Below are positions 1 through 64,000 of a DNA stretch of 64,000 bases, piece after piece; position 1 is the stretch's first letter, and each line of letters begins with the position of its first letter. The position numbers and the translations under genes were made by a program. The DNA is from Nemopilema nomurai (Eukaryota > Cnidaria > Scyphozoa > Rhizostomeae > Rhizostomatidae), in assembly GCA_003864495.1 (NCBI GenBank), contig ML133422.1, forward strand, positions 310,001 through 374,000. The letters are read 5' to 3'. The notes beneath the pieces are model-generated. The model was not told the origin of the DNA. It saw nothing but the letters and a program-made list of their open reading frames with translations, and searched no databases.

Positions 1-599
1 CAATGTGACTGCATGAAGATCCTAGCCCAGCCATACAGGTGCAATTTCCAGTCAGAATCCAGCCATGAACTTTGTTGAGACAGACCCATACTTTATAGAG
101 AGTAGTTTTTTGACCTTGGCGTTGACTTGGGAGTACCTAAAATGTAAATAACATATCAAATACAACAAAGAACTTTTCCAACCTTTCCAATATAGAGAGA
201 GCAGTGTCATTTTATCAGAATGCAATCAATATTTTCATGCTTTTTGAAAATGTTGGAACATACCTCAGATTTGATGTAGCAAAACTCACTTTCATTGGTG
301 ATAGGATGATAATAACAATCTTGTACATGTCCACAGGTAAAATAATCATATGCTTGTAGTGATTTGTAAGCCTTCAGAGATTCCTTGGTGAAAACACTTG
401 GAGAATCAATCAGATATTCAGTCACATCACGCCATGAGAGGTTTGGCAAATTTGAAATGTCATTGTTCCAGCATTTTTTAATGGCAAGAGGATCAGGCAG
501 CTGCTTCCCAGTTTTCAATTTTAATTTTGAAAAGTATTGTTGTCGGCTTTCTGAATCTAGATGCGCTGTGTAGTTTGAAGAAGAATCTCGAGCAGCCAT
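1..599 (-). pseudogene. YqaJ/SWIM protein of an ISL2EU-like transposon, 5' exons
   Basis: Two exons are visible. Exon 1 starts at ATG 599-597 and ends at 264 with the donor GAG|GTATGT; exon 2 starts at 136 after TTTTAG and runs off the window. The 127-bp intron joins them in frame. Exon 2 carries a SWIM zinc finger, CTCMAGLGSSCSH (C-x-C-x7-C-x-H). Exon 1 contains YLIDSPSVFTKESLKAYKSL and a CGHVQDC stretch, the same layout as the gene at 60914 (YLLFAPSPYSHADLKTFRSL then CGWV, then a SWIM exon). In that gene family a YqaJ (lambda-exonuclease-like) nuclease follows the SWIM finger; here it would lie outside the window. I see no stop in what is present, so it could be an intact gene cut by the window edge; I call it a TE relic from its degenerate neighbour. 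Confidence 0.7.
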
Positions 600-744
600 T
601 TTCAACTCAAAGCAAAGCAAGTCGCATGCAACAGGCCGTTTCTGATCCAACGCATCTTTTTTCTGCCCTGCACCCTGCGCGCGCATGCTGTTTACATTTT
701 GTTGTTACGTCACTGATCAAGGGGTCTATAACATGTCGGCTTAC

Positions 745-961
745 CTCAAATTGGTCATCCTGGAAATGTTTCTCGTAAAGCCTTGATTGATCCTAAAAAA
801 CAAAGTTTTCCAGGCCCAAATTTTGAACCCACAATCGATGGTACAATAAAAAACGTTATTCTTCTTTTTGGTTGGGTACAAGAAGAGGCATTTACCTTGT
901 CAGACCTCTTCCCAATGTCCTCCAAACAGTTATACGCATTGCAATGTATCAATAAGATCAA
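745..961 (-). pseudogene. THAP zinc-finger exon, frameshifted
   Basis: The exon opens with a THAP-type start (HCNAYNCLED, compare DCSAYNCFED at 14836). Near 770-780 the frame shifts, after which EKHFQDDQFE matches the closing C-x2-H part of THAP domains; the Cys before HF is not obvious. It ends at 745 with the donor GAG|GTAAGC. THAP domains bind transposon ends and sit at the N-terminus of P, Kolobok and ISL2EU transposases. It lies upstream of the YqaJ exon on the same strand, so it may be the transposase N-terminus of the same element. The shift and the weak middle (no clear Trp) suggest decay. Confidence 0.5.
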
Positions 962-1060
962 TTACTAGAAAAATATCATAGAAATACCAAAAATAACATC
1001 AAGATGGTGTTGAGCATGACAAGTACCACCAACTGTAAAAAAACAAAAATATTCTGCAAA

Positions 1061-1070
1061 TCTCCTTTAA
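1061..1070. repeat. Possible transposon end, TCTCCTTTAA
   Basis: The 10-mer TCTCCTTTAA occurs here, just upstream of a THAP exon, and again at 15131-15140, upstream of another THAP exon. TTAA is the target duplication of Kolobok elements, so both may mark the 5' end of THAP-bearing elements. The partner end here is outside the window. Confidence 0.3.
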
Positions 1071-1206
1071 ATTCATTTACTGAGAACAGACACATGAAGG
1101 GGTTGTCATCTTCAGCAATAGCTGCATTCTGACTTTAAACTGAAATCTTATACTTGCGGAAACAGTTCACTACTGTCGTAATTGTCACTGTCTTCATACC
1201 CTGGGT

Positions 1207-1263
1207 ACCAGACCCACTATGTACCAAACCAAGGAACTGGTATCAGAGAATAGTGGGTCTGGT
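1207..1263. repeat. 14-bp perfect inverted repeat
   Basis: ACCAGACCCACTAT at 1207-1220 is the exact reverse complement of ATAGTGGGTCTGGT at 1250-1263, with a 29-nt spacer. It sits 150 bp upstream of the RecQ start codon. It could be the tip of an element, a small foldback repeat or a regulatory palindrome. Confidence 0.5.
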
Positions 1264-1411
1264 CTACGCGCCCCATTCTCGTTCTCATGTGCTAATATCA
1301 ACCAATAAGGAGCCAGCGTACATATTTCTGTACGTTTAAAGGTCACGGCTAAACAATAGACGTAGCGCTTGTGTAAAATGTGAACAGACAGAATGGAACA
1401 CAACATCAACG

Positions 1412-1860
1412 ATGGCGACCGTAATGGCTGAGTTCCAAGAAGTTTTAACAGCCACACTTGAAGAATATTTTCTGCGCGTTGTGGAACTCAAAACCGAGCA
1501 GTTAACGGCATTAAAAACGTTGCTTGTAGAGACAAGAGACACCTTAGCCATATTGCCAACTGGCTTTGGAAAGTCTGTGATCTTTCAGGCAGGGCCTCCA
1601 ATTGCAAAGAAATTAGGCCTGGTGGAGAAACCTGTGGTTATTGTCGTATCTCCTTTATTGGCTATCATGGAAATCAAATGCGCAGATGATAATCGCCGTG
1701 GTGTAAAAGCGTGCTGCCTTCACAATGAATACTACCAGTTAGTTTATGGTACTCCAGAGACTTGGTTGGGTAGCAACTGGTTCCCCTTGTTTCAAGAAAA
1801 GGGGTTCCAGAAAAATACAGTTTTACTTGTTGCTGACGAAGCACACTGTGTACCGAAATG
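1412..1860 (+). pseudogene. RecQ-type helicase, N-terminal exon
   Basis: The exon encodes the first half of a superfamily 2 helicase: motif I LPTGFGKSVIFQ, motif Ia VVSPLLAIM, and motif II DEAH within ADEAHCVPKW. It ends at 1860 in a consensus donor (AATG|GTAAGT). ATG 1412 is the first in-frame start; ATG 1427 is an alternative. The C-terminal helicase half lies at 3954-5163, but roughly 100 residues that normally link DEAH to it (the TAT/motif III region) were not found. RecQ-like helicases are carried by some giant DNA transposons (the AcademH lineage as I recall it), and the DUF6589-like gene threaded through this one supports a TE origin over a host RecQ. Confidence 0.75.
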
Positions 1861-1951
1861 GTAAGTATCAAACAATTACATCTTAAGCAATTCTCTGCAA
1901 ACTAGTTTTCAACTTACTAAGTTACTTAGTTAAGATACACGTTATTCACGT

Positions 1952-2005
1952 TAATACATATACACACATACATACACACATACACACATGCATACATAAT
2001 ACAAA
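1952..2005. repeat. (TACACA)n-type microsatellite
   Basis: Imperfect run of ACATACACACA units within the presumed RecQ intron. The 1861-2328 stretch otherwise holds no recognisable coding sequence. Confidence 0.8.
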
Positions 2006-2328
2006 CATTCATGAAATTTATATAAAGGGACATTAGAGACAATAACGAATAAGGGAAGGGAAGGCTAAACTTTCTGTATTTTAACATTGGATAGGCCTAA
2101 TTCAATATTTTTATAGTTAAGGACAGTCTGGTAAGACTTTTAGAGGGCGCCCTCGAGACACCAATTAGCTTAAACCAACTTTACATGCCTATAAGAAGAC
2201 CTAACTGTTACTCCTTTCCTTTATTTCTAAAGCACTACACATCATCCTTTAATTTTCTCATATGATCTTTCAACCATCTGTTGAGTGATTGGATATCTAG
2301 TCTTGACAGCAGATTTCTATCAAAGTTC

Positions 2329-3890
2329 TTATAATGTTGATGACTGTGGCGGCCTGGCAGCTTGGTAAATATTTTTTGTACAAAGATTCATGACAAGTAA
2401 TGGCATGTCACCCGTTTTGTCTCTTTTCTTGTGTCCTCCACTTAGGGCTTTCATGCTGAGGTCTTTGTCAGTAGCTTCTAATAGCTTTTCAATGTAGCTA
2501 ATAGCGTTTGATTCTCTCTCAGCTGTTTTTTCATCAAGATTGACTCCTAAATTGTAAAGCATCTCTTTTGTCAGGCAATTCAATTGCTCAAGCCTCAAAT
2601 CACAAGCAATGCTATTGTCCTTTCCTCCTTTTAGGTTTATTGTCCTGTTCCAAATAAGCTGCTCTGCCATCGCTGGAGATAAGGTTGCAGTTATCTTACT
2701 TATCAGTTGGAATGCTGCAAATGCATATTTATGGTGCCCATATGCTCTATAATAAAGCAGGAGAACTCTCCAGCATCTAATCATCCTCTCTCCTTCTCCC
2801 TCAGCTACAGCATCATCAGCATTTCTTATTAGGAGACCAAGATTGATCCTGGCACAAGCATAGTCAAAAACATAATTTTTTTCTCCATTAGTTTCACTTA
2901 GTACAGATGATCCGCAATTTGGGATCTTCTCAGAGTGGGCAATTGCATGGACTTTGGTTTCGTGAGATGAACAAGCCTTTTTGTAGCGGAAAACTTTGTT
3001 GCAACCAGGGGAAGTGCATTTTAAAACTTTTGCTTCATTAAAGTTTTCTAGAGGCTTCCTTGCATTACTCATTCCAACAATATTCATGTTGTAACACATT
3101 GTGCCAAGGTCTTTTGCTGATCGTTCATTAGAGAATGCTTGGTAGAATACCTAAAAAGAGTTGTAAGAAAGCTTCAAGAAAGAAGGATTCAGTTTTTCAC
3201 AATAATGATTTGGCATGTTTTTAAATACTAATATTTTCATCATCAAGTTCACAAGTTCAATTTGTAGCCAAATTTGCCCCAGCTTAAAAGCTTGAAGAGC
3301 CATGTTGATTATATGATTTGGACCAATTTTATGGCAAGCTTGATCTTGGTCATAACCACCTTTCTGAAATAATTCTAAGTTTTCAGTCTGATGACAGTAT
3401 AACTTAAGATTTCTTATTTTTCTCAATAGGTTTAAAATAACTGCTCATATCATACCAAACATAAGATAGTTTCAATCTTGCAAACATACTGATATCTTAA
3501 TACTTTCAAATGTCCTTAGACCGGAAATGATCTGACTAAACTGCATCAAGCAAATTAACACCATATGACACACTCACCTTATACATGTAACGAATGTAAT
3601 GCCATTCTTTATTTCTTGGAATAATACCTTTGAGACATTCATAGGCAGTTTCTCCATCGGCCATTGCTCCCTGTAGATTCCGTATTCGCTCCTCTGTCAA
3701 ATTATCACTGCCGAAAAAAGTTTCTGAACAATCTGCTTCTGTTTAGTTTCACTATCTTCTCCTTTGATGCAAGATATATATTGATGTTGTACTCATTCAA
3801 GGATATCTATCATTTCGGAATCTGTGACCGGAAAAGAGGCAATGTCTTTAAAAGTAGAATACAAATTTTAAAAATCAATCAAACAATCAT
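2329..3890 (-). pseudogene. DUF6589-like transposase, C-terminal exons
   Basis: Read right to left, the first segment (about 3890-3578) holds LTEERIRNLQGAMADGET and IPRNKEWHYIRYMYK, the Thr/Glu-Arg and Trp-His region typical of DUF6589 proteins, then a donor AAG|GTGAG at 3578. The next exon starts at 3150 after TTTTTAG and continues with SAKDLGTM, a C2H2 finger (CTSPGCNKVFRYKKACSSHETKVH) and an ordinary C-terminus ending at 2329. The first segment has internal stops, so the copy is damaged. DUF6589 proteins are multicopy in cnidarians and fungi; a transposase role for this class is my inference. All of it lies between the two RecQ halves on the opposite strand. Confidence 0.6.
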
Positions 3891-3953
3891 CCAGTTAATA
3901 CTCACAAACATAGAAAACTTCACCCTCACTGAACAGTTAATTGATGAAAGAAG

Positions 3954-5163
3954 ATGCCTACTTATGCCTTATGCATAAAGAAGTGTCTTGTGTTGAGAGT
4001 TAGCCCAAAGCTTCAGGTTGATGAACTTCAATGGATGGAGGACGGGCTAAAGGAAGAGGGAGAAATGTTTCCCAAATCCATTGTTTACTGCCCGAGCATA
4101 GAAGCTGTGGCAAAGGTATTTACATTCTTTAGTAGAAAATTAGGTTCCGTTCCATCACCTTCCTGTCAATTTTTGTTTGAATCGATTTTGGTGGGAATAT
4201 TCCACAGAAAAACTGCAGACAAACTGAAGAGCAAAATCCTCGACGACATTTCAAAACAATGCAGATGTTACAGAGTGGTTATCGCCACAACATCACTTGT
4301 CATGGGTGTTGACATAAGATAAGGCACTAGACGAAAGATATGTTATCCATTATGGATCACCCCTGGATATCGAAGATTACATTCAGGGGGTAGGTCGAGC
4401 TGGAAGGGACAAATCAAGTTCAAATGCTATTTTGTACTGCACATGTCAACAGCTAGGAAAGGCATCAGTACAAATGAAAAAGTATGCTAAGCTCGAGAAT
4501 AGCTGCTATAGAGAACCCCTTCACGGCACCTTTGATCAAACATGCAAGGTTGCTCGGCCACCCCTCCAACATGAGTGTTGTTCCCATTGCATCTCAAATT
4601 GTAAATGCAACTGTGTAAATGTGGTGAAGAAGGTTGCTCTTTTTCTAACCACAATATATGGTTTCCAACTTGGATCATCTCTCACCTGTTCGGTTAGTAG
4701 ACGAAGAAAATAAAGATTTGCTGTCTTTGCTCCTTAACGAGTACAAGTTGAAAGTTGAGCATTGTACAAATTCAAAGCACTTCACACGCCCAAAATTCCT
4801 GACAAGCTTTAATGATGATGTAGTTGCCGAATTGATTGATAAATCAGCATCAATTAGTAGTATGTCGGACGTACTACACCAGACTTCTGTAATATCAAAG
4901 AAAGATGCAGGTGAAATTGTTCTTATATTTAAAGACGAATTCAACGATATTAGTATGAGAATGAGGAGGAAGCTTTGAAACTAGCAGAATCACCAGATGC
5001 GCAAGAAAATGATTCACTGGATGAATGCCTAGCATGTTCAATGGATGAGTCTATCGATATTTTAGACCAAGAATCCTCGTCAGACGAGAACTTTAACGAG
5101 GACATCTCTTCGTTTTTTAATGAAACATTTTCTGACATTGAGCCTTTAGATTTTTCAAATTAG
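3954..5163 (+). pseudogene. RecQ-type helicase, C-terminal half
   Basis: The helicase C domain is clear: PKSIVYCPSIEAVAKVF (motif IV), VIATTSLVMGVDI (motif V) and, after a one-base shift near 4320, VIHYGSPLDIEDYIQ followed by GVGRAGRD (motif VI). A cysteine cluster (CCSHCISNCKCNC) follows, as in RecQ zinc regions. Two further shifts (near 4650-4690 and 4975) break the acidic C-terminal tail, which ends in LDFSN at 5163. At least three frame breaks make this a pseudogene. It lies inside what looks like an intron of the minus-strand transposase (donor at 5416). Confidence 0.75.
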
Positions 5164-5415
5164 GGTATGCCATTTGGAAAATCGGATAGCATTGCATCAC
5201 AGTATCTAAGCATGATATTGATAAATGCCTTGGTTTATTGATTACGTAAGATAATATTAAAATAGATTTAGCAAACCTTAAAAAAGGTTCAAGAATGTAG
5301 AACTTTGTGAAGTCTCAAAATGTTCTTCAATTGGATAATATTGTTTTTGACCGTAGCTGTGGAACTAATTTTAGAAAATAGCATGCAAGTAAATGTTTCC
5401 TTCCCAGTACTTACC

Positions 5416-5903
5416 CGTTTTTTAGCTCTACTGAAATGCAAGATAAAATAATTCCTGTAAGCCATTGCAGAAAGGCATGAACTTCTGGTTCTCATTAGTA
5501 TGCTAAGTGCCATAGCAAGCCCAGCTCACTGTTGTCGTGTGATAGACCCTCATCTATTCGCCATCTCCTTTGCTTGGAAAGCAGGCAATGCTGTAGAGCT
5601 GTAAACAGAAGTGGTGCCCTTTCCTTAGCTTTATCCACAACGGCCTCATTTGTCAACCTCAGAATGTCTTCACAGCTATTCTTGGCAAAAAGACGTCTTT
5701 GTGCTTGCCAGTCCCAGTGCTTCTTGGGAAATCGTTTTTGCTACCCATTCAGCCATGTGTGACTTAAAACGGGGTGATTTTGATATCGTAGCTATTGCAT
5801 CTCTGGCATTTTGCAATGCTATGGAAGACATAATTTTCACCATTTCGGTGTCTGTCACGTTGATTTTCTTTTCTTTAGAGGAGCCGTGAAAGGTTACCGA
5901 CAA
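5416..5903 (-). pseudogene. DUF6589-like transposase, N-terminal exon
   Basis: ATG 5903 opens a reading frame with SSIALQNARDAIATISKSPRF and EWVAKTISQEALGLAS. After a frame change near 5676, ERAPLLFTALQHCLLSKQRR and then MRTRSSCLSAMAYRNYFILH appear, a layout I associate with the region ahead of the DUF6589 core. The exon ends RAKKR at 5416 before a consensus donor, GG|GTAAGT. The core exons of this gene are at 3890-2329, so the RecQ C-terminal half falls in the roughly 1.5-kb intron. Frame breaks mark it as decayed. Confidence 0.5.
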
Positions 5904-8672
5904 TGAATCACTTTAGAAGGTCTTTCCGAATTTGAGCACTGAAAGTTTCACTACAATTTGTAATTATCTTTTTAAAATTATCTTTCTAAAATTATCGGTG
6001 TTTTTTCTCATTGTTGGTATTCTTTCATTGCCCATTTAATGGAACTGTTTCTGTCGCTTATCGATTGACGCCGAAATTTGGCGAATCTTGTAAATTTTGG
6101 CTGTTACTGTACTAGAATCTTTAATGAATGGAAACAAATTTCTCACTCGCTTTTATTGAATTTGTTTTTGTTTTCAATTCATTGTCGTTCTAGCTTTCAA
6201 AGGAAACCAGTTAACATCGAATATGGAACAAATTAAATCAATAAAAATCTATATCAAAATAAATAAGTTCTAGTATTTTTTCAAACGATGACTTCATTGG
6301 AAAAGATAATACATTAGAGTTTCAAAGTTAATGAACATGTATGCCCATCTTATACATGCTTTTTTATAAGGAACCATTTTATAAGGAACCTACATGTAGA
6401 AGGCCAAATATTTAAAGATATATACTATACTACTAAAAACGAAATCCCTAAAGACCTTTTCGATTTGAAAATTTCTTATAACTGCAAGCATCAAGAACTA
6501 AAAAGCTGGTTCCATTTGCGGCCAATACTCGCATAGATTGTTTGGTATTCGTGTGTCAAGGTGCTTCATTGAGTAGTTTCCGCATATGATGTCTCGCCCC
6601 TCTCTCTATTAAGTGTTAAGGCAAGTCTTACTGTAGTCAAAACGCCGTAAGTGAGAACTTAAGGAACCTCTTAGAAATTTTTTGTACTTAAATCTGATGA
6701 TTTGAGGTCTACAAATAAGGAACTTTTGGAACTAGGCCTTGTAAAAAAAGCGTGTTTCGCAATAATCCCACACCTACCTCAAGAAACAACGCTCCAGATA
6801 GATGTGGAGACTTGGAACAACGCTTTGAACGGTATTCAAGGGTAGGGATCATTCTTCTTTCGACTTCCTAAACTTGCTTATTTCTCTGAGAAACTTAAAA
6901 AGCTTTGTATGACAATTTCGGGAAGAGTGGATAATCCTTGTTCCTTCGAAACTTCTTGTCCGAGAAAACACATTGAATTTGTTCTAAAAATATATTCGGG
7001 CCACTTGATCTGCCAAAAATTATGTACGTGCCACTTTCTTCGTTGTGATGAGGTCGTCTCCACAAAATCTACAGGACGAATTAGCAGGCTCCGCACTGTA
7101 TACTTCAAGTGGTGTCACAGCCATTGTAAAACCTCCTGTTTCGTCAGGAGTGCTTTGGCTTGGACCCACAGAGGGAAGTACATCTTGCAAATCTAGAGAG
7201 GTGTTATTTACATTAAACAACAATAGCACCATTACCTGCATGCTCAATTTTTCGAAGTGCACGCATCTTTTGAGACACTAGTGTCTTATTGCACATTGGT
7301 TTTGTCCTTCACCATACCCAAATCCGGCCATGTCACTTAACCTCACTTTTTAACCAAGAGACAACCCCGGCATCAGTCTCTTAATATCGCGTTCAGATTC
7401 CGGCACACTGAGGAGACATGAACGCGAGGGTTCAGAAAAAAACAAGTACAAATGAGTGAATTCCAGAATCTACCCCTTTTGAGTTAAACAGAGAAAAACC
7501 TTTTTATCTATCCTTGCCAGAAAATTGTTTCTTTGCATCTTAAAATATCGAAAATATGTATTATTTTTATTGATACTGGCAAAAACATCTGTTCCCCCAT
7601 CTTACCCATAATGAATGGGACGTTTTGCACCAATGGGCCAGTTTCAAATAAAAAAATTGAAGGGCATTCTTTATTTTCTAAAACCAAATTTATAAATGAT
7701 TAAAATTTTACAACAGCAAAGATATTTGGATGAACAATATGTTTAAGTGATTTGAAGAGTAATAGGGTACTAATCATTGTATTAACAAAATTTCATCCCC
7801 TCACCTGAAATTTGTCTTTAAAAACATTCAATTAGTTGGAAATTAAGAACAAACAAACTGGGCAAAGAATGTAGTCATTGCAAAATGCCTGCTTTCTAGG
7901 ATATAATTTGCTTTCATAATGATCATGTTATTTCATAAAATATTGAAAGGCTTTTGTTCACATTTTGCCTTTTCAGAAAGGGTTCCTACAAACACAATAC
8001 CTTGGTTACCAAGGAGTGCTTTTCTATTGCATTTGGCCCAAAATATATACAAATCAATTGGACACACAAATCAATATTGTGGATAAACAAAATGCTCTAA
8101 AAATAAATGTGATTTGGGAACTTTCATATCCACTACAACTTTTGACACTGTTGCAACTGATACTAAGCTATATTCTCCTGCTGGACTCTGACCTTGCATC
8201 AAGAAATTTATAGGAGTTGTAAGATAAATCAATAATAAAATACATGTATTACTTCGTGTAACAGAAATCTTAAGTTTTAAACAATCACTACCTATAATGG
8301 CAGTTGTTTAGGTTCATGATAACATTCCTTTTAAATTAACCAGGCAAATTTTCAGTCCTTGAATCATCCGATCAGTTAATGATAAAATCCAGATCTTGGA
8401 GTTCACAATGTCGTAAACTAAAAAGTGTGTATAATTTCCAGGAGTTCAATTTCAGTTCTGTAAATTCTTCATTGCACGAGAACACATTGGGTCATTAACA
8501 TGTGAAAACGTCTATCTTCCCAAACTTTGAGCACGTATGGTACTTAAGCGAAAACTCGTCTTAGATCCAACTAGTTTAGAGGCTTCCACATGCACGTAAC
8601 GATGATACGCCTCACTGCTGATCGTCCTCACAATAGGGATTACTAGCATGTGCGTCACCTGTCATCGTTTTA
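5904..8672. other. No recognisable gene
   Basis: Low-GC sequence with only short open frames. I translated the longer ones (around 6680-7196 and 7965-8213) and recognised no motif; they lack typical splice signals and look like chance frames or very old TE sequence. 7350-7460 has a GC-richer patch that may be a SINE-like relic, but I found no A/B boxes. Confidence 0.5.
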
Positions 8673-9395
8673 CCGAACTATAGAGCGAATCACACCCTGA
8701 TCCATTGGGTGGGTCTGGGAAGTTGTGTTGGGTTGGAGAGAAAACAATTTTGTGGCTTTCAGGTTTTCAACTTCTCAATGAGCTGGACAATTGTCGATAT
8801 TCAAAGCAACTTGTCTTCCTTCAGCATGTAATTTTCTATCCATCTTCTTGACCCACTCTTCAAATAACATGGAATCCATTCAGCTTTTAGGCTGATTTCG
8901 AGAGCGACATGGTAAAATTTTGATGTTTTTGAAACACCATGGATTTTTCGCCTTTCCAATTAGGAACATCGGTAATTTCTCACCAACGGCATTAGCTGCT
9001 GCCAATTTAGTAATGCGAATTTTACTAAGCTTTCCACCTGAACATTTTTCAGACTCCAATTGGTATGTTTTATTTGGAAGACATTGGTAAAAAAATCCAA
9101 ATTCATCTGCGTTATAAATATCCTTAAGTTTGTAGTTTGACAAAAGAGTTGGAAGAGAGGTTTCCCACCAACCGTCAACCATGACTGATGTGATTGATTT
9201 CGATTCACCTGATACGGTTTTAAATGTGATGTGGTTTCGTTCCTTCCAGCGCCGTAGCCAACCATCTGATGCCTGGAAGTTTTCAACATTTAGTTGCTTG
9301 GCGAATACAATTGCTTTCTCTTTGATCAAGGCTGCAGACAATGGAACGCTTTTACTTCGCACAATCTTGAACCAGTTCTGACCTGACAGTGACAA
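8673..9395 (-). pseudogene. pogo/Tigger-type transposase relic
   Basis: The frame begins within a CENP-B/Tc5-type helix-turn-helix (KEKAIVFAKQL, DGWLRRWKERN), followed by the DDE domain: first Asp in IYNADEFGFFYQ, then GGKLSKIRITKLAAANA, second Asp in NIDNCPAH, and PMDQGVI near 8700. A TGA at 8887-8889 replaces the Trp expected in KSWMDS, and a second TGA follows NCPAH, so it cannot make an active enzyme. The N-terminal DNA-binding half is missing or upstream in sequence I do not recognise. The HIRAN-like gene at 9549 is divergently oriented 150 bp away and may belong to the same element. Confidence 0.85.
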
Positions 9396-9548
9396 GGATT
9401 GAAAGAAAGAGAGAAATACTCAAAGAAAAAATTTTTCTTGGAATTTTGAAAATCGAATGTTTTCATTCCATAATCGAACGTCAATTCGAACGCTTGCTAA
9501 ATCAAAATTTCAAAAGCAGGTCAAACGTTTTGTTTTCACAACACAATC

Positions 9549-9997
9549 ATGAACTCTCAAAAAACGACCGCTTTACAAAGTTCTATTAAAGCCATGGAGT
9601 TCAGGATAGAAGAAGAGTTACCAATTGTCCTACTCAAGGAATATGTACTTTCTTCCCATATAAAAGACCATCATGCTTATATGGACCTATGGCTACCAAA
9701 GAAAAGCGAATTTTTGGATACCCGAAGAGGGCCAGAAAATGAATTTGACAAATATGCGATTGCTGTTATGCAGAACAATGTCGAGGTTGGACATTTGACA
9801 AAAAGAAGGACGGTTGATTCGCTAAAACAGTCTCTTTTTTATCCAAGCGAGTAAAGACAATACATGCAAAGTGGAAGTAATTGGCAAAAGAGTCAATCTT
9901 GGTGATAAAGAAGGACTCCAAATACCATGTAAATTACATTTTACTGGGAATTTTCAATTTATTGATAAGTTAAAAAGAATTTTCTCACCATTAATGT
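9549..9997 (+). pseudogene. HIRAN-like domain protein linked to pogo element
   Basis: The open frame 9549-9854 holds HAYMDLWLPKKSEFLDTRR, then NEFDKYAIAVMQNNVEVGHL, resembling HIRAN-type domains (aromatic-x-Gly/Pro, NxxDxxAVAV, VGH). A one-base shift near 9852 leads to CKVEVIGKRVNLGDKEGLQIPC and a stop at 9997. HIRAN domains bind DNA ends in helicases such as HLTF; free-standing copies next to transposases occur in invertebrate genomes. ATG 9549 is the first start; ATG 9594 (MEFRIEEE) is also plausible. The gene ends just before a pogo-like terminal sequence, placing it inside the element. Confidence 0.5.
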
Positions 9998-9999
9998 AA

Positions 10000-10053
10000 A
10001 AAAACTGTTCGAATTAACGAAAAGTTCGAATTAATTGAGTTCGAATTAAGCGG
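10000..10053. repeat. pogo-type terminal sequence
   Basis: Three spaced TTCGAATTAA/TTCGAATTAAC motifs resemble the repeated TTCGnATTA words at the tips of pogo/Tigger elements. It would be the right end of the element holding the transposase at 8673. A clear left partner was not found. Confidence 0.5.
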
Positions 10054-10134
10054 CACAAAATATGAGACTTTATTACACCAAACTCAAGGGACGAAGAAAT
10101 TTGTTCGATTTAAAGCAAATTTCTTGCCATTTCT

Positions 10135-10195
10135 TTGTTTGTTTTACTTTTGTTAGTTTTTTGTTTGTCTGTTCGTTTGTTTGTTGTTATCAATA
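10135..10195. repeat. (TTTG)n-rich tract
   Basis: Imperfect TTTG/TTTC repeats on the plus strand. No gene is recognised in the 10054-10820 interval around it. Confidence 0.6.
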
Positions 10196-10823
10196 TTTAC
10201 AGAATATTTTCCCGATTTTTTCCAGTTTCATTTCGACAATTAAGTGCATTGTTTCTTTCTAGCGAAAACAGTTGGCTCAAACACTGAGTCCCATATCTTA
10301 AAGGGAATTTCATTATAGAAGGGTGAAAATCGAGCAAAAATGTAAAAAAAGTCTTGCACATACGGTCAGCTTCTGAAGATTGTGAAGTGCAAGGAAAACA
10401 TCAAATTTGCCATTAATGACGAATCAGCAGTTACAGATTAAGGTGCTTTAAGTACCTACTTGCCTCCTTCCACGATGAAGCTTGTCCATGAAAACATTGC
10501 AACGTGAGCAATCAATGGTGGAGCAAAGATTGATGAAAGTGAAAGTGATGCACTGGTAACATGAAGAGATAAAGAATATGAGGAATTGGTGGCAAGATTC
10601 TCGTTTTGCTTTACGCCAGACGCGTTGAACATGGTAATAAATGGAAATTACGGTATACTGGTTGCGACATTTAGAACTTCCCAAAACAAATTCTAGCTCT
10701 TCCATTCCAAAGGGAATTTGCACGCTTTAATCAACGAAAAGCATGGCTGAATCAGCGAGTATACCTGGGTACTGGCTATAAAATAACAAGTATAGCACTA
10801 CCAAGTTTTAAAAGACCAAGCAG

Positions 10824-10972
10824 TTATGAAAAAGGTAAATATCGTCAAGAAGGCAATTGGAGAAGTTATGACTTGCTACATCCCGGAAAAAGGTGCAACC
10901 TCAAAGGTTCCAATAGACAAAAGTTTCAGGAATAGCATCAAAGATCGATTGACAGAATTTAATATGAACTGA
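10824..10972 (+). pseudogene. Possible second pogo-type transposase scrap
   Basis: A 49-codon frame starting ATGAAAAAG contains CYIPEKGATSKVPIDKSFRN, which resembles the P-x-G-x-T-S-x-x-Q-P-x-D block of pogo/CENP-B type DDE domains, followed by SIKDRLTEF. It is too short to be sure. From 10973 to 11994 I see nothing else recognisable apart from a hairpin. Confidence 0.3.
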
Positions 10973-11922
10973 AGGGAGTGAATTTCAGAAGTCAACCTGG
11001 ATTTGTTACTATAAGGTATCGTTCAATGGAAATATGACATAAAATATTGGAGTGTTCTAGAGAGTGAAATTTTTCACATATTTTTCTGCAAATTTTTTTA
11101 ACTTAGTTTCTAACCTACTTTCGTATATCAAGATCAGTTCTGTTTTTCTGTAAATGTTTATCTCTGCGTGTAGAGAGGGAATAGTTTCATTTTATGATAA
11201 ATTTTGTAACAACAGTATCACTGTGCCCTTCTCCTTATTGTATTATAGGTCATCGTATGTAGCAAAGGCCATACAATATGAACTGATGGCAAATGGTTTC
11301 TCCAATAAATGATACTGACCTCTCCTCAACTCTCGACACTAATTTGAGGCCTTGTAAAGAAAGGTAATCAAACGTTGCAACAGTTACTTGTAATGTTTTA
11401 AGAGATAAAACCAAAATAATTCTACAAACAGTATAACGGTACACGAAAATAGCGTGATTCACCAATCAACGCGAAACACCAATCAACGTGTCAGCAAAAA
11501 TTATTATTACTGAAACCCATTCAAATAAAGTACAGGGTAAAAACAGAAGAACTTCAGCAGTATGGATTTGGTATTCTAATAAAGATATCAGTTAGGTTGA
11601 GTAATCCTCAAAATTTGTCAATTTTAGTGACTAAAGTGGTCGAGTATCCCCTAACAGGAGAGAATGTTGATTACTCGAAAGTATTTTCAAAATTAAGGAA
11701 TGAAGAAAAGGATGATGATGACATAGTTGTGGGATTTGTAGAAGATAAAAGAATTATATCCGAAATTTTTGTAGTTTGAGCAAAATTTATAAGAATATTT
11801 TGAATTAAAGTTGTAAATATATGCAAGTTTTGATATCCTCCCAACCTGTCTCCCGTTATCAATTCAAATCCTGAATCATATCCGAAATTTTGACAGTTTT
11901 GGAAAAATTTCTAAGAATAATC

Positions 11923-11954
11923 TAATATAGAGTCTATAGTCAGACTCTATATTA
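11923..11954. repeat. 13-bp hairpin, 6-nt loop
   Basis: TAATATAGAGTCT pairs perfectly with AGACTCTATATTA around the loop ATAGTC. The tail lacks a CTRR end, so it is not a Helitron 3' terminus. It lies 40 bp beyond the last recognisable Kolobok codons. Confidence 0.6.
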
Positions 11955-11994
11955 AATTCCAAGTTAGTATATTTTGTCCCAATTTGATACAGCT

Positions 11995-12261
11995 TTACAA
12001 ATGACATACTGAATTAACATGTACTGAGGTACCTTTTTTTAGCCAATCACGTTTAATGGCCCCATGTTGGCACCTTGGGTATAAGTCACCATGGCCCTCG
12101 TGGATATTGATGATGTGATTCAAAAGGAACAACCATTTCTCCTTGATCTCTTGAATGTTCCCCTCTGACGAAGCTGCGCACCAGTATACATGATTTTTTA
12201 TGCTTTGTACCCATTCCAAAACTGCCCTGTTACCTTTTTTCTTCCCAATCTTTTCAACCAT
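11995..12261 (-). pseudogene. Kolobok transposase, distal exon
   Basis: The frame reads EKIGKKKGNRAVLEWVQSIK then NHVYWCAASSEG, LLNHIINIHEGHGDLYPRCQ and RDWLKKGTSVHV. The same order (GI-RNHLYWCA, FINHIANKHRNH, W-IKIG) occurs in the better-preserved Kolobok exon at 44931. It is the segment after the YFDVWHVAK motif of THAP-Kolobok transposases. The following exons with the catalytic Glu (SCLESFH in the second copy) are missing, so this copy is 3'-truncated. Confidence 0.8.
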
Positions 12262-12609
12262 TTTCCCAACAGCTACAAAAAATCAAAGAAATTAACCCTT
12301 TTGTTAACTAATACTTTTTGTAATATGGAAATCGTGAAACAAAATGTTATCATTTTCAAATTAGATTGGCAATAGTTTCCTGCTGATTATATGATTTAAA
12401 TAGCCATATATTGTTGCTAAATATATGTTCTAGGGAATATTAAGTTGACAATTGTTTGATTTGTAGCAGCAAATTAATTTTGCTGAGCAAGTTTTATATT
12501 TGTAAATGTTGTATAAAGATCTTGTAAGCAGCCAATATTTTTCTAGGTTCTAGAATGATTCTTGTTTTGATAAATTACTTACATAATAACATACATAATA
12601 ATATGAAAA

Positions 12610-12720
12610 TGTACTGACATTTTGCAACATGAAAAACATCAAAATAGTGTTGTTTATCTTGTCTTTCAGTTCTCCTATTTGCTCCACCAACTTCATTTGA
12701 CTAAAACGATAACAACTTTG
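12610..12720 (-). pseudogene. Kolobok transposase, YFDVFHVAK exon
   Basis: The minus strand reads QSNEVGGANRRTERQ then KQHYFDVFHVAK. In this family QSNEV and HYFDVWHVAK flank a segment of roughly 70-100 residues containing a conserved Asp (TDRH); here that segment has shrunk to about ten residues, which I read as an internal deletion removing a catalytic residue. Confidence 0.7.
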
Positions 12721-12929
12721 TTCTGTTAACCAACTTTGTTATGTCCATTATTTACATTGTAACAGGGGTGTAGAGCCTGACCCTCCGTTTAAATTTGAAA
12801 GTAACCCTTTAATGTTTGTACCCCCTTGTTCCTTTCATAGCACTACACCCTGGCACTTTCTATTATAATCAACTATATTGAATTTAAATTTTTTGTTGTG
12901 AAAAGAAAATCAGTAAAAGGCTGTTTGTA

Positions 12930-13574
12930 GGATGACCTGAATCAGCTGTGTGTCCAAAATCATACTGGTTCCTAAGTCCATCAAGCTGTAAGAACCATAC
13001 TTTGCCATATGCCCTGGTGAGTCCATTCGTGCATCACCACCTAAAACTACATTTCTGCCACGAAGAAACTGAAACATTTTTTCTGTGATTCATGCCAGAC
13101 AGCAATGACAGATGGTATCAAATAAGCACGCTGGATGGCATAGTAAGTGCTGTTGGAAATTTTGGCCATAATCAGATGGTGTAAAAATGTCATCAATCTT
13201 GAAGGTTGACATCCCGAAAAAAGACAAGCTGCTGCAATTGCAAAGTTTCCCCAAGGCATTCTTTTGTGGGTTGGCTGGGAAAACCAAATCTTGTTGTGTC
13301 CTTCGAGGCACTCAGTTTCAATGCACAACATTGATCCACATAATCTTTTGTATACTTTCACAATTGGTTCAAAGCAGACTAAACAGTATGTGAAGAGGGT
13401 CATCAAACATGACTCAAAGACGAGATATGTATTCTGGTTGCACTGTGATTTGCAGTTAACAGGGACCTCTTCGAGACCTTCATTGTCAGATTGATCAGAT
13501 TGATCAGAACTTGGCATCCAGTCACTGTCATCACTCTCGAAATTTGTGTCGAAAGGTACAGACAGGTTTTCCAC
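12930..13574 (-). pseudogene. Kolobok transposase, central exon
   Basis: After an acidic linker, the frame reads LVFESCLMTLFTYCLVCFEP, SMLCIETECLEGHNKIWFSQ, MPWGNFAIAAACLFSGCQPS, and TYYAIQRAYLIPSVIAVW. A shift near 13080 leads into FLRGRNVVLGGDARMDSPGH then MAKYGSYSLMDL, the first catalytic-Asp block of Kolobok transposases (GGD-x-R-x-DSPGH). The order and cysteine pairs match THAP-Kolobok proteins of cnidarians, fish and frogs. Frameshift plus the losses downstream make it non-functional. Confidence 0.85.
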
Positions 13575-13882
13575 TAAGACCTTTTGTTTAGATTTTCTTT
13601 AGCTGGCAAATTTACCTGCACTCCTATTTCAATGGTTGCCACTGATGTTTTGGTCTGAGTTCCTGAAATTATAACAAAAATCAGTGTGAAAACCTATACT
13701 GCCTAATGTCAATCTTTCATTTGGATTTGCACAAAAAAGTAGACTCAACATTTTAAAACAACCCGCATCTTATACATCAACCAAGCTTTGCTCGAAGACA
13801 TTAGTGTATATTTCATGATAAGCAATCTATACAGTCATTTAACAACATCAATTCAGCTTCTGCAATTTTAAATTTAAAAAAA

Positions 13883-14158
13883 TTACATTAATACCTCTTG
13901 TCCACAATCTTGGGTTTGTTTGTGTGCCCTTAAAATTCCATACCATTGGATTCTGTGCTCAGGATTTGATGCCATAAAAAGTTCATTGGCAGGAGACGTC
14001 AGCTGGGTAGACTTATGCCTGGTTTCATCTTCTACTCCCAACGATAATTCACTTTCAGCTGAGTCAATTCCCGCATCAGACGTGAGCACTATGCTTGTTT
14101 GTTTGCCATGGTCATGGTTTGCCGTTGCTTCCTCTCTTTCGACTAATTCAGCTATCAT
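13883..14158 (-). pseudogene. Kolobok transposase, linker exon
   Basis: A 91-codon Ser/Glu-rich frame without a fold signature lies between the THAP exon and the central exon on the same strand. Its position and low complexity fit the poorly conserved linker between THAP and catalytic domains. The assignment rests mainly on context. Confidence 0.45.
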
Positions 14159-14205
14159 CTGAAAATTATATCAAAAACTTAAAAAAAACAAAAATTTTCA
14201 AACTT

Positions 14206-14836
14206 TTAAAAATAGCCAGCTCTTGATTTTATTAGTAAAAGTAATCTCTTTAGTCCTAATACTATCATGTAGAATTTAAAATAATTTTCACTTGTCTTAC
14301 GAACCTCTAGTCTGCGACGCTTGGCAAAGCCCCCATACCGCTTCTTTGGGCTAAGTTTCTTTGGGCTTGGAGACTCCGAAGAGAATGGCGACTGAAATCT
14401 TGATGTAATGGGCTTGATTACTGTCCTTCTTTTAAAGCTCATTTTCCCCTTGACTTGCCCACTCCCTTTCGGAGATCCCTTATCAAAAATGGTAGGTACC
14501 GCATCGCGCTTCAAGGAAGGACGTTTGATTCCTTTGAGTCCTAGGGAAGCTATGAATTTTGGTCCCACTTCGAACTGGTCCTCCTCAAAATGATCCTGGC
14601 ACAATCTAGAATGTCTTTAATTCAAAATTCAGAAGACCCATCTTTGCGATCCAAACTTTTTGCAAGGAAGGATCGGAGGGGAATTTAAAAAGAGTTTTAC
14701 TTTTCTGTCTTGGCTGGCTAGGCCCATCAGAAACATCATTCGTGACAGTAGCGCTTTCAGCAGCAGCCGTCCGGCTTGCACTCGATTTTCTTTTCCTACT
14801 GTCCTCAAAACAATTGTACGCACTACAGTCAACCAT
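14206..14836 (-). pseudogene. THAP domain of Kolobok transposase
   Basis: ATG 14836 opens VDCSAYNCFEDSRKRK; then TLFKFPSDPSLQKVWIAKMG follows, and after a frame break near 14608 LCQDHFEEDQFEVGPKFIAS and LKRDAVPTIF close the domain. The C-x4-C ... C-x2-H pattern, the FP and the Trp are those of THAP fingers; the insert between NC and FP is longer than usual. A Lys/Arg-Pro rich segment (KKLSPKKRYGGFAKRRR) resembling a nuclear-localisation signal follows. It is the N-terminus of the Kolobok relic running to 11995. Confidence 0.85.
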
Positions 14837-15130
14837 CTTTCTCTATCAGACACAGAACTTATAACCGAAGTTATAACTTTAAACGATCAAATTACACAAA
14901 TCTGTGTACAGAAATCTGTTTGCGCACGTGAAACCACTGATCACATATGACGTCACAATGAACAATTGATTCTCGGAAACGAGAAAGATCCGAGAATTGT
15001 CCCGCAGAGTAACAGACATAAAAAACGCAACAACTCAACAACGGTTGTTTATTTTTAAATAATTTCTTTACGATCGCTTTTAACAGCCCTAACTGCATCT
15101 AAAACAGTTAAGACAAAAATATATCAAATT

Positions 15131-15140
15131 TCTCCTTTAA
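15131..15140. repeat. Possible Kolobok 5' end, TCTCCTTTAA
   Basis: The same 10-mer occurs at 1061-1070. The sequence CTTAAAGGGAATTTC at 10297-10311 could be the opposite end (TTAA then AGGGAATTT versus AGGAGAAATTT), which would give an element of about 4.8 kb around the THAP-Kolobok gene. The match is short. Confidence 0.3.
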
Positions 15141-15309
15141 CTGGCATTGTATTATCCCAATCTTCATTTAGAGAAGTCTTGACATCTTTCCATTCTTTTT
15201 CTAGGTTTTTCAGCTCTTCAACATTAAGACTTTGCAATCTATTGTGAACTTCAATATTATATTTTTCTCTAATCTTCGTATTGCTCTTGGTACTTGGACT
15301 TTGGTTCAC
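15141..15309 (-). pseudogene. Non-LTR retrotransposon scrap
   Basis: The frame contains KYNIEVHNRLQSLNVEEL and EKEWKDVKTSLNE, resembling the stretch between endonuclease and reverse transcriptase in RTE-like elements (NRF-x-L ... W-x-x-hydrophobic-K). Only about 55 residues are present, so the call is tentative. The upstream part was probably replaced by the neighbouring Kolobok end. Confidence 0.3.
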
Positions 15310-15348
15310 GTTTGAGTTTCACTCTAATTTTCATCACTACTGGGTTGT

Positions 15349-15366
15349 GATAATAATAATAATAAC
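15349..15366. repeat. (TAA)n microsatellite
   Basis: Short TAA run immediately before the CR1-like ORF; the element may have inserted beside it, or it may derive from the (ATT)n tail of an older copy. Confidence 0.8.
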
Positions 15367-15369
15367 ATC

Positions 15370-16166
15370 ATGTCATGTATGTCTTTTTTCAAATTACGGA
15401 TTACGGTTAGCATCATGGCGGCCGCAGCATATTTTGCTGTTGTAATATTCGTTCTATCCAACATCAGAAAAGAATCCTTTGCAAGTGCAAACTCAGTCTG
15501 CTTCTCTTTCTACGGTGAAGAGGCAAAGGATGTGCAAAACTCAAGAATATATGCTTCTGTATGGGTCCACAAACAAGAAAAGGGAATTCATGTAGTTCAT
15601 AACACACGCACGCATGTGAGACTACAATTGTTACTACTTCTTGCTGGGGATGTCGAGATGTGTCCAGGCCCATGCCAGAAATGCATCACATGTAAAAGGC
15701 CGATGAGAAAGAATCAGAGCTCTAATAAGTGCTTCGCGTGTGGCCAAAAGCTCCACCTAAAATGCCTCGTTGATCAAATTGAAAACGGATGCGAGAGGGT
15801 TTATTGCCGTTCGTGCTTGGCAGATAAACAAGTCAATCCAGATATTCAAATGACAGAAAATATTTACAACGATATCACAACGTTTTTACAATCAAGAGGA
15901 CTAAAATTATTCCACCAAAACATAAATGGCCTTGCAAAGAAAATCGAGGACTTAAAATTATTACTTCAAGAAACGAAACACAACATCGATTTTTTTGGCG
16001 TTACTGAGACCCACCTGCACAAGGATATTAGGGACGAAGAAAGCAAGATTGAAGGCTATGCATTTCTAAGAAACGATAGAAAAAATGGCTCAGGTGGCGG
16101 TGTTGGTTGTTTTATAAGAAATGATCTTGGCTGGCAAAGAAGAGAAGATCTAGAAAAGGAAGTTTA
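15370..16166 (+). pseudogene. CR1-like ORF2 N-terminus: 2A-like motif, PHD, endonuclease
   Basis: Residues 16-35 are hydrophobic (MAAAAYFAVVIFVLSN). At 15625-15674 LLLLLAGDVEMCPGP matches 2A-like ribosome-skipping peptides (D-x-E-x-N-P-G-P) except that the critical Asn is Cys. A Cys/His finger follows (CITCKRP, CFACGQKLHLKCL, CRSCL). The APE endonuclease starts at LFHQNINGL, with FGVTETHLH holding the catalytic Glu and GSGGGVGCFIRNDL. The frame breaks at 16166. 2A-like sequences at this position are known in sea-urchin non-LTR elements; the Cys change should abolish skipping. Confidence 0.85.
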
Positions 16167-16169
16167 GAA

Positions 16170-16720
16170 GCTATTTGGGTCGAAATCTTTGTGAAAAATC
16201 ACGTCCGTTACTGGTATGTGTCATATACAGGCCCCCGGACACTTCAAAGTATCTTGATCGAAATTTTGAAAGTGAATTCAGTGATATGATAAACACCAGT
16301 ATCTCTGAAAACAAAGAACTAATCCTCATGGGTGATTTGAATGCTGACTATCTGAACACTTCGAAAAACAGGAAGTAAAGCGAATCATCAAGGGGCATGG
16401 GCTCAAACAAATAATAACAAAGCCCACAAGAGTCACCAAAGACACGAGCACACTCATAGATATTATTGCAACAACCCACGAACAGAATGTAAGAAAGCAT
16501 ATCACACGCCCTAATTCTCTCAGTGATCACGATCTGGTGGGAGCAGTTATAAAGAAAAATTGTCAAAAGTTTTTATCAAGGACAACATACAAAAGAAATT
16601 TTGCGAAGTATGATGAAAATAGTTTCAGAAGAGATCTCCAAAGTCAGCCCTGGGAAAACCTTGAAAAAGAAAAAATGTTGACAAAGCATGGACAATTTTC
16701 AAAGGGCTCTTGAAGTCAGT
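16170..16720 (+). pseudogene. CR1-like ORF2, rest of endonuclease
   Basis: In shifting frames this stretch reads VCVIYRPPDTSKYLDRNF, ELILMGDLNADYL (GDLN holds the active-site Asp/Asn), TRVTKDTSTLIDIIATT and NSLSDHDLVGAV (the SDH motif). These are the C-terminal motifs of APE endonucleases in the right order. The stop at 16376 and two shifts interrupt it. Confidence 0.8.
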
Positions 16721-16858
16721 AATAGATAAGCATGCACCCCTAACAAAGAAAAAGGTAAAAGGGCGTGATTGTCCATGGCTAACAAATGAGATTAGATCCA
16801 AAATGAATGAGAGAGATTACTGGTTGAAGAAAGCAAGAAAGACAGGAAAAGAAAATGA

Positions 16859-18780
16859 TTGGTCCACATATCGTCGCTTACGAAATGCAACAACTCGAAT
16901 CATCAGATACACAAGGCAACTTACACAAGATCTGTCTTTCAAGAAAACATTAACAGACCAAAGCAGTTTTGGGAGCAAATTAAAAAATGTTATCCAGCAA
17001 AATCCTCAAAAGAACGAAGCAGCAAGGTATTTGAAATAAATGGAGAAATTACTTCTGAAAAGAAAACTATATCAAACGAATTCTGCATGTTTTTCGCGAC
17101 GATTAGAAAATTGCAAAATACTTTACCAGCAATAGTGAATCAAAGTTTGGAATATCACAAACACTCAACATTGGATCATAGACAGAACCCAAAAAAGGTA
17201 ACCTTTAATTTTAAAATGACAAACATCAAAGACATCAGAGACATTTTAACGAAACTAAAAAGAAAAAAGGCTGCTGGTTGTGATGATATACCAACAACGT
17301 TGATTGTTGATGGGGCAAACGAGATAGCTGGTCCTCTCTCAAATTTGATTAATCGATGTCTTGAAATGGCAATCTTCCCATGTGCTGAAAAATGCTCTAA
17401 AATTACACCAGTCTACAAGTCAGGTGAAAAGACGATCATGGATAACTATAGACCAATTTCTATACTCCCTGTTATTTCAAAAGTCTTTGAGCGGGTTGTG
17501 CACAATCAGCTCTATGACTACCTTGAGGCTAATAATATGCTTTCGGAGAGGCAGTTTGGTTTTCGAAAGCGATCATCTACTCAACATGCAGTTACATTTT
17601 TCTCAGATTTCATCAGAACCAATATGGACAGGGGCCTTATGACTGGAGCTGTATTTATTGACCTGCGAAAGGCTTTTGACACAGTGGACCATGAGAGACT
17701 CCTATCTAAACTTCTTAATTATGGTATTAAAAACAAGGAGCTTTGCTGGTTCGAGAGCTATCTGTTTGGTAGAACGCAAATTGTATCATATGATGGAGCC
17801 TTGTCAGAAAGTCAAGCTATTACCTGTGGAGTACCGCAGGGATCCATATTGGGTCCATTGCTTTTTACCTTACTAATAAACGATATCGATGAAAATTTAA
17901 GCCAATGTGAAATGACCCTCTATGCTGATGATTCTGTTTTGTACGTTGCTGGTAAAAATTGTGACATTATCGAAGAAAGAGTTTAAAACAGATTGCTTAC
18001 TGGCTTCAGCAAAATAATCTCGTTATTAATCTTAAAAAGACCAAGACCGAGTGCGTCCTTTATGGTACACACCAGAGAACTTCGAAATCAAAACCTATGG
18101 AAATCAAGATCAATAACACAAAGATCACAGAATCTAAAGAATACGAATATCTAGGAGTAAAGATGGACAAGAACCTGACATTTTCTGATCATTTCAAAAA
18201 ACAATAAAAAAAGCCACATCCAGAGTAAAGTTATTGTCGCGTATACGGCATATATAAGTCCTTACACAGCAGAAACAATTTACAAGGTAACAATTTTACC
18301 AATTCTGCTTTACTGTAACAATGTGTTCCTTCACATGGCACCATCAAAAAAGATGGTGTATGAGAACATTCAGAGACGGGCACTGAAAGTAATAAATGGC
18401 AACAGGGACAGTGTACAGCTGGAGAAAGTCAGTATACGAAACAAGATGTGTGCTTGAATTTTCAAAAGTTTGAATAGCGTATCGCCACACGCCTTTCGAA
18501 ACTATTTCACTAGAGTAAAACACAGGCAGTGTACTCGTGCCAATGCAAAAAATATTGTTTTGCCCAAAGTACAATCAGAAGCAGGCAAGAAGGCCTTTTA
18601 CTTTCAAGGAGCAAAGATTTTTAATAAACTAACAGACGAAATGAAGTGTGAAACTTCAATTCTAAGATTTAAGACTTTTTGTAAAAATTTTAACTTCCAT
18701 TTTCAAGATTTCATTTTCATCATGTATTTAATTTTTATTTCGGTAATCCATGTATATTTTAGACAGGTCCTTTATTGATA
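16859..18780 (+). pseudogene. CR1-like reverse transcriptase and C-terminus
   Basis: The frame 16859-17986 carries RT blocks: PVYKSGEKTIMDNYRPISIL, FGFRKRSSTQHAV, FIDLRKAFDTVDHERLLSKL (first catalytic Asp), GVPQGSILGPLLF and YADDSVL (the YADD box, intact). A break at 17986 is followed by WLQQNNLVINLKKTKTE and YEYLGVKMDKNLTFSDH, then degenerate sequence and a final frame (18470-18778) with a CR1-like C-terminus (KAFYFQGAKIFNKLTDEMK). The linker 16710-17039 (PWLTNEIRSKMNERDYW) lies in another frame. All catalytic residues are present but not in one frame. Confidence 0.9.
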
Positions 18781-18820
18781 ACAGCACGTTGTTGCTGACC
18801 AAAGTTAACCTGTATAAATA

Positions 18821-18842
18821 TGATATTATTATTATTATTATA
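18821..18842. repeat. (ATT)n tail of CR1-like element
   Basis: TATTATTATTATTATTATAT directly downstream of the retrotransposon C-terminus marks its 3' end. Confidence 0.8.
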
Positions 18843-19121
18843 TGGTGTTGATCCATGATTTAAAGTAACATGGTGCATGTCTTTTCATCAGTTCTTTGCC
18901 TTTACAGAATTCCACAAATCTATTTTCTAACACCAATGCCGTATTTTCAAATTATGGGGTATTCTTTTATATTTCCAACATTTGCATTGAAATCGCTCAT
19001 CAACATTGTTATTTCACTGGACTTCGTATTTTTTAGAGTGGCTTCAATTTCATCATCAAACACTTCTAATGTTGGGGCAAAGACTTGAATTACATTGATG
19101 TCAAAGGCTTTTGCTTGTATT

Positions 19122-21299
19122 TTAGGCTGCGTTTACACGATACCCGATCACTTTTCATATCGGATTGGTCTCAGCTATCCGATATGAAAAGCATACCGTT
19201 TAGACTGCTTTTACACAATACCGGATTGCTTTTCATACTGTTTTCATCCTGTTTACACGCCAACGACCAGGGAAGAAAGAGTGGCAGAGGCAGACTTGTA
19301 ATGACATTTTATGACCTCTGCAATGATATCTGGGCTGGAGCACCTGCAACTAAATGTATACAAGGTACTTCTTCATTTGAGCACTTTAAAGGGGCTTCAT
19401 CACAACATAAATGGCAGGTCATATGACACAGTCTTTCAAATTTATTTTAAAATTAGCCCTAACCTGTCATTTTAAAGATTAAACACAATGGGACGAGCAA
19501 AGCTGCCACAAAATTAATCAGCTTCCTCAGATACAAAGGATTTCGTACAGTCACATCATGGTGTCAGGGACTTTTAAGATAAATTCCACCAGCCTCTTCA
19601 TCAGCCATATTGTATTTACATTCAGGGCTCTGCCACCTTTGAAATATGTGCAGGAAATGGTGAGAACATGCTTACACTGCAAGAGATTACATGTTCTTTG
19701 GCCACTTATAAAACTAGTCATACATTTTCAACATTTATCTTTGCCAGGTGGAATAGATACATGCACTGTCTTCGAAATTTGTGAAAACATGACTGAGGGT
19801 GAAGATGATGACAGCAAAGTTTCAAGCGAGGCAACAACTGAGGATGAATTTAATCAAGATAGTGTTTTGTTAGAAATGCCAGCAAGTAAGAAAGACTCTA
19901 GTAAAGAAGACTCGTGCAGCCCAACACTCCAATCCCAGAAAAACGACAGAAGAGGGAAAATAGCAGCTTTTTGATGATCACAGGGAAAAGAAATTGGCTC
20001 CCTTAGTATTCAGTGACATTCAACATTTGCAGTTGCTTAAAGAAGACTTGGACCTGAAGCGAAAGCTGTTGCAGCAAAGTGAAGCTATTGATAAAGAGCT
20101 TATGTGCCATACAAAAAAGATGCCTAAAACTATGGAGAACATAGCCACGAGGCAGATGAGGCAGCTAACCTTCAATTATGCATCTCCTCAACCAGCTGCA
20201 ATGAGTTCTCCACGGATGAATTCAAGGGTAAACAATTTTCACCAAAGAGGTTTTCAACAAACAGAATATCCCCCACAGCAGCACTTTTCATAGAAGTGCT
20301 ACATTGTCAACTGAGGACACAGAGGATCCCTTTTCGACATTGTTGAAGTGATGCAAGACAAAAGAATGTATTAACTGGTTTCATTGAGAAAAAACATAAT
20401 AAACATTTTAAACAACCTGAAACTGTATTTAACAACCACAGGAATTGCTAGAAGTATTCTTAAAACTTACAGAATATAAGGATGAAAACTAAAAAGAAAT
20501 GAACTTTTTTTGCAATAAACATGTTATTCATATCCACTGTTGACAGAAAAATTATATATGCCAAAGGTTTTTCCTCCAATTAATGCAAAGAATGTCTCCC
20601 ACATCAAGTTAGAAAGCAAAATATATCTAAAAATTTGGCCTAGTTTAGGATTTGTCTTAAAACGTCCATATTACTTTTTAGATATGTAACAGAGGGGAAG
20701 CACACATTCCATCCAAAATTTTAAAATTTCTTCCAGCATTCCCCAGTAGGGATAAATGCACGGCCCTAATATTTAGTTGTTTATTAGAGGAGATATAGCA
20801 AATATATTTGAATTTTTGAAAACATTCGTTATGTACCAACTGCAACTATATAGCCAGTGGACAGCATCAAAAAAATTCCACTGGAACTCTTTCCACAACA
20901 CATAATTTTTTTAGCTAGAAAGTAGGAATGGCTGTTTTAGCTATAGCAGATGAAATCAATATTACATAAGTTGTTTTTCAACTCATCAAGATTAAAAAAC
21001 ATACATTTCTGTCATGTTTGTTCATATGTTTGATTATTACAACTCACAGCAATAACCACAAAACATATCAAACCATAAAATAAACAACACTAACAATACA
21101 GGCAATTTAAAAATAATTGATATGTCAACACTATGTTACACTCTGCACCAGAACATTGTGGCTTTATTCTACAATCAAACTGTATGTGTAGTGTTGTTTA
21201 CTGGAAAGTACTCATGAATTACAGTTGGTGGAAAGTATATCCAATATGAAAATCATAGCGCTCCAATGACAATCCAATATTGTGTAACAAGGGCCTAAG
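19122..21299. mobile_element. Possible Harbinger-like element
   Basis: TTAGGCTGCGTTTACACGATA at 19122-19142 resembles the reverse complement of 21273-21299 (TTAGGCCCTTGTTACACAATA), giving imperfect terminal inverted repeats. A second copy of the subterminal word TTACACAATACCGGATT occurs at 19211. Inside lies a Myb-partner-like coding fragment (19750-20293). No DDE transposase was found, so it would be a deletion derivative. The TIR match has several differences and no clean target duplication. Confidence 0.35.
19750..20293 (+). pseudogene. C-terminus of a Harbinger-type Myb/SANT partner protein
   Basis: An acidic stretch (MTEGEDDDSKVSSEATTEDE) is followed, across a frame change near 19970, by KEDLDLKRKLLQQSEAIDKE and ENIATRQMRQLTF, a coiled-coil pattern like the C-terminal helix of Myb-like second proteins of PIF/Harbinger elements. 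The Myb domain itself was not recognised upstream. The Gln/Asn/Pro-rich end (20200-20290) is not typical. The link to Harbinger is tentative. Confidence 0.4.
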
Positions 21300-21395
21300 A
21301 CGCACAACAAAGTAATATTTTAATATACAAATTGGCAGGTAATAATCAAGAATTCAATGAAGCAACAAATGTTTAATCTAGGTAAAATACAACCT

Positions 21396-21506
21396 TTAGG
21401 GTCTTTCCTCATCAAAGTCTTGGACCAAAAATTCTTTCTTACCATCAATGACCAGAATTGACTGAGCATGAAGAAGTTGAATATATGATTCTTCAACCAT
21501 ATCAAT
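21396..21506 (-). CDS. Candidate short terminal exon, unknown
   Basis: After the acceptor-like TTTAACTTTAAG the minus strand reads DMVEESYIQLLHAQSILVID then GKKEFLVQDFDEERP and a stop. It is compact and protein-like, but I cannot assign it and found no partner exons nearby. It could be the last exon of a host gene or chance. The surrounding 20294-22825 region is otherwise very AT-rich without recognisable genes. Confidence 0.2.
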   Translation of the reverse strand: MDMVEESYIQLLHAQSILVIDGKKEFLVQDFDEERP

Positions 21507-22825
21507 CTTAAAGTTAAAAAAATGATGATAAAACCCATACCAACCACATATTTGTATTAATGGAAGTCACTTGCTTCCCCGTGCATTCAGAATGTAACAA
21601 AGACAACATGCAGGACTGAATTTGAGAGATTCATCGCAAATCAGCTGCAAATTTTTAACAAGCTCATCATACCGTATTAGCTGTTTTGTAGCCACTTTCA
21701 ATCACCACATTTACATCAACCTTATTCATTGATACTGTACAATTAACTGAAAAATCAATTTGGAATGAACTAAACTGGTGCAAAGGCAGGTGACGCTCTA
21801 CAAGTTCAAAATGCAGTTTCAAATTAACAGAGAATAATTCAATCATTACTTTTAAATGTGATAGTCTAAACTAAAATCTTTACCAATGTTGAATTTTGAT
21901 TTTTCAACATTGATTGAATTTTTTTTTATTTTAAAAAAAAATATGAATAATTCAAATACATTCACACATCTGTCATGTCTTATGCTGAGTTAACAAAGCA
22001 TAGTTGGAAAAGTATTGAAATTTGAAACTGGGATGCTTTTCATGATAACTTTTCAGCCTGAAGTAGACTGAATTTTTGATTGGTGGTTCTTTCAATGAAG
22101 CTCTGTAAAATGTACAGTTTAATGTTAACTGTTTAAGGTTCATAATGGGTTGTTTGGTTTTGTTATTTACATTGAATTTCCATTTTTGACTTCCTTGAAA
22201 CGTATGTCATTTTAATCGAATAAAAAGCTGTATTTTAAGGAAAACAACAGCTGTATCTTGACGGGTAAACAAAATGTGTTAAAATGGCTGCATGAAATGG
22301 ATTAATATCAGATCAGAGCGTTGAAGGAAACTTAAATAATTAGCGTAAAATCCTTGCCCTATTCCAAGCTCTGGCCGTCCACTTAAAGACTTACCTCTGG
22401 GCTGAAAATTTTGTTCAGGAATACGCCATTCCCACTGAAATTAGCATGGATGGGCCTCTTCTCGTCCTATTTATTTTACTATAACGAGGTTATGGTTGGT
22501 TGGTAGATTGGCAAATTCAGATATGTTCCATTCCTGCCATACGAGGACGAAAGCCCAGGTACTTAAACGAAGCTTTAGATAGAAGCCCAGCCCAACAGTT
22601 TTCGATGCTTTTCTATAGGCTATAAAGTACACGAAACCGAGATAAGAAGCCCAAATCCATACTAGGACCAGGTACTCGAATGAAAGTTTTATAGAGTGGC
22701 CTAGTCCCAGCAAATCGTGAGATTGAAGGAGTAAACACATGAAAATCAAATACAAAGACACTATGTATTAGGTATCACATCACTTAAATTCTTTGTCACA
22801 TATTAATCTCGGAAAAAGCCTCCCT

Positions 22826-23655
22826 TTATACTTTTTCATACACGCAACAAAAGTGATTACTTCGACAGCATCTTAACAAAGAGTTACGAGCACTACTCTC
22901 TGCGAAGCACAAGCTCTGGTCCGAAATTATTTTTCCCCATTTGCCATAGCCGTGTTTGTTTATTCCCTTTATAAAATTCAAGTCTTCCGTCTTGGTGAAT
23001 GGTGTTATACGCTTTTGTTTGCAATGTTGACTGTTACTCGCTAGAGATCCATTGCCCATTGTGTCAGCTGGCAGTTACTGTCTGTATTTATTAAAGGTCT
23101 GGTTGTGCTCTGTGTTGTAATGCAAATATCTGAGTCTGGTTCGCTGACTTCTGCGCCCGTCGAAGCGCTGCTGACAAGTTTTACCAAGGAGCTGTCTAGT
23201 TCCTCTCCAGATTCTCCCCTTAGCATCTTGATGCAGTGATTCCCCTTTTTGCCAACGTCCCTCGAACCCTTTTTGCGATAATAAATCTTTGCAACATTTG
23301 AAGTGTGTTTTTGATTTTGCAATATCAGCTCTTGTTCTTCAAGGGATAGAGGATCAGAACTCTCAGTTTCGATTGTTTGTCGGTAGCGAGTTTGGTGCAC
23401 ATACTTGCCAATAGATTTATAGAAAAGCAAGCCATTGCTTGACTCAGCTTGTAAATTGGGAGCTATTGAGCGTAAGTAGCAGATATTCGCATTTTGGATG
23501 AAACTTCGGTCTGACAAAATTTTCAGTATCGCTTTTCTTTCATTTTCTAAAATTGATATCTTTTCTTGTAATTTAAATAATTTACAGAGGTATGAAAAAC
23601 GAGTTTGAAGTTGAGTTGTTTTCGCAAAAAATGTGAGAATTGTGTTGTGTATCAA
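22826..23655 (-). pseudogene. Crypton-like recombinase fragment with Myb-like domain
   Basis: The frame 23655-23041 contains CYLRSIAPNLQ, GKYVHQTRYRQTIETES, LSLEEQELILQNQKHTSNVA and KIYYRKKGSRDVGKK. The H-x5-9-YY spacing resembles the His/Tyr region of tyrosine recombinases of the Crypton type. A Thr/Ser-rich linker leads into a second frame (23059-22826) with RITPFTKTEDLNFIKGINK and HGYGKWGKII, a Myb/SANT repeat. Such recombinase-Myb proteins are multicopy in cnidarians. The upstream Arg-containing catalytic part is not visible, so it is a fragment. Confidence 0.45.
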
Positions 23656-24050
23656 TGGCCCCGGAGACTGGCCTGGTTTCCATGCACCCGTCGTTGCAAA
23701 CAGCCAAGAAAGAGTCTCTCGCCAGTATTGGTTTTTTGCTGGGTGAAATAAGTTTATATTTGCATACAGCTGGTCATGCCAGAAAGTGTAATAGATCTGT
23801 TGGAAGCATAGTCGAAGTAATTTCTTCAGAAGGCAGTAGTTTTGAAGATTATTATGGAATCGTTAGTTTTGGCAGAGCGGTTAGGCCATATCAGGGTGAA
23901 CCAGTTGCTAACGCAGAGGCCTATGAGCATAACAAAGAGAACTCTGACCAAATTCCTATGGACCAAGATATGAAAACCAAGATTTGGGACCACGATATGA
24001 AAAAAGAATCCCTGTTAATGATAATCTTTTTCCTCTTCAGTATCAGGTAA
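23640..24050 (+). pseudogene. P2RX7-C-like protein, N-terminal fragment
   Basis: The frame contains GRAVRPYQGEPVANAEAYEH, closely like GVPVRPYQFEPLADTE in the intact P2RX7-C-like gene at 47718-46751. The Cys-rich core is absent because a gag-like scrap (24245-24015) takes over. It starts head-to-head with the Crypton-like frame, overlapping it by 16 bp. The similarity covers only about 15 residues, so homology is plausible but not certain. Confidence 0.3.
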
Positions 24051-24245
24051 AGTTTTGAAAATGTTACAGCCTACAGGTCCAGCCTGATACAAAAGAAAAG
24101 CTCGTTTTCTCTGTGGTTCTTTGACATCAGCGGCAAGCAAATACATTTGGAATCTCTCCAGCCAGTTTGTCCAGCGAGCTCCAGTGCTAGTAATGTCACT
24201 TTTTGGTTTGAAGACCGGCATGGGATTTATGTTACTTGTTGCCAT
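24015..24245 (-). pseudogene. LTR-retrotransposon gag-like fragment
   Basis: The frame starts MATSNINPMPVFKPKSD and continues with GARWTNWLERFQMYLLAAD, RKRAFLLYQAG and FKTLPDTEEEKDY, typical of the N-terminus of Ty3/gypsy-like gag proteins. It stops after 76 residues where the P2RX7-like fragment begins. No other part of the element is present. Confidence 0.65.
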
Positions 24246-24382
24246 CCTACGTTCCTTTTTCTCCTTTTAACTCGTCGCCATTGTAGTCTTTGTAAGCAAG
24301 GGATAAATACGTCTGTTTGGGAGATTGCTTAATATATAAGAATACAATCAAATCACATGCGCAGGCACATGTCGTCATACAG

Positions 24383-24410
24383 TAATAATAATAATAATAA
24401 TAATAATAAC
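24383..24410. repeat. (TAA)n microsatellite
   Basis: AATAATAATAATAATAATAATAA run 20 bp left of the element at 24433. Confidence 0.9.
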
Positions 24411-24432
24411 TACTACAGAAATGAAGGTATTA

Positions 24433-25308
24433 CCAACAAGGGCACATTTTGTTCTAGACCAATCAGCGAGTTTGTTTACAAAATGTCATTAGCCAATCAC
24501 CTGCCTCCATTTCGAGCTTGATTTTCAATGCTTCAAACCAAAACACAGTTGCTGTGGAGAAAAACCTACCCCCCCCCCCCCCAATTTTTGCTCGGGAAAA
24601 AAATTTACTTCATTTTACAAAGAAGATCTTTCTAACTTAGATTCGTAAATAATTTTCTCGTAGAAATCTAGGAGCCCTAAGCAAACATTTATACCGATTG
24701 TAAAATATGTGCAGTAAAGCGACACCTATTTCCCGCCACCACCCTACCTCTAAAGTTGCCTACGCAAATTCTTGATTCCCCCCAAATCTGCTCGCTATGA
24801 AAATTTCTTGTTTTCCCGCAGAAGCACATTTCGATAAATATGATCTCAGATATTTTGTACAAACAAATCATCCAACCAAATGCTGATAAAACTGTTATTT
24901 CTAAAAAAAATCCCTCTTCAAAATCGCCTGTTGCCACCCTTACCCTACAACAGAGGATGCCTAGACCCTTTCTGAACCTCCGCTTATTTTGAACCAAAAC
25001 AAGAATATCCTTTCTCGTAAAAGGAAGACTTTAAGGAATTAAGCTTTTCAATAATTTTCTGAAATGTAGCTTTGCGTATAATGGCTGGGTAGGTTACAAT
25101 TTTTGGGAAAAAAGTGGATTGTGCAACACACGCAACCTGTCTATCCATTACTCGCGCCACACAAGTAACGCCACACAACACCAAACGTCAAGGCTAATTT
25201 TTGACATATCATAATTTGCCCGTGACTGGGATATCCTTCTTTGCATGTGGAAATCCGAACAGACTTGAACATATTAATTTTTTCTAAACTGCAGTTCTGA
25301 ACCATTAG
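24433..25308 (+). repeat. Left TIR of the 4.8-kb element
   Basis: 876 bp, starting CCAACAAGGGCAC and ending CCATTAG just before a G-run. It contains a C15-class homopolymer near 24570. Open frames seen here recur in the right arm only because the sequence is repeated; they are not genes. Confidence 0.9.
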
Positions 25309-25561
25309 GGGGGGGGGGGGCTGCTTTTTTATCTTAATCAAGAGATCGGAAATTACTTCCAGGGATTGCAAATGTTCTGTGGTGCATTATTTTGCGATAA
25401 TTTTTTGTTGATCTCTTCTCAAGTTTGGCACCTCCATCCCGATTAAATTTCCTAACAACAAACAAAAACGATAAACAAAACAAATATTTCATTGAAACGA
25501 AAACGTTCAAATCGAGACGAGATTGTTCACAGCAGGACAGAGCACGACACGAGGAGCAGAC

Positions 25562-27751
25562 TCACTCTATCGGGACGTTGGGGCGCTTCCAACTCCATAT
25601 TTGCTGTATTAGGGTTTCAATGCGCCCTGATTCAATCTTGACAACATTATGTTGGTCTTCAATGATGTCTTTTTCGTCCAAATTTGCGTCTTCATCGTCG
25701 AACTCATGGCGCTGGTCAATCTGAAACAGATCCTCAGTTGCTTTTGTTGCCAAGGTCGTCATCTCAATTGACAAAACGTGGTTGCACTTCGGACAAGAAC
25801 TGATGTCAGGAATCAAACAGACAGTGTGATACGAATGACCACTGCCACGAAAAACTCTCCACATTGGACTTTCTTTGTTCTCGCATTCATCTTTCATGTC
25901 GCATTTCCTGGTGAAAATGGAACGCATTTATAGATTAAAGAAGAAATAGCATCATTCTGTAATGTGTGTTATGTTCTGCAAGTAAGGTGGGATGTTGATT
26001 TTTTCTATGTTTACCCTTGAGATGTAAATTCACAATCTACCAATGTTATTGGAAAAATTCTAAAATTGAAAGGAAACAAGTTAGAAGGAGCACATTGTTC
26101 CAGAAAAAGGCGCTTCTCTGCAATTTTTAAAATTGACTCTTATAAGAAAGCAAATGTTTTGGAGAATTTTTGGTTGGGTACAAATTTTGTAGCTTGTTTA
26201 GTAAGAGACATGCATTTCTGTACATACCATGCAAAATGTCATCCTCAATTTCACCTGGAATTTTAATCAGCAGGCAAAAAGTTAAAGTTTGGTCTGAACA
26301 AAGTTTTATTTTGATAATTAGAAGTATTTTAATTTGTTATTTTCAATGCCAGATTAAAATTAATAACAACTAATCTTCTGACTTTTTGATACCCATTCTG
26401 AAAAAGTTAAATCTCACCTTAAAGGATCTGGTGAATACTTGTGAGAAAGATAGCCTAGAGGAAGAACATCATTTGTGACTGTGGTGTCCTTTCCAAAAAC
26501 AGTTGGTAAAATCCATTTAGTGGTGCGTTTACCAGGCTTTGGGATTCGGAGCAATTTTGCTTGATTTGGACTTTTAATAATATCTTTGAATTTGGTGATC
26601 AAGAATTCAGCTGCTTTCAGTTTAAGCATGTCGATGCTCTTGCTGCTAAAGTTGGTCTTACAATTGGGTACAAATGATGATTGAAACTTGTGAAGTTCAT
26701 TTTTCCTTGCATCTATCTCCCTAGCAGCCTGTTTAATCATTTCTTCATTGTCGGTTTTTGTAGTGTTGGCACGAAGGATAGAATGAAAGTTTTCTACTGG
26801 ATATTCATCAAAAGCATTCAGTGATGTATAAATTACATTGGAAAGAGGATGGTCAATACTCTTCCAGTATTCCATGTTAGAAAGAGCTATCAAAAGAGCC
26901 TTATCATAGTGCCTCCTTCTGAACATCATCCAACATCGAAACATCGAATCATAAAAGAGTTCTGCCTTATTTGCCTTAAATATCACAGAATAGATGCTCA
27001 AAGTGAGTGGGACATAGTTGTCGAGAAGGTTTAACAATGTGAGGAATTGCACATCTTTAGAATCTGCAAATGCAGACAGAATCGCATCTCTAATCAGCAA
27101 CCACCCACCATAAAGAACTTCCAAAAGAAGAGAGATTCGCCAAGGCTGTGGTTTCTCTGCAAGTATACTTTTGCCACCAAATATGGAGGCATACAATTCT
27201 TTGAAGAAAGTATAAAACTTCAAAACAACATTCTCACGAGCATTTAAAGATATGTGCAGAGGACCAAGGAATGGAACAAGATTATAGATACCCCGATCAT
27301 AAACAATTTGGCGAACAAAAAACTGACATGGCCAGTCTCCAATGAGTGGTACAAGAAACTTATTAATGTAGATGGACAGTCCATTCTCAAGTAGGAACTC
27401 AAATGCCACACGAAAGCTATCAACTGATTTTAGTGGAAGCTTAATGCAATCTGCAAGTTTACAGTCATCCATTGATCTCATAGTTTGAATTTCTTGGATC
27501 TCCTGTTTTTGGTAATCATGAACCAGCAATCTATTTCTTTGGGATTCTGGGTCAAAAAACTTTGCCTGGAGCCAATCTGGCATGACATCAACATATGTTT
27601 TGGAAAGGAGTGATGCATTTTCTTTTAAAAGAGGCTGAAGCAATGTATCATTGGCTGGTGTGATATCCTGATCAGCAAAATGATGGGGTTTAATTGCTGG
27701 GACTGTTGGAAATTTCTTTAAAAGAAGTGTTGCCATATGACTTACATACAT
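25562..27751 (-). CDS. Unclassified transposase-like protein with C-terminal RING/PHD-like finger
   Basis: Exon 27751-26414 (445 codons from ATG 27751) ends in AAG|GTGAGA; the next exon starts near 25912 after TTTTCACCAG and continues the frame (SPDPLR then KCDMKDEC) to a stop at 25562, about 560 residues in all. Visible blocks: LVHDYQKQEIQEIQ (77-90), PLIGDWPCQFFVRQIVYDRG (135-154), FLGPLHISLNARENVVLKFY (161-180), PWRISLLLEVLYGGWLLIRD (203-222), EYPVENFHSILRANT (316-330) and TKWILPTVFGK (411-421). The second exon has CDMKDEC, HSYHTVCL and CPKC, a RING/PHD-like set. Asp139 and Glu320 (VENFHS, compare the Glu in LESFH of Kolobok) are my candidates for catalytic acids; a third is not obvious. 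Sole gene in the element, so the transposase role is inferred. Upstream exons are possible. Confidence 0.7.
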
Positions 27752-28381
27752 ACATATGATAAGATGGGATTTTATTATTAATTATTTCGTTTTTCTTGGT
27801 TCTACACCATTTAAAATGGTCAGAATTCGAACAGAATTTGCGTACTTTCACCATCTCGTTCTCTCTTATCTAGTAAGTTTAGGCCACCGCGCCAAAAATC
27901 CCCGAGTTTCCCGCTAAAAAGCTCCCCGTACCCCAGGCCCCCTACAAGACTGTTTCGTTGAGAAGTTTAGAAATGCGAAAAATTCTAGCGAGAATGATGT
28001 TTTGTTCAAGCGCTGTTACATGAGATAAAAATATATTTCTTTCGACTTTCCTTTGCTTTACTGCCTGAATTGACGGGGATTTAAAACTTTTGCTTCGAAA
28101 TCCATTTTCTGGCTGCCGTGACTACTGTTCGTTAATAGTCTTTTAAATCATGATAGTATTTTTGGATTGAAAAATAACCAAAGAGGTCCCGGAAAAATGC
28201 TTCGTATTTTCTTTGAAGCACATGCCAAAAAAGTAAACAAAGAACCATTTCGAAGGGAACTTCGTTTTGATTTTTACGAAGTGTGGATTGCCCAGTGCTT
28301 TTGTCCTCATATTTTGTCAAGGGTTCTCCCCAACTAGCGGGAAATTTGAACTTGAATTAGTAGTATCTGGAGATCGGGCGA

Positions 28382-29259
28382 CTAATAGTTCAGAACTGCA
28401 GTTTAGAAAAAATTAATATGTTCAAGTCTGTTCGGATTTCCACATGCAAAGAAGGATATCCCAGTCACGGGCAAATTATGATATGTCAAAAATTAGCCTT
28501 GACGTTTGGTGTTGTGTGGCGTTACTTGTGTGGCGCGAGTAATGGATAGACAGGTTGCGTGTGTTGCACAATCCACTCTTTTCCCAAAAATTGTAACCTA
28601 CCCAGCCATTATACGCAAAGCTACATTTCAGAAAATTATTGAAAAGCTTAATTCCTTAAAGTCTTCCTTTTACGAGAAAGGATATTCTTGTTTTGGTTCA
28701 AAATAAGCGGAGGTTCAGAAAGGGCCTAGGCATCCTCTGTTGTAGAGCAAGGGTGGCAACAGGCGATTTTGAAGAGGGGTTTTTTTTTAGAAATAACAGT
28801 TTTATCAGCATTTGGTTGGATGATTTGTTTGTACAAAATATCTGAGATCATATTTATCGAAATGTGCTTCTGTGGGAAAACAAGAAATTTTCATAGCGAG
28901 CAGATTAGGGGAGAATCAAGAATTTGCGTAGGCAACTTTAGAGGTAGGGTGGTGGCGGGAAATAGGTGTCGCTTTACTGCACATATTTTACAATCGGTAT
29001 AAATGTTTGCTTAGGGCCCCTAGATTTCTACGAGAAAATTATTTACGGATCTAAGTTAGAAAGATCTTCTTTGTAAAATGAAGTAAATTTTTTTCCCGAG
29101 CAAAAATTGGGGGGGGGGGGGGTAGGTTTTTCTCCACAGCAACTGTGTTTTGGTTTGAAACATTGAAAAATCAAGCTCGAAATGGAGGCAGGTGATTGGC
29201 TAATGACATTTTGTAAACAAACTCGCTGATTGGTCTAGAACAAAATGTGCCCTTGTTGG
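28382..29259 (-). repeat. Right TIR of the 4.8-kb element
   Basis: 878 bp, reverse complement of 24433-25308, ending ...GTGCCCTTGTTGG before TATTA. The promoter of the minus-strand gene is expected here or in 27752-28381; no TATA element stood out. Confidence 0.9.
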
Positions 29260-29514
29260 TATTAGCTAACAAGATAGGTTTAGGTTCACCAAGTTGGTGT
29301 GGTAAATTATACATTGGTGGGTTACTGATACTGACGCCATGAAGAGTTTGCTCAAAACTACAGCCAACAAAAACAAGAAAGTTGGATACCTATTTTGAAA
29401 AGATAAATAGCACTACTCAAATGATATATTACTGTTAATGTTATCATTCTGCTTCGGAGTATACCTTTGCATATACCTGTTTCCAACTTTGCATGCAAAC
29501 GAACATGATGCTCA

Positions 29515-29752
29515 TCATTCGTTGTAATTTTTTCCGAGACTTTTACTTTTGACTCTAACATATTCACGGCAAGACAATTCCTCATCTATATTTATCTTTG
29601 AAAATGTTCTTTCGACTGCTGCCGTACTTTGTGGTAGTGCAGTTACGTTAAGCATGACTAGTGCCAGACTTTCATGTTCTTTGAGCTGTTTCATAGCTTT
29701 CCAAAAATCGTTTAGATTGACGCATGTGACGAATAAAGATGAATCATATGGC
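29515..29752 (-). pseudogene. hAT transposase, C-terminal dimerisation region
   Basis: The minus strand reads VNLNDFWKAMKQLKEHESLA, LVMLNVTALPQSTAAVERTF and SKINIDEEL. The block P-x-S-x-A-x-V-E-R-x-F-S is the hallmark of the hAT C-terminal domain. The rest of the transposase is not recognised upstream, and the frame ends soon after, so only a scrap remains. Confidence 0.85.
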
Positions 29753-29916
29753 AGCTACACTTAAATGTGCTAACATCTCGTGAATCTCTCTTCAGCAAGG
29801 TTGATGCACTCTGTTTTTGACCAAACATTACATTACACATGTCAGAAGCAAAAGCAATAATGTTCTCCAAAGGAATCTTCTACTCGTTAAAGAATTCTTG
29901 ACGCTGTATCAAGCAG

Positions 29917-30613
29917 TACATGAATGATAAGCCAGATCCATTGGGATTCAAAATGTGGAAGGTGGTGGATACTGTTGCCTCTTACCTGTGTGCATTTGCA
30001 TTTTGACACAGGTAAAAGTAGTGAGAGAGAAACAGGCCTTGCTGAAACTGGTTGAAAACCTGCAACCTGGTCAACCTTGGTAGCTTTTTGATAACTTTTT
30101 CACCTCAGTTTCTCTCATGGACACATTGTACAAAAGGGGAATTTATGCCACTGGAACTATTAGGCATAATAGAAAAAGTTTACCTCATGAAGTCAGGGAA
30201 GCTAAGTTGGAACAAGGGGAGTTGACACCAATGACCAAATGCTGGCATATTATGATATTAGTAGAAAGAGTTACAGGAGGTGGGTTCCAATTTTATTTTG
30301 TCTACTGAAGCTGACAATTGTGAATGCTTAGAGACTTGAACACTTTCAGGCAGATGCAAATATATGGGGACAGAAAGCATTCAGAATAGAGCTGTTCAAA
30401 GACCTTACTGGTTCTTTTTCATCAAGAAAGAAGGATGCAAGGCAATTTTCTAATGCTTCTGCGAGGTTTGATGGCATATGACATTTGATAGTAAGACACA
30501 CAAAGAGAGGATTTTGTGCAAATGACCGTAAAAGCAAAGTTGGGACAAAATGTGTAAAATGCGATATTTATCTATGTGTCGATTGCTTCTATAATTACCA
30601 CCATAAAAATTAA
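29917..30613 (+). pseudogene. piggyBac transposase relic
   Basis: In broken frames: KPDPLGFKMWKVVD, FDNFFTSVSLMDTLYKRGIY (FDNFFTS contains a catalytic Asp), ATGTIRHNRKSLPHEVREAK and a C-terminal cysteine-rich domain, KCVKCDIYLCVDCFYNYH. These are signature blocks of piggyBac family transposases in order. Stops (for example TGA after ARFDGI) and frame changes make it inactive. TTAA ends were not located. Confidence 0.9.
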
Positions 30614-30839
30614 AAAATTGAAGGGAGGATTAAAAACTGTGTTTTATATACCTTGCTTTATGTTGTTTTATGATTGTATTATTAAAAAATGGAGAAAATA
30701 GCTAAGAACTATCAGTTCTATGAAAAAATATTCTGCTTGGACATTAATGTCCAAATGAAGACGAAAGGGCTTACTATATTTGCTTTATGATTGATCGTCC
30801 TCTGCAACTTGAGGCTCACTGTTCGTTTTATTTGCCTTG

Positions 30840-31679
30840 AGATCGAAGGCTAGGCGGCACCAGAACTCAACTACTTACGGATTTGAGCGTGTTATCAAAC
30901 CACAAAAAGCAAAAGAATCACGATCTGACTCTTTAATCTCTATTTGCAAAAGCAACTTCTCATTCTTCATCGCCTTCTCTGTTCTGACGAAATTCGTGGG
31001 TCAGTTGAAGATAGAGCTGCAACAATTGTATGGTATGAAGACGATCATCCCCCATTTCGGAAGGTAGCATAATTACAAAGCAAGGACTTTGACGTTGGAC
31101 TTGTAGCAGAGTCATGAAAAAAGATATATATTGAGTCGATCAATGATAGAGTATGCACTCTTTGAGCAAATATACATGCTCAAATTGTAATTAGCTTACG
31201 TGATATGTCATGTAAAGGTGAATTTGGCGAAATGTTCAAAGATACCAAGTGGCGTAGCAAATCTCAAGCATCCCAAAGGAGAGGGTATTTTGCAGAGCCA
31301 GATGGTAAGTTCCGCACGCCACAAACGAAGCAGTAAATAAGTGGATGTTTCCTAATCTGGATGTGAGGATAAACGACTGACAAGGCTCTACGCGCTTTAT
31401 TGATCTGCGAGTATCCAATGCCAGGATCGAAAAGTGATGTTAAGAAAACCAAAACTGACATTACAGAAGGCTCATTGGAATTATAATTCTGTTTAAGACA
31501 ATATGTTGGGAGATTGATGAATAGTTCTTTTGTGTGTTCGGTTTACAAATTGCAAGCATAATGTTGATAGCTTCCTTCGAAAGTTCGACTGAACTTTTGG
31601 TTGATAATTTGCATGCAACTAGTCTCATTTTCGGCAGAAGAGAATGAACTGCATCTGGTTTCCCTGGAAATCTGAGCAA
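30840..31679 (-). pseudogene. Tyrosine recombinase (DIRS/YR-type) fragment
   Basis: The minus strand reads NIMLAICKPNTQKNYSSISQ, then in other frames SLFDPGIGYSQINKARRALS, a segment starting IRKHPLI, and further down RNGGDDRLHTIQLLQLYL. The order N-T-x-K-x-Y ... L-F-x-x-G-x-G-Y-S-x-I-N-x-A-R-x-A-L-S is the N-terminal half of YR-type recombinases; the same blocks occur at 58678 (GYSAMNTARSALS). The catalytic HxxR...Y part is not visible. Confidence 0.7.
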
Positions 31680-32157
31680 AGAAGAAGAAGATGGAAGTAA
31701 TGGATAACACTGGTCAACACAACTTTTCTGCCAGGCTGAACCTCCATCTTAATTACCTAATTTTGGGGTGCTGATTTGAAAAATGTCATCCGTTTTTTTC
31801 TAACACGTCCGGATTTATCTGTACAAATTTCCTTAAATTCAGGTAATCCCCCCCCCCTCCCCCGTGTTGATAAACGTTTAAATCGCATGACCATTATGAT
31901 AAGTGTGAAATTCGGTATTTCACTTCGAGGGTTATTAATCTGTAATTGGCCAGGTGCATTGTTATTAGTCAGCCAGCATTTCAAAAAAGCAATGGGCGAT
32001 TCGAAGGGCTGACGTTAGAATTGAAAAATTGATGAAACAGTCAGCTACTAGAAACGTAAACAAGGCACGTCTTCCGCTTTTATCGATGATGAATTGAGAG
32101 ATTTGGAATAAAATACCAACGGATTTTAATGTAAAGAATATAATAGAATATAATAAA
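31680..32157. other. No recognisable gene
   Basis: Contains a C/T homopurine run (CCCCCCCCCTCCCCCC near 31847) but no coding or RNA signal that I recognise. Confidence 0.5.
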
Positions 32158-33474
32158 ATGTCAAGAATGTGCAAGAAAGACAAAGATTCGTTCTGCTACA
32201 CCTGTGGTGAGTTTGTCTTCAAAGAGAACAAAAAGACAATTTATTAGTTCTACAAGAAAGCCTACTACATGTACTTCAAAATCAAACTAGGCGACCAAGA
32301 TAAGACATGGGCACCTCACATTGTTTGCAAATCATGCAAAGAAACTCTACGACTCTGGACGAAAGGCAACCGAACAGCTCTTAAATTCGGAATTCCCATG
32401 GTCTGGCGTGAACCAGCCAATCGTATTGATGATTGCTATTTCTGCATGACTAACTTAGCTGGATTCAATCAAAAAGACAGAAAGAACATTCTCTATCCAT
32501 CAATTTCTTTAGCTATACGACCAATTCCTCATTCTGAAGAAAACCCTGTGCCAGTTTTTAAAGAGTTACTTGATATTCCTATAACAGCTACATCTCTTGT
32601 ACAAGATCTAGCTCCTGAAAGGTCGACTGAAACCGATTCAGACCCTGAATGTCAAAGATAATGTTGATGATTTTGACTATCACGAGTGTTCAAGTGAACC
32701 AAACCGGTTCAACCAAGACGTTCTGAGTGATCTAATCCGTGATTTGAATCTTTCCAAGGAATCTGCTGAGTTGCTTGCTTCACGTCTTAAGGAAAGAAAT
32801 TTTCTGAAACCCAAGACAAATGTGACATTCTACAGGTACAGGGATGTTGCATTTCTTCCGTATTTCAAACAATATGAAAAAATTGTTGTCTGCAATCATG
32901 TAGAGCCTTTATCGATGGAACTAGGTATTAATCATTATGATGCGAACTCCTGGCGCCTATTCATTGACAGTTTCAAGAGAAGTTTGAAATGTGTGTTGCT
33001 ACAAAACACAAATGCATATGCTTCAATTCCGATAGGTCATTCCACAACACTGAAGGAGAAGTATGAACCAGTTAAACAGGTCCTTGAGAGCATCAAGTAC
33101 TACAACCATAACTGGAAAATCTGTGTCGATCTGAAAATGGTGAATTTCCTGCTTGGACAGCAATTTGGCTATACAAAACATCCATGCTTCTTATGCATGC
33201 GGGACAGTCACGATAAAGTCAACCATTGGGTTAAAAAGGATTGGGAACCTTGAGAAACGCTTAGAGGTGGAGGAAATGATATTAACAAATGGAAACCAAG
33301 TATCAAGGAAGATGGGATGCTCGAATGATGGCAGACTATTGCTGGAGCATCAAAGCGACAACCCAGATGCAAACCATTCACGCCAGTGAGGGAAAAGAAA
33401 GTTCCTACCATAACCCTCCATTTCTTTTATGGAATAAAACTCTGAAATCTTCAAGAACTGCTACTTTGACTTAA
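32158..33474 (+). pseudogene. Multicopy GDQDKTWAPH-family protein, decayed
   Basis: ATG 32158 starts DSFCYTCGEFVF, a Cys pair, then an in-frame TAG at about 32249; after it KLGDQDKTWAPHIVCKSCK, FGIPMVWREPANRIDDCYF and IRPIPHSEENPVP. A shift near 32650 leads to VLSDLIRDLNLSKESAELLA, LFIDSFKRSLKCVLLQNTNA, LGQQFGYTKHPCFLCMRDSH. A third frame gives METKYQGRWDARMMADYCWS. I recognise this as a family repeated in arthropods, cnidarians and sharks, in which YQG-x-W ... ADYCW follows an HGE-x-FHQ block; that block and about 150 residues are missing here. Function unknown, transposon-linked by copy number. Confidence 0.6.
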
Positions 33475-33959
33475 CCAAATAACGATATTGCTGTTTTTTT
33501 GTGCTTATATATTTGTCATTCGTTGAGTCTAGTTGCGTTGCATAAGTAAAGTTAACTCCAAGATAGTTGTGTTCGTCTATTTTTTGGTATTTTGTGTATA
33601 TATCAAAATTGGTATGTAATTCCAGTTTTTGCTCAAAATCTACAACTTTTTTAGAATTAGGGCAAAAATGAAATTCAAAAAGCAGAAAATATTGACGTGA
33701 TGGGGCGAAATGGATATCATTTGCAGAATCAGCATATGTCAATTGGGTAAAATCACTTCAAATGGAATCCAGCAGAGGACAAAAATTGTTTGTTGTTGGC
33801 CAGTGTAATCAACGAAAAACGTTGACAAACTTAGGAACCATGGCTGGCTAGGCCAAAAAAGACAAATAGGAATTATCGTACATGTCAAATGTTTTGTTAA
33901 TTTGTAAAGTATCTTGCTTATTTGATTGAATGGAGAAAAAGCATAACCGTATGTGTTGG

Positions 33960-34619
33960 CCCAGAAATAAGCAAATGCGTTTACACCTGAGCAAATGGGG
34001 CCAGGACGCCATGAATAGTATTTAGTTACTTTAGATTTTATAGATATACATTTTAGTAAAGTCTTCGAAAGAGCGCTTCAAGAAGGGCATTGTCCAATAA
34101 TGCAACTGATGCATAGATTTTTTCATTATTTCCTTTAAGAGAAGAGGGAACTTATCCAGGTGGGTATTGAATTGCAGAAGTATTTGCTTAACATCAACCA
34201 CCTCTTTCATGCCCTTAGCAAATAAAAATTAGGCATTTTGAAGCCTTTTATCATGCTCCTTCTGTTCCTTAGGAAGCTGAGCCCAGAGATTGAGGTTAAT
34301 TGTAGGCATACTGAGGGCAGGGCAGTTTTCAGGACGCCTAAAACCATATTTTAACTTTGCGAGCTCTGTGTTAAGGATTCGCTTACGGCAACAATCCTGA
34401 ACATATTTTGCATACCCAGTAGAGATATTAGGACCAAGAGCCTTCGTCCTCTACAAAATGGAGCTTCGAGGAATCTTCTATGTCAAAATTCTCATATGAA
34501 GGGTTGAGCTGTTGGTGAAGTGCGATTAGGCGCCATTGGCATGCCTACATCCCGAGACTCAGTAGGATGTTTAAAAGTGGAGAACTGATCTCCGAGGGAA
34601 GGCATAGCAAACTGATTGC
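33960..34619 (-). pseudogene. DIRS-type ORF1 (gag-like), distal part
   Basis: The minus strand contains GDQFSTFKHPTESRDVG, GPNISTGYAKYVQDCC, RRPENCPALSMPTINLNLWA and QLPKEQKEHDKRLQNA. The pattern P-x-N-C-x-x-L-x-x-P-x-x-N-x-x-x-W is typical of DIRS ORF1 proteins. Several stops are present. It continues the frame begun at 37109-36841; the two parts are separated by the composite element 34622-36838. Sequence 33480-33750 may hold the start of its RT, but this is weak. Confidence 0.6.
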
Positions 34620-34621
34620 TA
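34620..34621. repeat. TA target duplication, left
   Basis: TA directly before the left module; its partner is 36839-36840. The inner sides of the modules (TC at 34899, GA at 36561) lack TA. Confidence 0.7.
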
Positions 34622-34898
34622 CAATGCCCGCCAAAAGTGTTGGAACAGTCCAATCATCTTTCCTACTAAACGTCTCCCCTCCCTCATATACAATGTTGGT
34701 TTCCGACTGGAAAATGAAAACAAATGTATGTTGGAGCGCAGATTGTGTAGCCCATGTTTAGCGACATGTTCACCTACCTTTACAACATTGTTTAAGGGGG
34801 GGAGGGGGCTCTGTCTGCTTGAAATAGGGAATTGAAGTGAAAATATGCATTTATTACGAGTAGAATCTCGGTGTTCCAACTACTTTTGGCGGGCATTG
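34622..34898 (+). repeat. 277-bp TIR module, copy 1
   Basis: Begins CAATGCCCGCCAAAAGTGTTGG and ends with the inverted form, tips about 25 bp. Differs from copy 2 at only a few positions (for example 34759 C/T region TAGCGACATG versus TAGTGACATG). TA-flanked relatives suggest a Tc1/mariner-type MITE. Confidence 0.85.
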
Positions 34899-35309
34899 TC
34901 TTTTACCAATTTCAAAGGCGGGCAAATAGAGCATGACCAAAAGGCTCTTTATAGGGGTTTTCGGTGGTGCTCATTTCATTGGTGAAGTCAAAATTGTGAT
35001 TTGGTTGACTCGTGACGTCATAATTGCTCAATGGCCCATTTTTGGCCCCATTTTACAGGTTTATGGAGGTGTTGAGGTATTAATTTGATAATCTGCAGAC
35101 AATCAAGTTGAAATCATATTTGAAGACAATTATTAGTTTTTATGCAATGTATTAACCTTGTATTTCACATGAGTTTGAAAAATCTGGCTTAGAGAACAAC
35201 AAAATAGGGAGAGCAGTCTTTTCAGGTGCCACCATAAAACTTGTTGTCGTAGGTCGTCGAAAGGGACGCAACATTTGCATATGTCGGCCAGCAAAATGTG
35301 GCAAATATT

Positions 35310-35719
35310 CATTTTCGATCCTCTTCAGTTCATTTTTAAGTCATTTCTTTCTCCTGCTACACGTTCATATGCTTGGCTTGGTGTGGAGGACAAAGACATA
35401 ATTCCTGAATGATTTCAGGTACTCGCCAATAATTCTACCTTGGAGCGATATGTTACTTCCCTTTGAAGGCCATATTGTTCATTTTGCGGCCCCGAAAACC
35501 TCATATAGCAAGAACATTCTCTTTGAAAAAGATAGGCATATCTTTGCGACATCCAAGGCCCCAATAACTTTCGTAAAGAACGGTGTTTTCGACGACCGCG
35601 AGACTGAGTTGATGAATGTACGATGGCGAATGTTTAGCTTCCGCTTTCAAATACCACCGGAGAAACAAAAGGCTGTCCCCATCTGTGCACGTTGCTTTGC
35701 AAGCCTTTTGTTGTCTTGA
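35310..35719 (+). pseudogene. P-loop/SF3-helicase-like protein fragment
   Basis: In two frames: DPLQFIFKSFLSPATRSYAW, LGVEDKDIIP (Walker-B-like acidic strand), then FEGHIVHFAAPKTSYSKNIL, DRHIFATSKAPITFVKNGVF, DDRETELMNVRWRMFSFRFQ and a Cys pair (ICARCF). The sequence IFATSK-x-P after an acidic Walker B and an RxxxFxF end is like the sensor region of superfamily 3 helicases; I know similar multicopy proteins in corals with a GKANWGKT P-loop upstream, which is absent here. The stop after IIPE and a frame change make it a relic. Confidence 0.5.
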
Positions 35720-36561
35720 ACACTATTACATTGTTTCTTGCACTATTGTTGTTGATGCTGCTCGTTTTCGTTGTCATTCAACCAACGAGTAACGGTTGGA
35801 AAATGTTTGAAGATTTATCCACAGCAGGACTTTCCTTTAACTTGTTATTTTGAAAATGTCATGCAGGAGTGTGCAGTAGTTTAATCAACATTGTGAGTAA
35901 CCTATTTCTCGGCTTTTCCTTTCTTACGTCAAGATACAAGGGAAAATTTCACGTTCAACGGCACTTTGAAAGTTCAAATGACATCATTCAATATGTTACT
36001 ATCAGAAAAGCGTTGAGCGTGGAGAAATCATGAAAATATGCAGCTTCTATTCTATTATTGTTCAAAGAAATTTCCTGCAACATCATATATCGTGATGCAC
36101 ACCTATCTAACTATTTACTTGGGAGATTTGAATCTTAACTGCTTTGTATTTCATCGAAACTCACAAGTTTTCCAACCGTTAAACGTTGAAGAAATGACAC
36201 TTCAATTCAATTCAATTCAACTTTTTATGCTGGTCTAGTCAAAGTTCTATCGAGGCACGGTTGTCACTGCGATGCATGTTGTAATGGCCGCTGTATAAGA
36301 GCATACTGTGGACATTTGCTGTACTAGCCATTGTTTAAAACAAGCTTTTACCTTCCCTGTTTCAAAATATACTTGTTTTCCCGGCAATCAACAGTAATTG
36401 CCAAGAAAATAAGACGGAACATTGAACATATACCGATTATGACGTCACACGTTAGTCGTACACCTTCGATTTTAATTCCATTGGAATGCTCGCCCCCAAA
36501 AACCCTAGAGTAGTTATACTTTACATGTCAGTCTTTCGCACACAGAAAGAATGCAAAAAGA

Positions 36562-36838
36562 CAATGCCCGCCAAAAGTGTTGGAACAGTCCAATCATCTT
36601 TCCTACTAAACGTCTCCCCTCCCTCATATACAATGTTGGTTTCCGACTGGAAAATGAAAACAAATGTATGTTGGAGCGCAGATTGTGTAGCCCATGTTTA
36701 GTGACATGTTCACCTACCTTTACAACATTGTTTAAGGGGGGGAGGGGGCTCTGTCTGCTTGAAATAGGGAATTGAAGTGAAAATATGCACTTATTACGAG
36801 TAGAATCTCGGTGTTCCAACTACTTTTGGCGGGCATTG
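36562..36838 (+). repeat. 277-bp TIR module, copy 2
   Basis: Same sequence and orientation as 34622-34898. Its right edge abuts TA (36839-36840), its left edge AAAAAGA. Confidence 0.85.
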
Positions 36839-36840
36839 TA

Positions 36841-37109
36841 GTTGTTTGGTCGAGAAACTGATTCTCTTTTGGTAAAAGGTTTGCGTGGCTGGCAGACTGA
36901 CTGCTGTCGTCAACACAAACTTTCTTGTTTGGTGGACTAAATGAATCTTTAATCAGTGTCATTAACGAAGCCATCTCACTCCTCATTTCAGAAACTGTTG
37001 TCTGCAGATCGTCAAACTGTGTTTCCGAAACAAACTTTCCTTTGGTCCCGGAAGAAGTCTTGTTTGGTTTGCTTTTGGTTGAAGTTTGCTCTGCTTGTGT
37101 TGCATTCAT
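36841..37109 (-). pseudogene. DIRS-type ORF1 (gag-like), N-terminal part
   Basis: ATG 37109 opens MNATQAEQTSTKSKPNKT, Lys/Ser/Thr rich, then a coiled-coil-like stretch FDDLQTTVSEMRSEMASLMT, and ends at the composite element. The frame would continue at 34619. 37110-37394 probably holds the element's 5' terminal sequence, but it does not resemble the DIRS repeat at 44322. Confidence 0.55.
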
Positions 37110-37394
37110 TTTATCGTCTAGTTGAATCTAATGCTGTAAGTTAATTGTTCAGTCAGTGCTGTAAGTCAAGGATAATTGTTCAGGACCTGATTTTTGGCTA
37201 CTGTCAAACACAATACGTAATTCAGTGGTATCATGGCCCTTTCTTACCACACCATGGTGACACAAATAGTGTAATTTACTCTAATTGTTGCTATTCTGTG
37301 GAACTCGCTCAATTTTCCCCTTTTGTAACTGCTCCTGAAAAATTGCATGATACTCAGTTAAAAGTATATGATCAGATTTCAGTCTGGAATGCAA

Positions 37395-39120
37395 TTAATT
37401 AAATTTAGCAAAACACAACTCGTAATAATTTGACAACAACTCGATTGATAAATCGCGTTTCCAAAGGAGACCTACATCATACCTTGTTCCGTTAAATTTG
37501 ACGTCGAATTTCTCGCCTTTCAACTCGCCCGCTTCACTGCTTTTGTCCGGTGTGTCAGTTTCATTCCTGTCAATTTTAGATAAACCTAACAATTTGTGTT
37601 TCCTAAAATCTCTCAGTGACTCTGTAATCTCCTTCGTGTCCGCTGATTTCTTCTCTTGGCCTACCTCTGAATCTGAAATAACAACTTTCTGAAGGCTTTT
37701 GTCTAAAATAAGATGACAATTTACATTATTGCATGCAGTAGAAACATTTGGAGCCTCATGAGGCCCTGACAAAAGCCACCCCAATTTACTCTTTACAGCT
37801 ACAGGACCTGAACTACCCTTAAAGATTTTCCCCTGTTATAAATTCATAGTAATAATCAGCACCAATCAACAAATCAATATGGTTTTCAGATGCCTCCACG
37901 CTGTTCGCAAAATATAGGCCGCACAAATGGCTAACTGTAACGCAAGCTGAAACTGGCGACCAAACGGTAGAATAAGCTGATGCATTTAACTAGGACTACC
38001 TGATCTAATACCTCTACTTTTACCTTCACGAATTACATGAATTCTTTGCATATTTATCTGTCCCAAACATATTCATGTTCAGGGTTTGAGAATGCTCCAC
38101 CGGTAAAGACAATTTCTTCTTCGTCTCTTCGGACATGTAGCTGCATTGACTGCCAGACTCAAACAGTACAATGATTGGGATTTTTGTCACTATCTGCTGC
38201 AAATGCCTGAGCTTTTGCAGTCTATAGCAAGACCTGCTTTTGTCATTGGCCAGGACTGTCACTGACGCCAATTCCAATTCCAAATCTTCACGCGAATTCC
38301 TCTTTGATTTGAAGCAAAAACTGATGTCCTCCGCTACAGTTTCTACATTTTCTTTGACATTCGCTAAATGTCCAGTTTTTACGCATTTAAAACAGCGTTT
38401 TGCTCTCTTCAAAATCTCTGTACGTTTTGAGACATCTGTTATTTTGGTGCATTCGATGGTGAGGTGCCCCCTACTGCACAAATAGCATAATTCTCTTTCG
38501 TTGGTCTTTGCAGCAAACGATTTGGTTATTCCTAATAAAACCTTCGGTGGTTGTTTTACTATGTTTTGTGTAACAGAAACGCTTTCGCTCAACTCTCGTG
38601 CCTGTATCTCTTGTCGTATCATGTCCGAAATTTCATGTATTGGCCAGATGTCCTCTATAACGTTTCTCGCTACTTGAACCAGGATGTCAAGTGGCATTCT
38701 TTGCATGATGATTGGGATTAAAGGCTACCATAACTTTCCAGCTGCATTCCTAACCACTCCAATCCTCGTACGTGCACATTAATTTTATTCAGCATGAATC
38801 TTAAGTATGAGCCCTTGTCGTTTGGCAATTCCTGAAGCTTTCGTAGGGCTTGCATATGGGCTCTTATTATACGCTGCTTACTTCCAAACATAGTTCTCAA
38901 GGTTTCAGCTGCATGGTAGTTGTTCTTTTCCGTAATATCAAGTCCATCAACAACTCTATATGCTGGTCCTTCCAGCAAATTCATGAGATAGTTAAGTTAT
39001 CAAATATCAGTGAACTGCACTGATATTTTCATTGGCGTATACGGCCCACTCAAAAGGCATTTAATTCCGTAATGAAGCTACCAAACTTGGGCAAATTAGT
39101 TCTATGCAGTTCAATGCCCG
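37395..39120 (-). pseudogene. BEL/Pao LTR-retrotransposon fragment
   Basis: In order on the minus strand: gag-like DUF1759 region (39120-38718, FAGRTSI then YRVVDGLDITEKNNYHAAET and LRTMFGSKQ), zinc-knuckle region (38706-38026, CYLCSRGHLTIEC and CFKCVKTGH), a retroviral-type protease start (IIVLFESGSQCSYMSEETKK, where the active-site DSGS reads ESGS), and an early pol stretch (37784-37395, GWLLSGPHE, YDVGLLWK). Stops and shifts separate the pieces, and RT, RNase H and integrase are absent. LTRs were not found; 39121-39832 may contain the leader. It is an old, inactive fragment. Confidence 0.8.
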
Positions 39121-39832
39121 CATTTTTGGTTACAAAGCTTGAACTAAAACTTCTTTACTGTTCCTCTTGCTGTGTGTTACTCTCGATCTGGCCAGTCAGT
39201 ATGCCAGAGGGGTGTGGATCTCACGTATAACTTCCCAACTTTATTTGCTCAATTCTGTTGATAGCCTCAAAAGCCACTGCATTCCATTCTGAAGTCTTCT
39301 AGTAGCTCTAGTTTGAGGCTGTGCATGAACTTTGACTACTTATAAAAAGCGTTGTAAATGAACGACCTCGCCAATCTTTATCTCTATGACTGTTGCTGCT
39401 GCCTCAGCTCATCGACAGAATAAAAACACGTCTTTTGTGTTTTTGGTATGTCTTTACTCCAACAAATCGAAGAACTGACTAACTAACTCTATTGAAACCG
39501 TATATACATGATATGATGATTAATTACGTAAAGCAAATAAGGTGGCGGGGGAAAGGAAGGGCTAGGCGAACTGTGAATAGCTTGTGAAAAGAGATGTAGG
39601 TAGATGTGTCCAATGGGTGAAGGTCTAAACAAAAGAGAGGAAATGTTGTCATAGTTACCAAAAGTGGTGATGTAAGGTAATTCCTATAGGTAAAGTAAAC
39701 AAGGTGATGATGGATGGCTGGATGAAGAAAAAAGAGAATGAATGGAATCATTACAGTCTCATCGATCTCGTTCTCTTTGAGCGGTGTGTCATTTTTATTG
39801 ATTATTTGCTTGTTCAACTCAGTTCAGTTTCA
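39121..39832. other. No recognisable gene
   Basis: Contains TATAAAAAG at 39339-39347 and possible BEL leader/LTR sequence near 39150-39520, but no matching second LTR. Open frames at 39524-39817 are low-complexity chance frames. Confidence 0.4.
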
Positions 39833-40124
39833 TTTTTTTTTTTAAATTCCACTACATAAAATTTATCAATAACAAGACAAGCATACATCTAAAATACAAG
39901 AAATTAATACAATATAACAATACAAAACATAGACACAAGATAGATTGTATGGAAGGAATTACTTACAGGAGGAGCTCTCTCAGTAGTTAGACTAATCGAG
40001 GAGAGAACACCCCCTATTATAAAAGTATCTCATATAAAATTGATTTCTTTAATTGACATTATGATGTTAACAAAACTACTTGATGGGCAGATGGTGACAT
40101 TTTTGATATCCACTTTTCCAGAAT

Positions 40125-42968
40125 TTAGTAATTAGTTTCAAATAGGAAAGCTTTGATTTTTTCACGAAAACTATTAACAGATGGAGATTGTTTTATTTCC
40201 ACAGGAGTGTCATTCCAGTATTTAGCTCCACAATAACGCACTGACCTAAGACCATATTGCAGGGTATTTTTTTGGGTTAGGAAAATATTATTTTTGATGA
40301 CTTGCCGAGTACCATATTGATGAACAGACTCAACTAACTTAAAGAAAGAGTGAAAACAAGAAGGAGAGATTTTATTTACACATTCATATACAAAACTAAG
40401 CAATTTCACGTGAAAGAGATCTTGTAGTTTTAGAATCTTCAAGTCTGAAAAGATGGGTGTAGAAGGCGCAGTAAAGTGTTCAAATGAAATTGCCCTTAAG
40501 GCCCTTTTCTGTAACAACAACACTGGATTGATATATGTCTCATAAGTAAGACCCCAAACTAAAATACCATATTGGAGGAAAGGTGAAAACAAAGAGTTGT
40601 AAAGACAGACCAGAACATGAATGGGTAAGAAGTGTCTCACTTTGAAAAACATACCACACGTTCTGGCCAATTTTTTAGACAGTTCAGACAAGTGATACTT
40701 CCAATCTAAAGCAACTCCCCTAATTCCATAATGCTCTAGCTTCATCAAAATAATATTGTGATTTACTGTATCAAATGCCTTCTGCAAATCGATAAATATT
40801 CCACAACCAAATTTTCTATTGTCTAATGAATTTTTGATGGCTTCTGTTAAACTAACAAGGGCATGGTTAATGGAATGACTAGCACGAAAACCAAATTGTA
40901 ATGTATATAAGATTTCATGCTTTTCTAGGAATTTATATAGACGTTCATACATAACCTTTTCCGTGATTTTACTGAAAACAGAGAGAAGAGAAATAGGTCT
41001 TTAATTTGATGCTGTTAGTGGGCAACCTTTCCTAAAAAGTGGAATTACTTTGGCCAATTTCATCTTCTCAGGGAAAATCCCGCCTTGAATTGAATTATTT
41101 ATAATTTGGGAAAGTGGAGAAGAGATTAATGGGGAAAGACATTTTAAAATTTTCAAAGGAATGCTGTTAGGTCTAAGAGACTTCCCAGATTTTAGGAGAG
41201 AGATAAGGTCTGATATATCAGAAGGAATTGAGGGTGCAATGAAAAATGAATTATTAACTCTGTCTCCCATGAAATTCACAGGTGATTTGATCGGTCTTGG
41301 TATATTTCTAGTTATATCATGTGAAACATTAACAAAGAATTTATTGAAAATGTTTGCAATAACAGCTAGATCTGATGTAATGTTCCCATTAGAGTCCTTA
41401 AGCTTACTTATCACATTTACATTGCTTGACTTTCTGATATTGATAACTGATTTAATTCCTGACCACAACTGTTTCATATTGTTACTGTTCTTTTGAAAGT
41501 AGTTATAATAGTAGCTAGCTTTACTTTGATTCAAGGAAACGGACACCCGATTTCTAAACTTTTTGTAAAGATCAACAAGAGCTTGACTATTGTTCTTTTT
41601 CAACTTTCTAAGAAACCGATCTCTGATTCGCATCATTTTTTGAATTTTACCAGTTATCCATGGTTTGTTCCTAAACTTAATATCTTTCTTGGTAAGTTTT
41701 TTCAATGGGGCATGGGTTATGACTAATTCATCAAGGCTGGAAAGGAGTCTGTTGAATTTGGCATTCACATCTAAAGCACTGTCATTCAAGTAAGTAAGGT
41801 AAAGGTTTGAAAAATCGTTTAGGAGATGTTCTTCATTGAGGTTAGAAAAATCATGTTGGAAATAAATCAGATTCTTATAGGAGATGCCTGCATGCTTGAC
41901 AATTAAAAATTGAGGAAAATGATCGGTTATTTGAGTCATAATGTTACCACTTAAGGTTTCTTTGTCAGAGATGTTAGAAAAAATATTGTCAATAAGAGTG
42001 GAAGAATATCCAGACACCCTAGATGGATGAATGATATGAGGCAGAAATTGCTTTGAAAAGAGGAAATTGACGTAATTTGTCACAGGTGTAATAGAGTTAT
42101 AATTAAGAAGGTTGATATTGAAATCACCAAGAATAAAAACTTGTTTATTAAATACAGCTGGAATGGATAGAATTTCTTGAAGATACTCACAGAAAGTATC
42201 AATAGCTGAGCTTGGATGACGATATGTGCAGCAAAACAAATAATTTTTCCCATCATTATTTTCAACTTCCACCCAGACTGACTCAAAATCTGTACTATCC
42301 TTTCCTATGTCAGGCCTAGGGATTGGGGTAAGTCCTGACTTCACATAAAGTGCAACACCACCATTTTGACTATGTGACTGGCAAGGAAAGTAACTATAGC
42401 CAGGAATTTCCACATTAGCTTGAATAGGATTATCAACTGAATTCCAGGTTTCAGACACACCAATGACATCAAAATTTATTTTCAAAGTTGCAAGAGTTGA
42501 AACAAGCTCATCCAAATGAAGTGAGAGACTTCTGATGTTCAAATGAAACAGGGAAAGGTCATTTTCTAAATGCTCAAGTGTAGATAGGTCTTGGAGAGTA
42601 TGGTAATTTGAGTTGACATTAGAAGGCAAGTGCTCATCAATATCGTAATCATCTAAATTAGGCAAGTTTATAAGTCGAGATGTTGTTTCAAAGGATGGTG
42701 CCGAATCAACCCAGGATGGAAAATCAAAATCGTACAAGTTTGATAGGTCTTCATTTTCCAATTGACCAAAAGGAAACATGGCCATCGTGCAATTTAAGCA
42801 ATACCAAGACACATCATCATTTTCATTTTGTAACTCTTTATATTCAGTAGTAGAAATATTGTTACACTTAATATGGACCCAAAATTGACAGTTGTCACAG
42901 AACACTTGTTTGCAATTAACAGAGATATTTTTATGGCAAATGCCACAAGGACATGTTGGAGGATTCAT
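40125..42968 (-). pseudogene. CR1/L2-like ORF2: PHD, endonuclease, deleted RT
   Basis: ATG 42968 begins a PHD finger (CPCGICHKNISVNCKQVFCD, CQFWVHIKC, WYCLNC), then an APE endonuclease: FHLNIRSLSLHLDEL, VIGVSETWN, NGGVALYVKSGL, FILGDFNINLL, STLIDNIFSN, ITDHFPQFLIV. RT follows (NSIPLKILKCLSPLI, KVIPLFRKG). A TAA at 41001-41003 replaces the Tyr of NYRPISLL; the frame continues from 40952 with FIDLQKAFDTVNHNIILMKL. After GIRGVALDW the sequence jumps to KYHLSELSKKLARTCGMFFK, skipping about 170 residues with the PQG and YADD boxes. The C-terminus is intact to FLFETNY. Polymerase activity is impossible. Confidence 0.95.
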
Positions 42969-43117
42969 TTCAGTTTACTAGATTAAAATTAACTGAAAAA
43001 TAACAAACTATACAGCTTCATACAGCTGAAGATCAAACACAAACTGAGATCTAGAAGGAAGATCATAACCTCTGAAACAACACAAGTTAGTTTTTAGGAG
43101 TAATTGAGTTAAGATAG

Positions 43118-43894
43118 TTAGGACCTAAATGATACCTCTGGATCATTAACTTCGCCATGTCTTCTGTTTAAGTGATCAGGTGGTTTGTCCTTTATCACTA
43201 GTTTATCCAGAACAAAGTAAGCAATCTTTCCTTGTTTTCTAGCAGCCAGCATTTCAGGTACTTGTTCTTCCCTCTTTATCATTGTGCGCCGTGAAAAATC
43301 CACCAGAAATTTTATTCCACCCGGTTTAATGTATCTTGCTCTTTTCAATATGCATTCTTTATCCTCCCATTTTGCCAATTTGGCGACGATCGGGCGTGGG
43401 CCATCTGGACGACCAGAACGGTTAGGGCCATTGCTTCTTCGATTTACACGGTGACAACGCTCAATCTCAAAGTCTTCTTGAAGATTGAGTTTATCCTTAA
43501 TTACTTGTTTCACAACCCTTTCTGTGTCGTCCCAAGACTTTTCAGCATTTTTGTCTTCAACCACACCTGTGATCCTGATGTTCGATCTACGACTTTGGTT
43601 CTCTAGGTATTCAAGTTGGGCTTCTGTTGCATCAGTGTGATTATTGATTGCATTAAGATTCTCAGCATGAGCAAAAACCCTTACGTCGATGGACTCACAT
43701 ATTCTTTGTACATCATCAAACTTAGCTTGCGTAAATTGAATGCTAACCTTCAAGTCGTTAATGTCATTCTTTACTGATTTTAGCTCCTCTTTGATATCTT
43801 GAATTAATAAGCTGAAGGTAGATTTGAAAGCATCTGCCTGGCTCTGCAGAAGAGACTTGACAACTTCAAGTGTAACAAATGTATCATCCGGCAT
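43118..43894 (-). CDS. CR1/L2-like ORF1 protein (RNA-binding)
   Basis: An uninterrupted 258-codon frame from ATG 43894. Residues about 10-95 are heptad-rich (coiled coil), followed by YLENQSRRSNIRITGVVEDK, WDDTERVVKQVIKDKLNL, IERCHRVNRR, PIVAKLAKWEDKECILKRAR and FLVDFSRRTMIKREEQVPEM, the RRM plus C-terminal domain layout of L1-like ORF1 proteins found in many L2/CR1 elements. Such proteins trimerise and package the element RNA. It is intact although its ORF2 is not, so it could still be made if transcribed. 150 bp separate it from ORF2. Confidence 0.9.
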   Translation of the reverse strand: MPDDTFVTLEVVKSLLQSQADAFKSTFSLLIQDIKEELKSVKNDINDLKVSIQFTQAKFDDVQRICESIDVRVFAHAENLNAINNHTDATEAQLEYLENQSRRSNIRITGVVEDKNAEKSWDDTERVVKQVIKDKLNLQEDFEIERCHRVNRRSNGPNRSGRPDGPRPIVAKLAKWEDKECILKRARYIKPGGIKFLVDFSRRTMIKREEQVPEMLAARKQGKIAYFVLDKLVIKDKPPDHLNRRHGEVNDPEVSFRS

Positions 43895-44321
43895 CCTTGT
43901 CAGAGTTAGGGCCTAGCCTGTGCCTAAATGCATATGGCCTACACAAATTGACAAACCTGTAAATTATACCAAAATCCGTAACATTGCTTCTAATAACTGT
44001 GTGTAGAATGACATAAGCTGAACTGCATAATTTTTTTAAAATGAAAACAAAGAAAATTAAACTAAAATAAGCCCTAATAATGTATTGTTAGTCAAGAGCA
44101 GCAAAACACATGCCACCTCCGCCATCGCTATATACCAGTTTCGATATAGTTATATTTCTGCTTCAGAGATGCTGAAATGGACTCGATTCTTACTAGTAAG
44201 TTAACCTGCTCGAAGCTTCACTGGCACTAATTCTCGAAATTATTGACGAAACTTAATTCTCTAGTTTAATGAGAACGAAACGTTTTCCTTGTCGAATTTG
44301 AATCAGCCTCTTTAATTAAAA

Positions 44322-44397
44322 AATCAAACAAACCTTGATGTAGCTTGATGTAGATTATTTCCCATACCTAGAACCAAACGATGTTGAATTTATATAC
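44322..44397 (+). repeat. DIRS terminal repeat, left copy
   Basis: Matches 59575-59652 in the same orientation with scattered differences (CAAACAAACCTTG, TTGATGTAGATTATTT, CATACCTAGAACCAAACGA). It directly abuts RT coding sequence, so ORF1 has been deleted from this copy. Confidence 0.8.
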
Positions 44398-44755
44398 AGA
44401 TAAACATGTTTTAACAGAATGTGATCACGAAGGAGAGGAATTCATCTCCACAATTTTCCTTGTTGCAAAAGATGGTGATTCTTTTAGACTTATTCCTAAT
44501 TTGCGAAACGCCGAATCTATGCCATATATGCATTTTAAGATGGACATCTTTGACAAGGTTATCAAATTAGTCGGACAAAATTGTTTTATGTGTACTGTAG
44601 ATATAAAGGTTGCTTATTATTCAGTAGCCATATCTGAATCCTGTCAAAAGTATCTGAAGTTCAAGTATCAAGACAAACTGTTTAAGTTCTTAGCGTTACC
44701 AAATGGATTATGTTCTGGTCGAAGAAAGTTTACAAAATTATTAAAACCTGCTTTT
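44381..44755 (+). pseudogene. DIRS reverse transcriptase, N-terminal half
   Basis: The frame holds EGEEFISTIFLVAKDGDSFR, LIPNLRNAESMPYMHFKMD, CTVDIKVAYYSVAISESCQK (first RT Asp), FKFLALPNGLCSGRRKFTKL and LKPAF. These are DIRS-type RT blocks. At 44755 the sequence switches to the tip of the 12.4-kb element; the next RT residues (S-V-L-x-K-Q-G-F) appear at 57202. Confidence 0.85.
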
Positions 44756-44884
44756 AGGCCGTTGCCTCTGCGCCTGTATCTTGTCATCCCGTTGCAAAAA
44801 ATGTTGATGCTAAAATCTGTTTGGTGGAAAATATGCTTTTTTATGTGCTGATTCTAGATTTATTTGTTTCCAAACTGGAAACCC

Positions 44885-46556
44885 CGCAGTTTTTTCTGCA
44901 ATTCGGGTTCTTTATTTTGATTTATGGCATGTGGTTAAATCAATTATGAAAAGGGTAAGAAGTAGCGGGAAAGAGAAGGGATGTGAGATACTTCTTCTAT
45001 GGATGAAAGGAATTCGTAATCACCTTTACTGGTGCGCAACCTTAACTAAAGTTGGATTTGGGGACCTTATTTTGGCAAAATGGAAATCATTTATTAACCA
45101 TATTGCAAATAAACACAGGAATCACGAAGACCCCCTATTTGGAAATTGTGTCCATGAACCAATTACTGAAAGAAGAAAATGGATCAAAATAGGTATTGAT
45201 ACATCATTCCTTTTTGTTGACATTTTGTTTTAATTACACTAGTTTGTGGAAAACAGGTAGTTTTTCTTTCTCACTTTTCCATATAAACTTTACAGGTACA
45301 GCACCATTTGACAAACTGAAGGCAATTGTATCCGATCCAAAACTTTGCGGTGCAGTTAAGATGCTATCATCCAATGACCAAACCAGTTGTCTTGAGAGTT
45401 TTCATTCAACTCTTAATCAATGGCACCCAAAAATGTTGCATTTCTCCTGGATGGGAACAAATGTAAGGTAAAAGTTTGGTGCTACGATTCATGCAAAGAG
45501 CAAAGCTTTTCAACTATTCTCAAACATATTAGTTAAAATAATGAAATATTTTGGAAAGGCCTAGTGAAAAGTTAAACATGTTTATATATCAATATAATTT
45601 GGATTTTTTATTCAATTAGCCAAGATACAAGTTGAACCTCAATTATGTTATTATAAGGGGAGGCAACAAGAATATTAAAATTGAGATTAGAGGTGCAAAA
45701 TTTGAATAAAATTCAAATATCATTTTTCTAGACACGCTTTGGCAACATTGCATTTTAATGAAAACCTCCAAAGAAAACCAATGACATCCAACACAGGAGA
45801 TGAATACTTCAAGGTGTCTTATCCCAAATATAAACTAGGTGAAGAAATTGTGAGAAAGATACCTGTTATGCCTACTTATGGTAAGTGTGGTATCCATTTC
45901 ACACATTATTCAATCTAATTTGATTAGTTTTTTCAAAATACCATGAAATGTTTTTGGTTTTTAACAGGATATGTTCAGGATATCATGGATGTACTGCTGT
46001 TTGAAACCAAGACCGACCTAGCAACCATCAGCAGTAAATATGAAAGAAAGAATCCGGGCTCACTTTTGGACCAATTTCCAAATCGCAAAAGAAAGCAGGA
46101 AGCCATTGAGCATTTCAGAGTGCGGCAGTCAAAAGACATTTTTACACTTTACCCCCAAGGTACATCACAAAATGCCTTTTGACTTTGTTTTCCATCTGAT
46201 ATGAGATTGAGCTTCTGCCCCTGAGTTTATTTATGTAATTACCTTTTATGGTTCTACAGTCTCTGTAGCTGTATTATGAAGAACTGTTCTTTGTTTTATT
46301 TTTGATTTATAATGAGTTTGTTATCACATCACATGCATAGTATTTGTAATATTTTTATGCCAAAATACAATTTAAAAGACCAAATGATTGCAATGTATAT
46401 TAAATTCAGCTTTTTATGCATTGTAGCAGAGGAGCAACAAGCAATGTTGGAGGAGCAGAAAACAGCAGCAATGACCCCTGTTGTCGGTAGAAAAACACCA
46501 AAGTGTAAAAATTGTGGGAATCTAAGAAAAGGTCACCCTAAGAATTCCTGCCCCTG
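44885..46556 (+). pseudogene. Kolobok transposase, 3' exons
   Basis: Five segments with canonical junctions: to 45192 (YFDLWHVVKSIMKRVRSS, GIRNHLYWCATLTK, FINHIANKHRNHE) with donor ATAG|GTATTG; 45296-45469 (APFDKLKAIVSDPKL, SSNDQTSCLESFHSTLNQWH, Glu block) donor AAG|GTAAAA; 45732-45880 (HALATLHFNENLQRKP) donor ATG|GTAAGT; 45967-46160 (GYVQDIMDVLLFETK) donor AAG|GTACAT; 46429-46556 ending in a knuckle CKNCGNLRKGHPKNSC and TGA. No stops were seen inside these exons. The first half (THAP, DSPGH and TDRH blocks) is missing; the break is near 44870-44885. Confidence 0.85.
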
Positions 46557-46750
46557 ATTTGGATTGATTTTTATTTAAGCCCTTTGATAGATTTCTAAAT
46601 ATCTATTTTATTGTTCCAAAGACAACAAGGATACACCATACAATTTAAAAATTAATCAAGTCAAATGATGTTTCAACACATTCTGAAGAACACCCTTTAC
46701 TTTGCTAAAAGTATGAAAGATCTATCAAAATACACAGTTTTAACAAACCT

Positions 46751-47718
46751 TTAATTTCTTTTTTCTGAATCTCTATAGCCTTTTGTAGTTCCACTACCAA
46801 ACTTTTCCCGAATGGCATGATAGATGCAAGCAGGGAGGGGTCTGGAATTTCCCCAGCCCATGTAGCCAAACAACCATTGTTGCAACCAACGATATGATAC
46901 TGCTCTCAAATATCTGATGAAAATGACAGCACATGTTAAACTGCCAAAATAATTTCCTCTTAAAACTATTAATCATATACATGACTTGCTTCATTAAGTT
47001 GTATATAATGTATTTCATGTTTTTAAAAAAGGTTTGCTTAATTTCTTTCAATTTATTTTGTTACTTACTCGTGTAGGCTTGTCTTCCTGCGATACTTTCT
47101 TCCTTGTCTGTCCCTTAGCAGTGGGCCAACATTCTGAAGCACAGTTGCATTTGACATGGCAATGAAATCATCGTGTTGTGTAATACATGATATTCGTTCA
47201 ATGCTTCCGTCAAATGCAAGTTTACCCTGTGCTTCATTTACCTCAGTGCAGCATCTGTACTCCAAAGCACCAACAAGATAATCAACTTTACATTTTCCAC
47301 ATCTACACCTGCAAAAAAAAGCCATAATGCCATTGTCATAATCAATTAAGTTTACGATGGTGCGACCCTCCGGGCCTGGCCTAGGCACTGTACACGACGC
47401 TTGCTAATTTCGGTTGATGCCTACAGTATTTAGACATCATTTAAACTAAAGATAACGAGTTTTAAACATATATTTGTCATTTATGGAATAAACTTACCAT
47501 GAACTAACTTCTGTATTTTGTTCGTACCGCTCTCGCAAAATTGCCGGGGTTAGGCCGTCATGATCGTGGCCTAGGTCTTCCTCATCGCTACTTGATTCCG
47601 TGTCTGCCAAGGGTTCGAATTGGTATGGCCTGACTGGAACACCGTAAACAGCAACTGCCCCCTCTTCTTCTTCGGAAACTTCTAAGCTAATGTCACTTTC
47701 GTCCGACATGGTGAACAT
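46751..47718 (-). CDS. P2RX7-C-like zinc-domain protein, Kolobok partner
   Basis: Three exons splice cleanly: 47718-47498 (donor ATG|GTAAGT), 47308-47069 (acceptor TTTTTTGCAG, donor CGA|GTAAGT) and 46913-46751 (acceptor TTCATCAG), 624 nt, 207 residues plus stop, with no disruption. The N-terminus is acidic with GVPVRPYQFEPLADTE; across junction 1 comes SSWCRCGKCKVDY, then ALEYRCCTEV, ISCITQHDDFIAMSNATVLQ, and after junction 2 YLRAVSYRWLQQWLFGYMGW and PLPACIYHAIREKFG. This W-C-x-C-G-x-C ... CC-x-E ... C-I-x-H-x-x-F pattern is the cytoplasmic C-terminal domain of P2X7 receptors, without any membrane segment. It faces the Kolobok gene tail to tail, 194 bp apart. Alternative start: ATG 47709. Confidence 0.85.
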
Positions 47719-47995
47719 TCAAATACTAAAGATACGATCGCCAACTCTGCCAGAAAATTTGTTGTCCTCGAATCATGAACATGCGCGCTTCGTGTCCATA
47801 ACTTTACGTCACAGCTCGCTAGTGTCTAGTCCCCCTTCGCCGTTTTTGGTTGAAAAATTATTGTCAGTTTAGGGGTGTTTAAGTTAATTTTTAATAGTCT
47901 TCCTTCTTGAAATAGCTAATGCAAACTATTTTTCCTGTACAGTTTTGGATGGAGAAATCGATTAAGCGAATAAAAAATTTGGTTTCATTTCCTCT

Positions 47996-47999
47996 TTAA
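47996..47999. repeat. Possible TTAA end of Kolobok copy 2
   Basis: GGTTTCATTTCCTCTTTAA lies 278 bp upstream of the P2RX7-C-like start and resembles the AAAGGnGAAATTT tips proposed near 10298 and 15131. The left end is lost. Confidence 0.3.
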
Positions 48000-49195
48000 G
48001 GGAAAGAAGATTCTAAGAATGTCTTAACTTCATAGTTTGTTTCTGAAAACAGTAAATGAAGTAGAATCTATGGATGCAACAAATTATCGTCCCTTCAGTC
48101 TCAAGACGAGATTGCAAAAGACGTTTCCACAGCTTGTTTTCCATAAGCCACACCTAAGAAATCAAAGCGAATTTGTTTTTCTTGAAGAGCTATCCCAGGA
48201 AATGGAGCCAGAATCAGATTTTGACTCTAATGAAAGTGAGTTTGACTATCGCGACAGCAAAAGTGGAGCCCATTGGCAATCTGTTCATTTAAAAGATATC
48301 TACATGGTTTCATGGAGCTAAGAAAGGCAATTAGAGAAGCACCAAAAATATTTTGTTCAAACTGGCCACCAACATAACTTCAGATAATGTTTCTAAGATC
48401 ATGCCTTCATTATTGTATAATTTTATTGCATGGACTGTTGGGTTTTCTGATGAGCCATGTACCTCCAGCTGTGTATCACTCTCTGAAGAGCTTGATGTCA
48501 AAGTTAAAAGCCTCTGCCAAGATATTATATTTGTTGCATCAAAAGGTAAAGTGCAAACCCCAAAGTCGCTATCCCTCTCAATGGCTGTAAGACAGCTAAC
48601 ACGGTCCACAGAGATGCTAAAATTACTAAATGGCTTTGGCCATTCATGTAGCATTGGGGCCACTCTTACCTATGAATCTGACCTAGCTAGGCTTGCAAGG
48701 AAAGCAGACTGTCTAGTTCCTAAGGGCTTTGCTAAAGAGACTTTCACAACTCTTGTCTATGATAATGATGATTTCCAAGAAGAAGCAAAGAATCAGACCC
48801 ACATCACTGCCGGAATCATAATTCAGAAAGAGAGCTCCTTTCATGAACAAGAGCCATCTTCATTTTGTAAAAAAGGGAAAAGGTCTGTGGAGGCACCACC
48901 TGTGAATATTCCACTATATAATCTGGGAAAAAGAAAGTCACCAGATTTTGTTGATGCTGGATTGCTTTTGCTTAAGGAAAGTGATCACAATCACCATCAA
49001 TTTTATGCAGGAAAAATTGACTTTGCCTACATCCTGATGAAGTTTACACAAAACCCTAGTCAAGAACTTCTACCAGGCTGGACAGGCTTCAACATGCTTT
49101 TAAATAGACCAGTTGTTCCAAGTGTTTCCCATATAGGATATCTGCCAGTTATTGATTCTGCTCCCACTGCATTCCCAACAATATTTGCCATTCTA

Positions 49196-49471
49196 CAATC
49201 TCTGCCAAAAGTCTTGGAACACTTGCCCTAATTTACGCATCACGCAAATTGCCAAATCCCCTCGCCCCACAAACAATGTTGTGTAGCGCAAAAGTGAATA
49301 ATCCTAAAAACAAAAGTTAAGTATTCCCATGTACCTATGGTCTTCCTCTAAAGATGCAACATTGTTTAAGGGGGCAAGGGGGTTGCAGCTACCAAGGAGA
49401 GACGGAAATAGAATGGGGGTCGCAAAATAACAAAAATATCACGGTGTTCCAACTACTTTTGGCAGAGATTG
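49196..49471 (+). repeat. 276-bp MITE with TA duplication
   Basis: Tips CAATCTCTGCCAAAAGT and ACTTTTGGCAGAGATTG; TA at 49194-49195 and 49472-49473. Related to the modules at 34622 and 36562 through the tips and the internal AACATTGTTTAAGGGGG. Removing it with one TA rejoins the host frame as TIFAIL|SQSLKIANEL. Confidence 0.9.
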
Positions 49472-50539
49472 TATCACAGAGCTTAAAGATAGCCAATGAG
49501 CTTGCAGTTAAATACCTTGTACTTGTGTTTGATCAAGCAATCTATTCCAAAGTCCAACAAATCAGGTGGAAGAATAATTCTTTTAAGGAGCGGTTTGTTA
49601 TAAGATTGGGAGACTTTCATACTGTTATGTCATTTTGCGGTGTAGTTGCAAAGCGATTCAGAGATGCAGGTTTACAGGTAATGATTTTTTTCAACTGTTT
49701 TACAATTTATTTTCATATAAAAGTTGCAGTTTTTAAGTTTAGACTATTATGATATTTATTAGGTTTTATGCATGCTTGAAAATTTTTTTTGTAAGTTTTT
49801 CTTTTTAAAAAATTTGCTTTCGTTTGTAGCTATTTACAATAAAAAATATTGTATGTAGTGCTCTTATATAAAGAAAATTTTAATGAATATGGTGCTAATG
49901 TTGCTAAGCTCCTAAAGTGAATAGGAAGATATTTTGAAGCTAAAATTTAATAAGCACATATTATGATTCCTTTAATCTCTTTTCAAGGATATTTTGATAG
50001 AGTCAAATGTGATTGGACAAGGATCTGTAAAGGGAGTCATGAGTGGAAAACACTACAATCGTAGCATCTATTGCCATAAAATTTTCAATGAAGCTCTACA
50101 CAGGTTACGTTTCAGTGCATTCTTAGAATCTCTTGGAGCAAATGCAGAAGAGATTAAGCTGTTTGGTCAGAGGATCAGAGGACACTTCCCAGATACAGAG
50201 TTTGACCAAGATATTTTTGGAAAAGAGCTTGAATCCATCATGGATCAATACAAGTCTTTCGTTTCACACGAGGCTGAAAATAACCCAACCTTTGCTTTTT
50301 GGAGACTTGCTGCTTCGATTTTTAAGGTATATTTTATGGTTTGGTTTATTATTTTGCATTGCAACCTTTCCCTCCATTTCATTTGCATCATTTCAACTGG
50401 CAAAACCAGCTTATTTGAATGATTTTCTTTTTTATTATTGTTTTTATATTGTCAATTTGCTGTTATCTTTGAGCAATCAAACTGGAAGGCACAAGCAGCT
50501 ATTAACCTTTTAACATGCATGCTATTTTTGACAGTTGTT

Positions 50540-50591
50540 ATGACAACTGCCATTTGAATATTTCAATGACAACTGCCATTTGAATATTTCA
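50540..50591. repeat. 26-bp perfect tandem duplication at a splice acceptor
   Basis: ATGACAACTGCCATTTGAAT plus ATTTCA is repeated twice head to tail; the second copy runs into the acceptor TTTCAG|GGC of the exon at 50592. Confidence 0.85.
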
Positions 50592-53500
50592 GGGCAACAC
50601 GTGAAGGCACTTACACCTTTCCACACTTCGTTCCATGCTCAAATGGTTCTTTGCTTATGATCACACAAATTACTCTAGATATGGTACTGTGTATTGGCTA
50701 AAGATGATAATCTTGCCACAAACACACCCTGGTATGCATGTCTGCTAAAATTTATGAAATTGAAATAATCAGTTGGGGGAAAATGAGCCGCTTCTGTGCT
50801 ACAGCTAATTTTTATTCTTGTTTCGTCATGGATTTATCATGTTTAAATTCAGTTCCTTTTCTACTTCAAGGTTGTTAGAGGAAGGTTGCTAACACATGTT
50901 CCCTAAATCCATTGATTTAATCTATAAACGTATAGACTGAATGGTTAACTGCCAATGAAAACTGGAATTTATCGACAAATAAGATTTAACATTATTATCC
51001 ATGTTTTCATATTGGGTTTTGTTTAACAGGTTTAAATGCCGGGATTTAAAAAAACTGGACAGTCCAAAGACAGAAAAGATACGGATTCTCATCAGTGGCA
51101 TGACCATGACCATTGAGCAAACCCTAAACAGAGATTCAAAGACTAAAGGAGGTATATATTACTTCATCTTAAACCTGTGAATGGGCATTTGAAACCAAAA
51201 GAGTGAATTTAAAATTGCTTCAGTTGAAAGTGCTACTAGTCTGTTTATATGAATCGATAATAATATATTTTCATATCTCCTACCATCTTCTTTCTAACAT
51301 TTGTTTCAAATTATCAATTTGTTGAAGGATTGCTGGTTCTGGGTGTTTAAATTCCACCTAGCATGATTGTGTTTAATTTGTTGTCTTAGGGATCATCGGG
51401 ATAACACAGAATCGTGGTGCATTGCATAGATGGCTACTTGCTCAGTCAGAACGATCAGCAGTCTCCCGCAAATGTGCCGAAATGGCTGGTATAGGGCAAT
51501 CTAAAAGGTAATTAAAACTTGAGATTTCGTTTCACCTTAACCAGTTAAATTTAAAAGTTGTAAAACTTTGATGTCTATTGAGTTCAATATAACTTAACCG
51601 CAAGAAATCCCCAGCTAGCTGGTAATAAACAAACGTTTCCCTTTCCATTTTTCTTTACCCAATTATGAACATGATGCAAAATAATGCACTCCATCTTGCC
51701 ATTAAAGACATCTCTTGCTCAAGGCAATTCATATTGGAACTTTTTATCAGACTAAAGTCATTTTCATACATTGCAGGAACAGAAAAGATTTAGACCAGCC
51801 GCAAAAGACACGAAATGAGAAAGATGTCAAAAGTATCGAGTCAACTTTGAAAAATATGATCAATCCATTTGAATTTGGAAGGACAGAGCTTCTACATTTA
51901 TCCAGTGGTATAGTAGCAAATGCAACCACTTTAGACGATTTGCGTCGTGCTCCAGATATAGGTGAAGGTTGTTTGATGGATTTTATAACAAATCGCCTGC
52001 TTGTTGATGACCCTGACATTTTTTCGCCGATTAAGATGTCAAAACTAAAAACGTTTACGTCGATGCAAAAGACGTCAAAAGTTAGAACCACAAATGGACA
52101 TGAAGTTGCGTTGACAAGCAATCGAAATTTGTTTGCCAGAATTCTCTTGCTGGCAAAAAGCCGGCACGTAAACATGAAAGAGGTCTTGTCATTCTCATTA
52201 AACCCACTTTCAATCGCAACAGGAACCGGAGCCCTCGTCAAAACACAAAAAAGTAAGCTAATGACTGTACTGGAGGATCAAGTAACAGACGTAATCGTTG
52301 AATCTATACCCTCAGGCAACGCGCTAGTCGTTGACGGCATGGCCATTATCCAAACTGCAAGAAATTTGCCTTCCACTTTCGGTGCCTTTGCAGAGCAAAT
52401 CTCTATCACAGTAAAAGCGTTGGCTGCTCATCATTGTTCGCATCGTGTGGATTTTGTTATTGACCGTTATCCACAGAACAGCATAAAAGACCTAGAAAGA
52501 TCCAGAAGAGCAAGCGAGGGTGTGACAATCATTCGTGTTATTGCTGCTGATCAAAAACTTCCTGCGCAATGGTCAAAATTCTTGAAACATGGTCAAAACA
52601 AGGAATCTTTGGCCAATTTCCTTTTTGAAACCTGGACATCATTTCCTCCATGCATGTTTGGCAGCTTGGACTTCTTTGTTCTGTGTGTTGCAAAGGCCAA
52701 TGAAATAACTGGTAATCTGCTATTTGAGACAGGTGCCAAAGAAAGAAATAGAATTGTGTCAGCCAGTGCAGTCTCTCTTGGCATTGGAACCGATTTATCT
52801 TCAGCTTTGCTTGGCTTCCGTGCTTTTACGGGTAATTGTTTCTTTTTAGCAACCAAAACCTGCTCATAATTCTTACCTGTAGCAGCGTTAGTTTAGTGAA
52901 ACTTAATTGCTACTTCAAACTGCCGTAGCATGAGAACTATGAGAATATTACTCTGTTTTTTAAAGTTATACCTTTATGCTATGCTTCTAATACAACTAAT
53001 ACAAATGGAACTAACTATTAGCAATATTCAATGTCATTTGTAATTTGAATTGTAATTTCAAATATTATGATATTGGATCAATATTCTATTTCATTATTGA
53101 AACGATTTAATTCAAAATAGGTTGCGATTCCACAAGCTCGTTTTACAGGAAGGGTAAAGTGCGGTCCTGGAAATTGATGAAGGAGGACGGTCAGGCTGTA
53201 CAAGCGTTTAGTCAGCTTGGTAAAGATTTCAAGGTGGATGACGATCTGTTTGTGGAAATGTCAAGATATACATGCAGTTTATATGGTGTTAAAGAAAGGA
53301 GCGTCAACACTGCTCGATACAAGCTTTTTAAACTTGGCAAGTTCGCCGATGAAGTGCTGCCACCAAACGAGGACTGCTTGAGAAAACACATACAGCGAGC
53401 AAATTACCCCAAGCAGCAATTTGGCAGAGATGTACATCACAAGCTGTCCTTAATCTACCATCTCCTTTGAATCACGGTTGGCTGTTGCTGGATGATGGTT

Positions 53501-54067
53501 CGCTTGGGGTACATTGGATGGAAAACAGATGCGCCCCTGATATGATATTAAAGAATTGCTTCTGCAAATGCAAAATTGGGCGCTGTGAAAATATGAGGTG
53601 TGCGTGCAAAAAAGCAACCAACAAATGCAGTGCGCTTTGTCAATGCATTGATTGCTCAAACCTTTGCCCACAGCTGGACAATCTGGACGAAGATGAACAG
53701 ACTGACAGTGACAGCGATATTAGCGATTCAGATTTATTCGAGTAACGATGTATATACTTTTTCCTATATACTTCTCTAGAATTAATAGAAAAACAAGCTT
53801 TAAAAAAGCGAACAAACGCCAAAGCAAAACGATAAGCCGCAAAAACTGATAGTACATCTAAAGCTTGTGTAGATTTCCGCGTTGATTCGGAACAATATGG
53901 ATGTAGATTTGGAGCTTGTTTTCATTATTCAGAATTAGAACGTAACAACAAACAAAATCTAAAAACAATGAATTGACGTTTGTTACGCACCAAGGGTGCC
54001 AAAAGCCAAGAATATTCACTGCTATAAGTTCACTTTTTTTTCTATAATGGTGCCATGGCTTTAATCT

Positions 54068-54820
54068 GTAGACAGGGAATTTACTGTAACAATCTAGCAA
54101 ACTGGGTAACCGAAATTTTTTAAGTTGATTTGACTTCTATGATGGTTGGTCATCAATTTAAGCCTTGGGCAATTCTCGAAAATTTGTTGTTGTCACGTGA
54201 TCGATGACGTAATTACTCCCTGGTCAGTAAAATATGAATGGCCATTTGAAAGAATATGCAAAACTGAGTCAAAAATTATAAAATACTTATATTGTTTGAC
54301 TTATTGTTTCGAAATTATAGATGTTTGAACTTTCTATGACGTCATCAAAGTGGCCGCCACTGGATTTTGTAAAGAGCGTTTTTGCAGCGTATGCACTCTA
54401 CTAAAACAATTCTTAGCAACCAAATTGTTTTGTAAACATGCAAGTTAGGTTTCAGTTATGCAGAGATACGCTGCCCTCTAAGTTACCATCCTCTAACATC
54501 ATAGTTTACGAACTTAAGGCAACCATTCATCCATTGAGTCCCCCACTGGACGAAAAGTCTGAAACTTCCCATTCACTTTCGTGTTCATCGATTATTGAAG
54601 TGTCCGAGCCATCAATGATTTCTTCTCTTGTCATTTCGCTATTCCCACCATAATCCATATAAGTACTGGGCAATGCACCTATTTGGTGGTGTTTTCTCTT
54701 CTTTGAAGTGTGCTTTTGGATCTTAATTTCATCATCACTCATCTCCGCATCGCCATCGTTGTCATAGGGTTGAGATTCTTGGCTGTTTTCTTTCTGCTTG
54801 TTAAAAGTGAAGGAGGCAAC
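54068..54820 (+). repeat. Fold-back left arm
   Basis: Inverted copy of 55953-56730, tip GTAGACAGGGAATTTACTG. Its inner part encodes, in reverse, the end of the XPG-like gene (LPPSLLTSRKKTAKNLNP) and an acidic tail frame (MSDDEIKIQKHTSKKRK). Confidence 0.9.
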
Positions 54821-55990
54821 TTGTCCATCACAACTCCTGAAGGCACACTGCGACAATCAGACAAGTCCTCATTGAGAAATTTCCTCATTGCACAGTCGAA
54901 GAGTCCTACAACTAACACACCTAAAAATGCTGCGTGGTTTATTGATGGGATGGCAGCAGTGAGATTACTCAAGTCAAGGAAGACATATAGAGAGTGGATG
55001 ATTGCCCTTTTGCAGTTTATGGAGCCAGCAGAAGAATCGTTGCCGTGCTTGGTTGGGATGATTAACGACACATACAGAGAGCAGAGTGCGAAACAAGGAA
55101 CAAGAAGAGATCAACATATGCCAAAAGGAATCAAGTGGAACGAATTTTTGCAGAATCAGGGAAATAAGGAGGAGCTGATAAAGCTTATTGCACAACATAT
55201 GATGAGTGCAGAAGCTAGAGGAACGATAAAGCAGCCATTCATCGTCACAGAAGGTAACAACACGTACAGAATGGAGAGAAATGGATGTGAGCTGATTCAC
55301 TGTTCTAATCATGAAGAAGCGGACACCCGCTTGGTTTTGCATGCGTCATTGGAAGCAGCAGACGTAGTTATTGTCTCCAAAGATACCGATGTCCTGATCC
55401 TTCTCATATGGGCATATTCAAAGCTTTCTGTTTGTAAAACGTGGCTTTTCAAGTACGACCATGATAAAAATGCTGATATAGGAGTAATTTGCCAATTTTT
55501 AGGATATGATCTTTGTCAAGCTCTTCAAGCAATACATGCAATATCAGGATGTGACACCACTTCCTATTTCTACAAGGCTGGAAAAGTTAAAATCATCGAA
55601 AAGTTGTTAAGTTCTCCGTCGAAATGACAGATGCTAGAATCTTTTGGTCAGGATCAAAGTTTCAAGTCTTAAAAAAAATCGACAACGTAAAAGAGTTCAT
55701 CAGGACAGTTGTACAGTGGCAAGGTGACGAGTCATATGTAGAAACGAGAATCCGACTATATAGAGAAATGAAATCAAAGTCTTCATCGTCAATTCCTCCT
55801 GATCCAGATTCAGTTGAGCAAGCCATCAGACGAGCAAATTAACAAGTGTTCCACTGGGTCCGCTGTTGTGAAGTTAACATTGAGACAGTTAGCTTTGAAA
55901 ATCACGGCTGAAAATGGGACGAGGAAAAGCAGGTTGTAGTTAAAGGCAAGCAGTTGCCTCCTTCACTTTTAACAAGCAGAAAGAAAAGAG
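54821..55990 (+). pseudogene. XPG/PIN-like domain of a transposase-like gene, second family member
   Basis: The fragment starts exactly inside the left arm (NLSITTPEGTLRQSDKSSLR) and reads WFIDGMAAVRLLKSRKTY, NHEEADTRLVLHASLEAADV, VIVSKDTDVLILLIWAYSKL and HAISGCDTTSYFYKAGKVKI. The four acidic motifs D-G-M-A, E-A-D-T-R, K-D-T-D-V and G-C-D-T-T match the spacing logic of FEN/XPG-PIN nucleases. A shift at 55620 leads to VKEFIRTVVQWQGDESYVET and, after a stop at 55842, KGKQLPPSLLTSRKK inside the right arm. The N-terminal half seen at 48058-51509 is absent. Not the same copy as that gene; sequence differs substantially. Confidence 0.7.
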
Positions 55991-56730
55991 CCAAGAATCT
56001 CAACCCTATGACAACGATGGCGATGCAGAGATGAGTGATGATGAAATTAAGAGCCAAAAGCACACTTCAAAGAAGAGAAAACACCACCAAATAGGTGCAT
56101 TGCCCAGTACTTATATGGATTATGGTGGGAATAGCGAAATGACAAGAGAAGAAATCATTGATGGCTCGGACACTTCCATAATCGATGAACACGAAAGTGA
56201 ATGGGAAGTTTCAGACTTTTCGTCCAGTGGGGGACTCAATTGATGAATGGTTGCCTAAAGTTCGTAAACTATGATGTTAGAGGATGGTAACTTAGAGGGC
56301 AGCTTATCTCTGCATTACTGAAACCTAACTTGTATGTTTACAAAACAATTTGGTTGCTAAGAATTGTTTTAGTAGAGTGCATACGATGAAAAAACGCTCT
56401 TTACAAAATCCAGTGGCGGCCATTTTGATGACGTCATAGAAAGTTCAAACATCTATAATTTCGAAACAATAAGTCAAACAATATAAGTATTTTATAATTT
56501 TTGACTCAGATTTGCATGTTCTTTCGAATGGCATACTCAGATTTAAAAAATCTTGTCATTAATATTTTACTGACCGGGGAGTAATTACGTCATCGATCAC
56601 GTGACAACAACAAATTTTCGAGAATCTGCCCAAGGCTTAAATTGACGACCAACCATCATAGAAGTCAAATCAGCTTCAAAAATTTCGGTTACCCAGTTTG
56701 CTAGATTGTTACAGTAAATTCCCTGTCTAC
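55953..56730 (-). repeat. Fold-back right arm
   Basis: Reverse complement of 54068-54820 with a few percent differences and one segment of about 25 bp (near 56525-56560) unique to this side. Contains the frame 56031-56243, an acidic Ser-rich sequence (EIIDGSDTSIIDEHESEWEV) also present in the left arm. Confidence 0.9.
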
Positions 56731-56755
56731 TGGGATAATGGCTTTTTGTCAGTCA

Positions 56756-57035
56756 TTAATAAATTGCATTTTATAAATCGCCTTGAAATTTGATAAATCT
56801 TTTAGAAAATATCCTACGCCAATATCTTGTATTATTTCTCAAAAAAAATAAAGAGAGCTTTGTACTGCAATTATTTCTTTTTTCATTTCCGTTGTGACGT
56901 CATTATTCCTTTAATTGATCTCTTTAAATCGCCTTTAGATTTGTTGCAATTTGTTAAATCTTTCTGAAAAAAGTAAAAAAAACTTTGTACTGCAATTATT
57001 TCTTTTTTCATTTCTATTGTGACGTCATACCTTTT
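56756..57035. repeat. Two diverged tandem units with TGACGTCAT
   Basis: TAAATCGCCTTGAAATTTG... ACTGCAATTATTTCTTTTTT...TTGTGACGTCAT occurs at about 56774-56902 and again at 56926-57029. They are subterminal repeats at the right end of the 12.4-kb element. Confidence 0.6.
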
Positions 57036-57198
57036 TGTCCGCCATTTTTAAAAAACTGCGGGTTTTTTGCACAGAAACTTTACTGATTCATAACAACCTC
57101 AACTTGCTTTACAACTTGGCATTAACAGAAATTAGCACCGGGTGAGGTTGCAACGGACTCAATTCCTAGGCTGTCTGGAAACACAGAGGCAACAGCCT

Positions 57199-58368
57199 AT
57201 TTAGTGTTCTTGAGAAAGCAAGGTTTCATTGTCTCATATCATAATAAATGATGAATCATATGATGCTTGTATTAAAGCTACTGTTGAAACAATCAAGTTA
57301 TTGGGTTTATTAGGTTCTATTATTCATCCTAAAAAGTCTAATTTTGTTTCTTCTAAGTGTACCTATCTAGGATTTACTATCAATTCAGAAACAATGAATG
57401 TCACCTTCCCATGAACCAAAGTATTGAAAATCAAAGATGAATGTTCCAAATTGTGTATGTCTCATAACCTATCAAATGTTGCATCAGTGATAGGGTCAAT
57501 GTGAGCACATTCCCTGCTGGTAAATTTGGGCCTTTACACTATAGATCATTAGAAAATGACAAAATTCAGGCACTAGCTGTTTCTAAGGGCAATTTTGGCC
57601 ATGTCATGTCACTGTCTAAAGCAGCCTATGATGACTTAAGATGGTGGATTGATAATTTTAAAAGCTCATTTAATAACGTGGCAATCTCTAATCCTGAAAT
57701 GGTTATTGCTACTGATGCCTCATCTACTGGTTGGGGAGCTGTCTTAGGCAGTACAAGGACAAGAGGGGTTTGGAATCTCCATGAGCAACAACTCCATATT
57801 AATGTGCCTGAGCTAAAGACTATTTTGTATGGGCTAACATCTTTGATTGACCAAAAGAATACACATGTCAAACTTTTGACTGATAATATGAATGCAGTAC
57901 ATTGAAAATATGGGATCTTGTCGTTCTTTGGCCTGTAATGAAGAAGTGAAGCAAATTTGGAATTGGGTTATCCAGAATCAAAACTGCATATCTGTGTCCT
58001 TCATCCCAGGAGTTCAGAACCATTTAGCTGATGCCGAATCTAGAAACTATGAGCTTCGAACAGAATGGCAGTTAAATCCATCTGTGTTTAAATTTATAAT
58101 TAAAAAATTAAATGTTACCTTAGACATTGATTTATTTGTCTCTAGAATCAATTGCCAATTTGAGCTTTTTGCATCGTTTTGGCCAAATCCAGAGGCTTCA
58201 GCAATTGATTTGTTAACGTTTAGTTGGTCAACCATTAAATTTTATGCCTTTCCACCATTTGCAATTATTCCTCGTGTTTTACAAAAGATTTCTTCTGACA
58301 ATGCAACTGGTCTTCTAATTGTTCCTAATTGGCCATATAGTCCCTGGTATTCTCTGTACAATAGTTAG
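57199..58368 (+). pseudogene. DIRS RT C-terminal half and RNase H
   Basis: The DIRS frame resumes with S-V-L, a one-base insertion, then RKQGFIVSY; the YIDD box is lost (SYHNK or HIIIN in its place), followed by DESYDACIKATVETIKLLGL and SKCTYLGFTINSETMNVTFP. RNase H follows: EMVIATDASSTGWGAVLGST, LHINVPELKTILYGLTSL, LLTDNMNAVHYIENMGSCRS and PGVQNHLADAESR, holding the Asp-Glu-Asp-Asp acids. Frame breaks at 57415, 57500 and 57905. Confidence 0.9.
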
Positions 58369-58659
58369 TTGATTTCTGAACGCATTATTATTCCTTCCAG
58401 CAAGCATCTAATGCCAAACCGTCCACAAGCTGTGCACCCACTACACAAGACTCTGAAACTGCTAGCTGGCATGATATCTGGAACCAAAGATTACCAATAG
58501 TTATATCATCTGAAGCAAAATATATAATTGATTGATCTTGGTCATCTGGTACTTCAAAACAATATTCTACCTAATTAGAAATATTAATTATTGTCAAAGA
58601 GTCAAAGACATATGTCCCACAAATTATTCTATTAATCATGGAATTAATTTCCTAACAGA

Positions 58660-59450
58660 ACTGTTAACAAACATATTTTGGGCTACTCTGCTATGAACAC
58701 TGCTCGTTCAGCATTATCCAATATTATGACACCAAATTCAGGTTCGTCATTTGGTAACAATCCATTCGTTAAGAGATTACTGCGAGGGATGTTTAACATA
58801 CGGCCGAATATTCCTAGGCATGTTAACACTTACCATGTTGATGTTGTGTTACAGTATCTGAGGGCCTAGGTGATGCAGATGCTATTCCATTTCAAATGCT
58901 TACCTTTCGTTTTGTAACATTGTTTTGTCTTCTATCAGGACAGAAAGACCAACAATTTGCTGCTATTGACATCAGACTTATGGGTGTTTCTGATGACAGA
59001 GTTGTTTGTTATATTGATCAAGTTTTCAAAACAGCTAGACCTGGTTTTCATCAGTCACCTCTTGATTTCCGTGCATTCCCTGATAGCAAGGCTATTTGTC
59101 CTGTATTTAATACACAGCCGTACTTGTTTAGATCATTCTCTTTATGTGGTCCGAGAGGGAAATTGTTTGTTAGCTACACATCTCCTAATCAATCTGTTTG
59201 CACCTCGGGTGAGACCATTTCACGTTGGGCGAGAACCACTTTGCAATTGGCAGGAATTTATATTAATCTATTTACCTCTCACTCTACTAGGGCTGCATCA
59301 ATATCAAAGGCACGAAGCATTGGCCTATCACTAACAGCTATAAACAAAGCTGCAGGATGGTCGAATTCGAGTAATTTTGGACGTTTTTATAATAAGACAA
59401 TTCATGATAGTAACTTTGGTAGTAGCATTTTAGCCAATTTTAATTGTTAA
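58660..59450 (+). pseudogene. DIRS tyrosine recombinase
   Basis: GYSAMNTARSALSNIM and FVKRLLRGMFNIRPNIPRH form the N-terminal part; after a break at 58869, LFCLLSGQKDQQFAAIDIRL, TSHSTRAASISKARSIGLS (H-x-x-R) and NFGRFYNK (catalytic Tyr) complete the catalytic domain up to the stop at 59450. DIRS elements integrate with this enzyme and make no target duplication. The His, second Arg and Tyr are present; one frame break separates the halves. Confidence 0.9.
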
Positions 59451-59574
59451 TATTGATTGTTTGTGTGCGTACAATCTATCATTTCCCAGTTGTCTTCTTG
59501 ATCAACACATTGTCAGTCTCTTTGAAGTCTCGTATAAATACCGAAAGGAGTTTGGGTTCTAGTTACGGAAAATA

Positions 59575-59652
59575 ATTGAAAAATTAAACAAACCTTGGTG
59601 TAGTTTGATGTAGATTATTTTCCATACCTAGAACCAAACGACGTGGAATTTA
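59575..59652 (+). repeat. DIRS terminal repeat, right copy
   Basis: Direct-orientation match to 44322-44397. The following 59653-59740 may be the rest of the 3' terminal structure. Confidence 0.8.
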
Positions 59653-59850
59653 TACGCCCACCCGATCCAAATAATGATGTATTTTCCCCTTTTTCTAGTG
59701 TTCATTTTCAGGACTGGCCCGCTCCACTGGTAGGTCTTTGAATTGGTGGACACTAAATGTCATAGGTTATTTGGTGCTCCTTAATATTCATGTTTTATCA
59801 TGGTATCACTGAAAACTGATGTCATTGTTTTTTGGTGCCAAAGTTTCAAT

Positions 59851-60586
59851 GGCAAAAAACATGCTTCAAGCGAGTAAGAAGACCTGTAATACTTACGAGA
59901 GTTATGAGGAAGCATTAAAGGGCATTCGAGATTTTGAAGTTGCCACAACTACAAAATTTGTTATTTGGAAGAAAAACGAAGAATTTGGTTGCAACAGTAC
60001 GTATCTTGTCTTCTCATTAAATGTCGGTTTCCGGTCCATGGCTAGGCCCTTCTCTCATATCTAGACTGATCTAGGTTTATTTAGTCTCATAATTTGACTA
60101 ACGAACAACCTCAAGATTTGATTTCTTTAAAATATTTGTTGGTTCTAGCAGTTTTTTAATTTACTCTACTGGTAGACACTAAATTATAATTTCTTAATCT
60201 TATATGAGTACTTTCTCTTATAGAAAATGAATAGGCTATTATCTATAAGGGAATGAGTAATTATATGAAACGAACCAATATAAAATGTCTGCCAAAATTA
60301 AAGAATTTAGAAGTTTTGTTTGAAAGAATAATAGGTTTGGCAAAAAAAATAAGCACAATTAATTCAAAATTTTCAATTCTTTCTTTGTTAATTTTTCTTC
60401 TTAAGGCCCTTCACTCACAAGGTTGTATGGCAGGAAAGGGCAACTGATGGAAAGAATTCTAGCCAAGAATTTCTTCACTTTGATGGGATTCCCTTTTTTA
60501 TGAATAGTGAAGTAATTCTTGAATGTCAACATGGAGTTGATAGGCATAATTCGTGGGGCAAAATTCAAAAGAAGCGTCAAGAGGAG
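59851..60586 (+). pseudogene. N-terminal exons of a MULE-like (FAR1/WRKY-type) transposase protein
   Basis: Exon 59851-59998 (TYESYEEALKGIRDFEVATT, TKFVIWKKNEEFGC) ends in a GTACGT donor; exon 60405-60586 begins after TTCTTAAG with KVVWQERATDGKNSSQEFLH, FDGIPFFMNSEVILECQHGV and DRH, and ends at GAG|GTATGT. F-V-x-W ... GIPF ... L-x-CQHGVDR is a zinc-finger-like module I associate with Mutator-type transposases of animals. No DDE part follows; the ISL2EU element begins soon after. Confidence 0.4.
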
Positions 60587-60913
60587 GTATGTTACCTTCT
60601 TCTTAATTAAGCATCTGACTATGCAGCACCCTTACAGCATCCAGGCTAAGTTTTTGATTCTTTATTCCATGAATTAGTGTTTGTATAGTTCGGTTAGTTA
60701 CAGTGAAGCTGAGTGAAAAATATTTAGTTAACAACATGGATTTTATCTTGACTGTTACAACTATATATTTTGAAAAGAAACAATTTATCTTGCCCTTTTC
60801 TCTCATCGTGGTTAGCTACTCTTTAAAAGTGCTCTATAGGAGGTTTTCTTTGACGTCATAAATTAATGCTAATTATGCACGTCGGCCATATTAGAGGACA
60901 ACCTGACTCCAAA

Positions 60914-63065
60914 ATGGCTGCAAAGAGCAAGCGCTACAGTGACTTCGATGAAACTTCAAGGAAAAGATATGATGAGCAGATATCAATAATCGATGGAATT
61001 GATCCTTATACTTTAAAGAAATCACAGCTGTCTTCGGAATTTGAAAATTTTCCCCATATTACGTATCCAGACATCGTAAATTACCTTCTCTTTGCTCCAA
61101 GTCCTTACAGTCACGCAGATTTGAAAACTTTCAGAAGCCTAGAATCATCTAATCATTTTGTTTGTGGATGGGTTCGATACGTTGGTATGCTTCTACAAAA
61201 TGGCAAAGCTATCATTTTAGGAAGGGCGAGTCTTATGTAATAATGTATGCATATGTCACATATAAACATGCACTTTAAGTGTTAGGCCCAAAAGATCTTT
61301 GGTGTGTGTTTTGTTGATGTGGCTTGAAAATGGAAGAAAAATAACATATAAACATAATTGATTTTGAAGGAATATAATTATTCTTTTTCTCGACATAAGT
61401 TTTGTTGTCATTGGCCGTATTTTCGTGTGGAGTTTATAGGAAATGCACCACGCCTTGAAAGCTAGACCTATGTAAGAAATCATGTAGTCGAAAATCATAG
61501 TGAATTCATTCATTTTTTTTGCAAATTTTATCAAATTTTGCTGAAAAGAACCTTCAGAATTCAATACTTTATACTTTATTCATAGATAAATACTTAATTT
61601 TTTCAGGTATTGCATTCACAAAGGCTGTCTGCATCACCTTGGCTGATTGCCGAAATGGATGGGACCATTTTAACAGCCCATTGTGAATGTATGGCTGGCT
61701 TAGGAGAATCTTGCTCTCATGTTGCTGCTGTATTGTTTTACCTTGAATATGCTGTAAGAATTCAAGGAAACAAAACAGTCACTCAAGACAAGGCATACTG
61801 GATGCCACCAACTTTGAAAGAGGTGGAGTAGAGTGAAATCAAAGACATTTGATTTTATGTCATCAAAATCAATGAAACATAAGATGGATAAAAGATTGCA
61901 GGCAGCATCTGAATCACCTTAATCTACTTTACCAACCTCAAGCAAAAACAGTTTTGCTTCTGACCAAGAATTGGGTGACTTTTATGCAAAACTGAATACA
62001 TGTGGTGCAAAGGCATCAATTCTTTCCATTGTTTCTCTATTTTGAAAACAATTTAAACCAGATTTTTTGGAAAATAACAACTTATCATTGGCAGCAACCT
62101 TTTATGAGCCAGAAAACCTGAATCTGAACTACAAACAGCTTCTTGACAAAGCTAAGGACATTAGCACCAGTTTAAGTCAACATGAAGTTTAGTATGCTGA
62201 AAAAGTAACAAAAAAGCAAGCTGCAAGCTCTGAATGGTTTTCCTTTAGAGCTGGCAGGATTACTGCTTCAAAATTGTATGCTGAGTGCAAAACTAGTATC
62301 ATCAGTCCTGCTAAAAGCCTAATTAAAGCAATTTGCTATCCACAGTCTTATAGGTTTACATCAAAAGCAACCAGCTGGGGATGATAAAGAAATTGCTAAA
62401 GTAAAATATAAAGAATTGATGTCTTGCAAACATACAGAACTCTCATTTTCAGATTCTGGCTTATTTATTTCTATTGATGAGCCATATCTTGCAGCAAATC
62501 CTGATTCACTGGTTGAATGCCAATGTTGTTGAAAAGGTTGTGTAGAGATCAAATGTCCCTACTGTATCAGGGAAACACAAATATTTGAAGGGATAGAGAA
62601 GAAAAATTTTTGCTTACTGTATCAAGATGACAAAATAAGTCTTATAAAGTCACATCCGTATTACTATCAAATTCAATCACAACTTTTTTGCACCAAGCGA
62701 AGCTATTGCGAATTTTTTGTCTAGACAGAAAAGGATTTTCATCATGAGAGAATAAGATTTGATGCTGGATTTTTTTAAAAGTGTTTAGAGGAATCAAAAA
62801 AGTTTTTTAAGCATTGTATCCTAGTAGAAGTTCTTGTCAAGTTTTATACTGTTCCCCGAAATACATGTCTTCCTCTAGCTAAAACAACTGGAACTGATCG
62901 AGACAGTTATTGTTATTGTGAAGGGCCAGAAGAAGGTGATATGATTGGATGTGACAATGAGAGCTGCCTATATCAATGGTTTCATCTGGAATGTTTAGAT
63001 ATGAAGATCCCAAAAACAAAAAAATGGCTTTTCCCTGATTGCTAGATGGCAAAAGAATTTTCAGA
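60914..63065 (+). pseudogene. ISL2EU YqaJ nuclease with SWIM and PHD fingers
   Basis: Exon 1 (ATG 60914, MAAKSKRYSDF) has YLLFAPSPYSHADLKTFRSL; exon 2 starts at 61607 after TTTTTCAG with a SWIM finger CECMAGLGESCSH. Downstream, across stops at about 61918, 62042, 62190 and 62383, lie SSEWFSFRAGRITASKLYAE (YqaJ start), PYLAANPDSLVEC, GCVEIKCPY (D ... E-x-K catalytic core) and SHPYYYQIQSQL, then a PHD finger CYCEGPEEGDMIGCDNESCL with WFHLECL. YqaJ is a phage lambda-exonuclease relative; ISL2EU elements carry it as a second protein. Many stops make this copy dead. Confidence 0.9.
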
Positions 63066-63341
63066 CATTTAATGTTTAAATTTATACCAGTAGACATAGA
63101 GTGCACACGAACCTCTTGGAAAAGTTTATTGTGTGGAAAGGTCTATATATGGTTTAGTTGAAGATTTTAAAGCAGTTTCTGCAGTGATGTTATTAGTTTT
63201 GAGCTTTAAAATGGTGGCAACTTTAAATTAAGAAAACATGGCAGTTCAATTTACCTTGAGTATCCTTATTACCACAGGCCTATCCATACAATAAACTTCT
63301 TCAAAAGTTTATATATATCTTGTATGCTATTTCTAATCACA

Positions 63342-64000
63342 TCAAGTTGAAATTATAGTAGGGTATAAATTACATAGTGCTGAACAAACAACAGCAATTG
63401 TGTGTAAAGTACAGTATTCTTCATCTTTTTTTATAAGGTAGTCCAGGGGCAGTGTAGATTTCAAAATTGTATACTTGTTCCGCAGCATACCAATAACTTG
63501 TTCAGCATGGATTCGGCTTCAGGCAATTCGTCTGCTTTGCTCCACATCTTTAGCAGACAACTGCTTTTTTCCTTTTGTGAAAGAAGGTAATTTGAATTCT
63601 GCACAGTAAAAGCCCACAGAATCTCTGATGTCGAATCCTCTATCAGCCAACACATAATCGCCAGGTAACAGGTTTTTCAGTAAGCCACAGTTTTCTGTAA
63701 TATATTTGTCACCAGCACGACCTCCCCAAGCTTTTGAAATGAATGAAATACAGCCCTGTGGGCAAATTCCAATTAAAAACTTTGCAGTGTTATGGTGCTT
63801 GTAGTTGGACCATGTTTGAGCTCTTGCCTTTAAATCGTTTGGCTGATTTATAAAAACCTCGAAACAATCGATAATTATTACTACTTTAGTTCCAAATATA
63901 TTCTTAAATGACAAAGGTGCGGCTTCCAGTAGTTGCTTTCTCTCTCTGGTCATTTAATCACTTTGCCTAGCCGGTTGAACAAAATATCAAGCCATTTATG
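63342..64000 (-). pseudogene. ISL2EU DDE transposase (partial at window edge)
   Basis: From the right edge: [15 protein letters not shown], a frame break near 63953, then [15 protein letters not shown] (first Asp), [56 protein letters not shown] (second Asp), [11 protein letters not shown], an in-frame TGA at about 63518, and RIHAEQVIGMLRNKYTILKS (Glu). It ends at 63342. This is the DDE_Tnp_4 type domain. The HTH and THAP parts would be beyond the window. It converges on the YqaJ gene with about 280 bp between. Confidence 0.9.

Follow-up and report, generated by a model that had tools for sequence, protein, structure and literature searches.

A probable internally deleted copy of a cut-and-paste DNA transposon lineage with 9-bp target duplications in the genome of Nemopilema nomurai

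What kind of mobile element lies between the two long, nearly identical inverted arms of this scyphozoan locus, and is it whole? The window is the entire 64,000-nucleotide stretch of DNA analyzed (G000:C56:310001-374000), and copies were searched for in the 213-Mb genome. An earlier note had described a structurally complete, recently active DNA transposon of unclear superfamily, with TATTA duplications outside its arms and one spliced gene of about 560 codons. Comparison with other copies indicates that the window most probably carries a non-autonomous element with an internal deletion, derived from a lineage of cut-and-paste DNA transposons whose target duplications measure 9 bp.

The element was placed at 24435-29257 (4823 bp), with GGTATTACC to its left and GGTATTAGC to its right. 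Alignment of one arm against the other gave 862 identical columns of 876, and in a self-comparison 24425-25308 and 28382-29267 paired as three ungapped blocks that were 98-99% complementary, in agreement with the giant inverted arms of a DNA transposon first described. An open reading frame scan found minus-strand frames at 26414-27781 and 25562-25927, which were joined by the GTGAGA...CACCAG intron into 554 residues and one terminal stop. Features are listed in Table 1. No empty site for the insertion was found in the genome search.

Table 1. Positions of the element's parts and flanking duplications within the window
Feature	Positions	Strand	Basis
Left 9-bp target duplication GGTATTACC, contains TATTA	24426..24434	+	Length taken from other copies
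Left terminal inverted repeat, tip AACAAGGGCACATTTTG	24435..25308	+	Self-comparison, arm alignment
Last exon with RING-H2-like finger; stop TGA at low end	25562..25907	-	Open frame and copy comparison
Intron from GTGAGA donor to CACCAG acceptor; no transcript seen	25908..26417	-	Splice-site reading
Surviving part of large middle exon, from ATATGGCAACA; MATLLL... to ...SPDPLR (P0001)	26418..27738	-	
Filler, 16-19 bp, ATATGTATGTATGTAAGTC, at the junction of the ~1.4-kb deletion; also in allele C2	27739..27757	-	
Exon 1 remnant, begins MVKVRKFCSNSDHFKW	27758..27854	-	Comparison with long copies
Right terminal inverted repeat	28382..29257	-	Self-comparison, arm alignment
Right 9-bp target duplication GGTATTAGC, one mismatch against left	29258..29266	+	

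Target duplications were measured outward from the tip A[AG]CAAGGGC. Families were labeled F1 to F8 for the present analysis, the window element belonging to F1. Of the 16 copies that could be read at both ends, drawn from three related families, 12 had perfect 9-bp duplications, at 10 distinct sites (3 + 4 + 3). For F1, seven places were read (C30, C72a, C45, the window, C2, C7 and C72b). The duplication matched at 9/9 positions in C30 (GTCTCATAA) and C72a (ACGCCTTGC), and in C45 (CACCACATG) solely when measured outside a compound end, consisting of an extra 203-bp inverted flank copy (202/203 identical) and a 36-bp extra end, with 4/9 at the copy's own edges. The window and its allele C2 agree at 8/9 positions, and two mosaic copies have unmatched flanks (C7, 1/9; C72b, 2/9). 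All five F2 places (C25, C45b, C45c, C70 and C143) and all four F7 places with both ends (C60, C45, C143a and C143b) gave 9/9. The F2 copy of C143 has the C25 flanks reversed and the F7 copies C143a and C143b share flanks, so each pair was counted as one site; C15, with one end read, was left out of the count.

TATTA is indeed present outside CC and GG at both ends of the window element, as read from the sequence; it sits in the middle of a 9-bp duplication that is nearly palindromic and whose outer GG and CC had been mistaken for element. At other sites, target sequence rather than CC or GG adjoins the tip AACAAGGG. Because the duplication is 9 bp, the element ends 2 bp further in on each side than first drawn, and copies elsewhere also have ends that differ from those boundaries. 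A 5-bp duplication shared by all copies is refuted by the 9-bp duplications of the copies compared. At ≤1 mismatch, the genome contains 28 occurrences of the 18-bp F1/F2 tip and 6 of its reversed pattern; for the F7 tip the counts were 24 and 0. Duplications of 9 bp can be mistaken for 5-bp ones when they are nearly palindromic.

The element is not complete when set against the long F1 copies (C30, 6054 bp; C72b, 6053 bp; C45, 6002 bp). It lacks about 1.4 kb present in all three: intron 1 is gone, exon 1 has lost 152 of its 249 bases, and exon 2 is short of 316 codons. From CCATCTTATC to the ATG of MATLLL the window and C2 each have 31 bases, compared with 1431 in C30, 1430 in C72b (which reads CAATCTTATC at the CCATCTTATC position) and 1401 in C45; the interval is 407 bases in C7, a smaller deletion with the same starting point. 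The FIDDYHNIH block is gone with the window deletion, and the GDWP, GPLH and EYPVENFHS blocks are retained in the middle exon. The last three bases of the filler are also present in the long copies, and filler of this kind would be expected of interrupted gap repair.

The gene of about 560 codons was recovered as a 554-codon frame with its terminal stop, but this open frame begins after the deletion, and the frame of the exon 1 remnant is out of register where it reaches the middle exon and is closed by a stop after 54 codons. Nor does its product correspond to a full-length candidate transposase: in C30, for which exons were set by GT...AG splice sites and no transcript was seen, exon 1 has 83 codons, exon 2 has 2275 bases and exon 3 has 346 bases, giving about 956 residues. 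Frame breaks occur in C30, C72b, C45, C7 and C2, and an uninterrupted whole gene was present in none of the F1 copies read, assembly errors being possible. C2 is also deleted and carries an insert, and C72a is truncated. The window copy is probably a non-autonomous element that has lost its own ability to transpose. A single deleted copy, read alone, can pass for a complete element.

Relatives were collected at the DNA and protein levels. A DNA search with the core recovered the F1 copies and also longer matches with 63-69% identity. At E≤0.001 the window protein matched 92 genome stretches, a count that includes its own and often takes in more than one stretch from a single copy. The F2 elements (five places) range from 604 to 5308 bp and the F7 elements (four places) from 5890 to 5953 bp; both families have tips of the form A[AG]CA..GGGC on long arms, and those copies that were read also carry the core and C-terminal finger. 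The long members, about 5-6 kb in size, carry a single gene with at least three exons, and their arms measure roughly 0.5-0.9 kb. Three F7 copies (C15, C60 and C45) were 99.4-99.9% identical over long aligned stretches, and the two arms of the C60 copy were 100% identical over 488 bp; F7 therefore appears to have moved recently, and the recent activity first proposed can be kept for the lineage. C70 is a 604-bp arm-only element with F2 tips and a perfect 9-bp duplication, so mobility extends to non-autonomous derivatives. Around the F3, F4, F5 and F8 copies, the stretches retrieved contained no long inverted arms; these copies may be old or may extend past what was retrieved. At least five diverged protein families are present in the genome, with tips and duplications read in three.

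The predicted proteins of F1, F2, F3, F7 and F8 were aligned, and 149 columns were invariant, including D187, D188, D342, H369, D521, E522 and E526 (numbering of L026:3285-5120). One F3 copy, L055, has IGD in place of IDD and was not used for that part of the alignment. With synonymous sites saturated, pS/pN was 0.79/0.27 for F1-F2 (595 codons), 0.84/0.25 for the C part of F1-F3 (315 codons) and 0.80/0.25 for the C part of F2-F3 (348 codons); dN/dS for the N part of F1-F3 was 0.20 (196 codons). Judged from this low nonsynonymous change, the gene is constrained at the protein level. The C-terminal finger of the earlier note was confirmed and is Cys/His-rich, with one ligand lost in the window, which has Ser (RGSGH) in place of the Cys (RGCGH) of C30, C72b, C45, C7 and C2 (5/5 compared). 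An AlphaFold2 single-sequence model of the truncated window protein had a mean pLDDT of 38.2 and no usable fold.

We infer that this conserved protein is the transposase. Its N-terminal Cys/His motif, CxxxxH...CxxC, is proposed to bind the element ends, and the central invariant Asp, Asp and Glu (IDD, GDWP ... GPLH ... EY.VENFHS) would form a DDE active site in an RNase H fold, the chemistry and the fold both being predicted from the conserved residues; a RING-H2-like finger would end the protein. The predicted enzyme would bind the long arms, cut at the A[AG]CA..GGGC tips and join them across a 9-bp stagger to be filled in by the host. Having both ends, the window copy could presumably be mobilized in trans by a long one.

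Searches of Pfam, NCBIfam and the PDB gave no strong match to a named superfamily, which accords with the unclear superfamily of the earlier note, and the predicted enzyme is left unclassified by these comparisons. Pfam hmmscan gave nothing credible for the F1, F2, F3, F7 and F8 cores. The AAA model matched the IDD region of F3 (E 1.1e-4, 23.1 bits, cut-off 21.2) and F2 (5e-4, 21.0 bits), with no match in F1; the translated pieces contained no Walker A motif, and the AAA match was therefore read as chance. DM_Arn (E 0.0035 and 0.0089), BRE1, LRR_5 and similar models fell below cut-off and were also judged chance. PDB searches by sequence and profile returned chance-level matches only, and PHROGs and NCBIfam no credible match. 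Scans of viral and prokaryote contigs, which reach close relatives only, returned no relative. Judged by titles and the openings of abstracts, no prior description of the lineage was found among the papers listed.

The lineage could be a Rehavkus-type member of the MuDR superfamily, which would refine, and not contradict, the reading of the window as a deleted copy of a 9-bp lineage; we regard this as quite possible, though short of an even chance. In PMC6446971, Rehavkus elements are outlined as having a minisatellite, a PHD finger, 26-400-bp arms and duplications of 9 bp. By description, the 9-bp duplications, the long arms and the zinc finger in the predicted transposase are shared with the present lineage. 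F2 arms hold a 199-bp unit tandemly repeated about twice, comparable with the 164-bp repeat reported for Rehavkus-1_TC in tandem arrays within its inverted termini (excerpted from PMC10218199). However, tandem repeats inside the arms were seen only in F2: self-comparison found no direct repeat family of at least 30 nt within the window element, and F7 copy L071 had no tandem array. In the profile scan of the finger, RING-type models scored ahead of PHD, all below cut-off, and the finger looks RING-H2-like in place of the PHD of Rehavkus. The host also differs from the arthropods and annelids named for Rehavkus in that account (PMC6446971).

Alternatively, the elements could be carriers mobilized by canonical MULE transposases of the same genome, with the gene as a passenger, which we consider improbable. 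The MULE domain model PF10551 finds at least 17 stretches in the genome, and the MULE range of 8-11-bp duplications quoted in PMC6446971 would accommodate 9 bp; by eye, none of the stretches overlaps the described elements. Against a passenger role, the same gene is kept, under the protein-level constraint noted above, in families whose arms hardly align at the DNA level: the F1 arm query retrieved no F2 or F7 place, and C70 aligns to F1 over only 55-56 bp. The one canonical MULE locus put through self-comparison (C2:389300-396300) gave no inverted arms whose tips could be compared with those of the elements. A Transib or ProtoRAG relative with 5-bp duplications is scarcely credible, as the TATTA outside CC...GG on both sides that would favor it is countered by 9-bp duplications at other sites, by varying bases outside the A[AG]CA..GGGC tip and by the lack of any Transib or RAG1 family among the Pfam matches, in line with the earlier note.

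For the deleted 9-bp element and its relatives, a further question is rank. They may represent a branch of a known kind that has yet to be described. That they form a separate 9-bp cut-and-paste lineage at the level of a superfamily is a tentative proposal that we consider less likely than not; such a lineage would have a catalytic core of its own outside Pfam models, the CxxxxH...CxxC motif and the built-in RING-H2-like finger, and would comprise at least five diverged families in the genome, three with tips and duplications read and one of these, F7, very recently moved. If the lineage is new, one catalytic family would be added to the about 20 eukaryotic DNA transposon superfamilies counted in PMC9587614, and the recently active F7, with a RING-type finger fused to the predicted transposase, would make a role in targeting or protein turnover testable.

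Among known systems, the likeness to Kolobok is a loose resemblance of the Glu block, suggested by the earlier note only; the present lineage duplicates varied 9-bp targets, which excludes the 4-bp TTAA target given for Kolobok in PMC9587614. The Ghost clade of MULEs includes cnidarian sequences in the account of PMC6446971, where its most complete element is described with a RING finger in a separate reading frame and without identified arms or duplications, and where 177-bp arms are tabulated for a cnidarian subgroup; by description alone, the finger here differs in being built in. A C/DxxH motif between the second Asp and the Glu is presented in PMC3706591 as a signature of hAT, P, MuDR, Kolobok and Dada, whereas the five aligned families have GPLH, not C/DxxH, with the His kept. 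Compared with MuDR/MULE, PF10551 is absent among the matches of the window and relative proteins at E≤10 or E≤1, while matching both MULE control proteins, L058 and L059, and about 153 residues separate the first and second Asp. An hhalign comparison with two canonical MULEs of the same genome gave a probability of 0.1%, with thin profiles (6 or 8 versus 2 sequences). Rehavkus itself was placed under MuDR in Repbase on weak but significant similarity, as related in PMC4455052. Possible membership aside, the element would by anatomy work most like MuDR and Rehavkus, with 9-bp duplications that are within the 8-11-bp range, arms hundreds of bp long and a finger. Its second Asp is followed 27 residues later by His, against 24, counted by eye, in MULE control L058.

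The copy on contig C2 was found to share its flanks and its deletion with the window element, and a LINE-like element carrying RVT_1 and endonuclease domains was inserted within it. A short way to the right of the window element lies a weak match to the hAT dimerisation domain (window 29518-29754, minus strand, E = 0.002, below the cut-off).

Flanks were unmatched in two copies of the same family, C7 (L025) and C72b (L028). In the first 1500 alignment columns a single difference separates C72b from C7 among 1479 bases compared, and after these columns C72b and the C30 copy differ at 2 of 4573. As contig ends lie ~11 kb from both C7 and C72b, assembly joins and ectopic exchange are both possible explanations.

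Past one end of the C45 copy, the opposite flank recurs in inverted orientation over 203 bp (202/203 identical), and an extra transposon end of 36 bp is present as well; measured outside this compound, the 9-bp target duplication was perfect. The compound end looks like the product of template switching, during insertion or repair. The reading frame that surrounds the copy is that of a Helitron (PF14214, L029:7411-8490, E = 9e-61).

Locations of features in copies of the window element's family (F1) and of the related family F2
Feature	Fetched stretch	Contig position
C2 copy	L023/L024	C2:1366050-1378400
Inverted flank copy and extra transposon end, C45 copy	L029:1250-1488	C45:585249-585487
199-bp repeated unit, F2 arms	L054:1645-2027 and 5983-6458; L053:5915-6307	

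The unit in the F2 arms is repeated approximately twice, the number varying between copies. For F7, another related family, many genome matches to the tip were unpaired and one pair of tips lay just 430 bp apart (G000:C133:1062892-1063321), which suggests short derivatives of F7.
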